NCBI GenBank assembly: GCA_031289655.1
Contig: JAITPC010000033.1
Location: 1 to 60,088 of the forward strand
DNA: 60,088 nt
From: Mycoplasmataceae bacterium
GTDB lineage: Bacteria > Bacillota_I > Bacilli_A > Mycoplasmatales > Mycoplasmoidaceae
Reading direction: 5' to 3'
Of the stretch, positions 1-60,088 are shown one piece after another. A program made the position numbers and the translations under genes. The notes below the pieces were generated by a model that searched no databases, was not told the DNA's origin, and saw nothing but the letters and a program-made list of their open reading frames with translations. The number at the start of each line of letters is the position of its first letter. Position 1 is the first letter of the stretch.

Positions 1-1
1 T

Positions 2-493
2 ATTTGTGTTATCGAAGGAAATAAATATAGAGGTGTTATAGAATTTAAATATGTTATGCAAAATTATGCACAAAATTCACCTAATTACTTCGAAAACATG
101 CTTGGACAAACTGCGAATATGCAAGCTAATAACATTCCCTGTTTTCAAATTTTAGTAGTTTTTGAACAATCACCATATTTCGGAGATGATGGGAGAATTA
201 AAAAAATAGAAACTTTATCAAAACATAATTTAGAAAAGTATATTGTCCTATCACGTGATAATGAAGATACTTTTTTTCATTCTCCCAATAAGACATTAGT
301 GATAATATTAAAAAATCCAAAAATTGATAGTTTGATTATTGGTAAAACTAAACAACAGTATTTCAACTACATCAATAATACACCAATCATTTTGAATTAT
401 TCCAATCAACTTTTTAATTTTGGAGATTTAGTAATCTATAATAATTACGAAAAATTCATTAAAAAAGTTGTACACAAAATTAAATCAGCATAA
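2..493 (+). CDS. Hypothetical protein, 5' end cut by window edge
   Basis: The frame is open from base 2 through the Met codon at 56 to TAA at 491-493, so the real start lies outside the window. About 163 residues are visible. The segment reads GVIEFKYVMQ near the left edge and later FQILVVFEQS; a hydrophobic strand ending in E-x-K is compatible with a PD-(D/E)XK nuclease-like fold, but the upstream acidic residue cannot be checked and this is weak. No membrane segment is visible. It ends 2 bases before thiI, so co-transcription is likely. I do not recognise the family. Confidence 0.6.
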   Translation: MCVIEGNKYRGVIEFKYVMQNYAQNSPNYFENMLGQTANMQANNIPCFQILVVFEQSPYFGDDGRIKKIETLSKHNLEKYIVLSRDNEDTFFHSPNKTLVIILKNPKIDSLIIGKTKQQYFNYINNTPIILNYSNQLFNFGDLVIYNNYEKFIKKVVHKIKSA

Positions 494-495
494 TT

Positions 496-1650
496 ATGGT
501 AATCTATATTAAATACGGTGAGTTAGTTCTAAAAGGTAAAAATAGATGAAATTTTGTTAATTGTTTATTTGACAATATAAAACGTTCATTGAAACAATTT
601 AAGAATATTGAGTATACTAAGCAATATGATTTAGTGACGATGTCCAATTATAAAAAAAAAGATGAAGATAAGATAATACAAGTGTTAAAACAAGTTAGTG
701 GTATCTCCTTCATTATTATCGGAAATAGGACGACTACTAGGCTAAATGATATTGTTAGTGATGTTTCTAAAAAACTTTCAAATAAATCTTTAACATTTAA
801 GGTTGAAACAAAGAGAATTGATAAAAATTATCCATTGAATTCTTTGCAAATAAGTATGAAATTGGGAGAACTTATTTTGAAGAAGTTTAATAAATTTAAA
901 GTTGATGTACATAAACCAGAGTTATTAATTAATATTGAGATTAAACATGATTATGCCATATTTTATTTTGATAAAATTAAGGGAATGGGCGGCTTCCCAA
1001 TAGGAATAAATGGCAAAGTTCTAATGCTTATATCTGGTGGTATTGATTCACCTGTGGCTGCAAAATTGTTAATAAAAAAAGGTTTTATTGTTGATTTTCT
1101 AACTTTTATTACTCCGCCCCACACGAATCCAAAAGCTTTAGCAAAAGTTAAAAAACTCATTAAGGTAATAACAATAAATAATATTTTGTATAAATCAAAA
1201 TTATATATATGTAATTTTACAAATTTACAACACGAATTGAGTCATATGTCATTAAAAGCTTACCAAATCACAATTATGCGACGATATTTCTTTAGAATTG
1301 CTAGAGATATTGCAATCAAGAATGAGTATCAGGCGATTGCCACTGGTGAATCATTAGGACAAGTCGCTAGTCAAACGATCGAATCAATGCAAGTCATAGC
1401 TAATAGCATTGATGATTTTCTTGTTTTGCGACCACTATTAACCTATGATAAGCAAGAGATTGTTGATTTAGCAAAAAAATATGAAACCTATGAGATTTCT
1501 ATTGAGCCTTATATTGATTGTTGTGCTTTGTTTGTCCCTAAAAATCCAACAACTAGGCCAACTATTAAGGTTGCGGAAAAAATTGAGTCTGAGCTAGAAT
1601 TAGCCAAAAATGTTTATAAAACCATTATTGACAAAATTATTGAAGAATAG
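496..1650 (+). CDS. thiI: tRNA 4-thiouridine sulfurtransferase ThiI
   Basis: ThiI adenylates U8 of tRNA and transfers sulfur to make 4-thiouridine. The ATG at 496 gives an N-terminus with KYGELVLKGKNR, the hallmark ThiI start; an internal TGA read as Trp follows at once. A THUMP-like region comes next, then the PP-loop SGGIDSP at residues 180-186 and the conserved ATGESLGQVASQT and RPLLTYDKQEI segments. The protein is 384 residues, the usual length for ThiI without the C-terminal rhodanese domain. Sulfur could come from the cysteine desulfurase encoded at 25.9-27.1 kb. The family call is firm; the exact sulfur relay is inferred. Confidence 0.95.
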
Positions 1651-1672
1651 AAAAACTTTTATAATTTTAATA

Positions 1673-2839
1673 ATGAATTTTATCAATAAATATACCTTAA
1701 GTAACATAAATGTCAAAAACAAAAAAGTACTATTAAGGTTGGATTTAACTACACCAATTGACGATAATCGTGTTGTGGATGATATTAATATAAAAAGAAA
1801 TCTGAAATCGATACAGAAATTATTAAATGAAAACTGTGGAATTATTATTCTTTCTAATAACGATTCTAATTCTTTAGAATTAGTTGCTAAAAAAATACAA
1901 GAATTATTACCAATCAACAAGGTATTATTTATCAATGAAAATTATGGCGATAATGTTAAAAATGCTTGTAATATGCTTAGGAATAATGAAATATTGATAT
2001 TAGAAAATTTTGAATTTAATGAATTAGATAGATTGAATGATAATGGTTTATCTATTTTCCTGGCTGATTTAGCTGAAATTTATGTTTTTGACGCATTAAG
2101 TCTTGCACACCTTAAATATTCTTCAATTTATGGTGTTGGGAAATTCATTAAACGTAAATGCTTGGGATATTTAATTGAAACTGAAATTAATAATTTAAAA
2201 AAGCTTTTATTTACAACAAAAACATTAACGATGATGTTTGGTGGCAATAGACTTAGACATAAAATAAACTATTTTAATTACTTGTTTTCAAGAGCTACAA
2301 ATGTGATTATAGGTGGAGAAATAGCATATAATTTTTTGAAAGCGAGTGGACATAGGGTTTTCCATCCTTCTATTGAGGAAGAGATGGTTAATAAAACCAT
2401 GGAATCGATGAGAACGTCTAAGGCTAAATTATATTTAATGAATAATATTGTTGGTGCAAGTGATTTGAATAATATTAATGTTAAGGAAGAAAAAGTTAAT
2501 GGTGACATACTGGGATTTGATGTCGGAAATATATTTTTAAAAAAAATATCCGAAGTTTTAAATAATAGTGACTTGATTTTATTTAATGGAGTTTTTGGAA
2601 TAATTGAGCAAGAACAATTTCAAAAAGGTACAATTGAAATTTTCAATGAATTAAAATCATTAACTGCAAAAGGTCATTATACTTTTATTTGTGGGACCAA
2701 TACAGTTAATTCTATTCGAGCATTGGGATTTAAAGATTCTGATTTTAGTTATATTAGTATAGGCAAAGATAATGTGTTTAAACTAATTTCATATGAAATA
2801 TTACCTATAATGAATATAATACCAAATGCAGAAAAATAA
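1673..2839 (+). CDS. Degenerate phosphoglycerate kinase-like protein
   Basis: The 388-residue reading frame is colinear with phosphoglycerate kinase from end to end: KVLLRLDL near the N-terminus, LILENFEF, VFDALSLAH, MMFGGNRLRHKI, VIIGGEIAYNFLKA, LFNGVFGI and a CGTNT segment near the C-terminus. Almost all catalytic positions are changed. The loop normally holding SHLGRP reads LSNNDS, the Arg after the ENVRF-type motif is lost, the Arg of the AFGTAHR motif is Leu, and the GGGDT nucleotide loop is CGTNT. The ATG at 1673 is chosen because it begins at the PGK N-terminus and lies just after thiI; an earlier in-frame ATG at 1610 would overlap thiI. It is probably a pseudoenzyme or paralogue; whether a normal pgk exists elsewhere is unknown. 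Confidence 0.8.
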   Translation: MNFINKYTLSNINVKNKKVLLRLDLTTPIDDNRVVDDINIKRNLKSIQKLLNENCGIIILSNNDSNSLELVAKKIQELLPINKVLFINENYGDNVKNACNMLRNNEILILENFEFNELDRLNDNGLSIFLADLAEIYVFDALSLAHLKYSSIYGVGKFIKRKCLGYLIETEINNLKKLLFTTKTLTMMFGGNRLRHKINYFNYLFSRATNVIIGGEIAYNFLKASGHRVFHPSIEEEMVNKTMESMRTSKAKLYLMNNIVGASDLNNINVKEEKVNGDILGFDVGNIFLKKISEVLNNSDLILFNGVFGIIEQEQFQKGTIEIFNELKSLTAKGHYTFICGTNTVNSIRALGFKDSDFSYISIGKDNVFKLISYEILPIMNIIPNAEK

Positions 2840-2870
2840 TAAAACAAAAAAACCTTTATTATCATTTAAT

Positions 2871-2900
2871 CTTTCGGTGATAGACTGAAAGTTAATTTTT
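2871..2900 (+). terminator. Rho-independent terminator after the PGK-like gene
   Basis: CTTTCGGT at 2871-2878 pairs with ACTGAAAG at 2884-2891 (8 pairs, one G-U) around the loop GATAG. TTAATTTTT follows directly. Placement 32 bases after the PGK-like stop codon fits termination of the thiI transcript. Confidence 0.7.
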
Positions 2901-2945
2901 AAATTAATATTGTGAGGTGCATTGTGCGTTTGTTTAACCTTATTG

Positions 2946-4118
2946 ATGATATATTTGATGTGAGAAAAAAATTATTATTCAAATTTAAGACATAATGACC
3001 CCTTAATCCTTACATTTGGTACAACAGAAATTAGTTTTTATAGTATTTCACAAATTCGTAATGCGATTGGTTCTGGACAAATTAATGCTGCTTTTGATTT
3101 AGCAGCTTCTTATAATAAAATGCTTGAATGAACAGAGTATCCAGCTAATTTCCCAATTATAGGTTTTTCGTTGATGTGATTTATCCCAGGAACTGCTTCA
3201 ATCCCTTCTTCCACTGCACCTATTGATGCATGGAATAATCGTTGACAGGGAATCACCTTGGCTTATAGTTACTACTTTATAACTTTAATTATCGCTTATG
3301 TGGCCTTTGCGATGCTTGGTATAAATGGAATAAGGGAATCGCGCATTAATCACAAAAATAAAAAATTAAATGTTACGCCTTATCCAATTAAAAATTTCAC
3401 ATATGCTGATTATTCGATGAAAAATACTACAGAATTTATTTTAAATTTGGCGCTAGTCTTTGCATTCTTTAACTTTCTATCAACATGTATTGTAATTATC
3501 TATTGATTAATTTTAGCAATGATTAAGGGAATAATTAATTTATCAACAAAAAATAAAGTTAAGCTTGATATTACAGAGTTTGAAATTAATAAATCAGATG
3601 TACTTTATTTAATTGGTGTTATGATTTTTCAAAATGCGTATACAATTTTAAAATCATATTTTATTAATGGTTTTGGTGTAAACCTAGATTTAATTATGCA
3701 GATTATTATCCCTATTGGTACAGTTACTGTGATTATTGGTTTGTTTATTAAAAACATGCTTTCCAATAAAATTAGTCAAGTTAAAAAGAAAATTTTATCA
3801 ATCGATGAAAATATTTTGAAAATAAGAACTTTTTATAAGTTAAAAGGTTTAGATGCCTTTGATGATTTTGATTTTATTATGACTCTTCCTGACTCAATGA
3901 GACGAAGAATTGATACGGAAAAATTAAACAAAATTTCATTAAATGATGAAATGCAGCAATTTATTCAATTAACTAACGAAATTGAGATAATGTATGCAAA
4001 GCAAGATTTAAATAAAAAATATTTACTTTATGTTGCTTTTAATAAATGTAAAAATAGGAATGAGATATCTATATTAAGAGAAAATTTAATTAAAATTAAT
4101 CAAAAGATTAAAAAATAG
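2946..4118 (+). CDS. Hypothetical multi-pass membrane protein, start uncertain
   Basis: A single frame read with TGA as Trp runs to TAG at 4116-4118. Hydrophobic segments include FSLMWFIPGTASIP, YYFITLIIAYVAFAMLGI, ILNLALVFAFFNFLSTCIVI, a pair near LYLIGVMIFQNAY and LIMQIIIPIGTVTVIIGLFI. A Lys-rich helical cytosolic tail of about 130 residues follows. The frame is open further upstream, but the terminator at 2871-2900 limits the start. ATG 2946 is the first ATG after it. A GTG at 2924 in another frame encodes MRLFNLIDDIFDVRKK and would join this frame if the A7 run at 2964-2970 lost one A. Function is unknown; membership in the secretion machinery encoded downstream is only a guess. Confidence 0.65.
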
Positions 4119-4119
4119 T

Positions 4120-4125
4120 TATAAT
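4120..4125 (+). promoter_or_regulatory. -10 box TATAAT upstream of rpsP
   Basis: A perfect TATAAT lies at 4120-4125, just after the end of the preceding gene. Transcription would start near 4132, after the ATG at 4130, so this box supports the ATG at 4139 as the rpsP start. Confidence 0.5.
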
Positions 4126-4138
4126 TTTTATGTATTGT

Positions 4139-4396
4139 ATGGTAAAAATTAGAATGTCTCGTTTTGGGAAACACAAGAATCCAATCTACAGAATTGTTGC
4201 TATTGATTCAAAGAGCAAACGTGATGGAGAGTATATCGCGTTATTAGGAACGTATAATAAAAATCTTATACCTAAATTAAAATTAAATAAGGAATTAATC
4301 AATCAATATCTCAAAAATGGTGCTCAACCAAGTGAAACTGTTAAAAATTTTCTTAAAAATGAAGGTATTTGAAAACAATTTGTCAACTCAAAATAG
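4139..4396 (+). CDS. rpsP: 30S ribosomal protein S16
   Basis: The product begins MVKIRMSRFGKHKNPIYRIV, the standard S16 N-terminus, and continues through RDGEYIALLGTYN and AQPSETVKNFL. Start 4139 is preferred to the in-frame ATG at 4130 because S16 proteins begin MVKIR and because of the promoter position. An in-frame TGA at 4370-4372 is read as Trp, extending the protein by eight residues to TAG at 4394-4396, for 85 residues in all. S16 is a primary 30S assembly protein. It is not in the usual rpsP-rimM-trmD-rplS cluster: rpsB follows from its own promoter. Confidence 0.95.
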
Positions 4397-4414
4397 ATTA
4401 TCCTCGGTATTTAA

Positions 4415-4420
4415 TATAAT
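4415..4420 (+). promoter_or_regulatory. -10 box TATAAT upstream of rpsB
   Basis: A perfect TATAAT within a TA-rich stretch ends 14 bases before the rpsB ATG, leaving room for only a very short leader and no Shine-Dalgarno sequence. Confidence 0.5.
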
Positions 4421-4434
4421 ATATACATATATAT

Positions 4435-5310
4435 ATGGATAAAAATAAAAAACCATTAATAACTGAAAGACCTGATGAGTTTATTAAATCGGTTATTATC
4501 AATAAATTAAATCTTACTGATATACCGGAAAAAGATCTTATTCACATTAAGGATAAAATGATTGAATATGGAGCTCAAACATATGTTAAAAATAAAAAGC
4601 AAAATCCATTGAATTTTAAATTTATTAATAGAACTGGTGAATTTTCGTTATCCTCAATGATTTTTGGTTTGGTTAAATCATTCAAATTAATTAAGGATTT
4701 AATCGAAAAGAAAGAAAAAGTTTTGTTTGTCATCACCAAAAATGCAGGAATTACTGAATTTGTTGAACAACAATGCAATTTAAATGACCAATTATTTGTA
4801 ACCAAAAGATGGTTAGGCGGAATCCTAACCAATTTCAAAACTATTAAGAAGTCTATAATGAAACTTAATGATTTAGAAAAGCTCGAAATGACTGGTGATA
4901 TAAAAAAATATGTTAAAAAAGAACAAATAGAAAAAAGGAAAGAAATTTTAAAAATGAATGGATTTATTGGCGGAATTAAAAAAATGGATCGTATACCAAA
5001 ATTAGTGGTTATATTTGATCCTGCTTTAGAATATAATACTATTGCTGAAGCCAATGACATGGGATGCAATATTATTGGAATATCCAATATTAATTCAAAC
5101 CCCAATTTAATTAGTTACAACATTCCATTAAATACAAGGAGTAAAAAAAGTGCTTGACTTATTTTGGCTACTTTGTTTGATGCAATCAATATTAAAAATA
5201 ATAATCCAACTAACATAATTGGTAAGGATATAACTTTACCAGAATTTTTAAGTAGTAATAATAATCAAACAAAATCTATTATATCTCATAAGAAATTCAG
5301 CAGTAAATAG
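4435..5310 (+). CDS. rpsB: 30S ribosomal protein S2
   Basis: The 291-residue product carries S2 signatures: KRWLGGILTNFKTI, GGIKKMDRIPKLVVIFDP, AEANDMGCNIIGISN and NPNLISYNIPLNT. An in-frame TGA at 5155-5157 (Trp) falls within the S2 helix after the last motif, so the gene ends at TAG 5308-5310. The N-terminal GAHFGH-type motif is changed to YGAQTYVKNKKQ, so this S2 is divergent at its start. The tail of about 50 residues after the core is low in hydrophobics and may be disordered. The usual partner tsf does not follow; a membrane protein gene does. Confidence 0.93.
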
Positions 5311-5326
5311 TATTTTACAAATTTAA

Positions 5327-6496
5327 ATGGAAAAAGAACAAATAGAACAGTTAAAACAAGAATCAAGTATGCACAATCACTCTTCCCAAATTAAGCTTGG
5401 TGAGTACTATTTGAATAGTCATTTTTCAAATAGTAATTTTTCTCGTGCGCAAACCTTTTTGCGAATGGCCGCTGAAAAGCATCAAGAAAATGGAATCAAA
5501 TTACTAGTTAGTCTATACACAAAATATATGGAATATTACATCAAGGAAAATCAACTGCCTAAAAAAGTAACTTTGTGCTTAAATTTAGGAGTTAAATGAT
5601 GTAAGATTGGCAGTTCCTTAGGGTTTGATTTTATTAAAGAACAAAATTATTTAATTGAAACATATGCAAAAGCAAGTCACGTGAATGATGAAATTGATAT
5701 CAATTATAAATTTAAAGCAAAATTTAAATTTTTTTTCATTATGATATATATTGCAATTACTATTTTTTTTATTTTAACAATTCTTGTATGTGCAATTGAT
5801 TCATTAAGAAATGAAATGAATATTTTGCTTACCTCAATCCCATTGGGGTTATTGCTAATATTTTTGTTAATATATAGACTTGCATATAAAAGGGTTATTA
5901 AAAATAATGATATTTCTACTTTGGCTCCAAATAGTGAAGAAATTAAAAATTCTACTAAAATCAATGATACAAAAAAATTGGGTTTTCTTGATAGATTAAA
6001 AGCAATATTTAATTTTGAAAATCCTGAAAGAGAGAATTTAACAGCAATCCAACGAGGATTATTAGGTGAATGCTTTGTGGAATTTTTAAATTATAAAAAA
6101 GCCAAAGTATTATTTAGTTCAATCAATAAAAAATTACTTCCATATGGGGAAAAAATTAAAAAAATTGAATGAGTTAATAGGGGAGTGGAAACTAGTGACC
6201 CTTTTGATTTTTTAATTTCTACCGTAAATGATAAAAAATTCTATTTTGATGTTAAAACAAGTTGAAATGAATCTAATGTAATATTTATGTCTAATTTACA
6301 AAAAAATTTTTGTGAAAAAACAATCAATCATGAATCTACATATTTTATTTGTAAATTAAATAATTTTTGATATAAAAATATTGATGATTTTCAAAAAGTT
6401 TCATCAAGAATAAAGATAAATATTTATGATCTTAAAATTGAAAGTGATAAGGAACAATTAAAAATAAATTATCATCCTCCATCTAATTTTAAATAA
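5327..6496 (+). CDS. Membrane protein with Sel1-like N-terminus and DUF3883-like nuclease domain
   Basis: This 389-residue frame contains several TGA-Trp codons. Residues about 15-60 (KLGEYYL, then FLRMAAEKHQENGIKLLVSLY) resemble a Sel1-type helical repeat. Two membrane helices follow at about 135-158 and 167-188. The C-terminal part, about 255-365, has GLLGECFVEFLNYKKAKVLF, then DPFDFLI and KKFYFDVKTSW. The pattern G-E-x2-V-E-F, D-x-F-D-F-L-I, F-D-V-K-T resembles DUF3883-type PD-(D/E)XK domains. It sits just upstream of the type IV secretion-like operon. A membrane-anchored nuclease-like protein is plausible; activity and substrate are unknown. Confidence 0.65.
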
Positions 6497-6504
6497 GACT
6501 ATTT

Positions 6505-6530
6505 TTGCCGATTATATTAAATAATATAAT
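6505..6530 (+). promoter_or_regulatory. Promoter of the secretion-like operon
   Basis: TTGCCG at 6505-6510 and TATAAT at 6525-6530 are separated by 14 bases, short for a -35/-10 pair. The -10 box ends 10 bases before the ATG at 6541, so the message would have almost no leader. It drives the VirB4-like, TraG-like and small membrane protein genes, which have no gaps large enough for other promoters. Confidence 0.5.
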
Positions 6531-6540
6531 AATAGTATAG

Positions 6541-9500
6541 ATGGCTGACGAAAATAGTATAGCTCCAAGCGAGTTAAATCCCCGACCGACAAGAGTTATT
6601 CAAACGATGGGTGATATTTCACTTTCTGATTGACTTTGGTTTGGAGCTTTTTTAATAATTTCTGTTATTTTGCTATTTGCAGTTCCATTTCCTACATTTG
6701 GACTTAGTGGAATTTTTATTTATGTGATAAAGATGGTGTGAATTAGTCCATTTTTAATTTTTGGATGTTGCATGGCATTTTTACAATCAAGAACCAATGG
6801 AAAATTTAGATGAAGAGTTGTACGAAATATAAAATTTAATTTTAAAAGGAAATATATTTCTCCATTAGAAATGACACAGTTATATGCTATCAAGGAAACA
6901 AGGGATAACCATGTTCATTATAGGGAATCAACAAATGAAGGTGTATTAAGTTTTTATAGGATTGAAGGATTCGATCCATCCCTTTTATCAAATGCTCAAA
7001 TTCAAGGTATTATTGAAAATTTAACATCTTTTTTTAGTGCCAACCTTAGATTTAAAATAGTTTCCTCAAGAATTGCCTATACTATACCTGCTAAAAAAAT
7101 GGCATTAGAAGATGACCATTACGGACTTAATTTTGCGAGAAATAGATATGTTCAAAGGATTAAAGAATTGAATGAAAGTGAAGATTTGAGACAGCAAGCA
7201 TATTTTATAGTCGTTGATGGACAGTCAATTGATAAAAATACTGAAACCATCTCAGTGCTTTCCTCTCCATTGACTGATGCCCATCTTAAGCTTAGATCAG
7301 CTACAGAACAAGAAATAAGCCAAGTATTTAATGAACTATGATGTGGTGGATTTAATATTTCTGAGCCCAATAAGAAAATTATTAAAAATATTTCTTATGA
7401 TTCAAGTATTGTTAAATTTTCAAAACTTGATGGTACACATGAATATGTTTCATTTCAGACATTTAATTCTTTGCCTGAACAAGCAACATTAGGATGATTG
7501 GGCAGCACTTTCAATAGTGATAATTTTTCATTGATTATGGATATTTCGCCGATGTCACCAACTGAATCTTCAAAGTATATGGAACACATGGATGCTGTTG
7601 CTGATAGCATCATGACAACGAAATGGTTTAGGAAAAGAGCAAGTGATACCGAAAGATTAAAAATTAGACATATTAAGGATATTGCTCAAAATGTTACAGT
7701 TTCAATCGCTAATGGACAAACTGCAATGAAAGAAGTTTGTTTTTATTTAATTTTTAAAGCAAAAACTAGAAAAGCTCTCAAAAAAAAGATAGATGAATAT
7801 AACAAGTCTATTACTGCATTTAGTAATGGATGAACAATATTTAATTGTAAATATTTGCAACGTGATGCATTAACAAATACAAGATTATATGATATCCCTT
7901 CATTGCAATATCACTCTAAAGCATTCAAAACATTTGGTTTTGGCAAAAATCATTCTACAAGAAACATATCCTCAATTTCTTCCATCAATAATACAGATTT
8001 AATTTCGGCGATTGATCACAAAATTTTAACAACTAGTTTAGGTTTGTCCTATCCATTTTATTCCAGAGCATCAGTCGCTGATGAAAATACATGATTTAAG
8101 GGTTTTCAAATTGATCAGGCAACTGGCGATATGGATCCATTTTTCAATGACTATTGAAAGAAAAATGAACAATACAACTCGTTTAATCGTTTCTATCAAG
8201 GGCGAAATGGTTCTGGTAAGTCATATACAGCTGATATCGACATTGTTAGTGATAGACTTGACAATAAGTTTATTATTTCAATCGATCCAAAACCTGAAAG
8301 AGATATCATGACTAAAAATCTTGGTGGTCAAAATTTATTAATTGGTTCTAATCAACCAGGTGCTGCATACATTAATATTTTTGATGTTTTAATTACACCT
8401 TCTAGTGAAAATAATCAAAGACAAAATCCATTGCTGAGTCAATACCAAGCAAATTTAACATCAATGTCGATATTGCTATCATTGGATACTGAAAATCCTA
8501 ATGACAAAATAGTATTATCTTGTTTTAATGATGTGCAAATTTATGTTTATGAAAAAATTAAAAAAATATCTCCAACATCTGATTTTTTTAAATTTCCTAA
8601 AAATAAATATCCACTGATGGTTGATTTTTACAATGAAGCAATTAGAAGGTATAATAGTGAACATAATTCTGAAACTAAAACAGCATTTAGTAAGTTGCTT
8701 ATTTTGATGAAAGAGCATGCTATTGGTATCTCTGCGCCATTATTTAACAATTATACAAATATTAATTGAGGTGCAAGCAGAATGTGAAACCTAATTGTTA
8801 GAGATATTGCTTTGAATTATGGAAATAAAAACATTCTTGCCGTATGAACAATCAATATTATTCGAGTTGCTTCAGCATTTTTGTATGCTAATGAAAAAGT
8901 TGTTCTTTATATTGACGAGTTGCACTTGATTCATAACATTAGTGGTGTTTTAGCAAGATTAGATGAGTTTGCTAGGGTTGATAGATCATTTGGCGGGGCA
9001 CTTTGTTTGATAAACCAAAACTTTAATTCAATTCGTGCTGGTGGTGATCCCAAGAAAACAGAATATTATGAATCAATTTTCACTATGAGTCAATACAACA
9101 TGTTTTTTACTACTGGCGAAGAAGATGTGTTGTTCCTAGTTGACATGCTAGAGGGTTCTGGTTCACCACTTTCTCAAAGTGAGCGTAGTTTTATTACGAG
9201 AGCAGGACGAGGAAAAGCATTATTAGTTATGAATGCTTATGACCGTTATCGTGTAGAATTTGATATTTCATTTTGACGTGAAATATGAGAACAGGATTTA
9301 GAATCTATTTATAAGCAACAAATGGTTGAAGAAAGTCAGCAAGAACAAAATATTCAACAAACTGTTGTTAATGAACGTGCAAACCAACAACCTTTTATCC
9401 CTACTCCTCTTCCTGGCGTTGAAAAAATAACTAAAAAAATATTGGCCGCAGCTACTGCTCATCACCCTATCGTTCATCATGAGACTCATGAAGTTCATAA

Positions 9501-9546
9501 GCATGTTCACACTCCTATTAAAAAAAAGAAAGGAGTTAAGAAATAA
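6541..9546 (+). CDS. VirB4-like type IV secretion ATPase with N-terminal membrane segment
   Basis: Read with TGA as Trp this is one 1001-residue protein. Residues about 28-80 hold two membrane helices (LWFGAFLIISVILLFAVPF and VKMVWISPFLIFGCC-like), resembling a VirB3 domain fused to VirB4. The ATPase domain has Walker A GRNGSGKS at about 554-561 and Walker B VVLYIDEL with the acidic pair at about 792-793. The 70-residue tail is Gln-rich, then His-rich (HHPIVHHETHEVHKHVH), and ends in Lys. VirB4/TraE ATPases power assembly of type IV secretion systems in conjugation. The next gene starts on the stop codon. I see no relaxase in the window, so conjugation itself is not supported. Confidence 0.85.
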
Positions 9547-11507
9547 TGGCAGACAAACAACCAAAAAAATTACCCAAATGGATATTAACAATTTTTGGCC
9601 TTATTAAGATAATTTATAGAATTATTTTTTGACCAATATATCTATTAGCAACCCCTTTATCAAGATTATTCATTAGGTGTTTTAGATCGTTATGTGCTTC
9701 AGTTGCAAAGCATTCTTCTTCCATGGTTAAACCACGAATAGCGAAGTTTTTATTTTCAATTTGTCTACTTGTTATTGAATTTATTGTAATTGTGCTAGCA
9801 TTTTATTCATACATAGAAGGTTGAGCCATTATTCCCCATAGCGTATTTAATAGTTGAGCTAATTCAGACATTCCTATACTTCCGATTTTTGCCCCATTTT
9901 TTGATTTTTATATTAATGATTGAGTGTTAGATGGATTTTTAACGGGTTTTGCTGTCGTAAATTTTATAGCCTTGTTTATGTTATTAATATTTGATAAAAA
10001 AATTAAGAGAACGAGAGAAGAAGATGATATCAAAAGACAAGAGGCTGAAAATAATGGATTTGAATTTATCCCAAAACATAGAGTTATTGATTTTATTGCT
10101 TGGTGAATTGATTATAATCATCAAGAAAAAGTTCAGCATAAGATTGATTTTGTTTCTATAAAATCAAAAATTGACACAACTTTTTCTAACGGAGCAATTG
10201 TGTCAAGAAAAAATAAAATTATGTTTTATAAGGAATATTGAAAATATCATGCCTTGTTTTTTGGAGCCGCTAAAACTGGAGTTACTAATGATATGATAAA
10301 TTGAGCTTTATCAGGTTCATATTTTCATTATCCAATAATTTACATGGATTCAGAAAATAGTTCTAGCACAATTGAAAAAATGAAAAGTATTGCGACAAAA
10401 TTTCAATCAACCTTCATTTTGTTAAATTTTACCAGTTCAAAGGTTAAATACGCACCTTTCCTAGGAAAAAATCATAATCAAATAGCGGAAATGCTAACTT
10501 ATTCATTATTAAAAAAAGAAGAGGTAAATAATTACGGTGAATACTCTCCTGCAAAAATTATTCAAGAAATATTAAATTTTATGGAGATCAATCGAATTGA
10601 ACCAACAATTAATAGTGTTGCTAATAATTTTAACCAAAAATATCTTTCTGAAACTTATTTTCAAGCACCTGCTAAAAAATATGAAACAACCGATTTAGGA
10701 AATTTGCTAAGAGATGAACAAAATTTGCAAATTCTTAATCATGTCAATTTGTTAATAGCCAAGTTCTTTAAAGCATTTGAAAAATATCTTACAAATGATG
10801 AAAAAGAATCCAACATGCTTAATTTTACAAAGTCATTGATGCCAAAATTAGCCGGTCCTGTTATATATATTGAAGTACCCGAAAAAATCTCAGAGGATCA
10901 TAAAAGAATCATCAAACGTATGCTATTCAAAGATGTATTAATCAATTCTTCAATTGGAGAAAGTGATCGACAAGTAAGAAATATAAGTGTTGTATTTTTA
11001 TTTCATGGGTTAACAGATTTCTTTTATAACCCTAATGAGGTGAGCCATAGTTTTGCTACTTTATCAATGCGAAACTTTTGTTTAGGAATTGATATCAGAG
11101 GATTTACTTTTTCAAATAATGATATTAGTCTTATCAATGAAACAATTCTAAGCGCGAAAACATATTTTATTCATAAAAATACTGATAAAAATATTTCAGC
11201 TCTTTTAGAAGGTGCACTTACTTCCACAAGGAGTGTTAATCTTACCTTTCAAACAGATGAAATTAAATGGAAAAATAAGAAGGATAAGAGCAGAGAAAGC
11301 TTAAAAGCAACATTACTAAATGCAGCTGCAACAAAAGGAAATATCTTAGCTTCTTTGGGAATGCTGCAATTGGGTGAAATTTATTTCAAGACGCTTCATA
11401 CAACAAATAATAAACGCTTTCAAAAAAATTCTCGTATCGAAGATATAATTTATGAAGTTCCGATTGAAGCTACAGAATTTTCACAAAATTTGGCAGCTGT
11501 TAAATAA
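9546..11507 (+). CDS. TraG/VirD4-like protein lacking an intact P-loop
   Basis: The start overlaps the preceding stop codon (TAATG), implying translational coupling. The 653-residue protein has three or so N-terminal membrane segments (near WILTIFGLIKIIYRIIF, FSICLLVIEFIVIVLAFY and TGFAVVNFIALFMLLIF), then a soluble domain. The layout matches VirD4/TraG coupling proteins or related ATPases. Where the Walker A should be, about residues 240-247, the sequence is GAAKTGVT, which lacks the G-K-T/S signature. The Walker B-like strand reads VVFLFHGLTDFF, without the acidic pair. It is probably a non-hydrolysing partner of the VirB4-like ATPase encoded just upstream. The family link is structural inference, not a firm match. 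Confidence 0.55.
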
Positions 11508-11509
11508 AT

Positions 11510-11896
11510 ATGGATAAAAATAAATTAAATAATAAAGGACAAGTAATTGGAGATAAAAGAACTCATGGTTCTAGAAATATTAAATTTTTTTGAAATTCAA
11601 AAAGATATTTAAATGAAAATGTATATCACGCTATTGCTACTTCCTGTATGATTTTATTACTTGTTTTTGTGATTATTTGTATAATTATTTTTAATATTTA
11701 TAATTTGGATCCACGAGATCAATCACATTGGACTAATTTACAAAAGATGGTCAATAATGTAACATTGTATGCAATTATTATCCCATGTTTTTGCTTTCTC
11801 CTAACCTCAATTATTTGTAAGTTAAAAGAAAGAAAGATTAGAAAATTAAGAATGTTTGATTTGAGTTCAAGTGAAGGAAGAAAAATAGAAGTTTAA
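11510..11896 (+). CDS. Small membrane protein of the secretion-like operon
   Basis: This 128-residue protein starts 2 bases after the TraG-like gene ends. It has a basic cytosolic N-terminus of about 40 residues, two membrane helices (MILLLVFVIICIIIFNIY and VTLYAIIIPCFCFLLTSIIC) joined by a short polar loop, and a basic tail. The size and layout resemble small inner-membrane subunits of type IV secretion systems such as VirB2, VirB3 or PrgI types, but no diagnostic motif is visible. The assignment rests on position in the operon. Confidence 0.6.
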
Positions 11897-11898
11897 AG

Positions 11899-12747
11899 CT
11901 ATTTTGTTTGCATTGCGATTCCAATATAGTTTGGTCCCACATGTACAGCGATCACACTTGGCAGCTCAGCAAAGGTAACATCCTTAAAACTAAAATGCTT
12001 AATAATAATGTTTTTAATTTCATCAACATTAAACTTTCCCCCATCAATTCCACTTGTAAAAATGCAAAGTTTGTTGATGTTGTTCCCATTGTATTTTATT
12101 GTTTTACTCAAAAGAGGGTCAACAATGTCACCAATAGCATTAATTTTATTGGTTTTACCAACTAATTGAACCCCGCTATTACTTAATTCAACAATAACTT
12201 TGAATTTCAACATTGTAGCTAAAAAACCTTTCAACGAATTTAATCTTCCACCCTTAACTAAATATTTAACATCATTTAAAACTACACATATTTTATTTTT
12301 ATCAAACGAATCATTGATATACTTGCTAACCAATTTATTATCAACATCCTTTATTTTTTTAATATCTTCAACCATTCATCTAATAATATTCCCTACTCCC
12401 GGAGTGTTATAAACAAAAACATTATCAAAATCATTTGAAACTAATTTTCATTGGTTGAATGTTCCACTAATACAACTTGGAATTGATAATATATAAATTT
12501 CATCATAAGATTTTTCAATTTTATTCAATAATTCAACACAATCTCCCATGATTGGACTAGCTGTTTTATAATTTTCACCAGAAATCATTTGGTGCAACAT
12601 GTCCGCTGTTTTAATGTCAACGCCATCTCTTAGGGTATTAGTTTTATTTTTAGTTGTGCGAGCAATCACCATAGGTATAACAAAAACATCTTGTAATTCT
12701 CCATTCTTTATTCCACTTGATGAATCAACAATAATAGCATATTTCAT
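11899..12747 (-). CDS. DegV family fatty-acid-binding protein
   Basis: The minus-strand gene encodes 282 residues and ends 3 bases from the preceding plus-strand gene. It begins MKYAIIVDSSSGI and has PSCISGTFNQW, KYLVKGGRLNSLKG and a C-terminal VIAVHVGPNYIGI, matching the DegV fold with its bound fatty acid. DegV/FakB proteins present fatty acids to the kinase FakA for phosphorylation before phospholipid synthesis. ATG 12747 is preferred to the TTG at 12753. A -10 box (TATAAT on the minus strand, 12758-12763) ends 10 bases upstream. No FakA gene is in the window. Confidence 0.9.
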
Positions 12748-12757
12748 ATTCAATATA

Positions 12758-12795
12758 ATTATAAACTCTTATTTAGGTTATATCAATTCTATAAT
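12758..12795. promoter_or_regulatory. Divergent -10 boxes for degV and the RNA helicase gene
   Basis: The short divergent spacer carries TATAAT on the minus strand at 12758-12763 and on the plus strand at 12790-12795. They end 10 and 8 bases before the two start codons, so both mRNAs would be leaderless or nearly so. Confidence 0.5.
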
Positions 12796-12803
12796 TTACA
12801 TAT

Positions 12804-14171
12804 ATGTATGCAAGTGAATTAAATTTAAAATATTTTATTAAAAAAACTCTTGAAGAATTAAAAATTAAACAATTAACAAAAATTCAAGAAGAGTCATTGC
12901 CATACACTTTGAAAGGTAAAAGTGCTATTATTACTAGTCAAACAGGCAGCGGTAAGACATATTGTTATTTATTGCCAATACTAGATACTATTGATTTACA
13001 ATTAAATAACACACAGGCAATAATTGTTTTGCCAACAAAAGAATTGTCTAGACAAATATATTCAAAATTATTAGATTTTAAAAAAAATGAACAATTGCTT
13101 AAAATTTCTTTGCTAATAGGTAATTCTAATTTAGACCAGCAAAAACAATCGATTAAAAATAATCCGCCACACATCGTGGTTGGAACAACTATTAGAATCA
13201 CTGAATTATTAGAACAAAAGGTTATCAATAGAAATATTAAAATAATTGTTTTCGATGAAGTTGATATGCTAATGGACCTTGGTTTTAGTAATCAAATAGA
13301 TAGAATACTTGAATTTGTTAATTCTGATAGTCTACAAAAGATTTTATGTAGTGCTACAACTCACGAATCATTAGCTAATCGATTTAGTAAGTATTTTAAA
13401 GATACCAAGGTTATTTCAACAACTAAATCAATTTGGGCCAATCAACAAGTAAATAATAATATTGTTTATACAACTGATAATAATGAACCAATAAAAACTT
13501 TGTTTAGATTATTAAAAAATATTAATCCATATTTTTGCATTATTTTTGCTAACACCAGAAATGAAGCTAATGAAATATATCAAAAAATGTTAGAAAATAA
13601 GTATGAAAATATTGCACTTTTGCATAAAGATTTATCAACTCGCCAAAGAAAACATGTGTTTAATGATATAAACAATAATAAATTTCAATATTTGGTGGCA
13701 ACTGATTTAGCTAGTAGAGGAATCGATATTGTTGGTGCCGATATGATCATTTCTTATGGATTGCCCGAAGAAGATATATGATATATGCACCGGATTGGTA
13801 GAGTTGGAAGATATAAGGATATTGGAACAGCTTTCGTTATCTACAAAAGAGGTATTGACAACCAAATCAATCGTTTGACTAGGAAAAGTATCAATTTTCA
13901 TTATTATTTATTAAGAGAAAATGAGATGGTGGAAAAACCATTACATTTAAAATTGCAAAAAAAAAGAATGTTTGATCAAACTACCAATGATAAAATCAAA
14001 CAAATCATTAATGTTGGTTCAAAAGAAATTAAACCTGGATATAAAAAAAAGATTAAGCAAAAGATATTTAAAATTAAACAAAAAATTAGACATGAGTTTA
14101 TTGAAAAAAAAATTAAACAGCAACTATTGCAGAAAAATATTCGTGATAGTATGAGAAAGAAGCACAAATAA
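12804..14171 (+). CDS. DEAD-box type ATP-dependent RNA helicase (DEVD variant)
   Basis: The 455-residue protein has the helicase core in order: SQTGSGKT (motif I) at about 45-52, PTKELSRQ (Ia), DEVD instead of DEAD (motif II), SAT (III), IFANTRNEA (IV), ATDLASRGIDI (V) and HRIGRVGR (VI), where one TGA is read as Trp. The tail of about 90 residues is extremely Lys-rich and probably binds RNA. It resembles the CshB class of firmicute cold-shock helicases that act in ribosome assembly and RNA decay. A second helicase is encoded at 23.6 kb. Confidence 0.92.
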
Positions 14172-14189
14172 ATATAATTTATTTATATT

Positions 14190-15737
14190 ATGAATAATAA
14201 AAAAATACTATCAATATCTATATTTTCCTTATTTTTATTAATATTTTATACAGGTATAGCATTTGAAATAATTTATAATAGCACACTCATTGGTGTATAT
14301 ATCGTGTTGGGCATTTTCTACGCTTTAAATTTAATTGTAGGCTTCTTTATTTTAATTTCAAAGCATCGTTCGACTCAGACAAAAGCATGCTGGCTATTTA
14401 CATTTTTATTATTGCCATTAATTGGAATATTACTGTTTCTTATATTTGGAACAATACCTTTTTCTATTAAAAATAAAATGGATGAGGACGGATTTAAAAA
14501 TAATTTATTTAAAACCTATGAGGATAACACTTATTCAGTAAAGTTTATTGAAAAAGAGAAAAAATGATCATCATTTAAGTTTAATAATGGAACTAGTAAT
14601 GCGGCAATTTATAAAAAAAATGAACTTGAAATAGTTAAAAATAATTGTGATATTTTAGCTAAATGTATATCGTTAATACAAAGAGCAAAAAAGACCATTA
14701 TTGTGCAGATGTATATTATTGAGAATGGTGTTTTTCTTTACACAATAGCAAATGAATTGATCAAAAAATCAAAAGACGGTGTAAAAGTTTATTTCATGTA
14801 TGATTGGGTTGGCTCATTTAGGAAAAGTAATTCAAAACTCATTAGATTGATGATAAAAAAAGGTATTGATGTAAGTGTTTTCAATCCCAGAGGGTTTAAT
14901 CCATTAAAATCATCAACAAATTTTAGATCACATGAGAAGAATTTAATTATTGATAACAAAACATGTTTATATGGTTCATTTAATATCGCAGATCAATATT
15001 TAACAATTAAAAAAAATGCTAACATATTTAAGGATTTGAGTTTTATTATTAGCGGTGAAATTGTTAACTCTATGTCAATTAATTTTTTTGCCAATTATTT
15101 TCAATTTTCAAATGCTAAGAAAAAAAATAAGCAAATAACGGAAAAGAATCTTAAAAATATCTTACAAGTCTATCAAGCCGATAACAATTTAAAAATGCAG
15201 TTTATTTCCTCAGCTCCAAATTACACAATTAAAAATATTGAGGACTCATTAATGCAAACATTCCTTAATGCTAAAAAAAGAATTAGAATTATAAATCCAT
15301 TTTTTTGTCCAACCTCAGTTGTTTTGCGAGCGCTTAATATAGCAGGACAAAATAATATTGATGTAGAAATTATGTTACCTGGCAAAAAATCTGAGAAAAA
15401 TTGATCTCTTTTAATGAATAGAAGTTTTTATAGCTGTTTATTGAGAAATAATGTTAAAGTTTATGAATATTCTACTTTTGTTCATGCTAAATGTTTTATT
15501 ATCGATGATGATCTATCTATCTTTGGTTCAAGTAATTTAGATAATAGAAGCCTAAAAATTAATTTTGAAAATGCTATTATTGCAAAAGATGAAAAATTAA
15601 ATTCCAATTTAAATAATTACTTTGATAAGATGCTTGGAAATTCAATTATGATTGATAAGCAATGAATTAAAAAAAATATACGAATTAAAAATAAAATTCA
15701 ACAAAATATTTTAAATGTTTATAAGCCATTAGTGTAA
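14190..15737 (+). CDS. cls: Cardiolipin synthase (phospholipase D family)
   Basis: The 515-residue membrane enzyme has three N-terminal hydrophobic segments within the first 90 residues, including the ACWLFTFLLLPLIGILLFLI stretch typical of Cls. Two phospholipase D motifs are present: HEKNLIIDNKTCLYGSFNIAD in the middle and HAKCFIIDDDLSIFGSSNLD near the C-terminus, each with the H-x-K-x4-D pattern. It condenses two phosphatidylglycerols into cardiolipin. Two TGA-Trp codons lie inside. The 3' end overlaps the convergent PAP2-family gene by 9 bases. A TATAAT at 14173-14178 ends 11 bases before the ATG. Confidence 0.93.
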
Positions 15738-16526
15738 TTTGGCATTATTATTTTTAATTTTAAATCATTTATCTCATGCTTGCTCAAACTTTGTAGATAT
15801 ATTGGCATGTATTTCTCACATTAAAATTAAGCAAGCGGTTGCATATGTTATTGCAATATCAGCTAAATTGTGTTGGTGCAACATTAAAGTAGAAATAGAA
15901 ATTAATAAGCCACAAGCTATCATTGGCCCCTTTCAGTATAACTTAATGTGTTTGCCAATAGCAAAGAATATAAACATCGCAGCCCAATAATTATGAAAAC
16001 TTGGAGCACTTCCATAAATATTATTAGGATCATTTGCTAATGCTATTAATTCGCTATGAAAAGGTTGATTAACTGTTCAATCCCAAGAATGGAAGCCAGC
16101 TTTGTATATAGAGCCATCAGGTTGAAATTGAGCTGGCGAACAAGTGGTTGGGATAACAGAATAAATGATACATGAAATAATATAAAATAGTATGGAAACT
16201 ACAGTATAGGCATAAAAATTACGTTTTCCACCACTAAAGTATATGCAAAGCGGCAAAACTATAAATGAAATAAAAGGTCAAATGATGTAAAAGGGAAACA
16301 ATGGTGTAAATCATGGGATAATTTTATCAAATGGTAATTGTAAATTTAATGCTCCATTACCCAAATAATCAGTAAATAAATTCCCAAATCATACTCCAAC
16401 ATAAAAATAGGCAATAGTTTCAAGTCCCAAAACAATCAATGTCAATATGAAAATTTGTAAAACAATTTTTCATCATCATTTTTTATTCCAATTAAATTTG
16501 TTGAAATAAAATTGTGTTTTTTTCAT
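15729..16526 (-). CDS. PAP2-family membrane phosphatase
   Basis: The minus-strand frame, with many TGA-Trp codons, encodes 265 residues beginning MKKTQFYFNKFNWNKKWWWK. About six hydrophobic helices are visible. The catalytic PAP2 motifs appear as SAPSFHNYW (replacing PSGH) and LMLHQHNLADI (His followed by Asp four residues on), in the order and spacing of the inositol-phosphorylceramide-synthase-like branch. A first K-x6-RP motif is not clear. Likely roles are dephosphorylation of phosphatidate or phosphatidylglycerophosphate, or head-group transfer. Its convergent overlap with cls suggests a shared lipid theme. Direct substrate assignment is not possible. Confidence 0.8.
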
Positions 16527-16557
16527 ACGTTTATAATTATTATATTTAAATAGAATC

Positions 16558-17637
16558 ATGGAATATAATGACCGTTTGTATGATACCCTCGTTAAAATGG
16601 TAGCTAAGTATGATTCATTGAACAATGAATTAGAAGATTCTGCCATTCCAATTAGTAGAGTTAGTGAAATTAACAAACAATTAAAAAGAATCGGTATTAT
16701 TAAAGAAAAATTTTTAGAATATAAAAAAACAATTGAAGATATTAAGAGCGATGAAAAAGTTTTAGAAAAAGATAAAGATAAGGATTTATTAGAAATGGCA
16801 CAATTAGAATTAAATGAACTGAAAACGAAATATTCACAAATTGAGGCTGAATTGAAAATATTATTATTGCCGATCGATCCATACAATGATAAAAATATTA
16901 TTGTGGAGATGAGACCTGCTGCTGGAGGTGATGAAGCCTCAATATTTACTGCCGATCTATTTGATACCTATAAAAATTATTGTGAAAATCAAGGCTGAAC
17001 CGTTAATGTTATGGATATTTCAACCAATGCTTTTGGTTATGATTATATTTTTTTTAATGTTAAAGGCACCGATGTCTATTCTAAAATGAAATATGAAAGT
17101 GGTGTTCATAGGGTTCAAAGAGTTCCTGCGACAGAATCAAAAGGTAGAGTTCATACTTCAACAATTACTGTGGCGGTTATGCCTGAACTAGACGAGATTG
17201 ATATTAAATTGAAATCAGAAGACATTAGGACTGATGTTTATCGTTCAGGCGGAGCTGGGGGTCAACATGTTAATCGAACGGAAAGTGCTGTTAGACTTAC
17301 GCATAATCCAACAGGTATAGTTGTTGCCTGCGACGCGGAAAGAAGTCAACTTAAAAATAGGGATCGCGCTATGAAAATGCTATTAGCTAAAGTATGAGGG
17401 AAAGCAGAAACCGATAGAAGAAATTCTATTGACACAACAAGGAAAGAGCAAGTTGGAACTGGAGACCGAAGTGAAAAAATTAGGACGTACAATTATCCGC
17501 AAAACAGAATTACCGATCATAGAATTGGCTTGAGTCTAAATAAATTAGATTACATTATGCAGGGTTATTTGGAAGAAATAATTGATGCATTAATTACAAA
17601 CGAACAATCTGAATTATTAAGTAATTTAAAAATTTAA
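16558..17637 (+). CDS. prfA: Peptide chain release factor 1
   Basis: The 359-residue product has the catalytic GGQ loop in [14 protein letters not shown], the [14 protein letters not shown] segment of domain 2, and [13 protein letters not shown]1 reads UAA and UAG. Two in-frame TGA codons, at 16996 and 17395, must be Trp for the protein to be complete, so this RF1 gene is itself evidence for the altered code in which RF2 is dispensable. It is followed by tyrS rather than the usual prmC/hemK. Confidence 0.97.
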
Positions 17638-17697
17638 AGAAATAAATTTGTATTAAATAAAATAGTAGTGTACGCAAAATAAGGCATAAAATTAAAC

Positions 17698-17703
17698 TAT
17701 AAT
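17698..17703 (+). promoter_or_regulatory. -10 box TATAAT for leaderless tyrS transcript
   Basis: A perfect TATAAT ends exactly 6 bases before the tyrS ATG at 17710, placing the predicted transcription start at or next to the A of the start codon. Confidence 0.6.
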
Positions 17704-17709
17704 TTTAAT

Positions 17710-18969
17710 ATGAATATTATTGACGAATTAAAGTGAAGAGATTTAATCTATGATGTTAGTGATAAGAATAAAATCGCCGAATGAGCTAAAAATAAAGGCG
17801 GAGTATATATTGGCGTAGATCCAAGTGCTAAATCTATGCATTTGGGCAATTATCAAGCATATCACATCACAAAAATGCTTCGTAATTATGGACATCCAGT
17901 TATTATTATTGTTGGAGGAATTACAGGCTTAGTTGGCGATCCTCGTGATCCAAAGTTGTCAAAAGACTCTATTTTAGAGAGAAATAATAAAGATAAAAAA
18001 GAAATTGAAGCAAATCTTAAATCTATTGAAAAACAAGTAAAACAAATATTTGGCATTGATAAAGTTTTGAATAATGCCGAATTTTATAAAGATATGAGCA
18101 TTGGTGATTATTTAAGAGATATAGGGAAATTAGTCAATGTTAATTATTTATTAGAAAAAGATGTAATTGCCCGGAGATTAGAAACAGGCATTAGTTATGC
18201 CGAATTTTCTTATACATTGTTGCAGGGCTATGATTTTTTATACTTGTATCAGAATCATAACATAGAATGTCAATTTGGTGGACAAGATCAATGAGGTAAT
18301 GTTACCACTGGTTTAGAAATGATTAGGAAAGTTGTCGGCAGTGATAATAAAGCATGTTGTTTCTCTGTTCCATTGTTATTAAAAGACGATGGTACAAAAT
18401 TTGGTAAAAGTGAATCTGGTACGATTTGATTGGATAGAACTTTAACAAGCCCTTATGTTATGTATCAATTTTTATTGAATCAAAGTGATGAGATGATCGA
18501 AACACTATTGAAAAGATTGACTTATTTAAGTAAAGATGAAATCAAAGAAATAATGAAAAATCATAAAAAAGAACCATCTAAGAGAGTGGCACAAAAAGAA
18601 TTAGCGAACAACATTGTTAGAGACGTTCACGGCGAAAATGAACTAAAAAAAGCATTAAAAATTACCGATGCTTTTTTTAATAACAAACTTGAAAATTTAG
18701 AAAGTGACGAATTATTGGAAGGACTAGGAGATAAAAATAATTTTTTATCACCACATGGAAAAATTAATATATTAGATTTATTATTGGAAACAAAAATGGT
18801 TAAATCAAAAGGTGAAGGAAGAAAAATTATTGAACAAAAAGGTATTTCAATAAATGGAAAAATTATTGAAAGTATAGATTTTAATGTTGAAAAAAAGGAT
18901 AGCATCAATAATTCTTTTAGTTATATTAAAAAAGGAAAAAAAGAATATTGTTTAGTTAAATTCAAATAG
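17710..18969 (+). CDS. tyrS: Tyrosyl-tRNA synthetase
   Basis: The 419-residue class I synthetase has the HIGH-type motif MHLGNYQ, the tyrosine-binding region with YDFLYLY and QFGGQDQW, and the KMSKS equivalent KFGKSES. A C-terminal S4-like RNA-binding domain covers the last 80 residues ([20 protein letters not shown]). Early Trp codons are TGA. The enzyme charges tRNA-Tyr. rsmA follows after 4 bases, suggesting co-transcription. Confidence 0.96.
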
Positions 18970-18973
18970 ATAA

Positions 18974-19798
18974 ATGGAAGATGCAATAAATTATCTTAAA
19001 AGAACTCAATTTAATCCATCAAAAAAAATGGGTCAAAATTTTTTGATTAACAAAGAAGTTTATACATCGATGGTTAATAAAATTGATTTTAGTAAATATG
19101 ATTTAGTTTTGGAAATTGGTCCTGGATTAGGCGCATTAACTGATATTTTAATTCAAAAAACTAAAAAAATCATTGTCATCGAAATTGATAAAAGACTTAG
19201 TGAGTATATTGCAGAGCGTTATAAGCAATATGATGCTAAAAAATTTGAGCTATTAAATATTGACGCGTTAAAAACAAATTTTAATGAATTAGCAAAGGAA
19301 TATAAAAACACAGTAATTGTTTCTAATCTGCCATATTCTATTAGTTCTATTGTTGTAATAAAGTTTATAAAATCAGAAATCAAAAATATGTATTGTATGT
19401 TACAAAAAGAAATGGTTGAAAGAATGATGGCTATTCCCAGGACAAAGCAATATAACGCCTTTACCGTTTTATTAAATACATATTGTAAAATAAAAAAACT
19501 AGTTGATATTAGTAGAAGTAGTTTTTATCCAGTTCCTGAAGTGGATTCTACCTTTATTAGTATCAGCAAAAATAATAAATCCTATGATGAAAATTATGAT
19601 AAATTTATTAGAATGTGTTTCAATAGCAAAAGAAGAACTCTATTAAATAATTTAAAAAATATTATTGATAAAAATACCTTATCATTATATTTAAAAAAAA
19701 ATAAAATCAGTGGAAATGCAAGGGCTGAAGAATTAACTTATTTAGGTTTTATAAGTTTATATAATTTTTATATTAAAAATAATGGTAAAAAAAATTAA
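18974..19798 (+). CDS. rsmA: 16S rRNA dimethyladenosine transferase
   Basis: The 274-residue protein opens with the RsmA/KsgA hallmark KKMGQNFLI, then has the SAM-binding LVLEIGPGLGALT, the acidic IVIEIDKRL and the catalytic NLPYSISS motif. It dimethylates A1518 and A1519 (E. coli numbering) in helix 45 of 16S rRNA late in 30S maturation. Its 3' end overlaps nfu by 17 bases. Confidence 0.96.
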   Translation: MEDAINYLKRTQFNPSKKMGQNFLINKEVYTSMVNKIDFSKYDLVLEIGPGLGALTDILIQKTKKIIVIEIDKRLSEYIAERYKQYDAKKFELLNIDALKTNFNELAKEYKNTVIVSNLPYSISSIVVIKFIKSEIKNMYCMLQKEMVERMMAIPRTKQYNAFTVLLNTYCKIKKLVDISRSSFYPVPEVDSTFISISKNNKSYDENYDKFIRMCFNSKRRTLLNNLKNIIDKNTLSLYLKKNKISGNARAEELTYLGFISLYNFYIKNNGKKN

Positions 19799-20012
19799 AT
19801 CAGTTATTGCTAAATTAAAAATGTATATTCAAAATGATGGCGGTGATATGGAATTTGATAGTTATGACAGGAAAACAAAGACTTTGATCATTAAAGTTAA
19901 AGGTGCCTGTGTTGGTTGTTCATTTTTTGATCAAACATTTGATTATGGAATGAAGGAAAGCGTTATGTTGGAACTGCCTGAAATAAAAAATGTTGTGTTT
20001 GTTACAAAATAA
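19782..20012 (+). CDS. NifU-type Fe-S scaffold (Nfu domain only)
   Basis: At 76 residues this is a bare NifU C-terminal domain. It has YIQNDGGDMEFDSY and the cluster-ligating Cys pair in KGACVGCSFF, the standard C-x2-C of Nfu proteins. It could carry or transfer [4Fe-4S] clusters to clients such as MiaB. It overlaps the end of rsmA, so it is translated from the same message. Together with the desulfurase at 25.9 kb, SufC and a mini SufB/D at 34.5 kb it forms the Fe-S assembly gene set seen here. Confidence 0.9.
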   Translation: MVKKIKSVIAKLKMYIQNDGGDMEFDSYDRKTKTLIIKVKGACVGCSFFDQTFDYGMKESVMLELPEIKNVVFVTK

Positions 20013-20028
20013 AAAAAGTATTGAGTTA

Positions 20029-20034
20029 TATAAT
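20029..20034 (+). promoter_or_regulatory. -10 box TATAAT upstream of argS
   Basis: TATAAT ends 8 bases before the argS ATG, predicting a leaderless message. Confidence 0.5.
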
Positions 20035-20042
20035 AAATATAT

Positions 20043-21710
20043 ATGACAAAATTACCACAAAATTTTATTGAAAAAATAAAATTATTACTTTCAAAAGTAA
20101 TTAATACAAATAAGTATTTTATTAATCTAACAGGAATTGATATTAATACTTATAGTGTTGATTTGGAAAAAAATAAAAATATTAATTTTGGAGATTTTGC
20201 CACTAAATTTTTATTACAACATAATTTAACTGAAAAACAGATAGATAAATATTCGAAAATTTATATAAAAAAATTAAATAAAAAAACAAAATATTTTTCT
20301 AAGGTAGAATTCATAAAACCCGGATTTATAAATTTAACATTAAATACTGATTTTTTGAATTCCTCATTAAAAGATACAATTGTTAAAAAAAATGATTTTG
20401 GTAAAAGAAAGAAAAATAACTTGTTTTTTAATTTGGAATTTGTTTCGGCCAATCCCACTGGTTTAATGCACCTTGGTCATGCGAGAAATGCTGCTTATGG
20501 AGATACATTAGTTAACATATGAAAAACTTGTGGTATTGCTGTCAATAAGGAATATTATATTAACGATGCTGGCAATCAAATTGATAATTTAGGTCAAGCT
20601 GTTTTTATTAGATATCAACAAGAATTTGGCAAGAGTGTGGAATTGCCCGAGGATTCATACCATGGGGCTGAAATTATTGATGTTGCAAAAAAAATAAAAG
20701 AGGAATATGGAGACAAATATTTAAATAAAAAAGAAATGGATAAAGAGACTAAAACATTTTTTAATGATTTTTCATTAAAATATATGTTGAATATCATTAA
20801 ACAAGATCTAAAAACTTTTGGTGTGGAAATGGACATTTGATCTAGCGAAAGAGATGTTTATAAATTTATCCCAAATATTTTAGAAAGATTAAAAACATAT
20901 ATTTATAAACAGGATGATGCCACTTTTTTAAGGACCACAGATTTTAAAGACGATAAAGATAGGGTATTGATTAAATCAGATGGCTCCTATACTTATTTTA
21001 CGCCAGATATCGCGTATACTGATATTAAAATGTCAAGAGGATATAATAAAATATTTATGATTTTGGGTTCAGATCATAATTCATACGTTGCTCGTCTTAA
21101 AATAGCAGCAGAAATGTTAGGTTATAATCCTGATAAATTTCATATATTTTTACAACAGATAATTAAATTAACAAAAAATGGTGCAGAATTTAAAATGTCG
21201 AAACGTTCTGGAAATTCATTAACAATCCAAGATATGCTTGAAACTATTGGCAAAGATGCCTCACGTTGGTTTTTAGTTTCAACAACACTTGACACACATT
21301 TAAATATAGATGTTGATAAAGTTACTTCAAAAAATAATGACAACCCAGTCTATTATGTTCAATACGCTCATGCCAGAATTTCTCAATTGCTAGAAAAAAA
21401 TAAGGTAACGTGCATCATTGTCAAAAAATATGATTTATTAATTAAACCAGAGGAAAGAGAATTGATTATGCAAATTGCTTTGTATCCACATGTGATTAGG
21501 AATGTTTCTGTTAATTATGAAGTACACAAATTATGTAATTATTTATATCAACTAGCAAGGTTATATCATAATTATTATTCTAATCATAAAGTTAATGATG
21601 CATCAAATCAACAACTATCAAATCAAAGATATACACTTTCATTTTGTGTTAAACAAGTTATCAATAATGGCTTGAGAATATTAGGAATTGAACCTTGTGA
21701 AAAAATGTAA
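20043..21710 (+). CDS. argS: Arginyl-tRNA synthetase
   Basis: The 555-residue class I synthetase has the HIGH motif in SANPTGLMHLGHARNAAYGD, the KMSK-type segment FKMSKRSGNS, SDGSYTYFTPDIAY, and a C-terminal DALR anticodon-binding helix region (YYVQYAHARIS and beyond). Two TGA codons are read as Trp. It charges tRNA-Arg. The tsaD start lies inside its last codons. Confidence 0.97.
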
Positions 21711-22653
21711 TGATAATTTTATTTTAGCTATTGAGACATCTTGTGATGATACCTCCATAGCATTATTTAAAAATAATGAATTGTTATCTTTGAGTGAGTC
21801 TACTTCCATTAAAGAATATCAAAAATATGGTGGAATCATACCTGAAATTGCATCAAGAAAACATGAAGAATGCATTAACGAAGTATATTTAAAATGTTTG
21901 AGTAATAGTAAAATAGAGCAAAAAGATATCAATTATATAGCTTATACTGCTTTTCCCGGATTACCTGGGAGTTTACATGTTGGTAAAATTTTTGCAAAAA
22001 CGCTCTCATTCTTATTGAAAACAAAACTAATTCCTGTCGATCACATGATGGGGCATGCTTTTAGCTTTGCTATTGAGAATCCTTTGTTGGTAAAATTTCC
22101 ACTATTGAGTTTAGTAGTTAGCGGGGGTAACACGATCCTATATTTATTTTCCTCACTAACAAAATATGTGATAGTTAATCAAACTGTTGATGATCCACTT
22201 GGCGAATGTTTAGATAAAATTGGCAGAATGATTGGTCTTGGCTATCCTGGGGGAGTTAGTCTTGATAAAAACTATGATGAAAGTAAATCTAATTTACAAT
22301 TAATAAAACATCTTGACGCATCCAAACCATTTAGTTTTAGTGGAATTAAAAGTTTTGCACATAATTATGTCAACACTCACAAACAGAAGAATAAAAAAAT
22401 AGATAATGTGCTAGTTGGCAGTTCGTGTTTAAAATGATGTATTGAAGATATCATTATTAAGTTACAATATTATATTAATATGCACAATGTCAAAACAATT
22501 GGAATTGGTGGTGGGGTTGCTGCTAATGCATTATTGCAGCATAAAATAAAAAACATTGCTGGTGCAAATGTTTACATAACTTCAAGAAAATATTGTGGCG
22601 ATAATGCTGCAATGATAGGCTTTTATGTTTCATTGTTACTTCAAAAATCATAA
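21697..22653 (+). CDS. tsaD: tRNA threonylcarbamoyladenosine transferase TsaD
   Basis: The 318-residue protein begins with the ASKHA-fold ILAIETSCDDTSIAL and carries the metal-binding HMMGHAFS, the LVVSGGNT loop and the C-terminal DNAAMIGFY. TsaD makes t6A37 in ANN-decoding tRNAs, normally with TsaB and TsaE. GTG 21697 is preferred: it gives MKKCNDNFILAIET; a TTG at 21688 is in the same frame. It overlaps argS by 14 bases. Its last 30 or so bases were copied to a second locus at 42973 together with the lipoprotein promoter. Confidence 0.95.
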
Positions 22654-22724
22654 ATCATAAATCATATTTATGGTAAAAATTCTTTTTTAATTTACACCAC
22701 AAATCCTCCCCCATTGTTTATAAT
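22616..22724 (+). repeat. Copy A of the tsaD-tail/lipoprotein promoter cassette
   Basis: From TAGGC at 22616, inside the tsaD 3' end, through the -10 box at 22724 this segment matches 42973-43075 nearly base for base, apart from small indels and the variable C tract. Similarity continues into the signal-peptide codons of both lipoproteins. Confidence 0.85.
22705..22724 (+). promoter_or_regulatory. C-rich tract and -10 box of lipoprotein A
   Basis: CCTCCCCC at 22705-22712 lies just upstream of TATAAT at 22719-22724. The -10 box ends 6 bases before the ATG. The tract sits between an upstream TTTACA (22691-22696) and the -10 box; in locus B the same position is a pure C10 run, so tract length would change the spacing. 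Confidence 0.55.
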
Positions 22725-22730
22725 GTTGAT

Positions 22731-23477
22731 ATGAAGTTAAATACAAAAATCGGATTCAGTTTATTAGGAGTTGCCTTAATTGGGGGGGGTATTGCTCTTT
22801 CAACAAGTTTAACTAGTTGTTCTAATAAAGTTGATGCATATACTCTAAAATTTGCTAGTACAGAACACAATGGAGTAACTAATGCTAATGAAGTTTATAC
22901 ATCCTTTCTTGCTTTTATCACTAATGTTCCTGCAGATTTTGCGGTTAATGGTGTAAGCGGTGATTTTGCTGTTAATGGAAATAACCCTTTTGACTTGGAA
23001 ATAACAAAACAGTTCAATGATCGTATGCATAGTAGAGCTTTTGCTTATATGCATGCTACATCTGCATATTTGATGCTAGCAGCAGTTGGCGGAACTTTTT
23101 CCTTTACTGAATTTCATTATGAAATGACAGTCACTGAAAAGAATGATCTTTTTAATGTTGATATGCTAGTTCAGTTTGAAGGCACAATCACAGGTGGACC
23201 TAGTGCTGGGACGGATAAGTATGTTACTTTATATAGCCACTACAGTAATGTTCAACTTCTTAGTTTTCATCAGACTGCTGGTTATGGAACACCATTTGAT
23301 TTTGAATATATTGGTCAAAACGATCATGCTTGTTCAACTTATGCGGATTACAATCTTGATTCATCTACCTTTCCTTTTGCTAAGGGAGGCACATATGCCA
23401 TGAACACTGGTTCATATGTTTTAGCTACTCAAATATCTGCTTTATTTCCTAATGTAATATTCTCTTACGTTTCATAA
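22731..23477 (+). CDS. Surface lipoprotein A, in-frame poly-G in signal peptide
   Basis: The 248-residue precursor starts MKLNTKIGFSLLGVALIGGG and ends its signal peptide with the lipobox LTSC, so it should be exported and lipid-anchored at Cys30 or so. A run of 8 G at 22782-22789 encodes the GGG before the lipobox and is in frame. The mature part (residues 31-248) is rich in aromatic and small polar residues and matches no family I recognise. Its signal peptide is nearly identical to that of lipoprotein B at 43.1 kb, although the mature domains are unrelated. Expression may vary through the G tract and the promoter C tract. Confidence 0.85.
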   Translation: MKLNTKIGFSLLGVALIGGGIALSTSLTSCSNKVDAYTLKFASTEHNGVTNANEVYTSFLAFITNVPADFAVNGVSGDFAVNGNNPFDLEITKQFNDRMHSRAFAYMHATSAYLMLAAVGGTFSFTEFHYEMTVTEKNDLFNVDMLVQFEGTITGGPSAGTDKYVTLYSHYSNVQLLSFHQTAGYGTPFDFEYIGQNDHACSTYADYNLDSSTFPFAKGGTYAMNTGSYVLATQISALFPNVIFSYVS

Positions 23478-23553
23478 TTGGCACTTTAACTAATAAAAAG
23501 TAGTATAATTATTATATTCATACTCTTTTTTAAAGTTTGTGGAATAATAGGCT

Positions 23554-25212
23554 ATGAACTTTAACGAATTGAATCTTAAGAAAAATTTACAATCAAATAT
23601 ATTAGAATCTGGTTTTAGTGATATGACTGAAATTCAACAAAATATTATCCCAAAAATTCTTGATGGGGTTGATATTATTGGCCAAGCTCCGACAGGAACA
23701 GGGAAGACCCTAGCATTTGCTATACCAACAATTAATAACATCGATCCCAATAACAATAACATTCAAGTGATTGCGTTGTGCCCAACCAGAGAATTGACTA
23801 TTCAAGTAGGCGATGAATATAAGAAACTATGCAAAAATCTTAATATTAATATATTGACAATTTATGGTGGACAGCCAATTGATAAACAAATAAGATATTT
23901 AAATCAATCAAAGCCACAAATAATTGTTTCAACGCCAGGAAGATTATTAGATCATATTAAAAGAAATAGCATCAATGTTAAGACGATCACCTCAATCATT
24001 TTAGATGAAGCTGATGTGATGTTGGATATGGGTTTTGGTAGAGACGTTGACAGAATATTCCAAACAATTCAAAATAAGCATCAAACTATTTTAATCTCAG
24101 CAACAATCCCTGAACAAATATTAAGTTTGTCAAAGAAATATCAATCTAACCCATTTCTTCATAAAGTTCACATGACTGAGGAGTCTAAGCCTGATATTAA
24201 ACAATACTTTGTTCTTATTAAACATAACTTAAAGCTTGAAGCAATAAAACAAATATTAAAAAATAACCCATTCTATTTAGCAATGATATTTACTAATACA
24301 AAATGAGAGGCAAAGGATATCAGCAATGAGTTAAGAAATAGTGAGTATAAAGTTGCTAGTTTTCAAGGAAATTTGAAACAAAGCGCAAGGGAAAAAATAT
24401 TAAAAGATTTTAGAGATGGAAGAATTAATGTGCTGGTTGCAACTGACATCGTTGCTCGTGGAATTGATATCAAAGGTATTGATTTAGTTATCAATTATGA
24501 CGCTCCTAAGGATTTAGATTATTACGTACATCGTATTGGTAGAACGGCTAGAGCAAAAACTAGTGGTAGCTCATTTACTCTTTTTGATCCACGAAAATCA
24601 TTCACAATTAAAAATATTGAGAGGCATACTGGAATTAAATTAGAGGAATACAAAGTGGAGGTTGATGAGACAAAAGTCACTAATTTGCACGGTGAAAGAA
24701 GGGAATTTACTAGTGAACGAAAAGAATTTAATCATGAACCAAGAAAAGAAAGAACTGTTAATGAGAATGCTACAAGATTTTTTATTAATATTGGCACAAA
24801 AGATAACCTAGATCAAGGTTCATTAAAATCATTGTTAGTGGAAAAATGTAATATTAACGCTAATGATATATTGGACGTTTATATGAAAGACATGTTTAGT
24901 TTTATTGAGGTTAATAATTCGGCAACAAGTAATTTAAGTAATTTTAATGAGTATAATGGCAGAAGCATTAGAATTGATAAATCTAATGAAAGGAAACCAA
25001 CTGGGGGTCATAATAACAACAGCCGCGGTGGAGAAAGAAGATTTGGTGGCAGTCGTGGTGGTGGTTTTGGTGATAGGAACAAAAGTTTTGGCGGACCAAG
25101 AAAATTTTCTAATCATGGTTTTGGCGATAGAAACAAAAGCTTCCATAGTGATGGACATAAAAAATTTGGTGATAAAAAACGAACTTTCGGAAGTTTTAAA
25201 AAAGAATATTAA
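23554..25212 (+). CDS. DEAD-box RNA helicase with Gly/Arg-rich tail
   Basis: The 552-residue protein has QAPTGTGKT (motif I), [12 protein letters not shown] in [16 protein letters not shown], a TGA-Trp at 24304-24306, [11 protein letters not shown] and HRIGRTAR. After the core comes a DbpA-like RNA-binding domain (residues about 400-470) and a Gly/Arg/Phe-rich tail with repeated GDRNKSF and RGG-like units. The class matches CshA/DeaD helicases in RNA turnover and ribosome biogenesis. A TATAAT lies about 50 bases upstream, so unlike many neighbours it has a leader. The 3' end overlaps convergent rsmG by 4 bases. Confidence 0.93.
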
Positions 25213-25874
25213 TTTTTAATTATTTCTGTTCATTTTCTTGGAAATTTAAGATCGTTTTTTTTATTTTTTTGAAATATTAAATTTGTTTTAGGAAGAAGAA
25301 TCAAATTTAACTGGTCAATCATATTAGCAGCGTTATTTAATTCAATTTTGACTTTTTTTCCTTTAGGTTCGACTATCAGTCCATTAATTTTACAATAGGG
25401 TGCTGAAATTTCAAGTATCACCTTTAATTCAGCAACTGCTCGTGAAGTTACAAGATCATACTTTTCTCTTTCACTATTTTGAATATTTTCTGCTCTTTTA
25501 TTAAGAAGTGTTATCATAATATTTAGTTCATTCGCTAAAAATTTAAGAAAGTCTGCCTTTTTCTTGTTAGCCTCGATGACAGTTAAACTAATATTATTAG
25601 GATATAAAAGTTTCAGGACAATTCCTGGAATTCCACTACCAGAGCCAATGTCTAAAATATTTTTATACTTATTAAAGTCTATCTGTGCAAATGGCAAAAT
25701 GGATTCATAAAAATATTGACCATAAATTTTTTCTTCTTTTTCTAATCTAGTGAGATTCATTTTTTTATTATATGCTTGAAGCACCATCTTGTATTTTTCG
25801 ATATTACTAAAAAAGTTTGTGTCAATATTAATAAAAATACTGTTAATTTTTTTCTTAAATTCATTTTCTGTCAT
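25209..25874 (-). CDS. rsmG: 16S rRNA (guanine527-N7)-methyltransferase RsmG
   Basis: The 221-residue protein has [20 protein letters not shown], the SAM motif [12 protein letters not shown] and [12 protein letters not shown], all typical of RsmG (GidB). The C-terminal TGA at 25230-25232 is Trp, so the gene runs to TAA at 25209-25211. It methylates G527 in the 530 loop of 16S rRNA. It begins 3 bases after the end of the desulfurase gene. Confidence 0.95.
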
Positions 25875-25877
25875 AAT

Positions 25878-27098
25878 TTATAGTATATTCTTGAATTGTT
25901 TTTTTTGATCAAAATTTTTGAGTACAGTTACTAATCTATCAACATCTTTTTTATCATTATATAAATAAAAGCTAGCACGAACATACCCATTGGGATTGTT
26001 AGAAAACATACCTTGCATTTTAACGCAAGCCATCCCTCCACGTACAATAATTTTATTTGTGCCCAAATAGTTGGCCAAATCTTGTGGATTAACACCTTTG
26101 ATATTAAAAGAAACAATCGGATAAATATTATCCTTGGTAACGTATTCAATGTTTTTGATGTGTTTAAATTGTTGATCTATATATTTTTTTAATTCAATTT
26201 CATGATTATTGATATTATTCATTCCAATTTTTTTCAAAAAATCAATTGCAGCCCCAAATCCTAATATAGCCTCTGTGTTTGGCGTTCCTGCTTCAAATCG
26301 CTCTGGCGGTGGGGCTAAATTGATTTTACCATTGTTTTCAACTGTCGAAACCATGCCACCGCCATATGTATTTGGCTCCATTTTAATTAAATGCTTATAT
26401 TTTCCATACATTATTCCAATTCCACTTGGACCGCACATTTTATGTGCAGAACAAACAAAAAAATCAACATCATTATTTCTCGCATCAAATTTAGTGTGTG
26501 GCACAGATTGTGTTGCATCAACAATAACAATTATGTTTTTATTTATTTTTCTTGCATGTTTAACTATGTTTTTTACATCAATTTGATAATCAAACAAATT
26601 ACTTGCGTTGCTAAAACTAATAACTTTTGTTTTTTTTGTAATGGCATTAATGAAAGCAGTTTCACTTGGTTTATTATTCTTATCTTTTGCAAAAACAAGT
26701 TTAATTTTCTTGTTATTTCTTGCATTTAATCATGGTAATAAATTACTAGAGTGTTCTCCATAGCTAACAACCACTTCATCATCCTGTTTCAATCATTTAA
26801 TAACATTTGACTGAATTAGATTTAAGCCATCTGTTGCTCCTGAGGTAAAAACAATTTCATTTTGCTCCACATTAAAAAAATTAGAAATATTAGATCTTAC
26901 TTTTTTAATGTCCTGATTCACTTTACTAGCTATTGATGAATCATTGTTATGCGGGTTTGTGCTATATTTTGTGTAATACTCCTCTATTTTTTTGATAACA
27001 GCTATTGGTTTTAAACTAGTTGCTGCTGAATCCAAATAGATTCAATTATTATTATTTTTAAACCAGGGGAAGTATTTCTTTAAATTATTTTTTAACAT
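25878..27098 (-). CDS. Cysteine desulfurase (SufS-like)
   Basis: The 406-residue PLP enzyme has WIYLDSAATSLKP at the N-terminus, VFTSGATDGLN, DATQSVPHTKFD, the PLP lysine in SAHKMCGPSGIG, and the catalytic Cys in VRGGMACVKM. The order and length match the SufS/CsdA group. It releases sulfur from cysteine as a persulfide for Fe-S clusters and tRNA thiolation. ATG 27098 is the only start that keeps the complete N-terminus; it overlaps pheT by 14 bases, so the two are probably co-transcribed. No SufU is visible next to it. Confidence 0.93.
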
Positions 27099-29436
27099 CA
27101 AAACTATTCATTTTAAAAATATTGATGATTGTGTTTAGGAAAGTATCAATTTGATTCGTTGTTAGGCCTTCTGAATTTTTAATATAAAATCTTATTGTAT
27201 ATGAAACATCTACATTATGTTCATATTTATCGATAAATTCAACATTATCAATGAATTCTAATGACTTTATTTTTTCAATAGTACTTTGTAAATATGAATC
27301 TTTTTTTGAAATAAATGCTATGTCCTTAATTATTGGCATTAATGCCGAAATATGAGATAATTGCACAGTTTTATTCTTGAAATTAGTAAACAAATCATCT
27401 CAATTGATTGTTGCTGCGTAAATTTTTTCATTGATATTGTAATTTTTTAATAATGATTTTTTGATTAAACCAATATATCCAATAATTTTATTTTCATATA
27501 TTATTGAAATACATTCATTGTCATAAAAATATTGATTACTCTCAACTTTATATGATACCTTTGCGTTGAAAATTGAGACAATTTGATTAATAATTCCTTT
27601 TAATCCATTGACATTATAAACAATTCTAGAATTATTAATTTTATCTAAATAAATATTTTCAGGTGTAAGCAATGTTATATTTTTAATACCTATTCTATGT
27701 TTTTGATATATTTTTTGTATTTCAAAAATTGGTTTGATTGAATTTTTGTATGATATGTTGTATGACATGATATTCAATAATGAGTGAACCAAGTTATTTC
27801 TTAAATTTTGTCTATTAGCATTACTAGAAACGATATTAACATTATCATGATAATTAAAAATATTAAATTTATCTAAATCACTTTTATTGATGGTATTATA
27901 AGTTTTTGCTTCATTAAAATAATTGCTTAATAATATATCTCACATTTTTTTTATAAAATAATACTCTGTGTGTTTGTTGATGGTTGAATAGGAATTTTTA
28001 ATTGGTTCCTCATTAATTTTATTGATATCAAAGGATTTGATGATTTCCTCACTTATATCTGCAATGGAAGTAACATCTGTTCGATATAATGGTGGAGTAA
28101 CAGATTTTGTTTGTGCATTGTATCCAAACCCCAGTTTTTGCAAATGTTCAATAATTTCATTCATTTTGAAATTACTCCCAATAATTTCATTTATTTTTTT
28201 CGAATTTATTTTAATATTTTTTTTCTTTTCAATCTCTACATCAAGTTTATAACCAATCAAATTTTTTGCAAAATATTTTTGCAATAATGATGCCGCCAAT
28301 AAGATTTCATAATTTGTATTTATATGAATATTTCTTCTAACAGCATCTGTGTGAATGTCATATTTATTAGCACTGTTTCTAAGATTAACGAAATTAAAAT
28401 TAGCAAATTCAATGTAGACATCCTTGCTATTTTTATTAGTTCCAAAGTTTTTGGCACCTAATATTCCTGCGATTGAGATAATATTATTATTTGTTTTAAC
28501 GACTATATCTTTTCCATCTAGTTTATATTCTTTTCCATCAAAACCACTAAAATTTTCATTTTTATTGGCAAAATTTACTTCGATATCACTGATGTTTGAT
28601 GCATCATAGGCAGCAGACGGAATGTTAGTTAATAAAGTGATAATATTCAATGTATCAAGCAAATTATTCAGTGGTTTAATACCATTATTCATTAAGAGCG
28701 ATTTAATTTTTCATTCACTTGGTTGAATCCTAATGTTTTCTAGTTTAGCGAGTGCAAAACTACTACATGCCTTCTTATTGATACTCATTTCATTTTTTAA
28801 ATTTATTAATTTTTCAGAAATATTAGGATTCGGATATACAAATTTAAAATCAAAAAATGCTGATAAATCTTGGCAAAAACTCAAAACACCATTAATATCA
28901 TTTCTATTAGCGAAGGGAACCTCAATTTCATAAATAGTATCATCAAGTCCTAAAAATTCGCTAACGTTTGTATCGCCGATAATTCCATCATCAAACAACA
29001 TGATCCCATCGGCATCGTCTTTATTGATAACATTTGCATTAAGAGGTGTCAATTCCTTATAACTACATAACATGCCCTCAGATTTTATACCCCTTAATTC
29101 TTTATATTCAATTATTCTCCCATCATATAGTTTAGCTCCATTTAATGCGACAACCACATTTTTATTAGCAACCAAATTATTTGCTCCACAAACAATGGTA
29201 TTGATTGTACCGTTTTTGTCAGTTTGTACCTTGCAAACATTTAAATGATCAGAATTTGGGTGTTTTTGAAATGAAATTAGACGTCCGATGACCAAGTCAT
29301 TTAATTTTGGATGATGAAAAATGTCCTTTACAGGTAATTCATTGCCTGTGCTTCCAACAGCATTAGATAATTCTATATCTGAAATGTTCTTAAGACCCGG
29401 CAAAAACTGCTCAAGTAGTTTTCTTGAATAAATCAT
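27085..29436 (-). CDS. pheT: Phenylalanyl-tRNA synthetase beta chain
   Basis: The 783-residue protein starts MIYSRKLLEQFLPG, has the N-terminal tRNA-binding domain (FQKHPNSDHLNVCKVQTD, VCGANNL), a B3/B4 editing region, B5 and a C-terminal ferredoxin-fold anticodon-binding domain near LSHISALMPIIKDIAFI. Three internal TGA codons are Trp. It forms the alpha2-beta2 synthetase with PheS. pheS is not directly upstream: a rubrerythrin gene is, so the usual pheST pair appears to be split. Confidence 0.95.
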
Positions 29437-29461
29437 ACATAAATATTATATATTTATGGAA

Positions 29462-30037
29462 TTAATCACAAATTTTAATTGTTTTACGAACAAAATATCC
29501 TTGCGGGTGGGAACAAACAGGACACAAAAATGGAGCAGTCTTGCTTTTAACAAATGATCCACAATTCATACACCATCAATATACTTCCTTTGTGTCAACA
29601 AAAGTTTTTTTATCCTTAATTTCTTTTAATAAGGCTAAATATCTACTTTCATGAAATTTTTCCACTTCGCCAACACCCTTAAACAATCTAGCTATATTAG
29701 TATACCCTTCTTTTTCAGCAGTTTTTGCAAAATTAGCATACATTGTGCTTCATTCATATTTTTCATTTTTAATAGCTTCTAATAGATCTTGAGTTGTTGG
29801 CGGAACGGAGCTATCATGAATTAATTTAAATCATATTTCGGCATGTTCTTTTTCATTGTCGCTACTTTCAGTAAAAACATTAGAAACATGAACATATCCA
29901 TCTTTTTTAGCTTGTGAACTAAAGAATTGGTATCTAACTCGAGCAGCAGACTCACCCTCAAATGCAGTCATTAAATTTTTATATGTTTGTGAATTTTTAT
30001 CAAGTTTCTTTATTGTTTTTGTGTTATTTGTTTTCAT
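29462..30037 (-). CDS. Rubrerythrin
   Basis: The 191-residue protein has a ferritin-like diiron domain with [15 protein letters not shown], the E-x2-H of NEKEHAEIW and of [10 protein letters not shown], then a rubredoxin-like tail with the two Cys pairs CMNCG and CPVCS. This is the classic rubrerythrin layout. It reduces hydrogen peroxide in anaerobic or microaerophilic bacteria. Trp codons are TGA (two adjacent before the first Cys pair), so the gene uses the host code and is not a recent import from a standard-code donor. Rubrerythrin is not part of the familiar mycoplasma gene set. Confidence 0.93.
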
Positions 30038-30054
30038 ATAAATATTATAACAAA

Positions 30055-30303
30055 TTATTTCCTATTTATTAAAATTTTAAGTGTTTTTTCTATTTTATCA
30101 AATCTATTATCAATTCTTTTTTCAAGTGCATCTAATTGACTTTGTTTAACAAATGGGTCATTTGTCCTTGGTGAATTATCCAATTTAGATTTTAATTTCA
30201 CTGGATTTTCCAAAACAATAGTACCCTTAGCATTATTCAATACATTTCTGTTGCAATTTTTTAATGTAAATTTTTTAGTTGTTTTTATAATTTTATTTTT
30301 CAC
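30055..30303 (-). CDS. Small coiled-coil protein
   Basis: An 82-residue basic protein whose C-terminus is a predicted coiled coil: QLDALEKRIDNRFDKIEKTL with hydrophobics at heptad spacing. GTG 30303 is preferred because a minus-strand TATAAT at 30338-30343 would start transcription downstream of the in-frame TTG at 30351. The tail closely resembles small proteins at 44.8 kb (IDNRLNVLEKNDKQIF) and 58.9 kb (RFDKIDKRLNKLEDND). These look like one dispersed family reminiscent of mycoplasma DUF16-type coiled-coil proteins. Function is unknown. Confidence 0.65.
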   Translation of the reverse strand: MKNKIIKTTKKFTLKNCNRNVLNNAKGTIVLENPVKLKSKLDNSPRTNDPFVKQSQLDALEKRIDNRFDKIEKTLKILINRK

Positions 30304-30369
30304 TTCCCGGTAAATATTTGGTCCTATTTCTAAATATATTATAGTAATCAACTATGAGTTCAAGATTTA

Positions 30370-31398
30370 TTATTTTACAAAATCAATTTCTTTTACCAAA
30401 CCATTAATAAACATTTCCAAATCAAATGGTTCCAAATCTTCTATTTGCTCACCTAACCCAATGAATTTAATTGGTAAATTGAATGCATCCTTAATGGATA
30501 ATATGATTCCACCCTTACTGCTACTATCCATTTTTGTTAAAATAATCCCCGTTAATTTAGTTATTTCATTAAAAGCTTTCGCCTGTAAAATTCCATTTTG
30601 TCCACTTGTTGCATCCAAAACTAATAACGATTCGATTGGTTGAGATCCATCAAATTTTTTAATAATATTATTCATTTTTTTAAGCTCATTCATCAAATTT
30701 GTTTTATTTTGCAATCTTCCACTTGTGTCACATAAAACAACATCAATATTATTTTCTTTTGCGGATTTAACTCCTTCATAAACAACACTTGCTGGGTCCT
30801 GTCCTTCTTTTAATGGTTTAAAAATTTTAATTCTTAATCTCTCCGCTCATATTTCAAGTTGTTTCACAGCACCTGCTCTAAAAGTATCAGCGGCAATTAG
30901 GCAAACAGACATTTTTTGCTTCTTTAAAAAATGGGCAAGTTTTGCTATTGATGTGGTTTTCCCAACACCATTTACGCCACTAACTAATATGACATTTGTT
31001 GTTTTTTCTTTTAATTTTAATTCGATATCAATATCTGTATCTTGAATATAGTAGACAAATAATTTATCAATAATAATTTGTTTAATAAGTTCTCCATCAT
31101 TAATATTTTGTATTTTAATTTCTTCAACTATAGCATTAAGAATTTTTTTTGTTGAATGGAATCCAATGTCATACATTAATAAAATCTCTTCAATCTCGTC
31201 AATCATTTTTTGGTCAACCTTACGATATTTTTTTGCTAGTTCATTGATGGAATTTTTAAGCGAATTAGAGGATTTTTTTAACCCTTCATCAAATTTTTTT
31301 TGTTCTATATGAATATTTTTTTCATTTTTTGCCTTGACTTGCCTATCAACTTTCTTTTTTTTAGAAAATAGTTCTTTAATTTTACCAAAAAATCCCAT
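30370..31398 (-). CDS. ftsY: Signal recognition particle receptor FtsY
   Basis: The 342-residue GTPase has a basic N-terminal extension (FGKIKELFSKKKK) for membrane association, an N domain, and the G domain with GVNGVGKTTSIAKLA, ADTFRAGAVKQLEIW and DTSGRLQNK, then LTKMDSSSKGG and FIGLGEQIEDLEPFD. Trp at 30846 is TGA. FtsY receives ribosomes bound to Ffh, encoded at 33.1-34.5 kb, at the membrane. Confidence 0.96.
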
Positions 31399-31418
31399 GT
31401 TATATAGTTATGTTAAAA

Positions 31419-31613
31419 TTATATAGCTTTCTTAATGAATCTTTTCCTAGCTTTAGCCTTGGTTTTCATCGCTTCTTTTGATTTTTCTAATCTTCTTAAA
31501 CCAGGTCTTAAGTAGTACTCGTGCTTTTTTGCATCTTTTCTAGTTTCAGAAGTTATATGAGAAAAAATTCTCATTGATTCATCAAAATTATTTTTTACAA
31601 CTACTTTAGCCAT
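31419..31613 (-). CDS. rpsU: 30S ribosomal protein S21
   Basis: The 64-residue basic protein reads MAKVVVKNNFDESMRIFSH with KKHEYYLRPGLRRLEKS and a Lys/Arg-rich tail, matching S21. It lies between the dUTPase gene and ftsY on the minus strand with spacings of about 20 bases. Confidence 0.92.
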   Translation of the reverse strand: MAKVVVKNNFDESMRIFSHITSETRKDAKKHEYYLRPGLRRLEKSKEAMKTKAKARKRFIKKAI

Positions 31614-31634
31614 ATGTTAAAATTATATACTAAA

Positions 31635-32150
31635 CTAATATTTATTCTCCTGCCTTTTGTGATTAATTGTATTTTTTTTATCATATGCTTTTAATATTTG
31701 CTCAGTATTAAACCCCAAACCATATCCTAAAATTAGAAATTTTTTGTAAAATTTTTTAATTAGTTTAACATTATCTTTGTATTTGTTTGAAATATCAAAT
31801 TTGCATAGTGTTTTAAATAATTTGTTAAATTTAATAGTAATTGCATTTTTTTCTAGCTTTGGAATATTGTCTTTTAGTGTAAAAATTGGTTGAACGCCAA
31901 AGTGAACACAAAAACTTGTGATGAAATGTATGCCATCAACATATTCCTCCAAAACAACTTCATCTTCACTTCTGTCCTTCAATGATCAGTATTTAAATGA
32001 TCTAACTTCATTAGATAATTCACCTAACTCAACTAAAAGAGCTAATTTTCTTTCATTAAAAGTTTCATGGTATGTTTTATTATGCTTGGCAAAAATATTT
32101 TTATCTAATTCCTTTTGTTTTGTAAGTATGTCACTAAAGTCAATAATCAT
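31635..32150 (-). CDS. Dimeric dUTPase
   Basis: The 171-residue all-helical protein has ERKLALLVELGELSNEVRSF, KYWSLKDRSEDEVVLEEYVDGIHF and a C-terminal lysine-rich helix. The pattern E-L-x-E-L-x-N-E-x-R, then E-E-x-x-D-G-x-H-F, marks the dimeric dUTPase family related to MazG. It converts dUTP to dUMP, keeping uracil out of DNA. A TGA encodes the Trp of KYWS. It is divergent from rbfA, whose start is 17 bases away. Confidence 0.9.
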
Positions 32151-32167
32151 ATAATGATTATATATAA

Positions 32168-32521
32168 ATGGCTGATAATAAAATTGCTGATCGAAGAAGA
32201 AATAGAATCGAAAGTCAAATTATCAACATTCTTAATCATACAATTAAATATGAGGCTTACGATCAAGAATTAAAAATGATTAGTTTTACATATGTGAAAT
32301 TGACTGATGATAAAACATTGGCAAAAGTCTATGTTGATACCTATAACAGGAAGAATATTGACAGGTTTGTTAAAAAACTTAATGACTCTGCTAGTTTATT
32401 CAAAAGGGCATTAGCAAGTGAATTACAGATATGAAAGACTCCAAATCTTTTATTTTGTTCAGATGAAAGTATTGAAAGAAATATTAAAATTGAAAATTTA
32501 ATCAAAAATATCAAAAAGTAG
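32168..32521 (+). CDS. rbfA: Ribosome-binding factor A
   Basis: The 117-residue protein has RRRNRIESQIINILNHTI, MISFTYVKLTDDKTLAKVYV and a C-terminal region with W (TGA) KTPNLLFCSDESIE; the KH-like fold order matches RbfA. It assists late 16S rRNA 5'-end maturation. Confidence 0.9.
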
Positions 32522-32547
32522 ACCAATTATACAAAATTTTAATTTAT

Positions 32548-32553
32548 TATAAT
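32548..32553 (+). promoter_or_regulatory. -10 box TATAAT upstream of the phosphodiesterase gene
   Basis: TATAAT ends 9 bases before the ATG at 32563. Confidence 0.45.
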
Positions 32554-32562
32554 ATTCTTTTA

Positions 32563-33147
32563 ATGAAATTATTAATTATTGCAGATACTCACGGAGATAA
32601 AATTTTCTATAAGGAAATTATCACGAAAGAAAAGGCCGATGTTGTTATTCATGCTGGTGATTTTGATAAATGAGAATTTGATGGTAATCATAAAATTGTT
32701 GATATTACCAAAGAAGTACACCATTATGTGCTGGGTAATCATGGAATTGGTGTAAGGAAATATAAAGACACACCAACTAGCCAATTAAATTCACAAATGT
32801 TGAGAGATGGTTACTGACAAGATTACAAAATATTCAATATTTTTAATCATCGCATTCTTTTAGTTCATATTTATGATTTTAGCAAAAGAGCTTTTGGCGA
32901 TGATTTGCAAGATGTTGAAAAATTTAAGAGTGAATGAGAAGATTATTGAACCAATATTATTGGAAAAAATAAAATTTCATATATTATCCAAGCACATACG
33001 CATGTTGCTGAAATTAAAAAAAATAAAAAAATAACAATTGTTAATCCTGGTAGTTTGTTATTTCCAAAATTTCCACAAAAGGTTGGAAGCTACATTATTG
33101 CTAATGCCAATGAAAAAGGCATTAAATTCAAAATTATTTATCTTTAG
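32563..33147 (+). CDS. YfcE/MJ0936-type metallophosphodiesterase
   Basis: The 194-residue protein has the calcineurin-like metal ligands in order: ADTHGD, HAGDFD, LGNHG and AHTHV, followed by the NPGSL segment. YfcE-type proteins are Mn-dependent phosphodiesterases with uncertain natural substrates. Several TGA-Trp codons break the gene in the standard code, so it is easily overlooked. The 3' end overlaps convergent ffh by 4 bases. Confidence 0.9.
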
Positions 33148-34478
33148 AATAATCCATTTAATGGATTTTGCCCCTTCATTATTTTTTTGCCAATTTCAGC
33201 CATTTTATCTTTTGCCATTTCTCATTCCTTAATCAATCTATTAAATTCTTCAGCACTCCTGCCACTACCTTTAATGACACGAGTTTTTCTTGAAGATTCT
33301 TTTTTAAATAGTGCAGGATTACGTCTTTCTTTTTTAGTCATTGAATTAATAAGAATTGTTCAAACTTTTATTTTATTTTCAGCTTGCTGTATTTGGTCAT
33401 CACTTATTTTTCCACTACCAGGTATCATTTTAGAAATTGAAGAAATATCACCGACTTTGTTAAGTTGTTGAGTTTGAATGATTAAATCTTCTAAATCCAT
33501 TTTTCCTGCTAGCATTCTCGTAAAAGATTTTTTCATTTTATCTTTTTCAACCACATCATTGGCTTTTTCTGCCAATGATGCAACATCGCCTAATCCTAAA
33601 ATACGATTAGCAATACGATCAGGATAAAATTGCTCTAAAGATCCAATTTTTTCCCCAGTTCCACTAAAAATAACAGGAATGTTTAATAGGTTAGTTAGAC
33701 TTAATGCCGCACCTGCTCTGGCATCACCATCAAGTTTAGTAATAATAAAACCTGTTAAATCTAAATGCTTATTAAATTCACTTGCAACATTAACAATTTC
33801 TTGTCCATTCATAGCATCAGCAACAAATAAAATTTCATCCGGATTAACTTTATTTCTAATTTCAACTAATTCATTCATTAATTTTTCATTTGTTTGTAAA
33901 CGTCCAGCGGTATCATAAATAATGACATCATTTTCTTGAATTTTAGCAATTTTAATAGATTCATCGGCTGTTAAAACTGGATTTTGCGCACCCTTATCAA
34001 AGAAATCAACTTTGATTTCGCTAGCTAATGTTTTTAATTGTTCAATTGCCGCTGGTCGATAAACATCAATTGCTACCAATAGCGGATTTTTTTTAAAATA
34101 TTTTTGAAAATAATATGCTAACTTAGCACAGGTTGTTGTTTTACCAGAACCTTGCAAGCCAACTAGCATAATTTTTAGTAATGGTTTTTCCGTATTAATT
34201 ACTTTTGGGTTACTACCAAGAATTTCAATTAATTCTTCCTTAATAACACTTAAAACATATTGTTGTGGGTCTTGTCCTTGCGATAAAGTTTTATTGACAA
34301 CATTAGTTTTAATGTTTTGCAAAAAAGTTTTAACAACATTAACATTAACATCGGCGTCTAATAATGAAATCTTAATTTGATTCAATAATTCATTGATGTC
34401 TTCTTCTTTTATTGTTAAATTGTCCAGTTTCTTTTTGAAATGCTTGGCAACTATAGAACTAATCATTGATTTTAGCAT
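33144..34478 (-). CDS. ffh: Signal recognition particle protein Ffh
   Basis: The protein is about 444 residues from ATG 34478 (MLKSMISSIVAKHF); an in-frame ATG at 34496 would add six residues. It has the NG GTPase domain with LVGLQGSGKTTTCAKLA, DVYRPAAIEQL, DTAGRLQTN and ITKLDGDARAG, then the Met-rich M domain (RMLAGKMDLEDL, SISKMIPGSG). TGA at the M-domain Trp extends it past 33360 to TAA 33144-33146. Ffh binds signal peptides and 4.5S RNA; I did not find the RNA gene here. Confidence 0.95.
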
Positions 34479-34503
34479 AAATAAATTATAAATCAATAAA
34501 ACT

Positions 34504-34509
34504 TATAAT
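34504..34509 (+). promoter_or_regulatory. -10 box TATAAT for leaderless sufC transcript
   Basis: TATAAT ends exactly 6 bases before the sufC ATG at 34516, the same geometry as tyrS and both lipoprotein genes. Confidence 0.6.
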
Positions 34510-34515
34510 TTTATC

Positions 34516-35277
34516 ATGAAATTCGAAATTAAAAATCTGCAGGTTAAAATTAATAATAAAATTATGCTTGACCAAATAAGTTTTTCATTAAAAACAGGAG
34601 ATGTTTTATTGGTAAGTGGAAACAATGGTAGTGGTAAAACAACCTTATTAAAAACAATTATGAAGCATTTTTCTATTGCTATTTCAAAGGGTAATATTAT
34701 TCTTAATAGCGTCATATTGAATAAACTCAATACAAAAGACATTGCCAAATTAGGAATATTTTATTTACCACAAAATTCTATTGAATTACAAGGGATCCAA
34801 ACATTAAATTTTTTGAGAATAATTAATGATAATAATAAAAAAATTCCCTTTCCGCAGCTTTATAAAAGCATTGATAATTTTTCTACAAAATTTAATTTAA
34901 ATAATGAGTTATTGTTGAGAAGCCTTAACGTTGGCTTTAGCGGTGGACAAAAAAAGAAAATAGAATTACTACAATCACAAATATTTGATGCTCAAATGCT
35001 TTTAATTGATGAAATTGATAGTGGAGTAGATCATGATTCAATCAATAAAATTATTGAATATATCAATAGGATTAAAAAAGATAAAATTATAATAATTGTT
35101 TCGCATAATTTTTCCTTTATAAAAAAAATAAATCCCAATAAAGTTATTTTAATTAATCAAGGAAAAATTATTAAGATTGGAGATAATGAGTTGGTCAATG
35201 AAATCGAAACGAAAGGAGTAAATTTTTTTATTAAAAATATTAAGAAAAAATATATATGCAAATTAATAAAAAAATAA
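34516..35277 (+). CDS. sufC: Fe-S assembly ATPase SufC
   Basis: The 253-residue ABC ATPase has Walker A GNNGSGKTTL, the Q loop YLPQNS, the signature GFSGGQKKKIELLQ and Walker B LLIDEIDSGVDHDS. The EIDSGVD segment and K-K-x-E-L-L-Q are diagnostic of SufC among ABC proteins. SufC drives cluster assembly on a SufB/SufD scaffold. The next gene, overlapping by 22 bases, encodes a very short SufB/D-like partner. Confidence 0.92.
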   Translation: MKFEIKNLQVKINNKIMLDQISFSLKTGDVLLVSGNNGSGKTTLLKTIMKHFSIAISKGNIILNSVILNKLNTKDIAKLGIFYLPQNSIELQGIQTLNFLRIINDNNKKIPFPQLYKSIDNFSTKFNLNNELLLRSLNVGFSGGQKKKIELLQSQIFDAQMLLIDEIDSGVDHDSINKIIEYINRIKKDKIIIIVSHNFSFIKKINPNKVILINQGKIIKIGDNELVNEIETKGVNFFIKNIKKKYICKLIKK

Positions 35278-35726
35278 TTAATTTATTTAAGAATAATAAT
35301 GAAAACCTTGTATTAAATAAAGTAGCCAAGACAAATGCTGAATTTGAATTAGTTCTCAATGTAAAAGCTATTAATTGTCAAAAAAATATCGATATAAATT
35401 TTACTCATGAACAAAATTCTAAAATCATCATTAAAATTAATTGTATTTCATCAAAAAATGGTAGTATAAAAATCAATGTGCTAAATAATGTAGAGAAAAA
35501 TATTAAAAAATGTTTTATCGATCAACAAATTAATGGTCTAATTTTAACCAATAATAGTTCTATCCACGTTGAACCAAAAATGTTTATTAAAAATAATAAA
35601 ATTATTGCTTCACATGCCGTTAATATCGGTCGAATTAATTTAGATAAAATGTTTTATTTGCTTTCTAGAAATATTCCATATGAAAAGGCGGTCAATATGC
35701 TTAAAAAAGAAATTTTTTCTTTTTAG
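35256..35726 (+). CDS. Minimal SufB/SufD-like scaffold
   Basis: This 156-residue protein matches only the C-terminal half of SufB/SufD: a short beta-rich stretch, then HVEPKMFIKNNKIIASHAVNIG with the conserved SH, and RINLDKMFYLLSRNIPYEKA, which is the SufC-binding helix region. Full SufB and SufD are about three times longer. The gene is intact and overlaps sufC, so translation is coupled. It could form a homodimer with SufC dimers as a stripped scaffold. A conserved Cys for cluster binding is not obvious: Cys occurs only at NCQK, NCIS and KCFI. Confidence 0.82.
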   Translation: MQINKKIINLFKNNNENLVLNKVAKTNAEFELVLNVKAINCQKNIDINFTHEQNSKIIIKINCISSKNGSIKINVLNNVEKNIKKCFIDQQINGLILTNNSSIHVEPKMFIKNNKIIASHAVNIGRINLDKMFYLLSRNIPYEKAVNMLKKEIFSF

Positions 35727-35737
35727 TATATACATAA

Positions 35738-35743
35738 TATAAT
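35738..35743 (+). promoter_or_regulatory. -10 box TATAAT upstream of the VirB6-like gene
   Basis: TATAAT ends 8 bases before the ATG at 35752. Confidence 0.5.
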
Positions 35744-35751
35744 ATATGTAT

Positions 35752-38562
35752 ATGACTGCTTTGATGGATCTTGCCTATAGCACTGTACATTTATTCAATA
35801 TTTTTGATGATATTGTTAATGCCATTCTTGGCGTTATAATGAAAATAGTTTGAGGTATTCTTAAACCATTAATTCTAGTAATTGGGTATCAAGTTTTAAT
35901 TTGGTTACCATTACAAATTATTCAAGCACTATTAGTTCTTTTTAACTTTTTCGCTTCTGGATTTGCCACGCAGATTTTTGGTGGGTCAAGAAATCCAGAT
36001 GGATCATTTTCTTATAGTTTTGATTTTAATTCTCCATTGGGCCAAGTTTTCATTTATTCGCTCACCATTTCATTAATTTATTTCTTCTTTTTGTGAATAC
36101 TTGGTTTTGTCAAAGATGGTAAAGATAAGGTTAGTGTAAGGTTTAAACAAATTAAGTGAATATTTGTTATGTTTGGTGTTTTAATTTTTACACCAATAAT
36201 TATGATTATTGGCGATACATTGCTTAGTTCCTTGTTAATGGCTTTTACAAATTCCGCTCCACACAAATTAAGTCCAACGGATGTTTCAAATTTGGAATCA
36301 TACATGTTTAATGGTGGAGGAGATTATGATGTATTTGCGAGAATCGGTAGCGTGACGATAACATATGTTGATGGTTCTGATACTCTTTTAAAACTTATTG
36401 GTGATTTGCACATTAATGTTGATGAAGCAATAACGACAATTAATAATTCTCCAGATGATGTCGCATATGGAATGTTAGGAATGTATTTAATTGACTTACA
36501 AACTGATATATCTAATATTCAAGCATATCTTCAGAGTGGATTAAGCATCGATCATAATTCAATGTATAATTTAGTATTCAATACATGGGGAACTAATGTT
36601 CCTGAAAATGGTATGTTTATTAGTGATGATAATATAAAAATCATCAATACGATATCAACCAATCTTACTAATTTCCAGGGTTCAATGCTTGATTTACAAG
36701 ATCAACTTGGTTTTTTAAATAGTGATCAATGTAAACAAGGATGAACAACTTTAGATGGTCGACCAGGAATGGCTGGTATCAAAGCTAAAATAATGGATCC
36801 ATTAACCGGAATTTCTGATTCTATAGATGACAAAATAACAGGATTAGGGCGCTATATTAATGGTAATGATTGTTATATAGCTAATATTCTTGGCGCCTCT
36901 AGTTTCTATCCTGGATTAAATGTTTTAAAATGAGATATTAATGCACCACCTCCCGCAACAATTGTTCAAGTATTGTATAGCGCAATTACTGGTGATAACA
37001 ATGTCAATAATTGAGATCAAATACCTAGTTGAAAAACTATTAGTGATAATATGAATCTTTTATCTTTTTTTGGCGGAGCACTCGCTTGTTGAGGAATGAT
37101 TTTAATTATGTTCTCTTTCACACAGAGTGCAATTAAAAGAACATATTACATTATCGGATATTGAATAATTGGTTTCTTATATTTAGCAAATGCACAAAAC
37201 AATACTCGTGCAGCAACCACTTGATATAAGATGATTTTTGGAAAATGAATTGGTGTATTAGTGATGTACATTATGTTTAATTTAGCTGGTGTATTATTGC
37301 AAGCAATTATTCCTGCAATTCAAATTGGTTTGAACAATGATTCATTCCATGGAATTCATTTCCTTGTCTTTGTTGGAATTGTTTTTGCTATTGAAGCTGC
37401 TTATCAAACCGCTTATCAAATATCCCAAGCCTATCTCGGGGAATGGGGAGCAAAAGATGAAAAGTATAATAATGCTACTCCTTTCATGCTGTTAAGTCAG
37501 GGTAAGGCACAACTTTATTCAACATGAGATAAAACTAAAACATGAAGTGGATATAATACAGCAGTTGGTTTGAAGAGTTCATATATTGGTTGACGTAATA
37601 AAAAGGAAGAACGAGCACAAAACGAATTAAAAAAATTGGAATTTTCAACCAGTTTAAATAAGCAAAGAAAAGAATTACAAGCCAAAGGATATAATTTTAG
37701 AAACACTACTGGTAATATTTTAGGAGACGCCCTTTTCTTGAGGGGAGACCACAATGAAAATGTAACAAATCTTGGAAAGTTTTTTGGTGTTCAACCATTA
37801 GGAATAAAAGGTGTTAATAAAGGGGCCTTTTGATCTGATAGATTTGAAATGTATGATGCAGAACATAGTAATGAACGAGCAACATTACAAAGAGCTCCAC
37901 TTGCAGTTCCTGATCCCAATGTTCCTAACGGCATCGTCTCTACAGTTGCTCCGCCTAACACGCGCGAAGCAGTGCAAGATCGTGATATGGCCAGTTATTT
38001 AAATGGTCAAGTTGATTCGCATGGTGTTGCAGGTGTTGGAGGACCTGGAGCTGTCGATGCTAATCTTGATGATTTCGAGGCTAGACTTCGTGGAAGTATT
38101 GCTAACGCTGGTCCTGCTGGTGTAGGGATTGGTGGGTCAGCCCATGGAGAATTATCACCCCAAGAAATCGATGCATATAATAGATTAGCACAAAGAGTTA
38201 ATGCCAATGAACCAAATGTGCCTTTGCAAGTTCCTACATTAAATAGATTAAGACAAATGAATCAAGCACACCTTGGTGGAACAGGAACTGGTCCTAATGA
38301 TAAATTGCAATACATTGTTAGGCCACCTGTTAATGGTGAGCCTGACCCAAGGGCTGTAGGAACTGTTGCACAACTAGCTATGCCTGCCAATCCCAATGTT
38401 GCAGCAGCACATGTATTTGTTGCACATCCTCCATTTCCAGCGGCGGGAGTGCCTCCTCCCCCTAATAGCATAGCATCAGATACTTTATTACCTCCTGATA
38501 ATGCTGGAGGAGCACATGCACCGCTTGCTCCTGGAGCCGCAGTTCCTCCCTTAGTCCACTAA
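35752..38562 (+). CDS. VirB6/TrbL-like polytopic membrane protein with Ala/Gly/Pro-rich tail
   Basis: Read with TGA as Trp this is one 936-residue protein. Membrane helices cluster at about 27-70, 98-120 and 136-165, then a soluble loop of about 270 residues, then four more helices between 435 and 560 (ALACWGMILIMFSF, YIIGYWIIGFLYLA, VMYIMFNLAGVLLQAIIP, FLVFVGIVFAIEAAY). This layout, with a large central loop between helix bundles, resembles VirB6/TrbL channel proteins. From residue about 700 the tail is Ala/Gly/Pro/Asn-rich and probably disordered, encoded by DNA richer in G and C. It probably belongs with the VirB4-like operon 24 kb away. The assignment is by architecture, not a motif. Confidence 0.6.
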
Positions 38563-38571
38563 TAATTAACC

Positions 38572-39339
38572 ATGGATATTATCACTTCTAATTCTAACAA
38601 AACAATTCAATTAGTTAAAAAACTATATAGTGATAAAAAGTACAGGGATGAGACTAATATGTTCGTTGTTGAAACATACCGTGTTATTAAACAATTGTTA
38701 ATCAATGAGTATAAATTTAACTTTCTTATTATTGCTAATAATTCAAAATATCTCAATGATTTTAAAAATAAAGAGAATGTTTATGTTGTTAATGAACATA
38801 TTTTTGATTCAATTTCTAATGTTGTTAATACGGATGGCATCATCGGGGTGTTTAATAAAATAAAAAATAATTTTGTCTTTCAACAAAATAAAAAATATAT
38901 TATTTTAGATAAAATTCAAAATCCAAATAATTTAGGGTCTATTATTAGAAATTGTGTTGCATTTAATATAGATGGAATTATTGTTACTAATGATAGTGTA
39001 GATATTTACAATATTAATGTAATTAGAAGTAGCATGGGAGCTGTATTTTTTATCCCAATTAAATTTTCAACAAGTTTGATACAGATAATTAAGGAATTAA
39101 AAGAAAATCAATATAAAATTTATGCAACAGCAATTGAAAATACCGCAACAGATTTAAAACATGTTAAATTTGAAAAAAATAGTGCAATTATTTTTGGTAA
39201 TGAAGGGAATGGCATAAATAAAAATGATTTAAAGTTGTGTGATGAGATTATTTATATACCAATCAACAATAAAATCGATTCATTAAATATAGCTAGTTCT
39301 GTTTCAATAGTTTTATGAGAATTAAATCGTAAAATTTAA
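38572..39339 (+). CDS. SpoU-family RNA 2'-O-methyltransferase
   Basis: The 255-residue protein has the SPOUT knot motifs LGSIIRNCVAFNIDGII, IIFGNEGNGI and IPINNKIDSLNIASSVSIVLW. The N-terminal 90 residues form the substrate-binding domain of the RlmB/TsnR-like group. TGA at 39316-39318 is Trp. It methylates 2'-OH of an rRNA or tRNA residue; which one cannot be told. It starts 10 bases after the VirB6-like gene. Confidence 0.9.
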
Positions 39340-40433
39340 TAGATTTTAATTTTATCTGTTCAACATTTTTGTATGAAAGTATCTTTGTCATTATATTCTT
39401 CAAGTTCCAAAGATAATGGTACAAATTTATTATTAATATTTATTCTGATTTCATCATAAAAATCATTTAAAGTAAAAATTTTTTTCACTCTAATGTTTTT
39501 CCCATTGATATCAGCGGTTTCATAAGAAATTGTGAATTTGCACGGAAATGAGGTTAATAGAGTAGCAAATCAAGGTGCAGCAAAATCTTCACTAATACTT
39601 AATGTGGCATAATTAGCATTAATATTTTTTATAGCAAATAAATCGTCTATATTAAAGGCGGTTGGGCATATTTTCAAATTTATAGAACTGCTAATCAAAA
39701 ATTTTAAGCTTGCATCTAGTTTTCCTAAATAGTTATAATGTTCTCCTAAAGAAATGATAGGAATAGAATTGATGGCCTGTTTTCCATTATATTCATTTAA
39801 TTTTGTACTTTTATACATCATTAATTCATCATAGGTATCAAATATATACCTTGTGTTTGTATCTTTGGAAGAATATATTTTTGCATGGATTCTATTTATC
39901 CATTCATTATAACCAAGTACCGATTGTTCATATAATTTTACATCCAATGCAATTGAGTTGAATGGTAAAAGATTTTTTGGTGTCATATATAAAAATTCGC
40001 TCATACAATCACTTCATTTTTCTATTCCAAATGGTGCATTAAGATTGTATTTATCGCCAAATTTCGCATTATCACAATAAACATTTTCTTTCCATTTGTC
40101 ATTTTCCTCAGCGATATTCTTTATGAAATACTGTCCATTAATGGTTTCATTAGAATTTGAGGCAATATATAAATCCTTTGTTTCACATAAGTAAGGTATG
40201 CTTTCTTCCCGGTATTCATAAGGTTTTAAAAATAATAATTCATTAACCCCAACTAATGCTCCTTGTGTTACTGAAAAAAAATATGGATTCATTGGTAATG
40301 AAATTTTGTCATCACCATGTGTATTTTCTTTTTCAATATCATTAGCATTGTTGGTAAATCCAGTTGATAGTAATATCGCAGGAGTTATAAAACTAATAGG
40401 AAAAACTACCTTGCTTAATTTCTTGATAACCAT
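39336..40433 (-). CDS. Secreted or membrane-anchored hypothetical protein
   Basis: The 365-residue minus-strand protein begins MVIKKLSKVVFPISFITPAI, a typical basic then hydrophobic signal segment, without a lipobox Cys. The rest is a soluble domain with many aromatic and polar residues, for example GEHYNYLGKLDASLKFLI. No known family is apparent. Two TGA-Trp codons lie inside. The upstream -10-like sequence is TATTAT. Its 3' end overlaps the convergent methylase gene by 4 bases. Confidence 0.7.
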
Positions 40434-40535
40434 CTATAATAGTATGTGCAAAAATTTTCATTTGGCGCTTTTATTTCTGAAATTTTAAGCTTTTACGATG
40501 ACAAAAGTATTGGAAAAATAATTTGTTTTTTGTTC

Positions 40536-40892
40536 TTAAACTAGAGCTAAAATTGCAACTTCTGTTCGGTCACCACTTCTTGTTCCTAGTTTTAGTACTC
40601 TTGTATATCCACCTTTTCTTGTGGCATACTTTTTCCCTAGTTTAAAGGCTTTATCAATCAAAGCTTGTTGTTTATCTAATTTGCTATCAAGCAATATTGA
40701 GGCTAGTTTACGTGTAGTGTTAACGTCTTTAGTTTTCGCTAAAGTAATTAAACGTTCAACGTGTCTTTGCGTTTCCTTAGCTTTTGTAACTGTAGTAGTA
40801 ATTTCTCCATATGAAATCATATCACTTACCTGTTGTCTAATTACCATTCTTCGTCAATTAGTTGTTTTACCTTTTTTGTTTATATAAGACAT
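40536..40892 (-). CDS. rplQ: 50S ribosomal protein L17
   Basis: The 118-residue protein begins MSYINKKGKTTNWRRMVIRQ, matching L17, with YGEITTTVTKAKE and GGYTRVLKLG further on. The true start at 40892 is upstream of a TGA-Trp; a later Met at 40847 is internal. A perfect AAGGAG Shine-Dalgarno sequence precedes the ATG, one of few in the core genes here. It ends the rpmJ-rpsM-rpsK-rpoA-rplQ operon. Confidence 0.96.
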
Positions 40893-40902
40893 ATTTAACT
40901 CC

Positions 40903-41877
40903 TTAGTTATTTTTAAAACTTAATCCTTTTTTGATTAAAGCCTGCTTAATTTCTTTAAATGAATGACTTCCAGAAGTTGATCATAATTTTTTAATTTCTG
41001 CCTGTGTTAAACTAGTGATTTGTTCAATTGTTTCAATACCAGAACGTTTAAGTTTATTAAAACTTCTTGGCGATAAATTCAATTCAATAATTGACGTGCT
41101 AATTGTTTTTTTATTACTTGGAGCAATGTTTGAATTAAGTACATTATATTTTTCGTCAGTAGAGAATTTAAAAAGATTAAGTTGATTGATTAAAATTCTA
41201 CTTGCATTTTCCAAACATTCTTCTGGAGTCATTGACCCATTTGTAGCAATTGAAATTGTTAGCTCATCATCAAATGATGTTTTTTCAACTTTAATTTCCT
41301 CAACCTTGTATGATACTTGTACAACTGGCGAGAAATTAGAATCAGTTGCAATGATACCCAGTGAGTTAATTAACTCTCTATTTTCATTAAAGGTTTTAAA
41401 TCCAATCCCTCTTGTTGCATAAATTTCTAATTTAAGTGCAGAATTCTCATTTTCAGCATTAGCAATAATTAAGTCTTTATTAACAACTATAAAACCGCTC
41501 GGACATTTAATATCACTACCAGTGATAACTCCCTTACCCTTAAAATCCAATTTTAATGTTGGTCAATTTTCTAGCCTATATTCATTTAGTTCTTTATTAG
41601 AAATAGAACTATCAATTTTAATTACAAGTTTTTTAAGATTAAGGATCAATTGAATTCCATCTTCTTTAATTGTTGGGATTGGCGAAAACTCATGTTTAAT
41701 ACCATCAACTTTGACAGCAAAAATGCTTGTGCCAATAACAGATGATAGCAATGTTCTTCTTAGAGCATTCCCTAAGGTAATACCAGAACCCTTTGTTAGT
41801 GGCGATACTATAAAATTAGAAAGATATTTATTTACAGAATCCTGTTTTACTTTCGATAAGTTTTCTATTGTAAACAT
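40903..41877 (-). CDS. rpoA: RNA polymerase alpha subunit
   Basis: The 324-residue protein has the N-terminal dimerisation domain (FIVSPLTKGSGITLGNALRRTLLSS, VDGIKHEFSPIPTI) and a C-terminal domain with LNLSPRSFNKLKRSGIETIEQIT. TGA codons at two places are Trp, the second in the C-terminal domain. Order upstream of rplQ is canonical. Confidence 0.97.
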
Positions 41878-41902
41878 GAATGGGACTAATTATATTATAT
41901 AG

Positions 41903-42331
41903 TTATCTTGGTTTTTTAGGGGGTTTGCATCCATTGTGTGGAATTGGTGTGGCATCAATCAATTCAGAAATTGATATTTTCCCAGCGTCAATGCTACGAA
42001 TCGCTGTATCTTTTCCTTGTCCAGTTCCATTAACTTGAACTTTAACAGATGTAATTCCTAATGATTTAGCCTTTTCAGCAATGATAGTTGCGGCTTGACC
42101 GGCTGAATAAGGTGTAGATTTTTTTGTCCCCTTATATCCGACAGTTCCACTGCTCGCTCAAGCTAGCACATTACCTTTTTCATCAGTTAAAGAAATAATT
42201 GTATTATTCGTTGTGGAATGAATGTGTACAACACCAACATTTTCAATAACTTTTTTCTTTTTCTTTTTAGTTGGTGCTTTTTTCGCCATTGGTTTCTTTG
42301 TTGTTTTTTTAGTTTCTTTTTTATTTGCCAT
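41903..42331 (-). CDS. rpsK: 30S ribosomal protein S11
   Basis: The 142-residue protein has VHIHSTTNNTIISLTD, WASSGTVGYKGTKKSTPYSAG and the tail IPHNGCKPPKKP, diagnostic of S11. A TGA codes the Trp. The N-terminus carries an extra Lys/Thr-rich stretch of about 28 residues not usual in S11. Its start overlaps the rpsM stop. Confidence 0.96.
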
Positions 42332-42705
42332 TATTTTGTTTCCACTTTCTTATTAGCGATTGTTTTACGTGGCCCCTTTCTTGTTCTAGCATTTGTTTTA
42401 GTCCTTTGTCCTCTGGCGGGAAGTCCACGTCGATGTCTTAAACCACGGTAAGTCCCAATCTCCATTAAGACTTTAATGTTTTGATTTATTTCCCTTCTCA
42501 AATCACCTTCAGTTTTATATTTAATTGTAACTTCACGGATAGCTGATAGTTCTTTATCGCTTAATTCACTTGTTCTTTTTTCTGGGTCAATATTCGCTAG
42601 AATACATATTTTTTTACCAGTTGGAATACCAATACCATATATATGACTTAGTGAAAAAGGGACTTTTTTATTATTTGGTATATCAACTCCTAGTAAACGT
42701 GCCAT
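42331..42705 (-). CDS. rpsM: 30S ribosomal protein S13
   Basis: The 124-residue protein begins [20 protein letters not shown] and has [29 protein letters not shown] near the end, the standard S13 signature. It starts at the stop of a small membrane protein gene. In most bacteria rpmJ lies directly upstream; here rpmJ is about 1.9 kb away. Confidence 0.97.
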
Positions 42706-42920
42706 TATTTTTTATTCTTAGTAAGTCCAACAATCCCACAAACTAATCCAGCAATACCAAGCCCTCCTAATGAAATGACTCCTAAGACAATACCCAAAAT
42801 TCCAAACATTTGTAATTTAGACTTATCTTTGCCGATTATTGAAAGAATTCCACAAGTTAAAGCACCAATTCCCACACCAATTCCTAATATGAAGACAAAA
42901 ATTATTGTAACTATATCCAT
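42705..42920 (-). CDS. Small two-helix membrane protein (DUF4190-like)
   Basis: The 71-residue protein has two Gly-rich hydrophobic helices: [20 protein letters not shown] and [20 protein letters not shown], separated by KDKSKLQ, and a KNKK tail. The pattern resembles DUF4190-type small membrane proteins. It overlaps the rpsM start by one base and is within the interrupted ribosomal operon. Confidence 0.65.
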
Positions 42921-42972
42921 CTTTAATATATTATATATTGTAAATATGTATTTTATTTCTTCATATCTTGTT

Positions 42973-43075
42973 TAGGCTTTTATGTTTCATTGTTACTTCA
43001 AAATCATAAATAATATTTATGGTAAAAATTCTTTTTTAATTTACACCACAAATCCCCCCCCCCGGTGTATATAAT
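42973..43075 (+). repeat. Copy B of the tsaD-tail/lipoprotein promoter cassette
   Basis: This segment repeats 22616-22724, including about 30 bases that at 22.6 kb are the 3' end of tsaD. Here no tsaD is present, so this is the copied end. One A is missing in the tsaD-derived part. Confidence 0.85.
43054..43075 (+). promoter_or_regulatory. Poly-C tract and -10 box of lipoprotein B
   Basis: A run of 10 C at 43054-43063 lies 6 bases before TATAAT (43070-43075), which ends 6 bases before the ATG. The tract lies between an upstream TTTACA (43040-43045) and the -10 box, so slippage would alter promoter spacing. Confidence 0.6.
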
Positions 43076-43081
43076 CTAGTT

Positions 43082-43958
43082 ATGAATAAAACAAAAATTG
43101 GATTTAGTTTATTAGGAATCGCTCTAATTGGGGGGTATTGGTCTCTTAACAAGTTTAGTTGGTTGCAGTAAACCAACTCAAAAAATAAAGAGCTTTTTAA
43201 CATTTACAAATGGTAAAACCCAAAATATTGAAACAATTGAAGATTTTAATAAATTAGGAAGTAATGACGATGAAAACACTGTAATAACATTATCAAATGG
43301 TTCATTTGTTAAAAATACAGTATTGGGTTTTGATTTTGGTGATAATCCTTTTGAAATAACCCAGACTCCTGCTTTTTTTCTGTACAATTATACATCTTTA
43401 AACACTGGATTAATTTTACCAAATAATATCCTTACTATTGGATTTGGTTTTTTAAGTGGTTGCGCTTCTTTTAATGCTGATGTAACATTACCCAGCTCTC
43501 TAAAATTTATTGATGACAATTTTTTGTCTTCTTGTTCTTCATATAATCGAGAAATTATGATACCAAAATCTGTGATTTCTATTGGGGATAATTTTATGGG
43601 TAATTGTGCGTCTTTTAATGGCACAGTATATTTTGGTCATGGTGGAGATTCTGAATTAGAAAGTATTGGTGAACGTTTTTTAAATGATTGCCCTTCTTAT
43701 AATCAAATGTTTTCTCTTCCTAATTCAATAACTGAAATTGGAACTTTTTTTATGTGGAATTGTTATGCTTTTGTTTCTCCGCTTGATATAAAAAATTTAA
43801 ATGCTACCATTTTCCAAGCTTCAGCTAATTCATTTGCTGTTTCTGATTCCGCCGCCGCTGTTTATACAACCGGATTCTCTATAGGAGGAACTTATAAAAA
43901 CGAAATTAAAGCAAAATTTGCTGATAACGCCTCAGAACCTTATAGAAAAATCATATAA
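43082..43958 (+). CDS. BspA-like leucine-rich repeat lipoprotein B, out of frame at poly-G
   Basis: From ATG 43082 the signal peptide reads MNKTKIGFSLLGIALIGG, then the G run at 43130-43135 (6 G) throws translation into a frame that stops at TAA about 12 codons on. With 8 or 5 G the frame continues into LLTSLVGCSK, a proper lipobox, and a 270-residue mature protein. That part holds about five LRR_5/BspA-type units of about 24 residues, for example ISIGDNFMGNCASFN and LESIGERFLNDCPSYN. It is probably a surface adhesin-like lipoprotein in the OFF state. The signal peptide matches lipoprotein A. Confidence 0.85.
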
Positions 43959-43967
43959 AAATTAATG

Positions 43968-44612
43968 CTATATATTTTTAATCCCTGATTTTTTGCTTAT
44001 AAGACTTTTTAAACTCATTTTAAGATAAGAAGATTTTATGCTCATGCCGATCATTATGAATACTAATATACCTACACTAATTGCAAATCCAGCTGTTATC
44101 CATCCGCCTAAAGATAATCCCAAAGAAGATATACTTTCAGCACTAGGATCTGCATACTTTACATCATATAATCATCCTCATCTAAATTGCATGTCATCGT
44201 AGACAGTTTCTTTTGAAGATAAAACACAAGACACAATGGCTAAGACTAATAATGTGCTAACCAGTGGGTATTTTATGTTAAATTGTTTTTTATTAGTTAT
44301 GGCAAAAGTAATAAAAGATAAAATTGCTAGACCAACAAAAACTATAGTGGAAATTCCAGCATCGCTTAACGTAACCGTAGGAATATCACTAGAGCTTACC
44401 GGTTGTTCCACTTTTCATAATCCTAGATTAATTATTGCATAGTTCTCATTTAATGGAAATCACGCACCAAATTGATTAGTATCTAAACCAAATATTGTTC
44501 CAAGGAAAAAACAAACAAGTAGAGAGATATAAGTTGATTTTAATGCTACACTTGGAATTAACTTTTTACTTACAGGAAGTTTCAGGATTCTAATTTTTAT
44601 TTTCTTATCCAT
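43968..44612 (-). CDS. Multi-pass membrane protein downstream of rpmJ
   Basis: The 214-residue protein begins MDKKIKIRILKLPVSKKLIP. Hydrophobic helices are near STYISLLVCFFLGTIFGL, GISTIVFVGLAILSFITFAI, YPLVSTLLVLAIVSCVL and GWITAGFAISVGILVFIMIG. The loop between helices is exported or cytosolic with WGWLYDV (TGA-Trp). No family is recognised. It starts 3 bases after rpmJ ends, so it is expressed with ribosomal genes. Confidence 0.75.
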
Positions 44613-44615
44613 ATT

Positions 44616-44729
44616 TTATCCTTGTCTTTGTTTATGCTTAGGATTTTTACAAATAACCATTACTCTACCAAAACGTTTGATTACCTTACAGTCTTTACAA
44701 ATTGGTTTAACAGAAGCTCTAACTTTCAT
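44616..44729 (-). CDS. rpmJ: 50S ribosomal protein L36
   Basis: The 37-residue protein [20 protein letters not shown] continues to [11 protein letters not shown] with the zinc-binding pattern C-x2-C ... C ... H, typical of L36. It is short and easily missed. The ribosomal operon continues at rpsM only after a membrane protein, a lipoprotein on the other strand and a small membrane protein. Confidence 0.95.
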
Positions 44730-44799
44730 TTAGTTATATTATATGGTGGAGTTAACTAAGAAGAAAATAACGGAGTGATATATTTAATTCGGCTATACT

Positions 44800-44805
44800 T
44801 ATAAT
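44800..44805 (+). promoter_or_regulatory. -10 box TATAAT for leaderless GTG-start gene
   Basis: TATAAT ends 7 bases before the GTG at 44813, predicting a leaderless message with a GTG start. Confidence 0.5.
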
Positions 44806-44812
44806 TATTATC

Positions 44813-45151
44813 GTGAAGGTTGTAAAAATTATTAAATATACTAATGATCCAAAAAGGGTAGGAGACGAAGTTTCTGTTGGAATTGTTAAAAAAAATTCTG
44901 CTAAAAATTTTAGCGATAAAAATAAGAAACCCAATAAATTAGATTTAATACTTAAAACTTTAAATAATATTGATAACAGATTAAATGTGTTGGAAAAAAA
45001 TGATAAACAAATTTTTGATACTCTTAAAAAGCATGAAAAAATATTCAAACGCCATGAAGGCATATTCAAACATTATGGTGATACACTTCAACACTATGGA
45101 AACACGCTTCAACGCTATGAAAATATTTTTAAACGCAATAAATTAAAATAA
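44813..45151 (+). CDS. Small coiled-coil protein with 7-residue repeats
   Basis: The 112-residue protein has a basic N-terminal part, a coiled-coil core (LNNIDNRLNVLEKNDKQIF) and five tandem heptads: KHEKIFK, RHEGIFK, HYGDTLQ, HYGNTLQ, RYENIFK. It belongs with the small proteins at 30.1 kb and 58.7 kb. The heptads are encoded by five 21-base units, so copy number may change by recombination or slippage. Function is unknown. Confidence 0.7.
   Translation: MKVVKIIKYTNDPKRVGDEVSVGIVKKNSAKNFSDKNKKPNKLDLILKTLNNIDNRLNVLEKNDKQIFDTLKKHEKIFKRHEGIFKHYGDTLQHYGNTLQRYENIFKRNKLK
45029..45133 (+). repeat. Five tandem 21-base units inside the coiled-coil gene
   Basis: Each unit encodes one heptad of the form K/R/H-H/Y-E/G-x-I/T-F/L-K/Q. 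Units 3 and 4 (GDTLQ, GNTLQ) are most alike. Confidence 0.7.
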
Positions 45152-45219
45152 TATTTATGTTTATAGGTGCTTGTGTGTGATAGCACAAACGTTTCTACCA
45201 CATATTTTAATAAATATGA

Positions 45220-45387
45220 TATAATTAATGTGACAGAGTGATTTACTGTCTTCTAGATCTAAGGAACCGACTATCCTTGTAAAATAAAAGTCGCAATGTA
45301 AGATCATTAATCATTCTTACCATAATTGTTAAGAATTAAAACATTTTCTTCAAAGTTCTTTTGTGCTAAAAGAATATACAACCATTC
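45220..45387 (+). ncRNA. Structured 5' leader or small RNA with H-type pseudoknot
   Basis: TATAAT at 45220-45225 would start a transcript near 45231. Three structures follow: hairpin GACAG (45232-45236) with CTGTC (45246-45250); an H-type pseudoknot in which AAGGA (45261-45265) pairs with TCCTT (45274-45278) and CGACT (45268-45272) pairs with AGTCG (45289-45293) across an A-rich loop; and hairpin GTAAGA (45298-45303) with TCTTAC (45315-45320). The region ends at the DUF2130 gene start 45388. It does not match tRNA, tmRNA, SRP RNA or a riboswitch I recognise. It is either a regulatory leader or an independent RNA. Confidence 0.45.
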
Positions 45388-46680
45388 ATGGGCAAAAAAA
45401 TTAAAGTAAAATTTCTTAACAAAACACAATTAATATTAGAGGAATCTGCTGATGTTAATGATATTGTTGATTTATCTCAAATTGATAGTACGTTAGATCA
45501 AAGTTCAATGGACAAGATTTATCAGGAAATTAAAAATAAAGAGATAGAAAAAGATATACAAAAGAGAGTTCTTGACGGAATCTCTCTTATTAAAGCACAA
45601 GAACAAATTAAGATTATTGAATTACAGGCCAAATTAGAAAATGAAAAAAAATCGGAAATTTCAACTAAAGAAAAAAGAATTGCTGAATTAGAAATTAAAA
45701 ACGCTTCGATAAAAGAAAATACCGAATTACAAATGAAAAATAATTTGCTTTTAAAAGAACAAGAGATAAAAAGTTTAAAGGAGTTATTAGAAAAAAAGAA
45801 GTTTGAAATGATGAGTGGCACAAAAGATTTAGGCGAGGATTTGGAAAAATATTGTCAAGAACTTTATGATAATGATATACATCCATATGTTCCAAAATCT
45901 GAGTTTCATAAATTTACTAAGCTTGTTGCCGGAGAAAAAGGAGACTTTGTTTATTATGAGGATTTGGGAAATAATAGATTTTTAACAATAATGTTTGAAA
46001 TGAAAAATAAAGATGATATAACAAAAGGTGAAAAGAACGTTAAATATTATGATAAAGCCTGCAGCGATAGGGATAATGCTTCTACTATTGAAGAATATAC
46101 TCACAATCAAAAATGTAAGTATGCTGTTATTGTTTCGATGCTAGAACCAAATATTGATTTTGATTTTAAGAAAGTACCTGGAAAAGAAAATCTATTTGTA
46201 ATCAGACCAAAATTTTTCAAAAATATTGTTTCTATTTTAAGAGACAAGGAACAAGCAATTGGCAATGAAGTTAGCGAAATTTCAAATCAACTTTTTTTAT
46301 TAAAACAAGATAACAGCGAAAATGATAAATTTGAAATTGAATTAACTGATGCAAAAAAAGAAGCTCTTGTTAGTTTTAAAAAAGTTTTAAATTCTATGGA
46401 CGATGATGCTAAAGATATAGTAAACATTGTAAAAATTGCATTTGATATGTTTAAAAGAAAATCAATAGAAAAAGGTCACGTAAGCAAACTATTTCAGAGA
46501 ATAACTAAAATTAAAAGCAAAATAAAGGACACTACAGAGCTTAAAGAACTAACGAAAGAAGTTAAAGAACAAATTGATGCTGGTAAAAAACTTAATTTTA
46601 AGCAAAAAGGCCAAAAAGATGTATTTGATAATTTATTAACCTTAGCTCATGACAAAAATGATGAAGAAGATGATGACTAA
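45388..46680 (+). CDS. DUF2130 coiled-coil/nuclease-like protein
   Basis: The 430-residue protein has a long coiled coil (about residues 40-140), then LGEDLEKYCQELYDND and the DUF2130 core with GDFVYYEDLGNNRFLTIMFEMKNK, where E-M-K fits the last part of a PD-(D/E)XK site, then CSDRDNASTIEEYTHNQKCKYAVIVSM. Lys-rich helices follow and the tail is acidic (EEDDD). DUF2130 proteins are often found beside type I restriction genes, as here: hsdM starts inside its last codons. The exact role is unknown, though nuclease action is plausible. Confidence 0.8.
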   Translation: MGKKIKVKFLNKTQLILEESADVNDIVDLSQIDSTLDQSSMDKIYQEIKNKEIEKDIQKRVLDGISLIKAQEQIKIIELQAKLENEKKSEISTKEKRIAELEIKNASIKENTELQMKNNLLLKEQEIKSLKELLEKKKFEMMSGTKDLGEDLEKYCQELYDNDIHPYVPKSEFHKFTKLVAGEKGDFVYYEDLGNNRFLTIMFEMKNKDDITKGEKNVKYYDKACSDRDNASTIEEYTHNQKCKYAVIVSMLEPNIDFDFKKVPGKENLFVIRPKFFKNIVSILRDKEQAIGNEVSEISNQLFLLKQDNSENDKFEIELTDAKKEALVSFKKVLNSMDDDAKDIVNIVKIAFDMFKRKSIEKGHVSKLFQRITKIKSKIKDTTELKELTKEVKEQIDAGKKLNFKQKGQKDVFDNLLTLAHDKNDEEDDD

Positions 46681-48274
46681 ATTAACGCAAAAGCAAATCG
46701 AAGAAAAAAGAGACCATGTAGTTAATATTCTTTGATCCGCTTCTAATGCTTTAAGAGGCACAATGGATAGCTCTGTTTTTATGAACTATATTTTAGGAAC
46801 ACTAACATACTTTGTTTTGAGCGATAAGCTACACCGTAAGATTGCAAGTTCGCTAGGAAAAGATGTTAAAGATATACCATTTAACGAAAAGGATAATAGC
46901 GAATTATCTAAGAGTAAAAATATAATCACCAAACTAACTGGTTATTGAATTTCACCAAAGAATTCCTTTAATTCTATTATTAATAAAATTGATAATCGAG
47001 AAATCGATTGGTTACAATCTTGAAAAGAAGGCATGAATGAAATTCAAGATAACGGAAATAATACTTCTAATTTAAAAGGTTTGTTTTCAGGAATTGATGT
47101 GGATACACCTAATTTGGCACCAACTGTTACCGAAAGACAGAATAAATTATCTAGGTTATTAAAGATTATTAATCAAATACAGATAAATTCAACTCATAGT
47201 GAGGATATCGAGATTTTAGGGGATAGTTATGAATATCTTTTAGGCAAGTTCGCAAGTGGTTCGGGCAAAAAAGGTGGAGAGTTCTATACACCCAAGGAAG
47301 TCAGTCAAATTTTAGCTAATATCACTACATATTATAAACCAGATGCAAAAGATGTTTATGATTTTGCCTGTGGTTCTGGTTCATTATTATTAAAAGCTGC
47401 AAAAAATATCTTTGTTAAAACTGGAAAATATCCTAAAATTTATGGTCAAGAATTAGCAGTCACCACTTGAAATTTAGCAAGACAGAACATGTTATTACAC
47501 GAAATTAAAAGTGATAAATTTGCGTTGGTTAATGGTAATACTATTGAAAATCCCGATTATTTTGGTGGGATTAAACATGATATTGAAGTTAACAACGCCC
47601 CTTTTAATAGTCATGCTGTTGAAAAAGGTGTTGTTTATACGACTGTTATACCAAATGACCAAAGATGGCAATGAACTGGCACAACAATTCCAGATGGTTC
47701 ATTAAATTGGGCGTTTTTATTAACAGGATTACATACGTTGGACATAAATGGCATTATGGCTTCAGTTATGAGTCTTGGTGTATTAACCAGTGGTGGTAAA
47801 GAAGGTGATATTAGAAAAAAAGTTATTGCTAATAGAAACTGAATCCACGCAATCATCGAATTACCCAAGAACTTATTTTCTAATGCTTCAGTGCCCGCTT
47901 GTATTCTTGTGTTTAGAAAGAATAGGAAGGTGAATGATAAAGTATTATTTGTTAATGCTAGTGAATTAGAAACGTTTAAAGCGGGTCCTAAGCAGGTATT
48001 AACAGATAAAACTGTTAAGGAAATTTGTGACATTGTTAATTTAAGAAAAGAAATCAATGAAGTTTCTAAACTCATTGATCTAAAAGAAATTGCTAAAAAC
48101 GATTATTCTTTATCTGTTAATAAATATGTTATCAAAAAAACTGTATACCAAAATATTGATATTAAATCTTTGCAAGACTCTTTTGTCACAATGAAAAATG
48201 AATTGGATAAAGAATGAAAAGAGTTCGAAAAGATGAAAAGTGAATTGGTTGAGACTGGAGGAGAAGATGAATAG
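46670..48274 (+). CDS. hsdM: Type I restriction-modification methyltransferase subunit HsdM
   Basis: The 534-residue protein has an N-terminal helical domain (LWSASNALRGTMDSSVFMNY), then GGEFYTPKEVSQIL, the SAM motif DFACGSGSLLLKA, and a motif IV of NAPFNS in place of NPPF, which is conservative but unusual. An ATG at 46673 is also possible. It overlaps the DUF2130 gene, so coupled translation is likely. It methylates adenine in the site read by HsdS. No complete hsdS follows directly: a RhuM gene, an unknown protein gene and a KAP NTPase gene intervene. Confidence 0.93.
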
Positions 48275-48401
48275 TTTAGAAATGTTTAAAATACCCTGCA
48301 ATATAAATACAATAGGTTTAGGGGACATCGTGGACCAAAATGATAGACCGAGAAACTTTGTGATAAAAAGCATCTTCTATAACGAGGAGGTGCTTTTTTA
48401 G
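48267..48401 (+). CDS. Small ORF overlapping the end of hsdM
   Basis: A 44-codon frame begins at an ATG inside the last hsdM codons and encodes MNSLEMFKIPCNINTIGLGD and onward. Its last 12 codons fall within the strong hairpin at 48365-48398. It could be a leader peptide or the remnant of an hsdS gene. I cannot show that it is translated. Confidence 0.3.
   Translation: MNSLEMFKIPCNINTIGLGDIVDQNDRPRNFVIKSIFYNEEVLF
48365..48398 (+). terminator. Strong hairpin with sequestered Shine-Dalgarno before rhuM
   Basis: AAAAAGCATCTTCT (48365-48378) pairs with AGGAGGTGCTTTTT (48385-48398) over 14 consecutive pairs, two of them G-U, with a 6-base loop. The A/T-paired outer stem is typical of an intrinsic terminator. 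The 3' arm contains AGGAGG, the best Shine-Dalgarno sequence before rhuM (13 bases from its ATG), which would be hidden when the hairpin forms. Confidence 0.7.
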
Positions 48402-48403
48402 TT

Positions 48404-49417
48404 ATGGGAACAAAAAAAGATTTAAAAAATACAATATTAATATTTAATGATAAAAGCAATAACTCTAATATCGAAGTATACTTAGATAAAAATAGTGACA
48501 CAGTTTGAATGAATGAGCAACAAATAGCTGATTTATTTCAAAAAGCAAGAAGTGGAATTAATGCTCATTTAACAAATATTTTTAACTCTGGTGAAGTTGA
48601 TGAAAAAAGCAATGTCAGAAAAATTGACATTGCTAATTCTGATAAACCAGTTAAATTCTATAGTTTAGATACTATTATATCCATAGGATATAGAGTGGAT
48701 TCAAAAATAGCTATCAAATTTAGAAAATGAGCCACTAGAGTTCTTAAAGAATATGCGATTAAAGGTTTTGCACTAAATGATGAACTATTAAAAAATGCGT
48801 CCAAACCTAAATATTTTAGTGAATTACTATTTAGAATAAGAGATATTAGATCTAGTGAAAAAAATCTTTATTCTAAATTATTAGAAATCTATGCTACAAG
48901 TATTGATTATGATTCTAATGATGAAAAAACAATAGAGTTCTTTAAAACTGTTCAAAATAAAATGCATTATGCCATTAGCGGTAAAACAGCTGCTCAAATA
49001 ATTTATGAAAGAACCAATCATAAAGAAGATTTGATGGGATTAACCAGTTTTAAAGGAAACTATATTAAACCAAATGATGTAGCTATAGCTAAGAACTATT
49101 TAAAAGAAGATGAACTTAAACGACTTAACCTATTAGTTTCAATGTTTTTAGACTACGCTGAGATGAACATATTAGATAAGAAACCAATGTATATGAAAGA
49201 TTGACTTTTGAAGCTTAATTCTACTATTGAATTAAATGATGTGTGTGTTTCGAAAGATAAAGGTTCAATTTCCCATAAGCAAGCAGTTGATAAAGCATTA
49301 AAGGAATACCATGAATATAAAAAAATAAATAATAATCAGTTATCAGAAATCGAAGAAGAGTTTCTTAAAAAAATTAAAGAATTAAATTTGATTAAGAAAG
49401 GAGGGAAAGATCAATAA
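48404..49417 (+). CDS. RhuM family protein
   Basis: The 337-residue protein has WMNEQQIADLFQKARSGIN, FYSLDTIISIGYRVDSKIAIKFRKW, ATRVLKEYAIKGFALND, then FQ-rich helices and KMHYAISGKTAAQIIYERT, the RhuM pattern. RhuM proteins are common inside type I restriction loci and may act as toxin-like or regulatory DNA-binding factors; their mechanism is not settled. TGA-Trp codons lie in the N-terminal part. Its 3' end contains the strong Shine-Dalgarno sequence of the next gene. Confidence 0.85.
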
Positions 49418-50096
49418 AAAATCATTCAATGGAGATGTTGCTATAATACGAAATGGCGATTTGAGAAATCTAGTATGTGTCATTCGTAATTTGATCATCG
49501 CCTATAATTCACATTTTTCTATTGTTGAAATTTGTAAAAAAAATAAAAATGTAAACGCATTTATCTATGTACTCAAAAGCTATATTGATCAGCACATAAT
49601 ATACATATTGGGGGATTTATTTAATTTAAACAATAAGCACAAAGATATACTATCTTTTCAAAATATTTTGGATAAATATAAGGTCAAATTTTGTCTTGGT
49701 GATGAAATAAAGTTTTCAACCATTGAAATTAAACAAAAATATTTGGAATGAACTAAAAAAATAGATAAAAATGTCATTAATAATATTTCAAAATGTTATC
49801 ACCATGTTTATTTTTTTAAAAAACAAGACAAAATAAATGAGATTATTAAAAATTTTACCTATACAGAAATAAAGAAATTATATGAGTATGCAATTTGTTT
49901 TTTTATGGTTATCACTGAAATTATAGAAATCAATTCAGTGGACAATATTGAGATTATTATTGGTGAAGCTATATATCAAAAAGAGTGATGAATTAATGCG
50001 TGGACAACTATTAGTAATATAGATTTTACATTTAGTAAGCAGCTTTCTTTTGAAGAAATATTTGATAAATTAGATAAAAGGGGAAAGAATGAATAA
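49410..50096 (+). CDS. Unknown protein paired with KAP NTPase, start uncertain
   Basis: The frame is open from about 49386 to TAA at 50094-50096. A strong AAAGGAGGG at 49397-49405 is followed by no ATG, GTG or TTG at good distance. ATC 49410 is best placed and would be a rare start; TTG 49461 is the first usual codon. The product of about 211-228 residues is mostly helical with hydrophobic runs such as YAICFFMVITEIIEI and no recognised motif. Its stop overlaps the start of the KAP NTPase gene by 8 bases. They probably act together, possibly in antiviral defence. Confidence 0.6.
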
Positions 50097-51354
50097 GAAA
50101 AAAAATATAATACGCACATCAAGGGAAACTGAACTATCTTGAGTTCTTAAGATTATCAATAATTCTTCAACATTTCACAAACTCAATAACACTAATAATT
50201 TTTCTATTTGCATTAATGCTCGGTGAGGAGAAGGGAAGACTTACTTTATTAAAGAATTACTCATCAATGAACTCAATAAAAATAAAAATAACATTATTCT
50301 TTATTATGATGCATGAAGATATGATTGGGAAAAGACGCCGTTTAATTCATTATTTAAATTTTTGGAAAGAGAATTGAAAGAACAATGTGTTGAATTATCA
50401 AAAGTTATTGGAGAAAGTTTATTAAGGAATATAATGATTGCCGCTATAAGTTGTATGCCTTTTGTAGGGAAAATAACTAGTATTTTGACAAAAGCTAAAC
50501 AAAAAGCTCACGAATATTATGACAAATTTATTAGAGATGAGATTTCTGATTTCCATAATAATTTAAGTAAACAAATTAAAAATAAAAAATTAATTTTATG
50601 TATAGATGAACTAGATAGATGCAAACCAAGTTATGCTATTGAATTATTAGAAATAACTAAGCATATGTTTGATATTCCTAATATTATATTAGTGTATGGG
50701 ATAAATAAAAATGTTCTTGATTCCTCTATAAATCATATGTATGGAATGAAAGAAGAATCGGAGAAATATTTATATAGAATGTTTGACGTAGTGCACAATC
50801 TCTCGAAAATCACAAATAAAAATTTCTTGGAAGTAAATTTTGCCAATGAAAAATTACTTTGGATAATCCCTTGTCTATTTGATTTATATTTTAATGAATT
50901 TTCTTTACGTACCACTATTGAAAAAATTAATAAAATATGCATATTATTTAATTTAATCAATGTCCCAATCAATGAAAAGGAATTCGCTATATGAATGGAT
51001 CGAAAACATGAAACTCTTAATGCATTAACATTTCTTTTTTTTATGTGTTTCAAAGAAGAAAAAGAATATCATTATCCTGACAAAAATGATTTCTTATTTG
51101 ATGAATTGATTAAATGATATATTGATAATCAAAGAAATCGCAATATTATTCATAATAAAAAAAAAGTCCCCTTTCTAGAAAAATTTTGTATAATGTTATA
51201 TTCAATATTGGAGGGTATAAAAATGCCCAATGCACTCAATGCTAAATGGTTATTGTCTGACGAAATTTCTATTAGCGAAATCAAAAAATACATAGCCGAG
51301 GTTAAAAAATTTTTAATTTCAGAGGATTATGAACAAAATGATAGCGAAAATTAA
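50089..51354 (+). CDS. KAP family P-loop NTPase
   Basis: The 421-residue protein has Walker A ARWGEGKTYF, the KAP-typical YYDAWRYDW, an insert with hydrophobic ESLLRNIMIAAISCMPFVGK (possible membrane association), and Walker B LILCIDELDRCKPSYAIELLE. The D-E-L-D-R-C-x-P pattern is diagnostic of the KAP group. KAP NTPases occur in phage-defence and membrane-linked signalling contexts. It lies between RhuM and hsdS inside the type I locus. Its last codons contain the hsdS start. A defence role is inferred from position. Confidence 0.85.
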
Positions 51355-52471
51355 AAATATACTTAAAAATTTGGAATTTCAAAAGCAATATTACTTAGAC
51401 AGCTTATTTCCTAAGGAAGGACAAAGTATTCCTAGTTTAAGATTTAAAGGGTTTAGCGAGGAGTGAAAGGAAAATACCATTGGAAAAATATTTGATATTC
51501 ATGGAGGGAGACAAATCAAGGATATTGACGTTACCTTTGCTATTCCATATATTAACATACCAGATATGGATATGTTAGAAAATAAAATTTATATTAAAAC
51601 AAGTAGCATGTTTTGTAATTCTACCAAGACATACAACGAAGGTATAATTTTTGCTACAACCGGTGAATCTATCAAAAAAAACCGAAACCGAGTCATTGAA
51701 ATACCTGCTTGTTTCAATTCTACTATTTCTATAATTATAAAAAAAGAAAATATTGAATTATCATATCTGTTCTTTCATTATTTATTGCAAAATATTGATT
51801 TAGGTTCTTTTTTAAAAGGTAGTTTAAATCCCCCATCGTTTGATAAGGATTCATTTTTAGAATACCATTTCTCTCTGCCCAGCATTATAGAACAACAAGT
51901 TATCGCTAATTTTCTTTCTAAACTAGATGGTTTAATAGAGAGAGAGAGAGAACAATTAAAGAACATGGAACAACAAAAACAATACTACTTAGACAACTTA
52001 TTTCCCAAAGAAGGACAAAGTGTCCCTAGTTTAAGGTTTAAGGGATTTAAAGGTGCATGAAAGATGAAAATCCTTTACGATATCAAACACGAACACGGTA
52101 ATCGAATAATTACAAAAGAAAGGCAAAGTGGTAATTTACCGCTTGTAACCGCTGGTTTCCAAAATGAAGGGATAGCGGACTATATAACCAAGCCTAATAA
52201 AAACAAAATATACAATAATTGTTTGACGATAGATATGTTTGGCAATATTTTCATAAGAAGATATGATTTTGTTTGTGATGACAATATTTATCCATTTTTT
52301 GGTCCAATTGATTATCTCTATTGCTTGTATGGTTTTCTATCAACAAAATTGCACTTTAATTATTCGGTGCAATTTAGAGAACATCAAATGAAGGAATTAA
52401 ATATTTTCAGTCCAAACAACACAAATGAACAAAAACGCATTACTAGTTTTTTAATGGAGGTTTGCGAATAA
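51338..52471 (+). CDS. hsdS: Type I restriction specificity subunit HsdS, rearranged
   Basis: The 377-residue protein starts with a truncated conserved helix (KQYYLDSLFPKEGQSIPSLR), then TRD1, a full conserved helix (REREQLKNMEQQKQYYLDNL), TRD2, and stops at EQKRITSFLMEV, just where the second conserved helix should begin. The next ORF continues that helix. TRDs read half-sites of DNA. Two 75-base repeats inside this gene invite recombination. The start overlaps the KAP gene. Confidence 0.85.
51380..51454 (+). repeat. hsdS internal repeat, copy 1
   Basis: Encodes KQYYLDSLFPKEGQSIPSLR and following residues; about 80 percent identical by eye to 51974-52048 in the same orientation. Confidence 0.75.
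51974..52048 (+). repeat. hsdS internal repeat, copy 2
   Basis: Second copy of the repeat at 51380-51454. Recombination between the copies would delete or swap the first target recognition domain. Confidence 0.75.
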
Positions 52472-52971
52472 TGAGTGAGTTAAATTGTGAATTGATTGAT
52501 AAAATGTTAGAAGAGGTAGAAAAAGAAAAAAAGATATACTTACAAAAATACCATTTAATCGAATGGGACGATTCTATAAAAGATATCAAAATTCACACTT
52601 TGAATAAAAAAATTTTAATTGGTAAAAATGAAAAACAAAATATTACAAAAAGTGGTGATTTGATTTTTACTGGTTCAAGCGAGATCGAATCCGAATTGGC
52701 AATGTCTAGTATTGTTAAAACAAAAAATAATTATTATGTTAATAGTTTTTGTCATGCCTATCATAAAATGTCAAACAATAGTAATGATGATTATTTTATC
52801 GGATATCTTTTTAGAAGTTCAATGTTTAGAAACTATATTAAGCAAATTGCCCCAGCAAAAACTAAAAGATGTAATTTGAGAAAAGATTGAGTTGCTAAAT
52901 ATGAATTTTTAATACCAGTAAATTATGAACAAGGAAACATTTCTAGTTTATTGATGGAGGTAGATGCATAA
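52471..52971 (+). CDS. HsdS-like half subunit (conserved helix plus one TRD)
   Basis: The 166-residue protein begins on the stop of hsdS (TAATG). Residues 3-30 (ELIDKMLEEVEKEKKIYLQK) are the conserved helix that hsdS lacks, followed by one TRD-like domain with SGDLIFTGSSEIESELAMSS and a C-terminus SSLLMEVDA similar to the hsdS end SFLMEVCE. GGAGG 12 bases upstream supports the start. Together the two genes carry three TRDs. It may pair with HsdS in trans or be a reservoir for shuffling. Confidence 0.75.
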
Positions 52972-53753
52972 TGTCAAAATGTTCTATATACAGTGAAAAT
53001 AATTGTAATTGTAAGAGGATATCAACACTGTTAGAAGAATTAAAATATAAAATTAAATTCTATTGCAGCGGAAAACATAAATGCAATATGAATATTATCA
53101 ATTGAAATGGGCTGGCAGAAGAAAATGTAAAAAAACTTTTTGAAATGTTAAAAAAAAGGATATGGCTAGAAATTGATGATAATAGATGTGTGATTGAAAC
53201 TATTTGTAATAATTCTAGTCAAATAGATCAGCTGGAATTAAATAATTTAATTTCCATAATATGAATCAACACAAATAAGATCCTTATTATACAAATTAGT
53301 GATATTTTAAAAAAACCTAACAATGAAACAACCCTAAAAAAATATAAAAACAATTCTAAACAGAAAAAAATAGACAATAATTTTTTTTATTTTTTACAAA
53401 TGATTAAGAATAATGTTATTGATAATAAAGAAAATAATGAAATTATTACTTTGTTAGAGAATGTATTGATTTTATTAGCAAATGATACAAATGATCTTTG
53501 TCATGAATCAAATTTTATTAAACATTCCAAAGGTGAACCTATTATGAAAGAGGAACATTCGATAGCTGGAAGGCTAACTTGATTAGCTAAAGTATGCATT
53601 GATTTATTCAACATTTTATCTTTCATACTTTGAACCACTAATTCTAGTTACTTTGATCCGAGAAAAGGTGGTTTGGATTTGATCCATATAAATGAAATGA
53701 TAAAACTTGGCAAAAAAGCAAAATTTGAATCTCTTGGATATAAAAGAATATAA
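52971..53753 (+). CDS. Unknown protein with Cys-rich N-terminus
   Basis: The 260-residue protein starts on the previous stop (TAATG) with GGAGG upstream. Its N-terminus has five Cys and a His-Lys-Cys within about 50 residues (CSIYSENNCNCK, then YCSGKHKC), which could bind zinc. The middle is helical and Lys/Asn-rich. A hydrophobic helix near the C-terminus reads VCIDLFNILSFILW. No family is recognised. Its place in the operon suggests a defence accessory role. Confidence 0.65.
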
Positions 53754-53756
53754 ATA

Positions 53757-54083
53757 ATGAAACACATAATAACTAAAAACGCTGTATTAAAACAATCACA
53801 TTTATTAAATGATCGTATAGCCATATACAAGGCTTTGATTAAACACAAATCACTTAATAGAAAAGAACAACTAATATCTTTAAATATTATCATTAAAGAA
53901 GCTAAGAAGTTCTTTGGTTTAACCAAAAGGATAGAAAAGCAAGATATTACATCTTACTTTTCTAACTTTATTAATTTTATTAAGAAACAGTTAAAATCTG
54001 TTAAATTAGATGAATATATTACTTGGACCTCATTAAGCAAAGCGAGCCATAAATATAATTGTTGAAAGGACATATATTCATAG
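53757..54083 (+). CDS. Small helical hypothetical protein
   Basis: A 108-residue basic, helical protein (MKHIITKNAVLKQSHLLNDR and onward) with a TGA-Trp close to its end at 54063-54065. It starts 3 bases after the previous gene and ends 8 bases before hsdR. No motif is recognised. Confidence 0.6.
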
Positions 54084-54091
54084 GCATTACC

Positions 54092-57000
54092 ATGGTTTCA
54101 TTCAAGGAAGATATTATAGAAAAAAAGATTATCAACCTTTTAAAAACTCAGGGTTTTAAAGCATGACACCCTAAAGGGTCAGTGCCTTTAGACAAGGACA
54201 CTAACAACGAAGATGCATTATTAGATCACTTTGTGGAATGTGTTGAAAAAAACAACAATGTTTCCTTCGATAAAATTCAAAAAATGAATCTTAAAAAGAA
54301 AGTTGAATCTATTACCAACACTGGCAAAATTACAAATGTGCAGAATGTTTATGATTTTTTGCATAACCAGCAAGTAATTAAAGGTAAGGATGACAAAGAA
54401 AATACAGTTACAATTATTAATTGAAATAAAATTGAAGCAAATATCTTTGAAGTAAGTGATCAATTGTGGTTTAATAAAAAGTATGGCCAAACCGCATATG
54501 ACTCATATCAATACCGAAAAGATTTATTTATTTTAGTTAATGGTGTTCCCTTAATTTCCATTGAAGAAAAAAAATATGACAAAAATCTTCAACCAGCTTT
54601 TGCTCAAACCATTAGATATCGAGAAAGTTGAGTAAAACAAAGCACAATCTTGAATTTGTGCTTATTCTTTGTTATTACCAATGAACTTTCAACCATGGTG
54701 TTTGGTGCAACTGATAGTTTAGGTTATAATACTTGAAAAGAAAATGATGATACACAAAAGAATAACCGAGCTATATTCTTTTGACTTGACGAGGATAATG
54801 TTAGAATCAATAATATTTATGATTTCACCAAGGTTTTTCTTGATAAAGCACACATATTAAATTATTTATACAACTATATAAAAATAGACAATGAGAAAAA
54901 AACAGTATTTTATGCTAAACCTCATCAATTTCATGCTAATGAGAAAATTCTTGAACATTTTAGTACTAAATGAAAAGAACCCGCTTATATTTGACACGCA
55001 ACAGCAAGCGGCAAAACTTTTACCATGTATTTAGCCTGGAAAAATTTTGTTGAAAAATTAAATGCTGATTTTTCAATTATGTTGGTTGATCGTGTAGATT
55101 TGGATACACAAACCACGACTAACTTTACTATTTGGAATAAGGGCATGATGACCACAACTGAAAAAATCACTATTAGAAGCAAAACACAGTTAATCAAAGC
55201 GATCATTGGCGACAAGAAAAATATTGTTGTAACCATCGATATTTTTAATAACCTACTTAAAGAATATAAAAATTTTGATCCAGTTGCTAATAAAATACCG
55301 TTCATTAAAGACGCTAAAATAGCAATTATGTTCGATGAGTGTCATCGTTCTTTATTTGGAGAACAATTTAAGAACATTAGTAATTATTTTTCTAATGCTG
55401 CACTATTAGGATTTACTGGAACACCAATTTTTGAGAATCAAAGCAATGATTTTAATAATATCACACCAAGATTATTCCCAACACAATTACATGTGTATGG
55501 TATGGCTCAGGCATTAAGCGATGGCATTATTTTGCCCGTTGATTATGAAAATCACGATATTTTTAAAGTTGTTGATGATAAAGAAAATACACAAAAGTTT
55601 GATAGCGAGGAAAAGAAAAAGATTTGAAAGACTAAAAAATATTATGAGAAGTTAGTAGAACATGTTGTTAGTAAACTTGATGGAAAAACTGATAATTATT
55701 TTTATGCAATGTTAGCGGTTAGTTCAATTGATGCTGCTAATCTTGTTTATGAGATATTTAAAGGTAAATTAAATCCGCAAACAAACGAATATATGTACGC
55801 TAAATATCCAGAAGTTAATGTAGTGGCTGATTTCAGTACTACAGATAATGAATTATTAACTGACCCAAGTAATGATTTATTTGTAGCTAAATGTGACAAA
55901 AACGCATTTAAAAAAAGAGTTATTAGGGATTTTGCTAGTTTAACAGGAGAATTAGTCAATGATGATGACCAATCTATGTTTTCTCAATTATTAATTGAAC
56001 ATTTAAGAACTGATCCCAGAGATGAAAAGAATCCTATTAGAATAGTGATAGTGGTTGACAAATTATTAACAGGTTTTGATAGTGACTACGTTAACACACT
56101 ATTTTTAGATAAACCATTGAAATCATTTAGACTAATTCAAGCAATCAGTCGAACTACTAGAGTTTGTAGCGAGTCTAAGAAAACCACAGGTTTTTTGCTT
56201 TCTTATAGAACTAATAAGGAAGATATTGAAAAAGCGTTTGGTGATTATTCTGGTAACAAGGAACACTCAATCACACTATTAGATACTGTTGCTAATTATA
56301 AAAAAAGGATGGAACAAATTAAAAATGAAGTGAATGAAATAAGAGCGATTTTCTCAACACCCAATGATATTGATAAATTAGATCAATTAGACGAGATTAT
56401 TAAAAGAAATAAAACACACGAATTTAGAACTCATTTCAAAACATTAAAGGGTTTAATTGAGATATTTATTAAATATGACAATCATAAATGAGAAGATTTG
56501 AATATCACATTTAAAGGATATACTGATTATTTAGCCAAATATAATGGCTTGGAGCCAGAAGTCATTCGGTTTGATGCAGACGATAATGGTAATTATTTGT
56601 CTGATTTCATTTTCGAAATAGTTAATAAAGGTTTTATTGATTCTAAAAAGTTATGAGCATTAATTCAAAAAGTTAAAACACAAAATGATTGAATAAATCA
56701 AAGTAGACCTGCAATTATTACAATTATTAGTGATAGTGTATTGCAAAATTTGGAACGTGAATTATTATTATATTTAGATAAACAAATGGATAAATATAAA
56801 TATAACGTTACCGATATTACTAAATTTAAAGAAGATTTTAAATCATTTTTATCAACATTAGATAATAATTTTGAATTTTTGGCCGATGAAATAAAAAAGG
56901 AGTATAAGTTTGATATTTCAAAAGAAGTAATTAGAGATATATTTTCATTTTATGATACAAATCCTAACGATGATGACTGAATTGAATTATTAATTAAGAA

Positions 57001-57118
57001 AACTACATTTGATAATGCTAGTAAAATGTATGATTTCTTTTTTTCTGCTTTTAAAGTATTTAGTGATAAATCAAAGGAAATTAAAAAGATTATTAATCAG
57101 ATATCCCACGAGATTTAA
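54092..57118 (+). CDS. hsdR: Type I restriction endonuclease subunit HsdR
   Basis: The 1008-residue protein has an N-terminal nuclease domain with DLFILVNGVPLISIEEKKY (E-x-K) near residue 160, then the SF2 motor: WHATASGKTFTM at about 301-312 (motif I, usually GSGKT), FDECHRS (II), GFTGTP (III), and VVDKLLTGFDSD with QAISRTTRV (V-VI). The C-terminal third is helical for binding HsdM and HsdS. Many TGA-Trp codons. It translocates and cleaves unmodified DNA. The locus is intact from hsdM to hsdR apart from the inserted genes. Confidence 0.95.
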
Positions 57119-57155
57119 TTTTTTTCCCCTTTGTCGTATTAAACAAAAATTACAC

Positions 57156-57230
57156 TAAAATCAACAAATTTGAGTGTATATTTTAGACTATTTCATCAAA
57201 AAATTACCATTAAAGTCGCTATTTTTGATG
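57156..57230. terminator. Inverted repeats between convergent hsdR and miaB
   Basis: Two palindromes occupy the 152-base convergent gap. One is TACACT with AGTGTA around 57152-57179. The other is CATCAAAAA (57194-57202) with TTTTTGATG (57222-57230). The second works in both directions because it carries an A run on one side and a T run on the other. Confidence 0.5.
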
Positions 57231-57270
57231 CTTGATAGTAAATTTTATCAATTAAAAATAGACCTCAAAT

Positions 57271-58686
57271 CTAAACTATAACTCCATACAAACAAAACTT
57301 CCCAATATTATTAATCTTAACTTTAACAATATCACCAATCTTACATTTACCACTAAAATTAACTACTTTTCATTGTGGTGAATAACCAGTTCATATCTTA
57401 TCATTAGTTTTGCTTTTACCTTCTACTAACACTTCCACCGTTTTATTCAAAAATTTATTATTATTTATTTTAGCATATTTAATTACTAATTCATTTAATA
57501 TTGCTAGCCGTTTTTGTTTAATTACTAATGGCGTTTTATCAATAATGTTAGCCGCAGGGGTACCTTCACGTTTAGAGTATATAAAAGTGTAAGCATTATC
57601 AAATTTTATTAATTTATAAAGTTTAAGTGTTTCATTAAATTGCTTATCTGTTTCATTAGGAAAACCCACTATTATATCAGTGGAGATAGCGCAATTAGGA
57701 ACGAGCCTCCTGATATATTTAATCATATCAATATAATTCTTAATTTTCATTTTTCTGTTCATCTTTTCTAATATCATTTCACTTCCACTTTGAATTGGTA
57801 ATTGGAAATAAGGCATGAGATTTTTATATTTTAAACATAAATCTACAATATGCTTATCAAAATTTCAAGGGTTGCTTGTTGCAAATCTAACTCTAGGAAT
57901 GTTAGTTTTGCATACATCCACCAACAAATCTTTAAATAAATATCCATCCTTCTTATCTAAACCATAAGAATTAACATTTTGTCCCAATAAAGTAATTTCT
58001 TTATAATCTTTATTGATTAAATCATTAATTTCTTTTAAGATATCTTCTTTATTCCTACTTCTTAATTTACCCCTTGTATAGGGGACAATGCAATACGAGC
58101 AAAATTTATCACATCCATACATAATATTAACAAAAGCCTTAACATTGCTTGTCCTAACTGATGGCAGGTTCTCAATAATGTCACCTTCTTTGCTATAAAC
58201 CTTAATGATTTGTTTCCTTGTTTTTGAATATTCATAGATTATACATGGTAAATCATAAATATTATGCGTACCAAAAACAAAGGAAACATGATGAATCTTG
58301 TTAATAATTTTTTTAATAACAGATTCTTCTTGAGCCATGCACCCGCATATCCCAAACATAAAATCTTTTTTTTTAGATAAACTCTTCAAGAAACCAACTT
58401 CGCCAAATACTTTTTCTTCCGCATTTTCTCTAATAGCACAAGTGTTTAAAATAACAATGTTAGCATCATTCGCATTAGTTGCTTCTTTATATCCCATATT
58501 TGATAATATTCCTTTAATATTTTCACTATCTCTAATATTTGATTGACAACCATATGTTCTGACGTAGAAATATTTATTTAGACCTATTATTTTATATTTT
58601 GGCTCCAAATTGAAAAAATTATGAATGATTTTACTTTTTTCTTTTCTTTTTCTTGCTAATTCAATATTTGGCAAAATATTACTCAT
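57271..58686 (-). CDS. miaB: tRNA-2-methylthio-N6-isopentenyladenosine synthase MiaB
   Basis: The 471-residue radical-SAM enzyme has N-terminal cluster ligands in TYGCQSN, LNTCAIRENAEE and CGCMAQEE, the radical-SAM CDKFCSYCIVPYTRG, then IVGFPNETDKQF and a C-terminal TRAM domain extended by two TGA-Trp codons to TAG 57271-57273. It adds a methylthio group to i6A37 of tRNA using two [4Fe-4S] clusters, so it needs the Fe-S machinery encoded at 19.8, 25.9 and 34.5 kb. The length favours MiaB over MtaB or RimO, and TYGCQSN with CAIRENAEEK supports it. Confidence 0.93.
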
Positions 58687-58708
58687 ACTAAAATTATAAA
58701 AATATTAG

Positions 58709-58972
58709 CTATTTAAGATTATTGTGCTTTAGAATACTAAAAATTTCTTTATCATTATCTTCAAGTTTATTCAATCTTTTGTCAATCTTATCAAAACGGT
58801 CAATTACCATTTGCTGAAATGAGGTTAGTCTAGGTTTTTTAATTCTAGTAGCAATTTTGCCATTTTTAGTAGTAGTTTTTCGCTTATTAACTTGGATTTG
58901 AGCAGAAAAATTCTTACCATCTAGGTTTTTATTATCTTGAACAATCGTGAATTTTCCCCCAATGTTTTTCAT
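58709..58972 (-). CDS. Small coiled-coil protein
   Basis: The 87-residue basic protein ends in a coiled coil, VIDRFDKIDKRLNKLEDNDK, closely like the tails of the proteins at 30.1 kb and 44.8 kb. A minus-strand TATAAT at 58979-58984 ends 6 bases before its ATG, predicting a leaderless message. Function is unknown. Confidence 0.7.
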   Translation of the reverse strand: MKNIGGKFTIVQDNKNLDGKNFSAQIQVNKRKTTTKNGKIATRIKKPRLTSFQQMVIDRFDKIDKRLNKLEDNDKEIFSILKHNNLK

Positions 58973-58978
58973 ATATGT

Positions 58979-58984
58979 ATTATA
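58979..58984 (-). promoter_or_regulatory. -10 box TATAAT of the coiled-coil gene
   Basis: Minus-strand TATAAT with a 6-base gap to the ATG, the same geometry as tyrS, sufC and both lipoprotein genes. Confidence 0.5.
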
Positions 58985-58997
58985 ATATTCTCTTAAA

Positions 58998-60088
<1,091 letters not shown>

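Follow-up and report, generated by a model that had tools for sequence, protein, structure and literature searches.

Slipped-strand phase variation is already known, and the porA gene combines a tract in its promoter with one in its coding region. In Mycoplasma hyorhinis, a poly-A tract lies in the promoter of every vlp lipoprotein gene, and in M. mycoides a dinucleotide repeat lies in the promoter spacer of Vmm (both described in PMC10502178). Poly-A frameshifts near the 5' end of the coding sequence occur in M. fermentans P78 and M. hominis Vaa (PMC2831843), and the genes for BspA-like proteins of Ca. Mycoplasma girerdii contain dinucleotide repeats with length variants in metagenome reads (PMC5476646). 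The promoter of Neisseria meningitidis opc contains a poly-cytidine tract (Sarkari 1994, as cited in PMC2686086), and 'multiple mechanisms' are attributed to porA (van der Ende 2000, as cited in PMC7371114). The dual-tract modular form described below appears to be new: in the open-licence papers searched, no copied module carrying the two tracts together is described.

The window analysed is a stretch of 60,088 nucleotides from a Mycoplasmataceae bacterium. A sequence-only reading had singled out two lipoprotein loci, A and B, and proposed that slippage at a G run in their signal peptides gives ON/OFF variation. Both loci are real (Table 1); overlooked were 21 more copies in the genome and a C10 tract in the promoter of locus B. 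Genetic code 4 (TGA = Trp) was used in the window: tsaD (21688-22653), whose end at 22653 lies beside locus A, is open only that way, and this code leaves the readings of locus A and locus B unaltered. Rubrerythrin-like (29462-30037), NifU-like (19782-20012) and SufS-like (25878-27101) genes, named by eye, are also present in the window and suggest an anaerobic lifestyle.

Table 1. Features of locus A and locus B in the window
Feature	Coordinates	Strand	Basis
Lipoprotein A, ON, 248 aa, lipobox LTSC	22731..23477	+	translation
In-frame G8 tract, locus A signal peptide	22782..22789	+	direct reading
Interrupted CCTCCCCC within the 15-bp promoter spacer of locus A	22705..22712	+	direct reading
TATAAT of locus A	22719..22724	+	direct reading
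5' flank of locus B, copy of locus A flank 22616-22704 including last tsaD codons	42973..43053	+	alignment
Conserved CACCACAAAT box, -35-like, locus B	43044..43053	+	in most of 34 genome poly-C promoters
C10 tract, locus B promoter spacer	43054..43063	+	direct reading
TATAAT -10 box of locus B	43070..43075	+	direct reading
Locus B frame as assembled (start, signal peptide, G6, stop; OFF)	43082..43171	+	translation
G6 tract, locus B signal peptide	43130..43135	+	direct reading
Lipobox LVGC of locus B, downstream frame	43155..43166	+	translation
Mature lipoprotein B, BspA-type LRR (PF13306), frame open though OFF	43164..43958	+	Pfam LRR_5 E=1.7e-10

At locus A, the frame runs from the ATG at 22731 through the G8 tract to LTSC, as had been claimed. 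The body of lipoprotein A gave no match in a Pfam search. At locus B, translation starts at the ATG at 43082, the N-terminus up to the G6 tract being MNKTKIGFSLLGIALIGG; the start frame translates as MNKTKIGFSLLGIALIGGYWSLNKFSWLQ and closes at a TAA (43169-43171) after 29 codons, 11 codons past G6. Direct reading confirmed the coordinates, the tract lengths and the early stop of the out-of-frame G6 allele. The frame one base downstream reads IGLLTSLVGC (Cys codon at 43164-43166) and remains open as far as 43958, which corresponds to a mature protein of 264 residues. This body passes the LRR_5 (PF13306) gathering score (41.3 bits against a cut-off of 27.7) and is 37% identical over 280 positions to the ON paralogue L007; the prediction of an intact lipobox and a repeat protein in another frame holds. 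Restoring the locus B frame would need the gain of two G or the loss of one, and here too the earlier arithmetic was correct on re-reading.

By itself, the G6 tract is not improbable, as 1.05 runs of at least six G are expected per window; its significance arises because 22 paralogous positions carry the tract. Among the 23 copies it is the shortest uninterrupted one. A tract length of 7-8 is usually taken as the hypermutable threshold. A G7 tract in Neisseria switches at <1e-5 (PMC5953494), and surveys set the limit at seven or more, as for the 29 poly-G/C loci of that length in C. jejuni (PMC4965091). Locus B may be a slow or nearly locked OFF allele, G6 being short.

The genome searched is a MAG of 572 kb in 43 contigs, 85% complete, in which tract lengths are consensus values; reading covered the stretches around the tracts. 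The promoter and signal peptide of locus B matched some 20 further copies, and 23 signal-peptide copies were tabulated, 14 ON and 9 OFF by tract length. Their poly-G tracts range from an interrupted G5 to the G11 of L014, which is ON. A signal peptide with a lipobox ending in Cys is present in 23/23 copies (the N-terminus of L027 and L043 being different or cut), with the features of Lgt/Lsp substrates: a basic n-region, a hydrophobic stretch and the lipobox Cys. In all nine OFF genes, the lipobox frame is open for 103-273 codons past the tract (in L016 for 103 codons, then the contig ends) and the other two frames close within 11; the OFF copies fall in both wrong frames. ON copies exceed the one third expected under random tract length (14/23, p=0.006). 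Selection for ON would explain this excess, with tract length not freely drifting. The OFF/OFF pair L015-L020 has a dN of 0.27 and a dS of 0.93; in OFF/OFF pairs dN is below dS, which indicates past coding constraint on the OFF bodies and agrees more readily with reversible switching than with decay.

The 572 kb contain 80 runs of at least seven G or C, compared with about 3 expected when the first-order Markov rate of the window (0.34 per 60 kb) is scaled up. Compared among paralogues, the family displays the traits of contingency loci: tracts at sites where a change in length would alter expression, tracts far longer than chance, both ON and OFF states, and preserved OFF frames. Elsewhere in the genome, three genes, named by eye from their translations, carry long G runs: an HsdS-like gene has a G8 in its middle (L137, 1079-1086), a probable DNA methyltransferase gene a G9 close to its start (L148, 1015-1023) and a protein kinase gene a G8 at its glycine loop (L162, 1824-1831).

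As in most copies, a promoter poly-C lies 66 bp upstream of the poly-G at locus B. A C7-C12 run just upstream of TATAAT is present in 17/23 copies, in most behind a conserved CACCACAAA box; of the other six, two have an interrupted C run, three an unrelated promoter (L019, L021, L027) and one lies at a contig edge. The dual-tract arrangement is thus not universal in the family, and with the C run of locus A broken (CCTCCCCC), locus A and locus B seem to have one and two live tracts, respectively. Genome-wide, the pattern of C8, 4-12 bases and TATAAT occurs in 43 windows and the reversed pattern in 0. Across 34 poly-C promoters of this genome, box and TATAAT are mostly separated by 16-17 bp, with shorter flanks accompanying longer C runs (r=-0.39, permutation p=0.011, a value that is optimistic for related sequences). 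The CACCACAAA box differs from a canonical -35; the position of the C tract and the 16-17 bp spacers would fit a Vlp-type promoter switch. Slippage in the C tract would change promoter spacing and so should tune or switch transcription. In the family alignment, the ATG begins at the seventh base after TATAAT and the 6-nt gap is constant in poly-C members; as this is the position expected for the transcription start, the mRNA of the poly-C copies is probably leaderless and the C tract untranscribed. The same type of poly-C promoter was also seen 40 bp upstream of a ribosomal protein L27 gene (L164, 5835-5843; C16:13434), which would be an unexpected gene to phase-switch. Members of a second membrane-protein family (NNVLTxKEHKVWNRRK...GIGGG; L165, L167, L157, L132) have either this poly-C promoter or a transmembrane leader that contains a poly-G.

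The 5' ends of the copies are far more alike than their bodies. Signal-peptide DNA has a median identity of 93.8% (190 pairs), and homology among copies starts about 10 bases before the C tract and stops at the lipobox. Locus B and L007 have 0/48 differences before the G tract and a dS of 1.15 between their bodies. The bodies comprise BspA-type LRR proteins (locus B, L007 and L018, the latter two with LRR_5 scores of 50.7 and 27.9 bits against the cut-off of 27.7), a small 'DLCDLKAGDN' group and others without a Pfam match. For other bodies, matches to FUT8, TL5 and CdiI fell below cut-off and were set aside, and AlphaFold predictions from the single body sequences of A and B (mean pLDDT 42 and 48) were too poor for a structure search. 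With a near-identical 5' unit and differing mature proteins, the unit behaves as an exchangeable 5' module.

Locus B itself may record such an exchange. Upstream of the C tract, 80/81 aligned bases are identical between the flanks of locus B and locus A (98.8%, with one 8-base gap), and identity drops to 84% after it, which makes locus B a mosaic with its junction at the C tract. The simplest reading is that the module has been copied or exchanged between genes; inversion, or recombination between opposed C and G tracts, was dropped as unneeded. It is plausible, though somewhat less likely than not, that a self-contained switch cassette spreads by recombination onto unrelated surface-protein bodies, that its homopolymers double as crossover sites and that recipients become phase variable at two independent levels.

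We compared the family with a genus set of 36 species, including its own genome. Lipoproteins with a poly-G signal peptide are present in 11 congeners (28 genes, G7-G11, 15 ON and 13 OFF), with signal sequences that differ. Within the set, poly-C promoters in number were found only in the own genome and in G006, where three loci (L082, L090, L096) have a poly-C before TATAAT and then a poly-G of 8-9 only about 20 bases after it. No close DNA match to the promoter and signal-peptide module was found in the 35 congeners, so that the module appears to have expanded in its own lineage. Four weak congener matches (E 1e-4 to 6e-4) were read and are not module copies; viral contig DNA scanned for same-species module copies contained none. 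MutS_V was absent from 36/36 genus genomes and present in 11/14 control genomes; a lack of mismatch repair would favour slippage.

Long G runs were also noted in other gene classes. HsdS-like genes of three congeners (L112, L116 and L122 in G015, G022 and G031) have (TA)EL(A/T)-type tandem repeats beside a poly-G and a downstream frame that is OFF as assembled, and probably represent phase-variable type I restriction specificity. In G028 and G030 (L120, L121, L130, L131), a poly-G of 8-9 lies within the HsdM motif AGKSGG(E)FYTPQEV. Nine genes of the type MNKKLISSLLGGG in G044, from another genus (L192-L197), carry G8-G9 tracts and share a single frame offset of +1, for which homopolymer undercalling, an OFF state throughout or a programmed shift are candidate readings.

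Combined, these observations make it very probable that the genes form a slipped-strand contingency family, in which locus B would be one of about 20 independently switching genes whose module was moved by recombination. The module of about 130 bp comprises, in order, the CACCACAAA box, the poly-C, GGTGTA, TATAAT, the start codon placed at the predicted transcription start, the signal peptide with its poly-G, and the lipobox. Replication slippage in the poly-G would shift the frame and turn the lipoprotein ON or OFF, and slippage in the poly-C would alter the spacing of box and TATAAT around 16-17 bp, tuning or switching transcription. The G tract encodes Gly-Gly(-Gly) in the cleaved leader, so that changes by three leave the mature protein unaltered. 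With about 20 independent genes, many coat combinations could arise in a population, near-identical modules having been joined to different surface proteins by recombination. Switching by slippage is strongly supported by comparison, from which we infer switching itself: the claim gained from the 23 paralogues (14 ON, 9 OFF), the intact OFF frames, the similar congeners and the absence of MutS. Two points qualify it: in most copies, the promoter tract would make up the other half of the switch, and locus B may switch rarely. The coat, if these lipoproteins are displayed at the surface, is probably changed through copying errors at both runs; such changes might serve evasion of host or protozoan recognition or of phage, or alter adhesion.

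Other explanations of the OFF copies were weighed. They could, locus B included, be decaying pseudogenes or silent donor cassettes, the tract being a dead frameshift and locus B never being expressed from its own start. The shared modules and the mosaic at locus B do represent recombination between copies, the G6 of locus B is the shortest uninterrupted tract, and that of L020 is interrupted (GGGGGCGTGG) and looks locked. However, nine OFF lipobox frames are intact, OFF/OFF pairs have dN < dS, OFF copies occur in both wrong frames and the same pattern is seen in 11 other species, and we consider decay improbable.

It is also very improbable, in our judgement, that programmed or transcriptional slippage on the G run restores the frame and leaves OFF genes at low constant expression. 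A programmed system would keep one offset, as in the nine poly-G genes of G044, in another genus of the family, which all need the same +1 shift, and slippage of polymerase on homopolymers is known in reduced genomes (Buchnera, as cited in PMC2831843). In the present family, by contrast, the offset varies, 14 genes needing no shift and 9 being OFF in both wrong frames. Least probable of all is that homopolymer assembly or base-calling errors make apparent OFF states. The MAG is fragmented and one contig (C23) starts exactly at the C tract of one copy, but errors cannot create the tracts or the shared module, and the OFF copies are offset both ways. G7-G8 runs in six further genes (mnmA, rpsE, a kinase and others) keep the reading frame in every case, which compared with 9/23 is not a significant difference (Fisher p=0.14).

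If the slipped-strand reading is right, about 23 surface genes in a bacterium that is uncultured and genome-reduced serve a combinatorial switch with two levels, derived from one copied module, and many congeneric species use poly-G in lipoprotein signal peptides. The family would then illustrate clearly how a switch module can spread among genes that are unrelated, with a tract that, lying in the part of the protein that is cut off, can vary in threes without altering the displayed protein. Tracts in two places would offer a natural test of graded plus binary control, and phase variation in a mollicute would be measurable directly from existing metagenome reads.

The proposed system would share with Vlp a surface lipoprotein family with one homopolymer per promoter, independent ON/OFF states and combinatorial coats, a likeness drawn from descriptions; the present promoter tract consists of C, the copies are scattered over the genome, a second poly-G tract lies in the signal peptide and the bodies belong to several unrelated groups. 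Control of surface protein ON/OFF by promoter spacer length would be common to Vmm, where the repeat is a dinucleotide and no coding tract is described. P78 and Vaa likewise switch surface protein translation ON or OFF through an early homopolymer, but are single genes with poly-A and no promoter tract described, in contrast to a multigene family with poly-G. The genes opc and porA would resemble the proposed switch in that a promoter poly-C tunes transcription of a surface protein; they are single outer-membrane protein genes of a Gram-negative organism, whereas a dispersed lipoprotein family here has one copied dual-tract module. Ca. M. girerdii is likewise an uncultured mollicute with phase-variable BspA-type LRR proteins and restriction-modification genes, some majority alleles being OFF; its repeats are mostly dinucleotides in individual genes, whereas in the present genome G/C homopolymers belong to a shared module that also serves non-LRR proteins.
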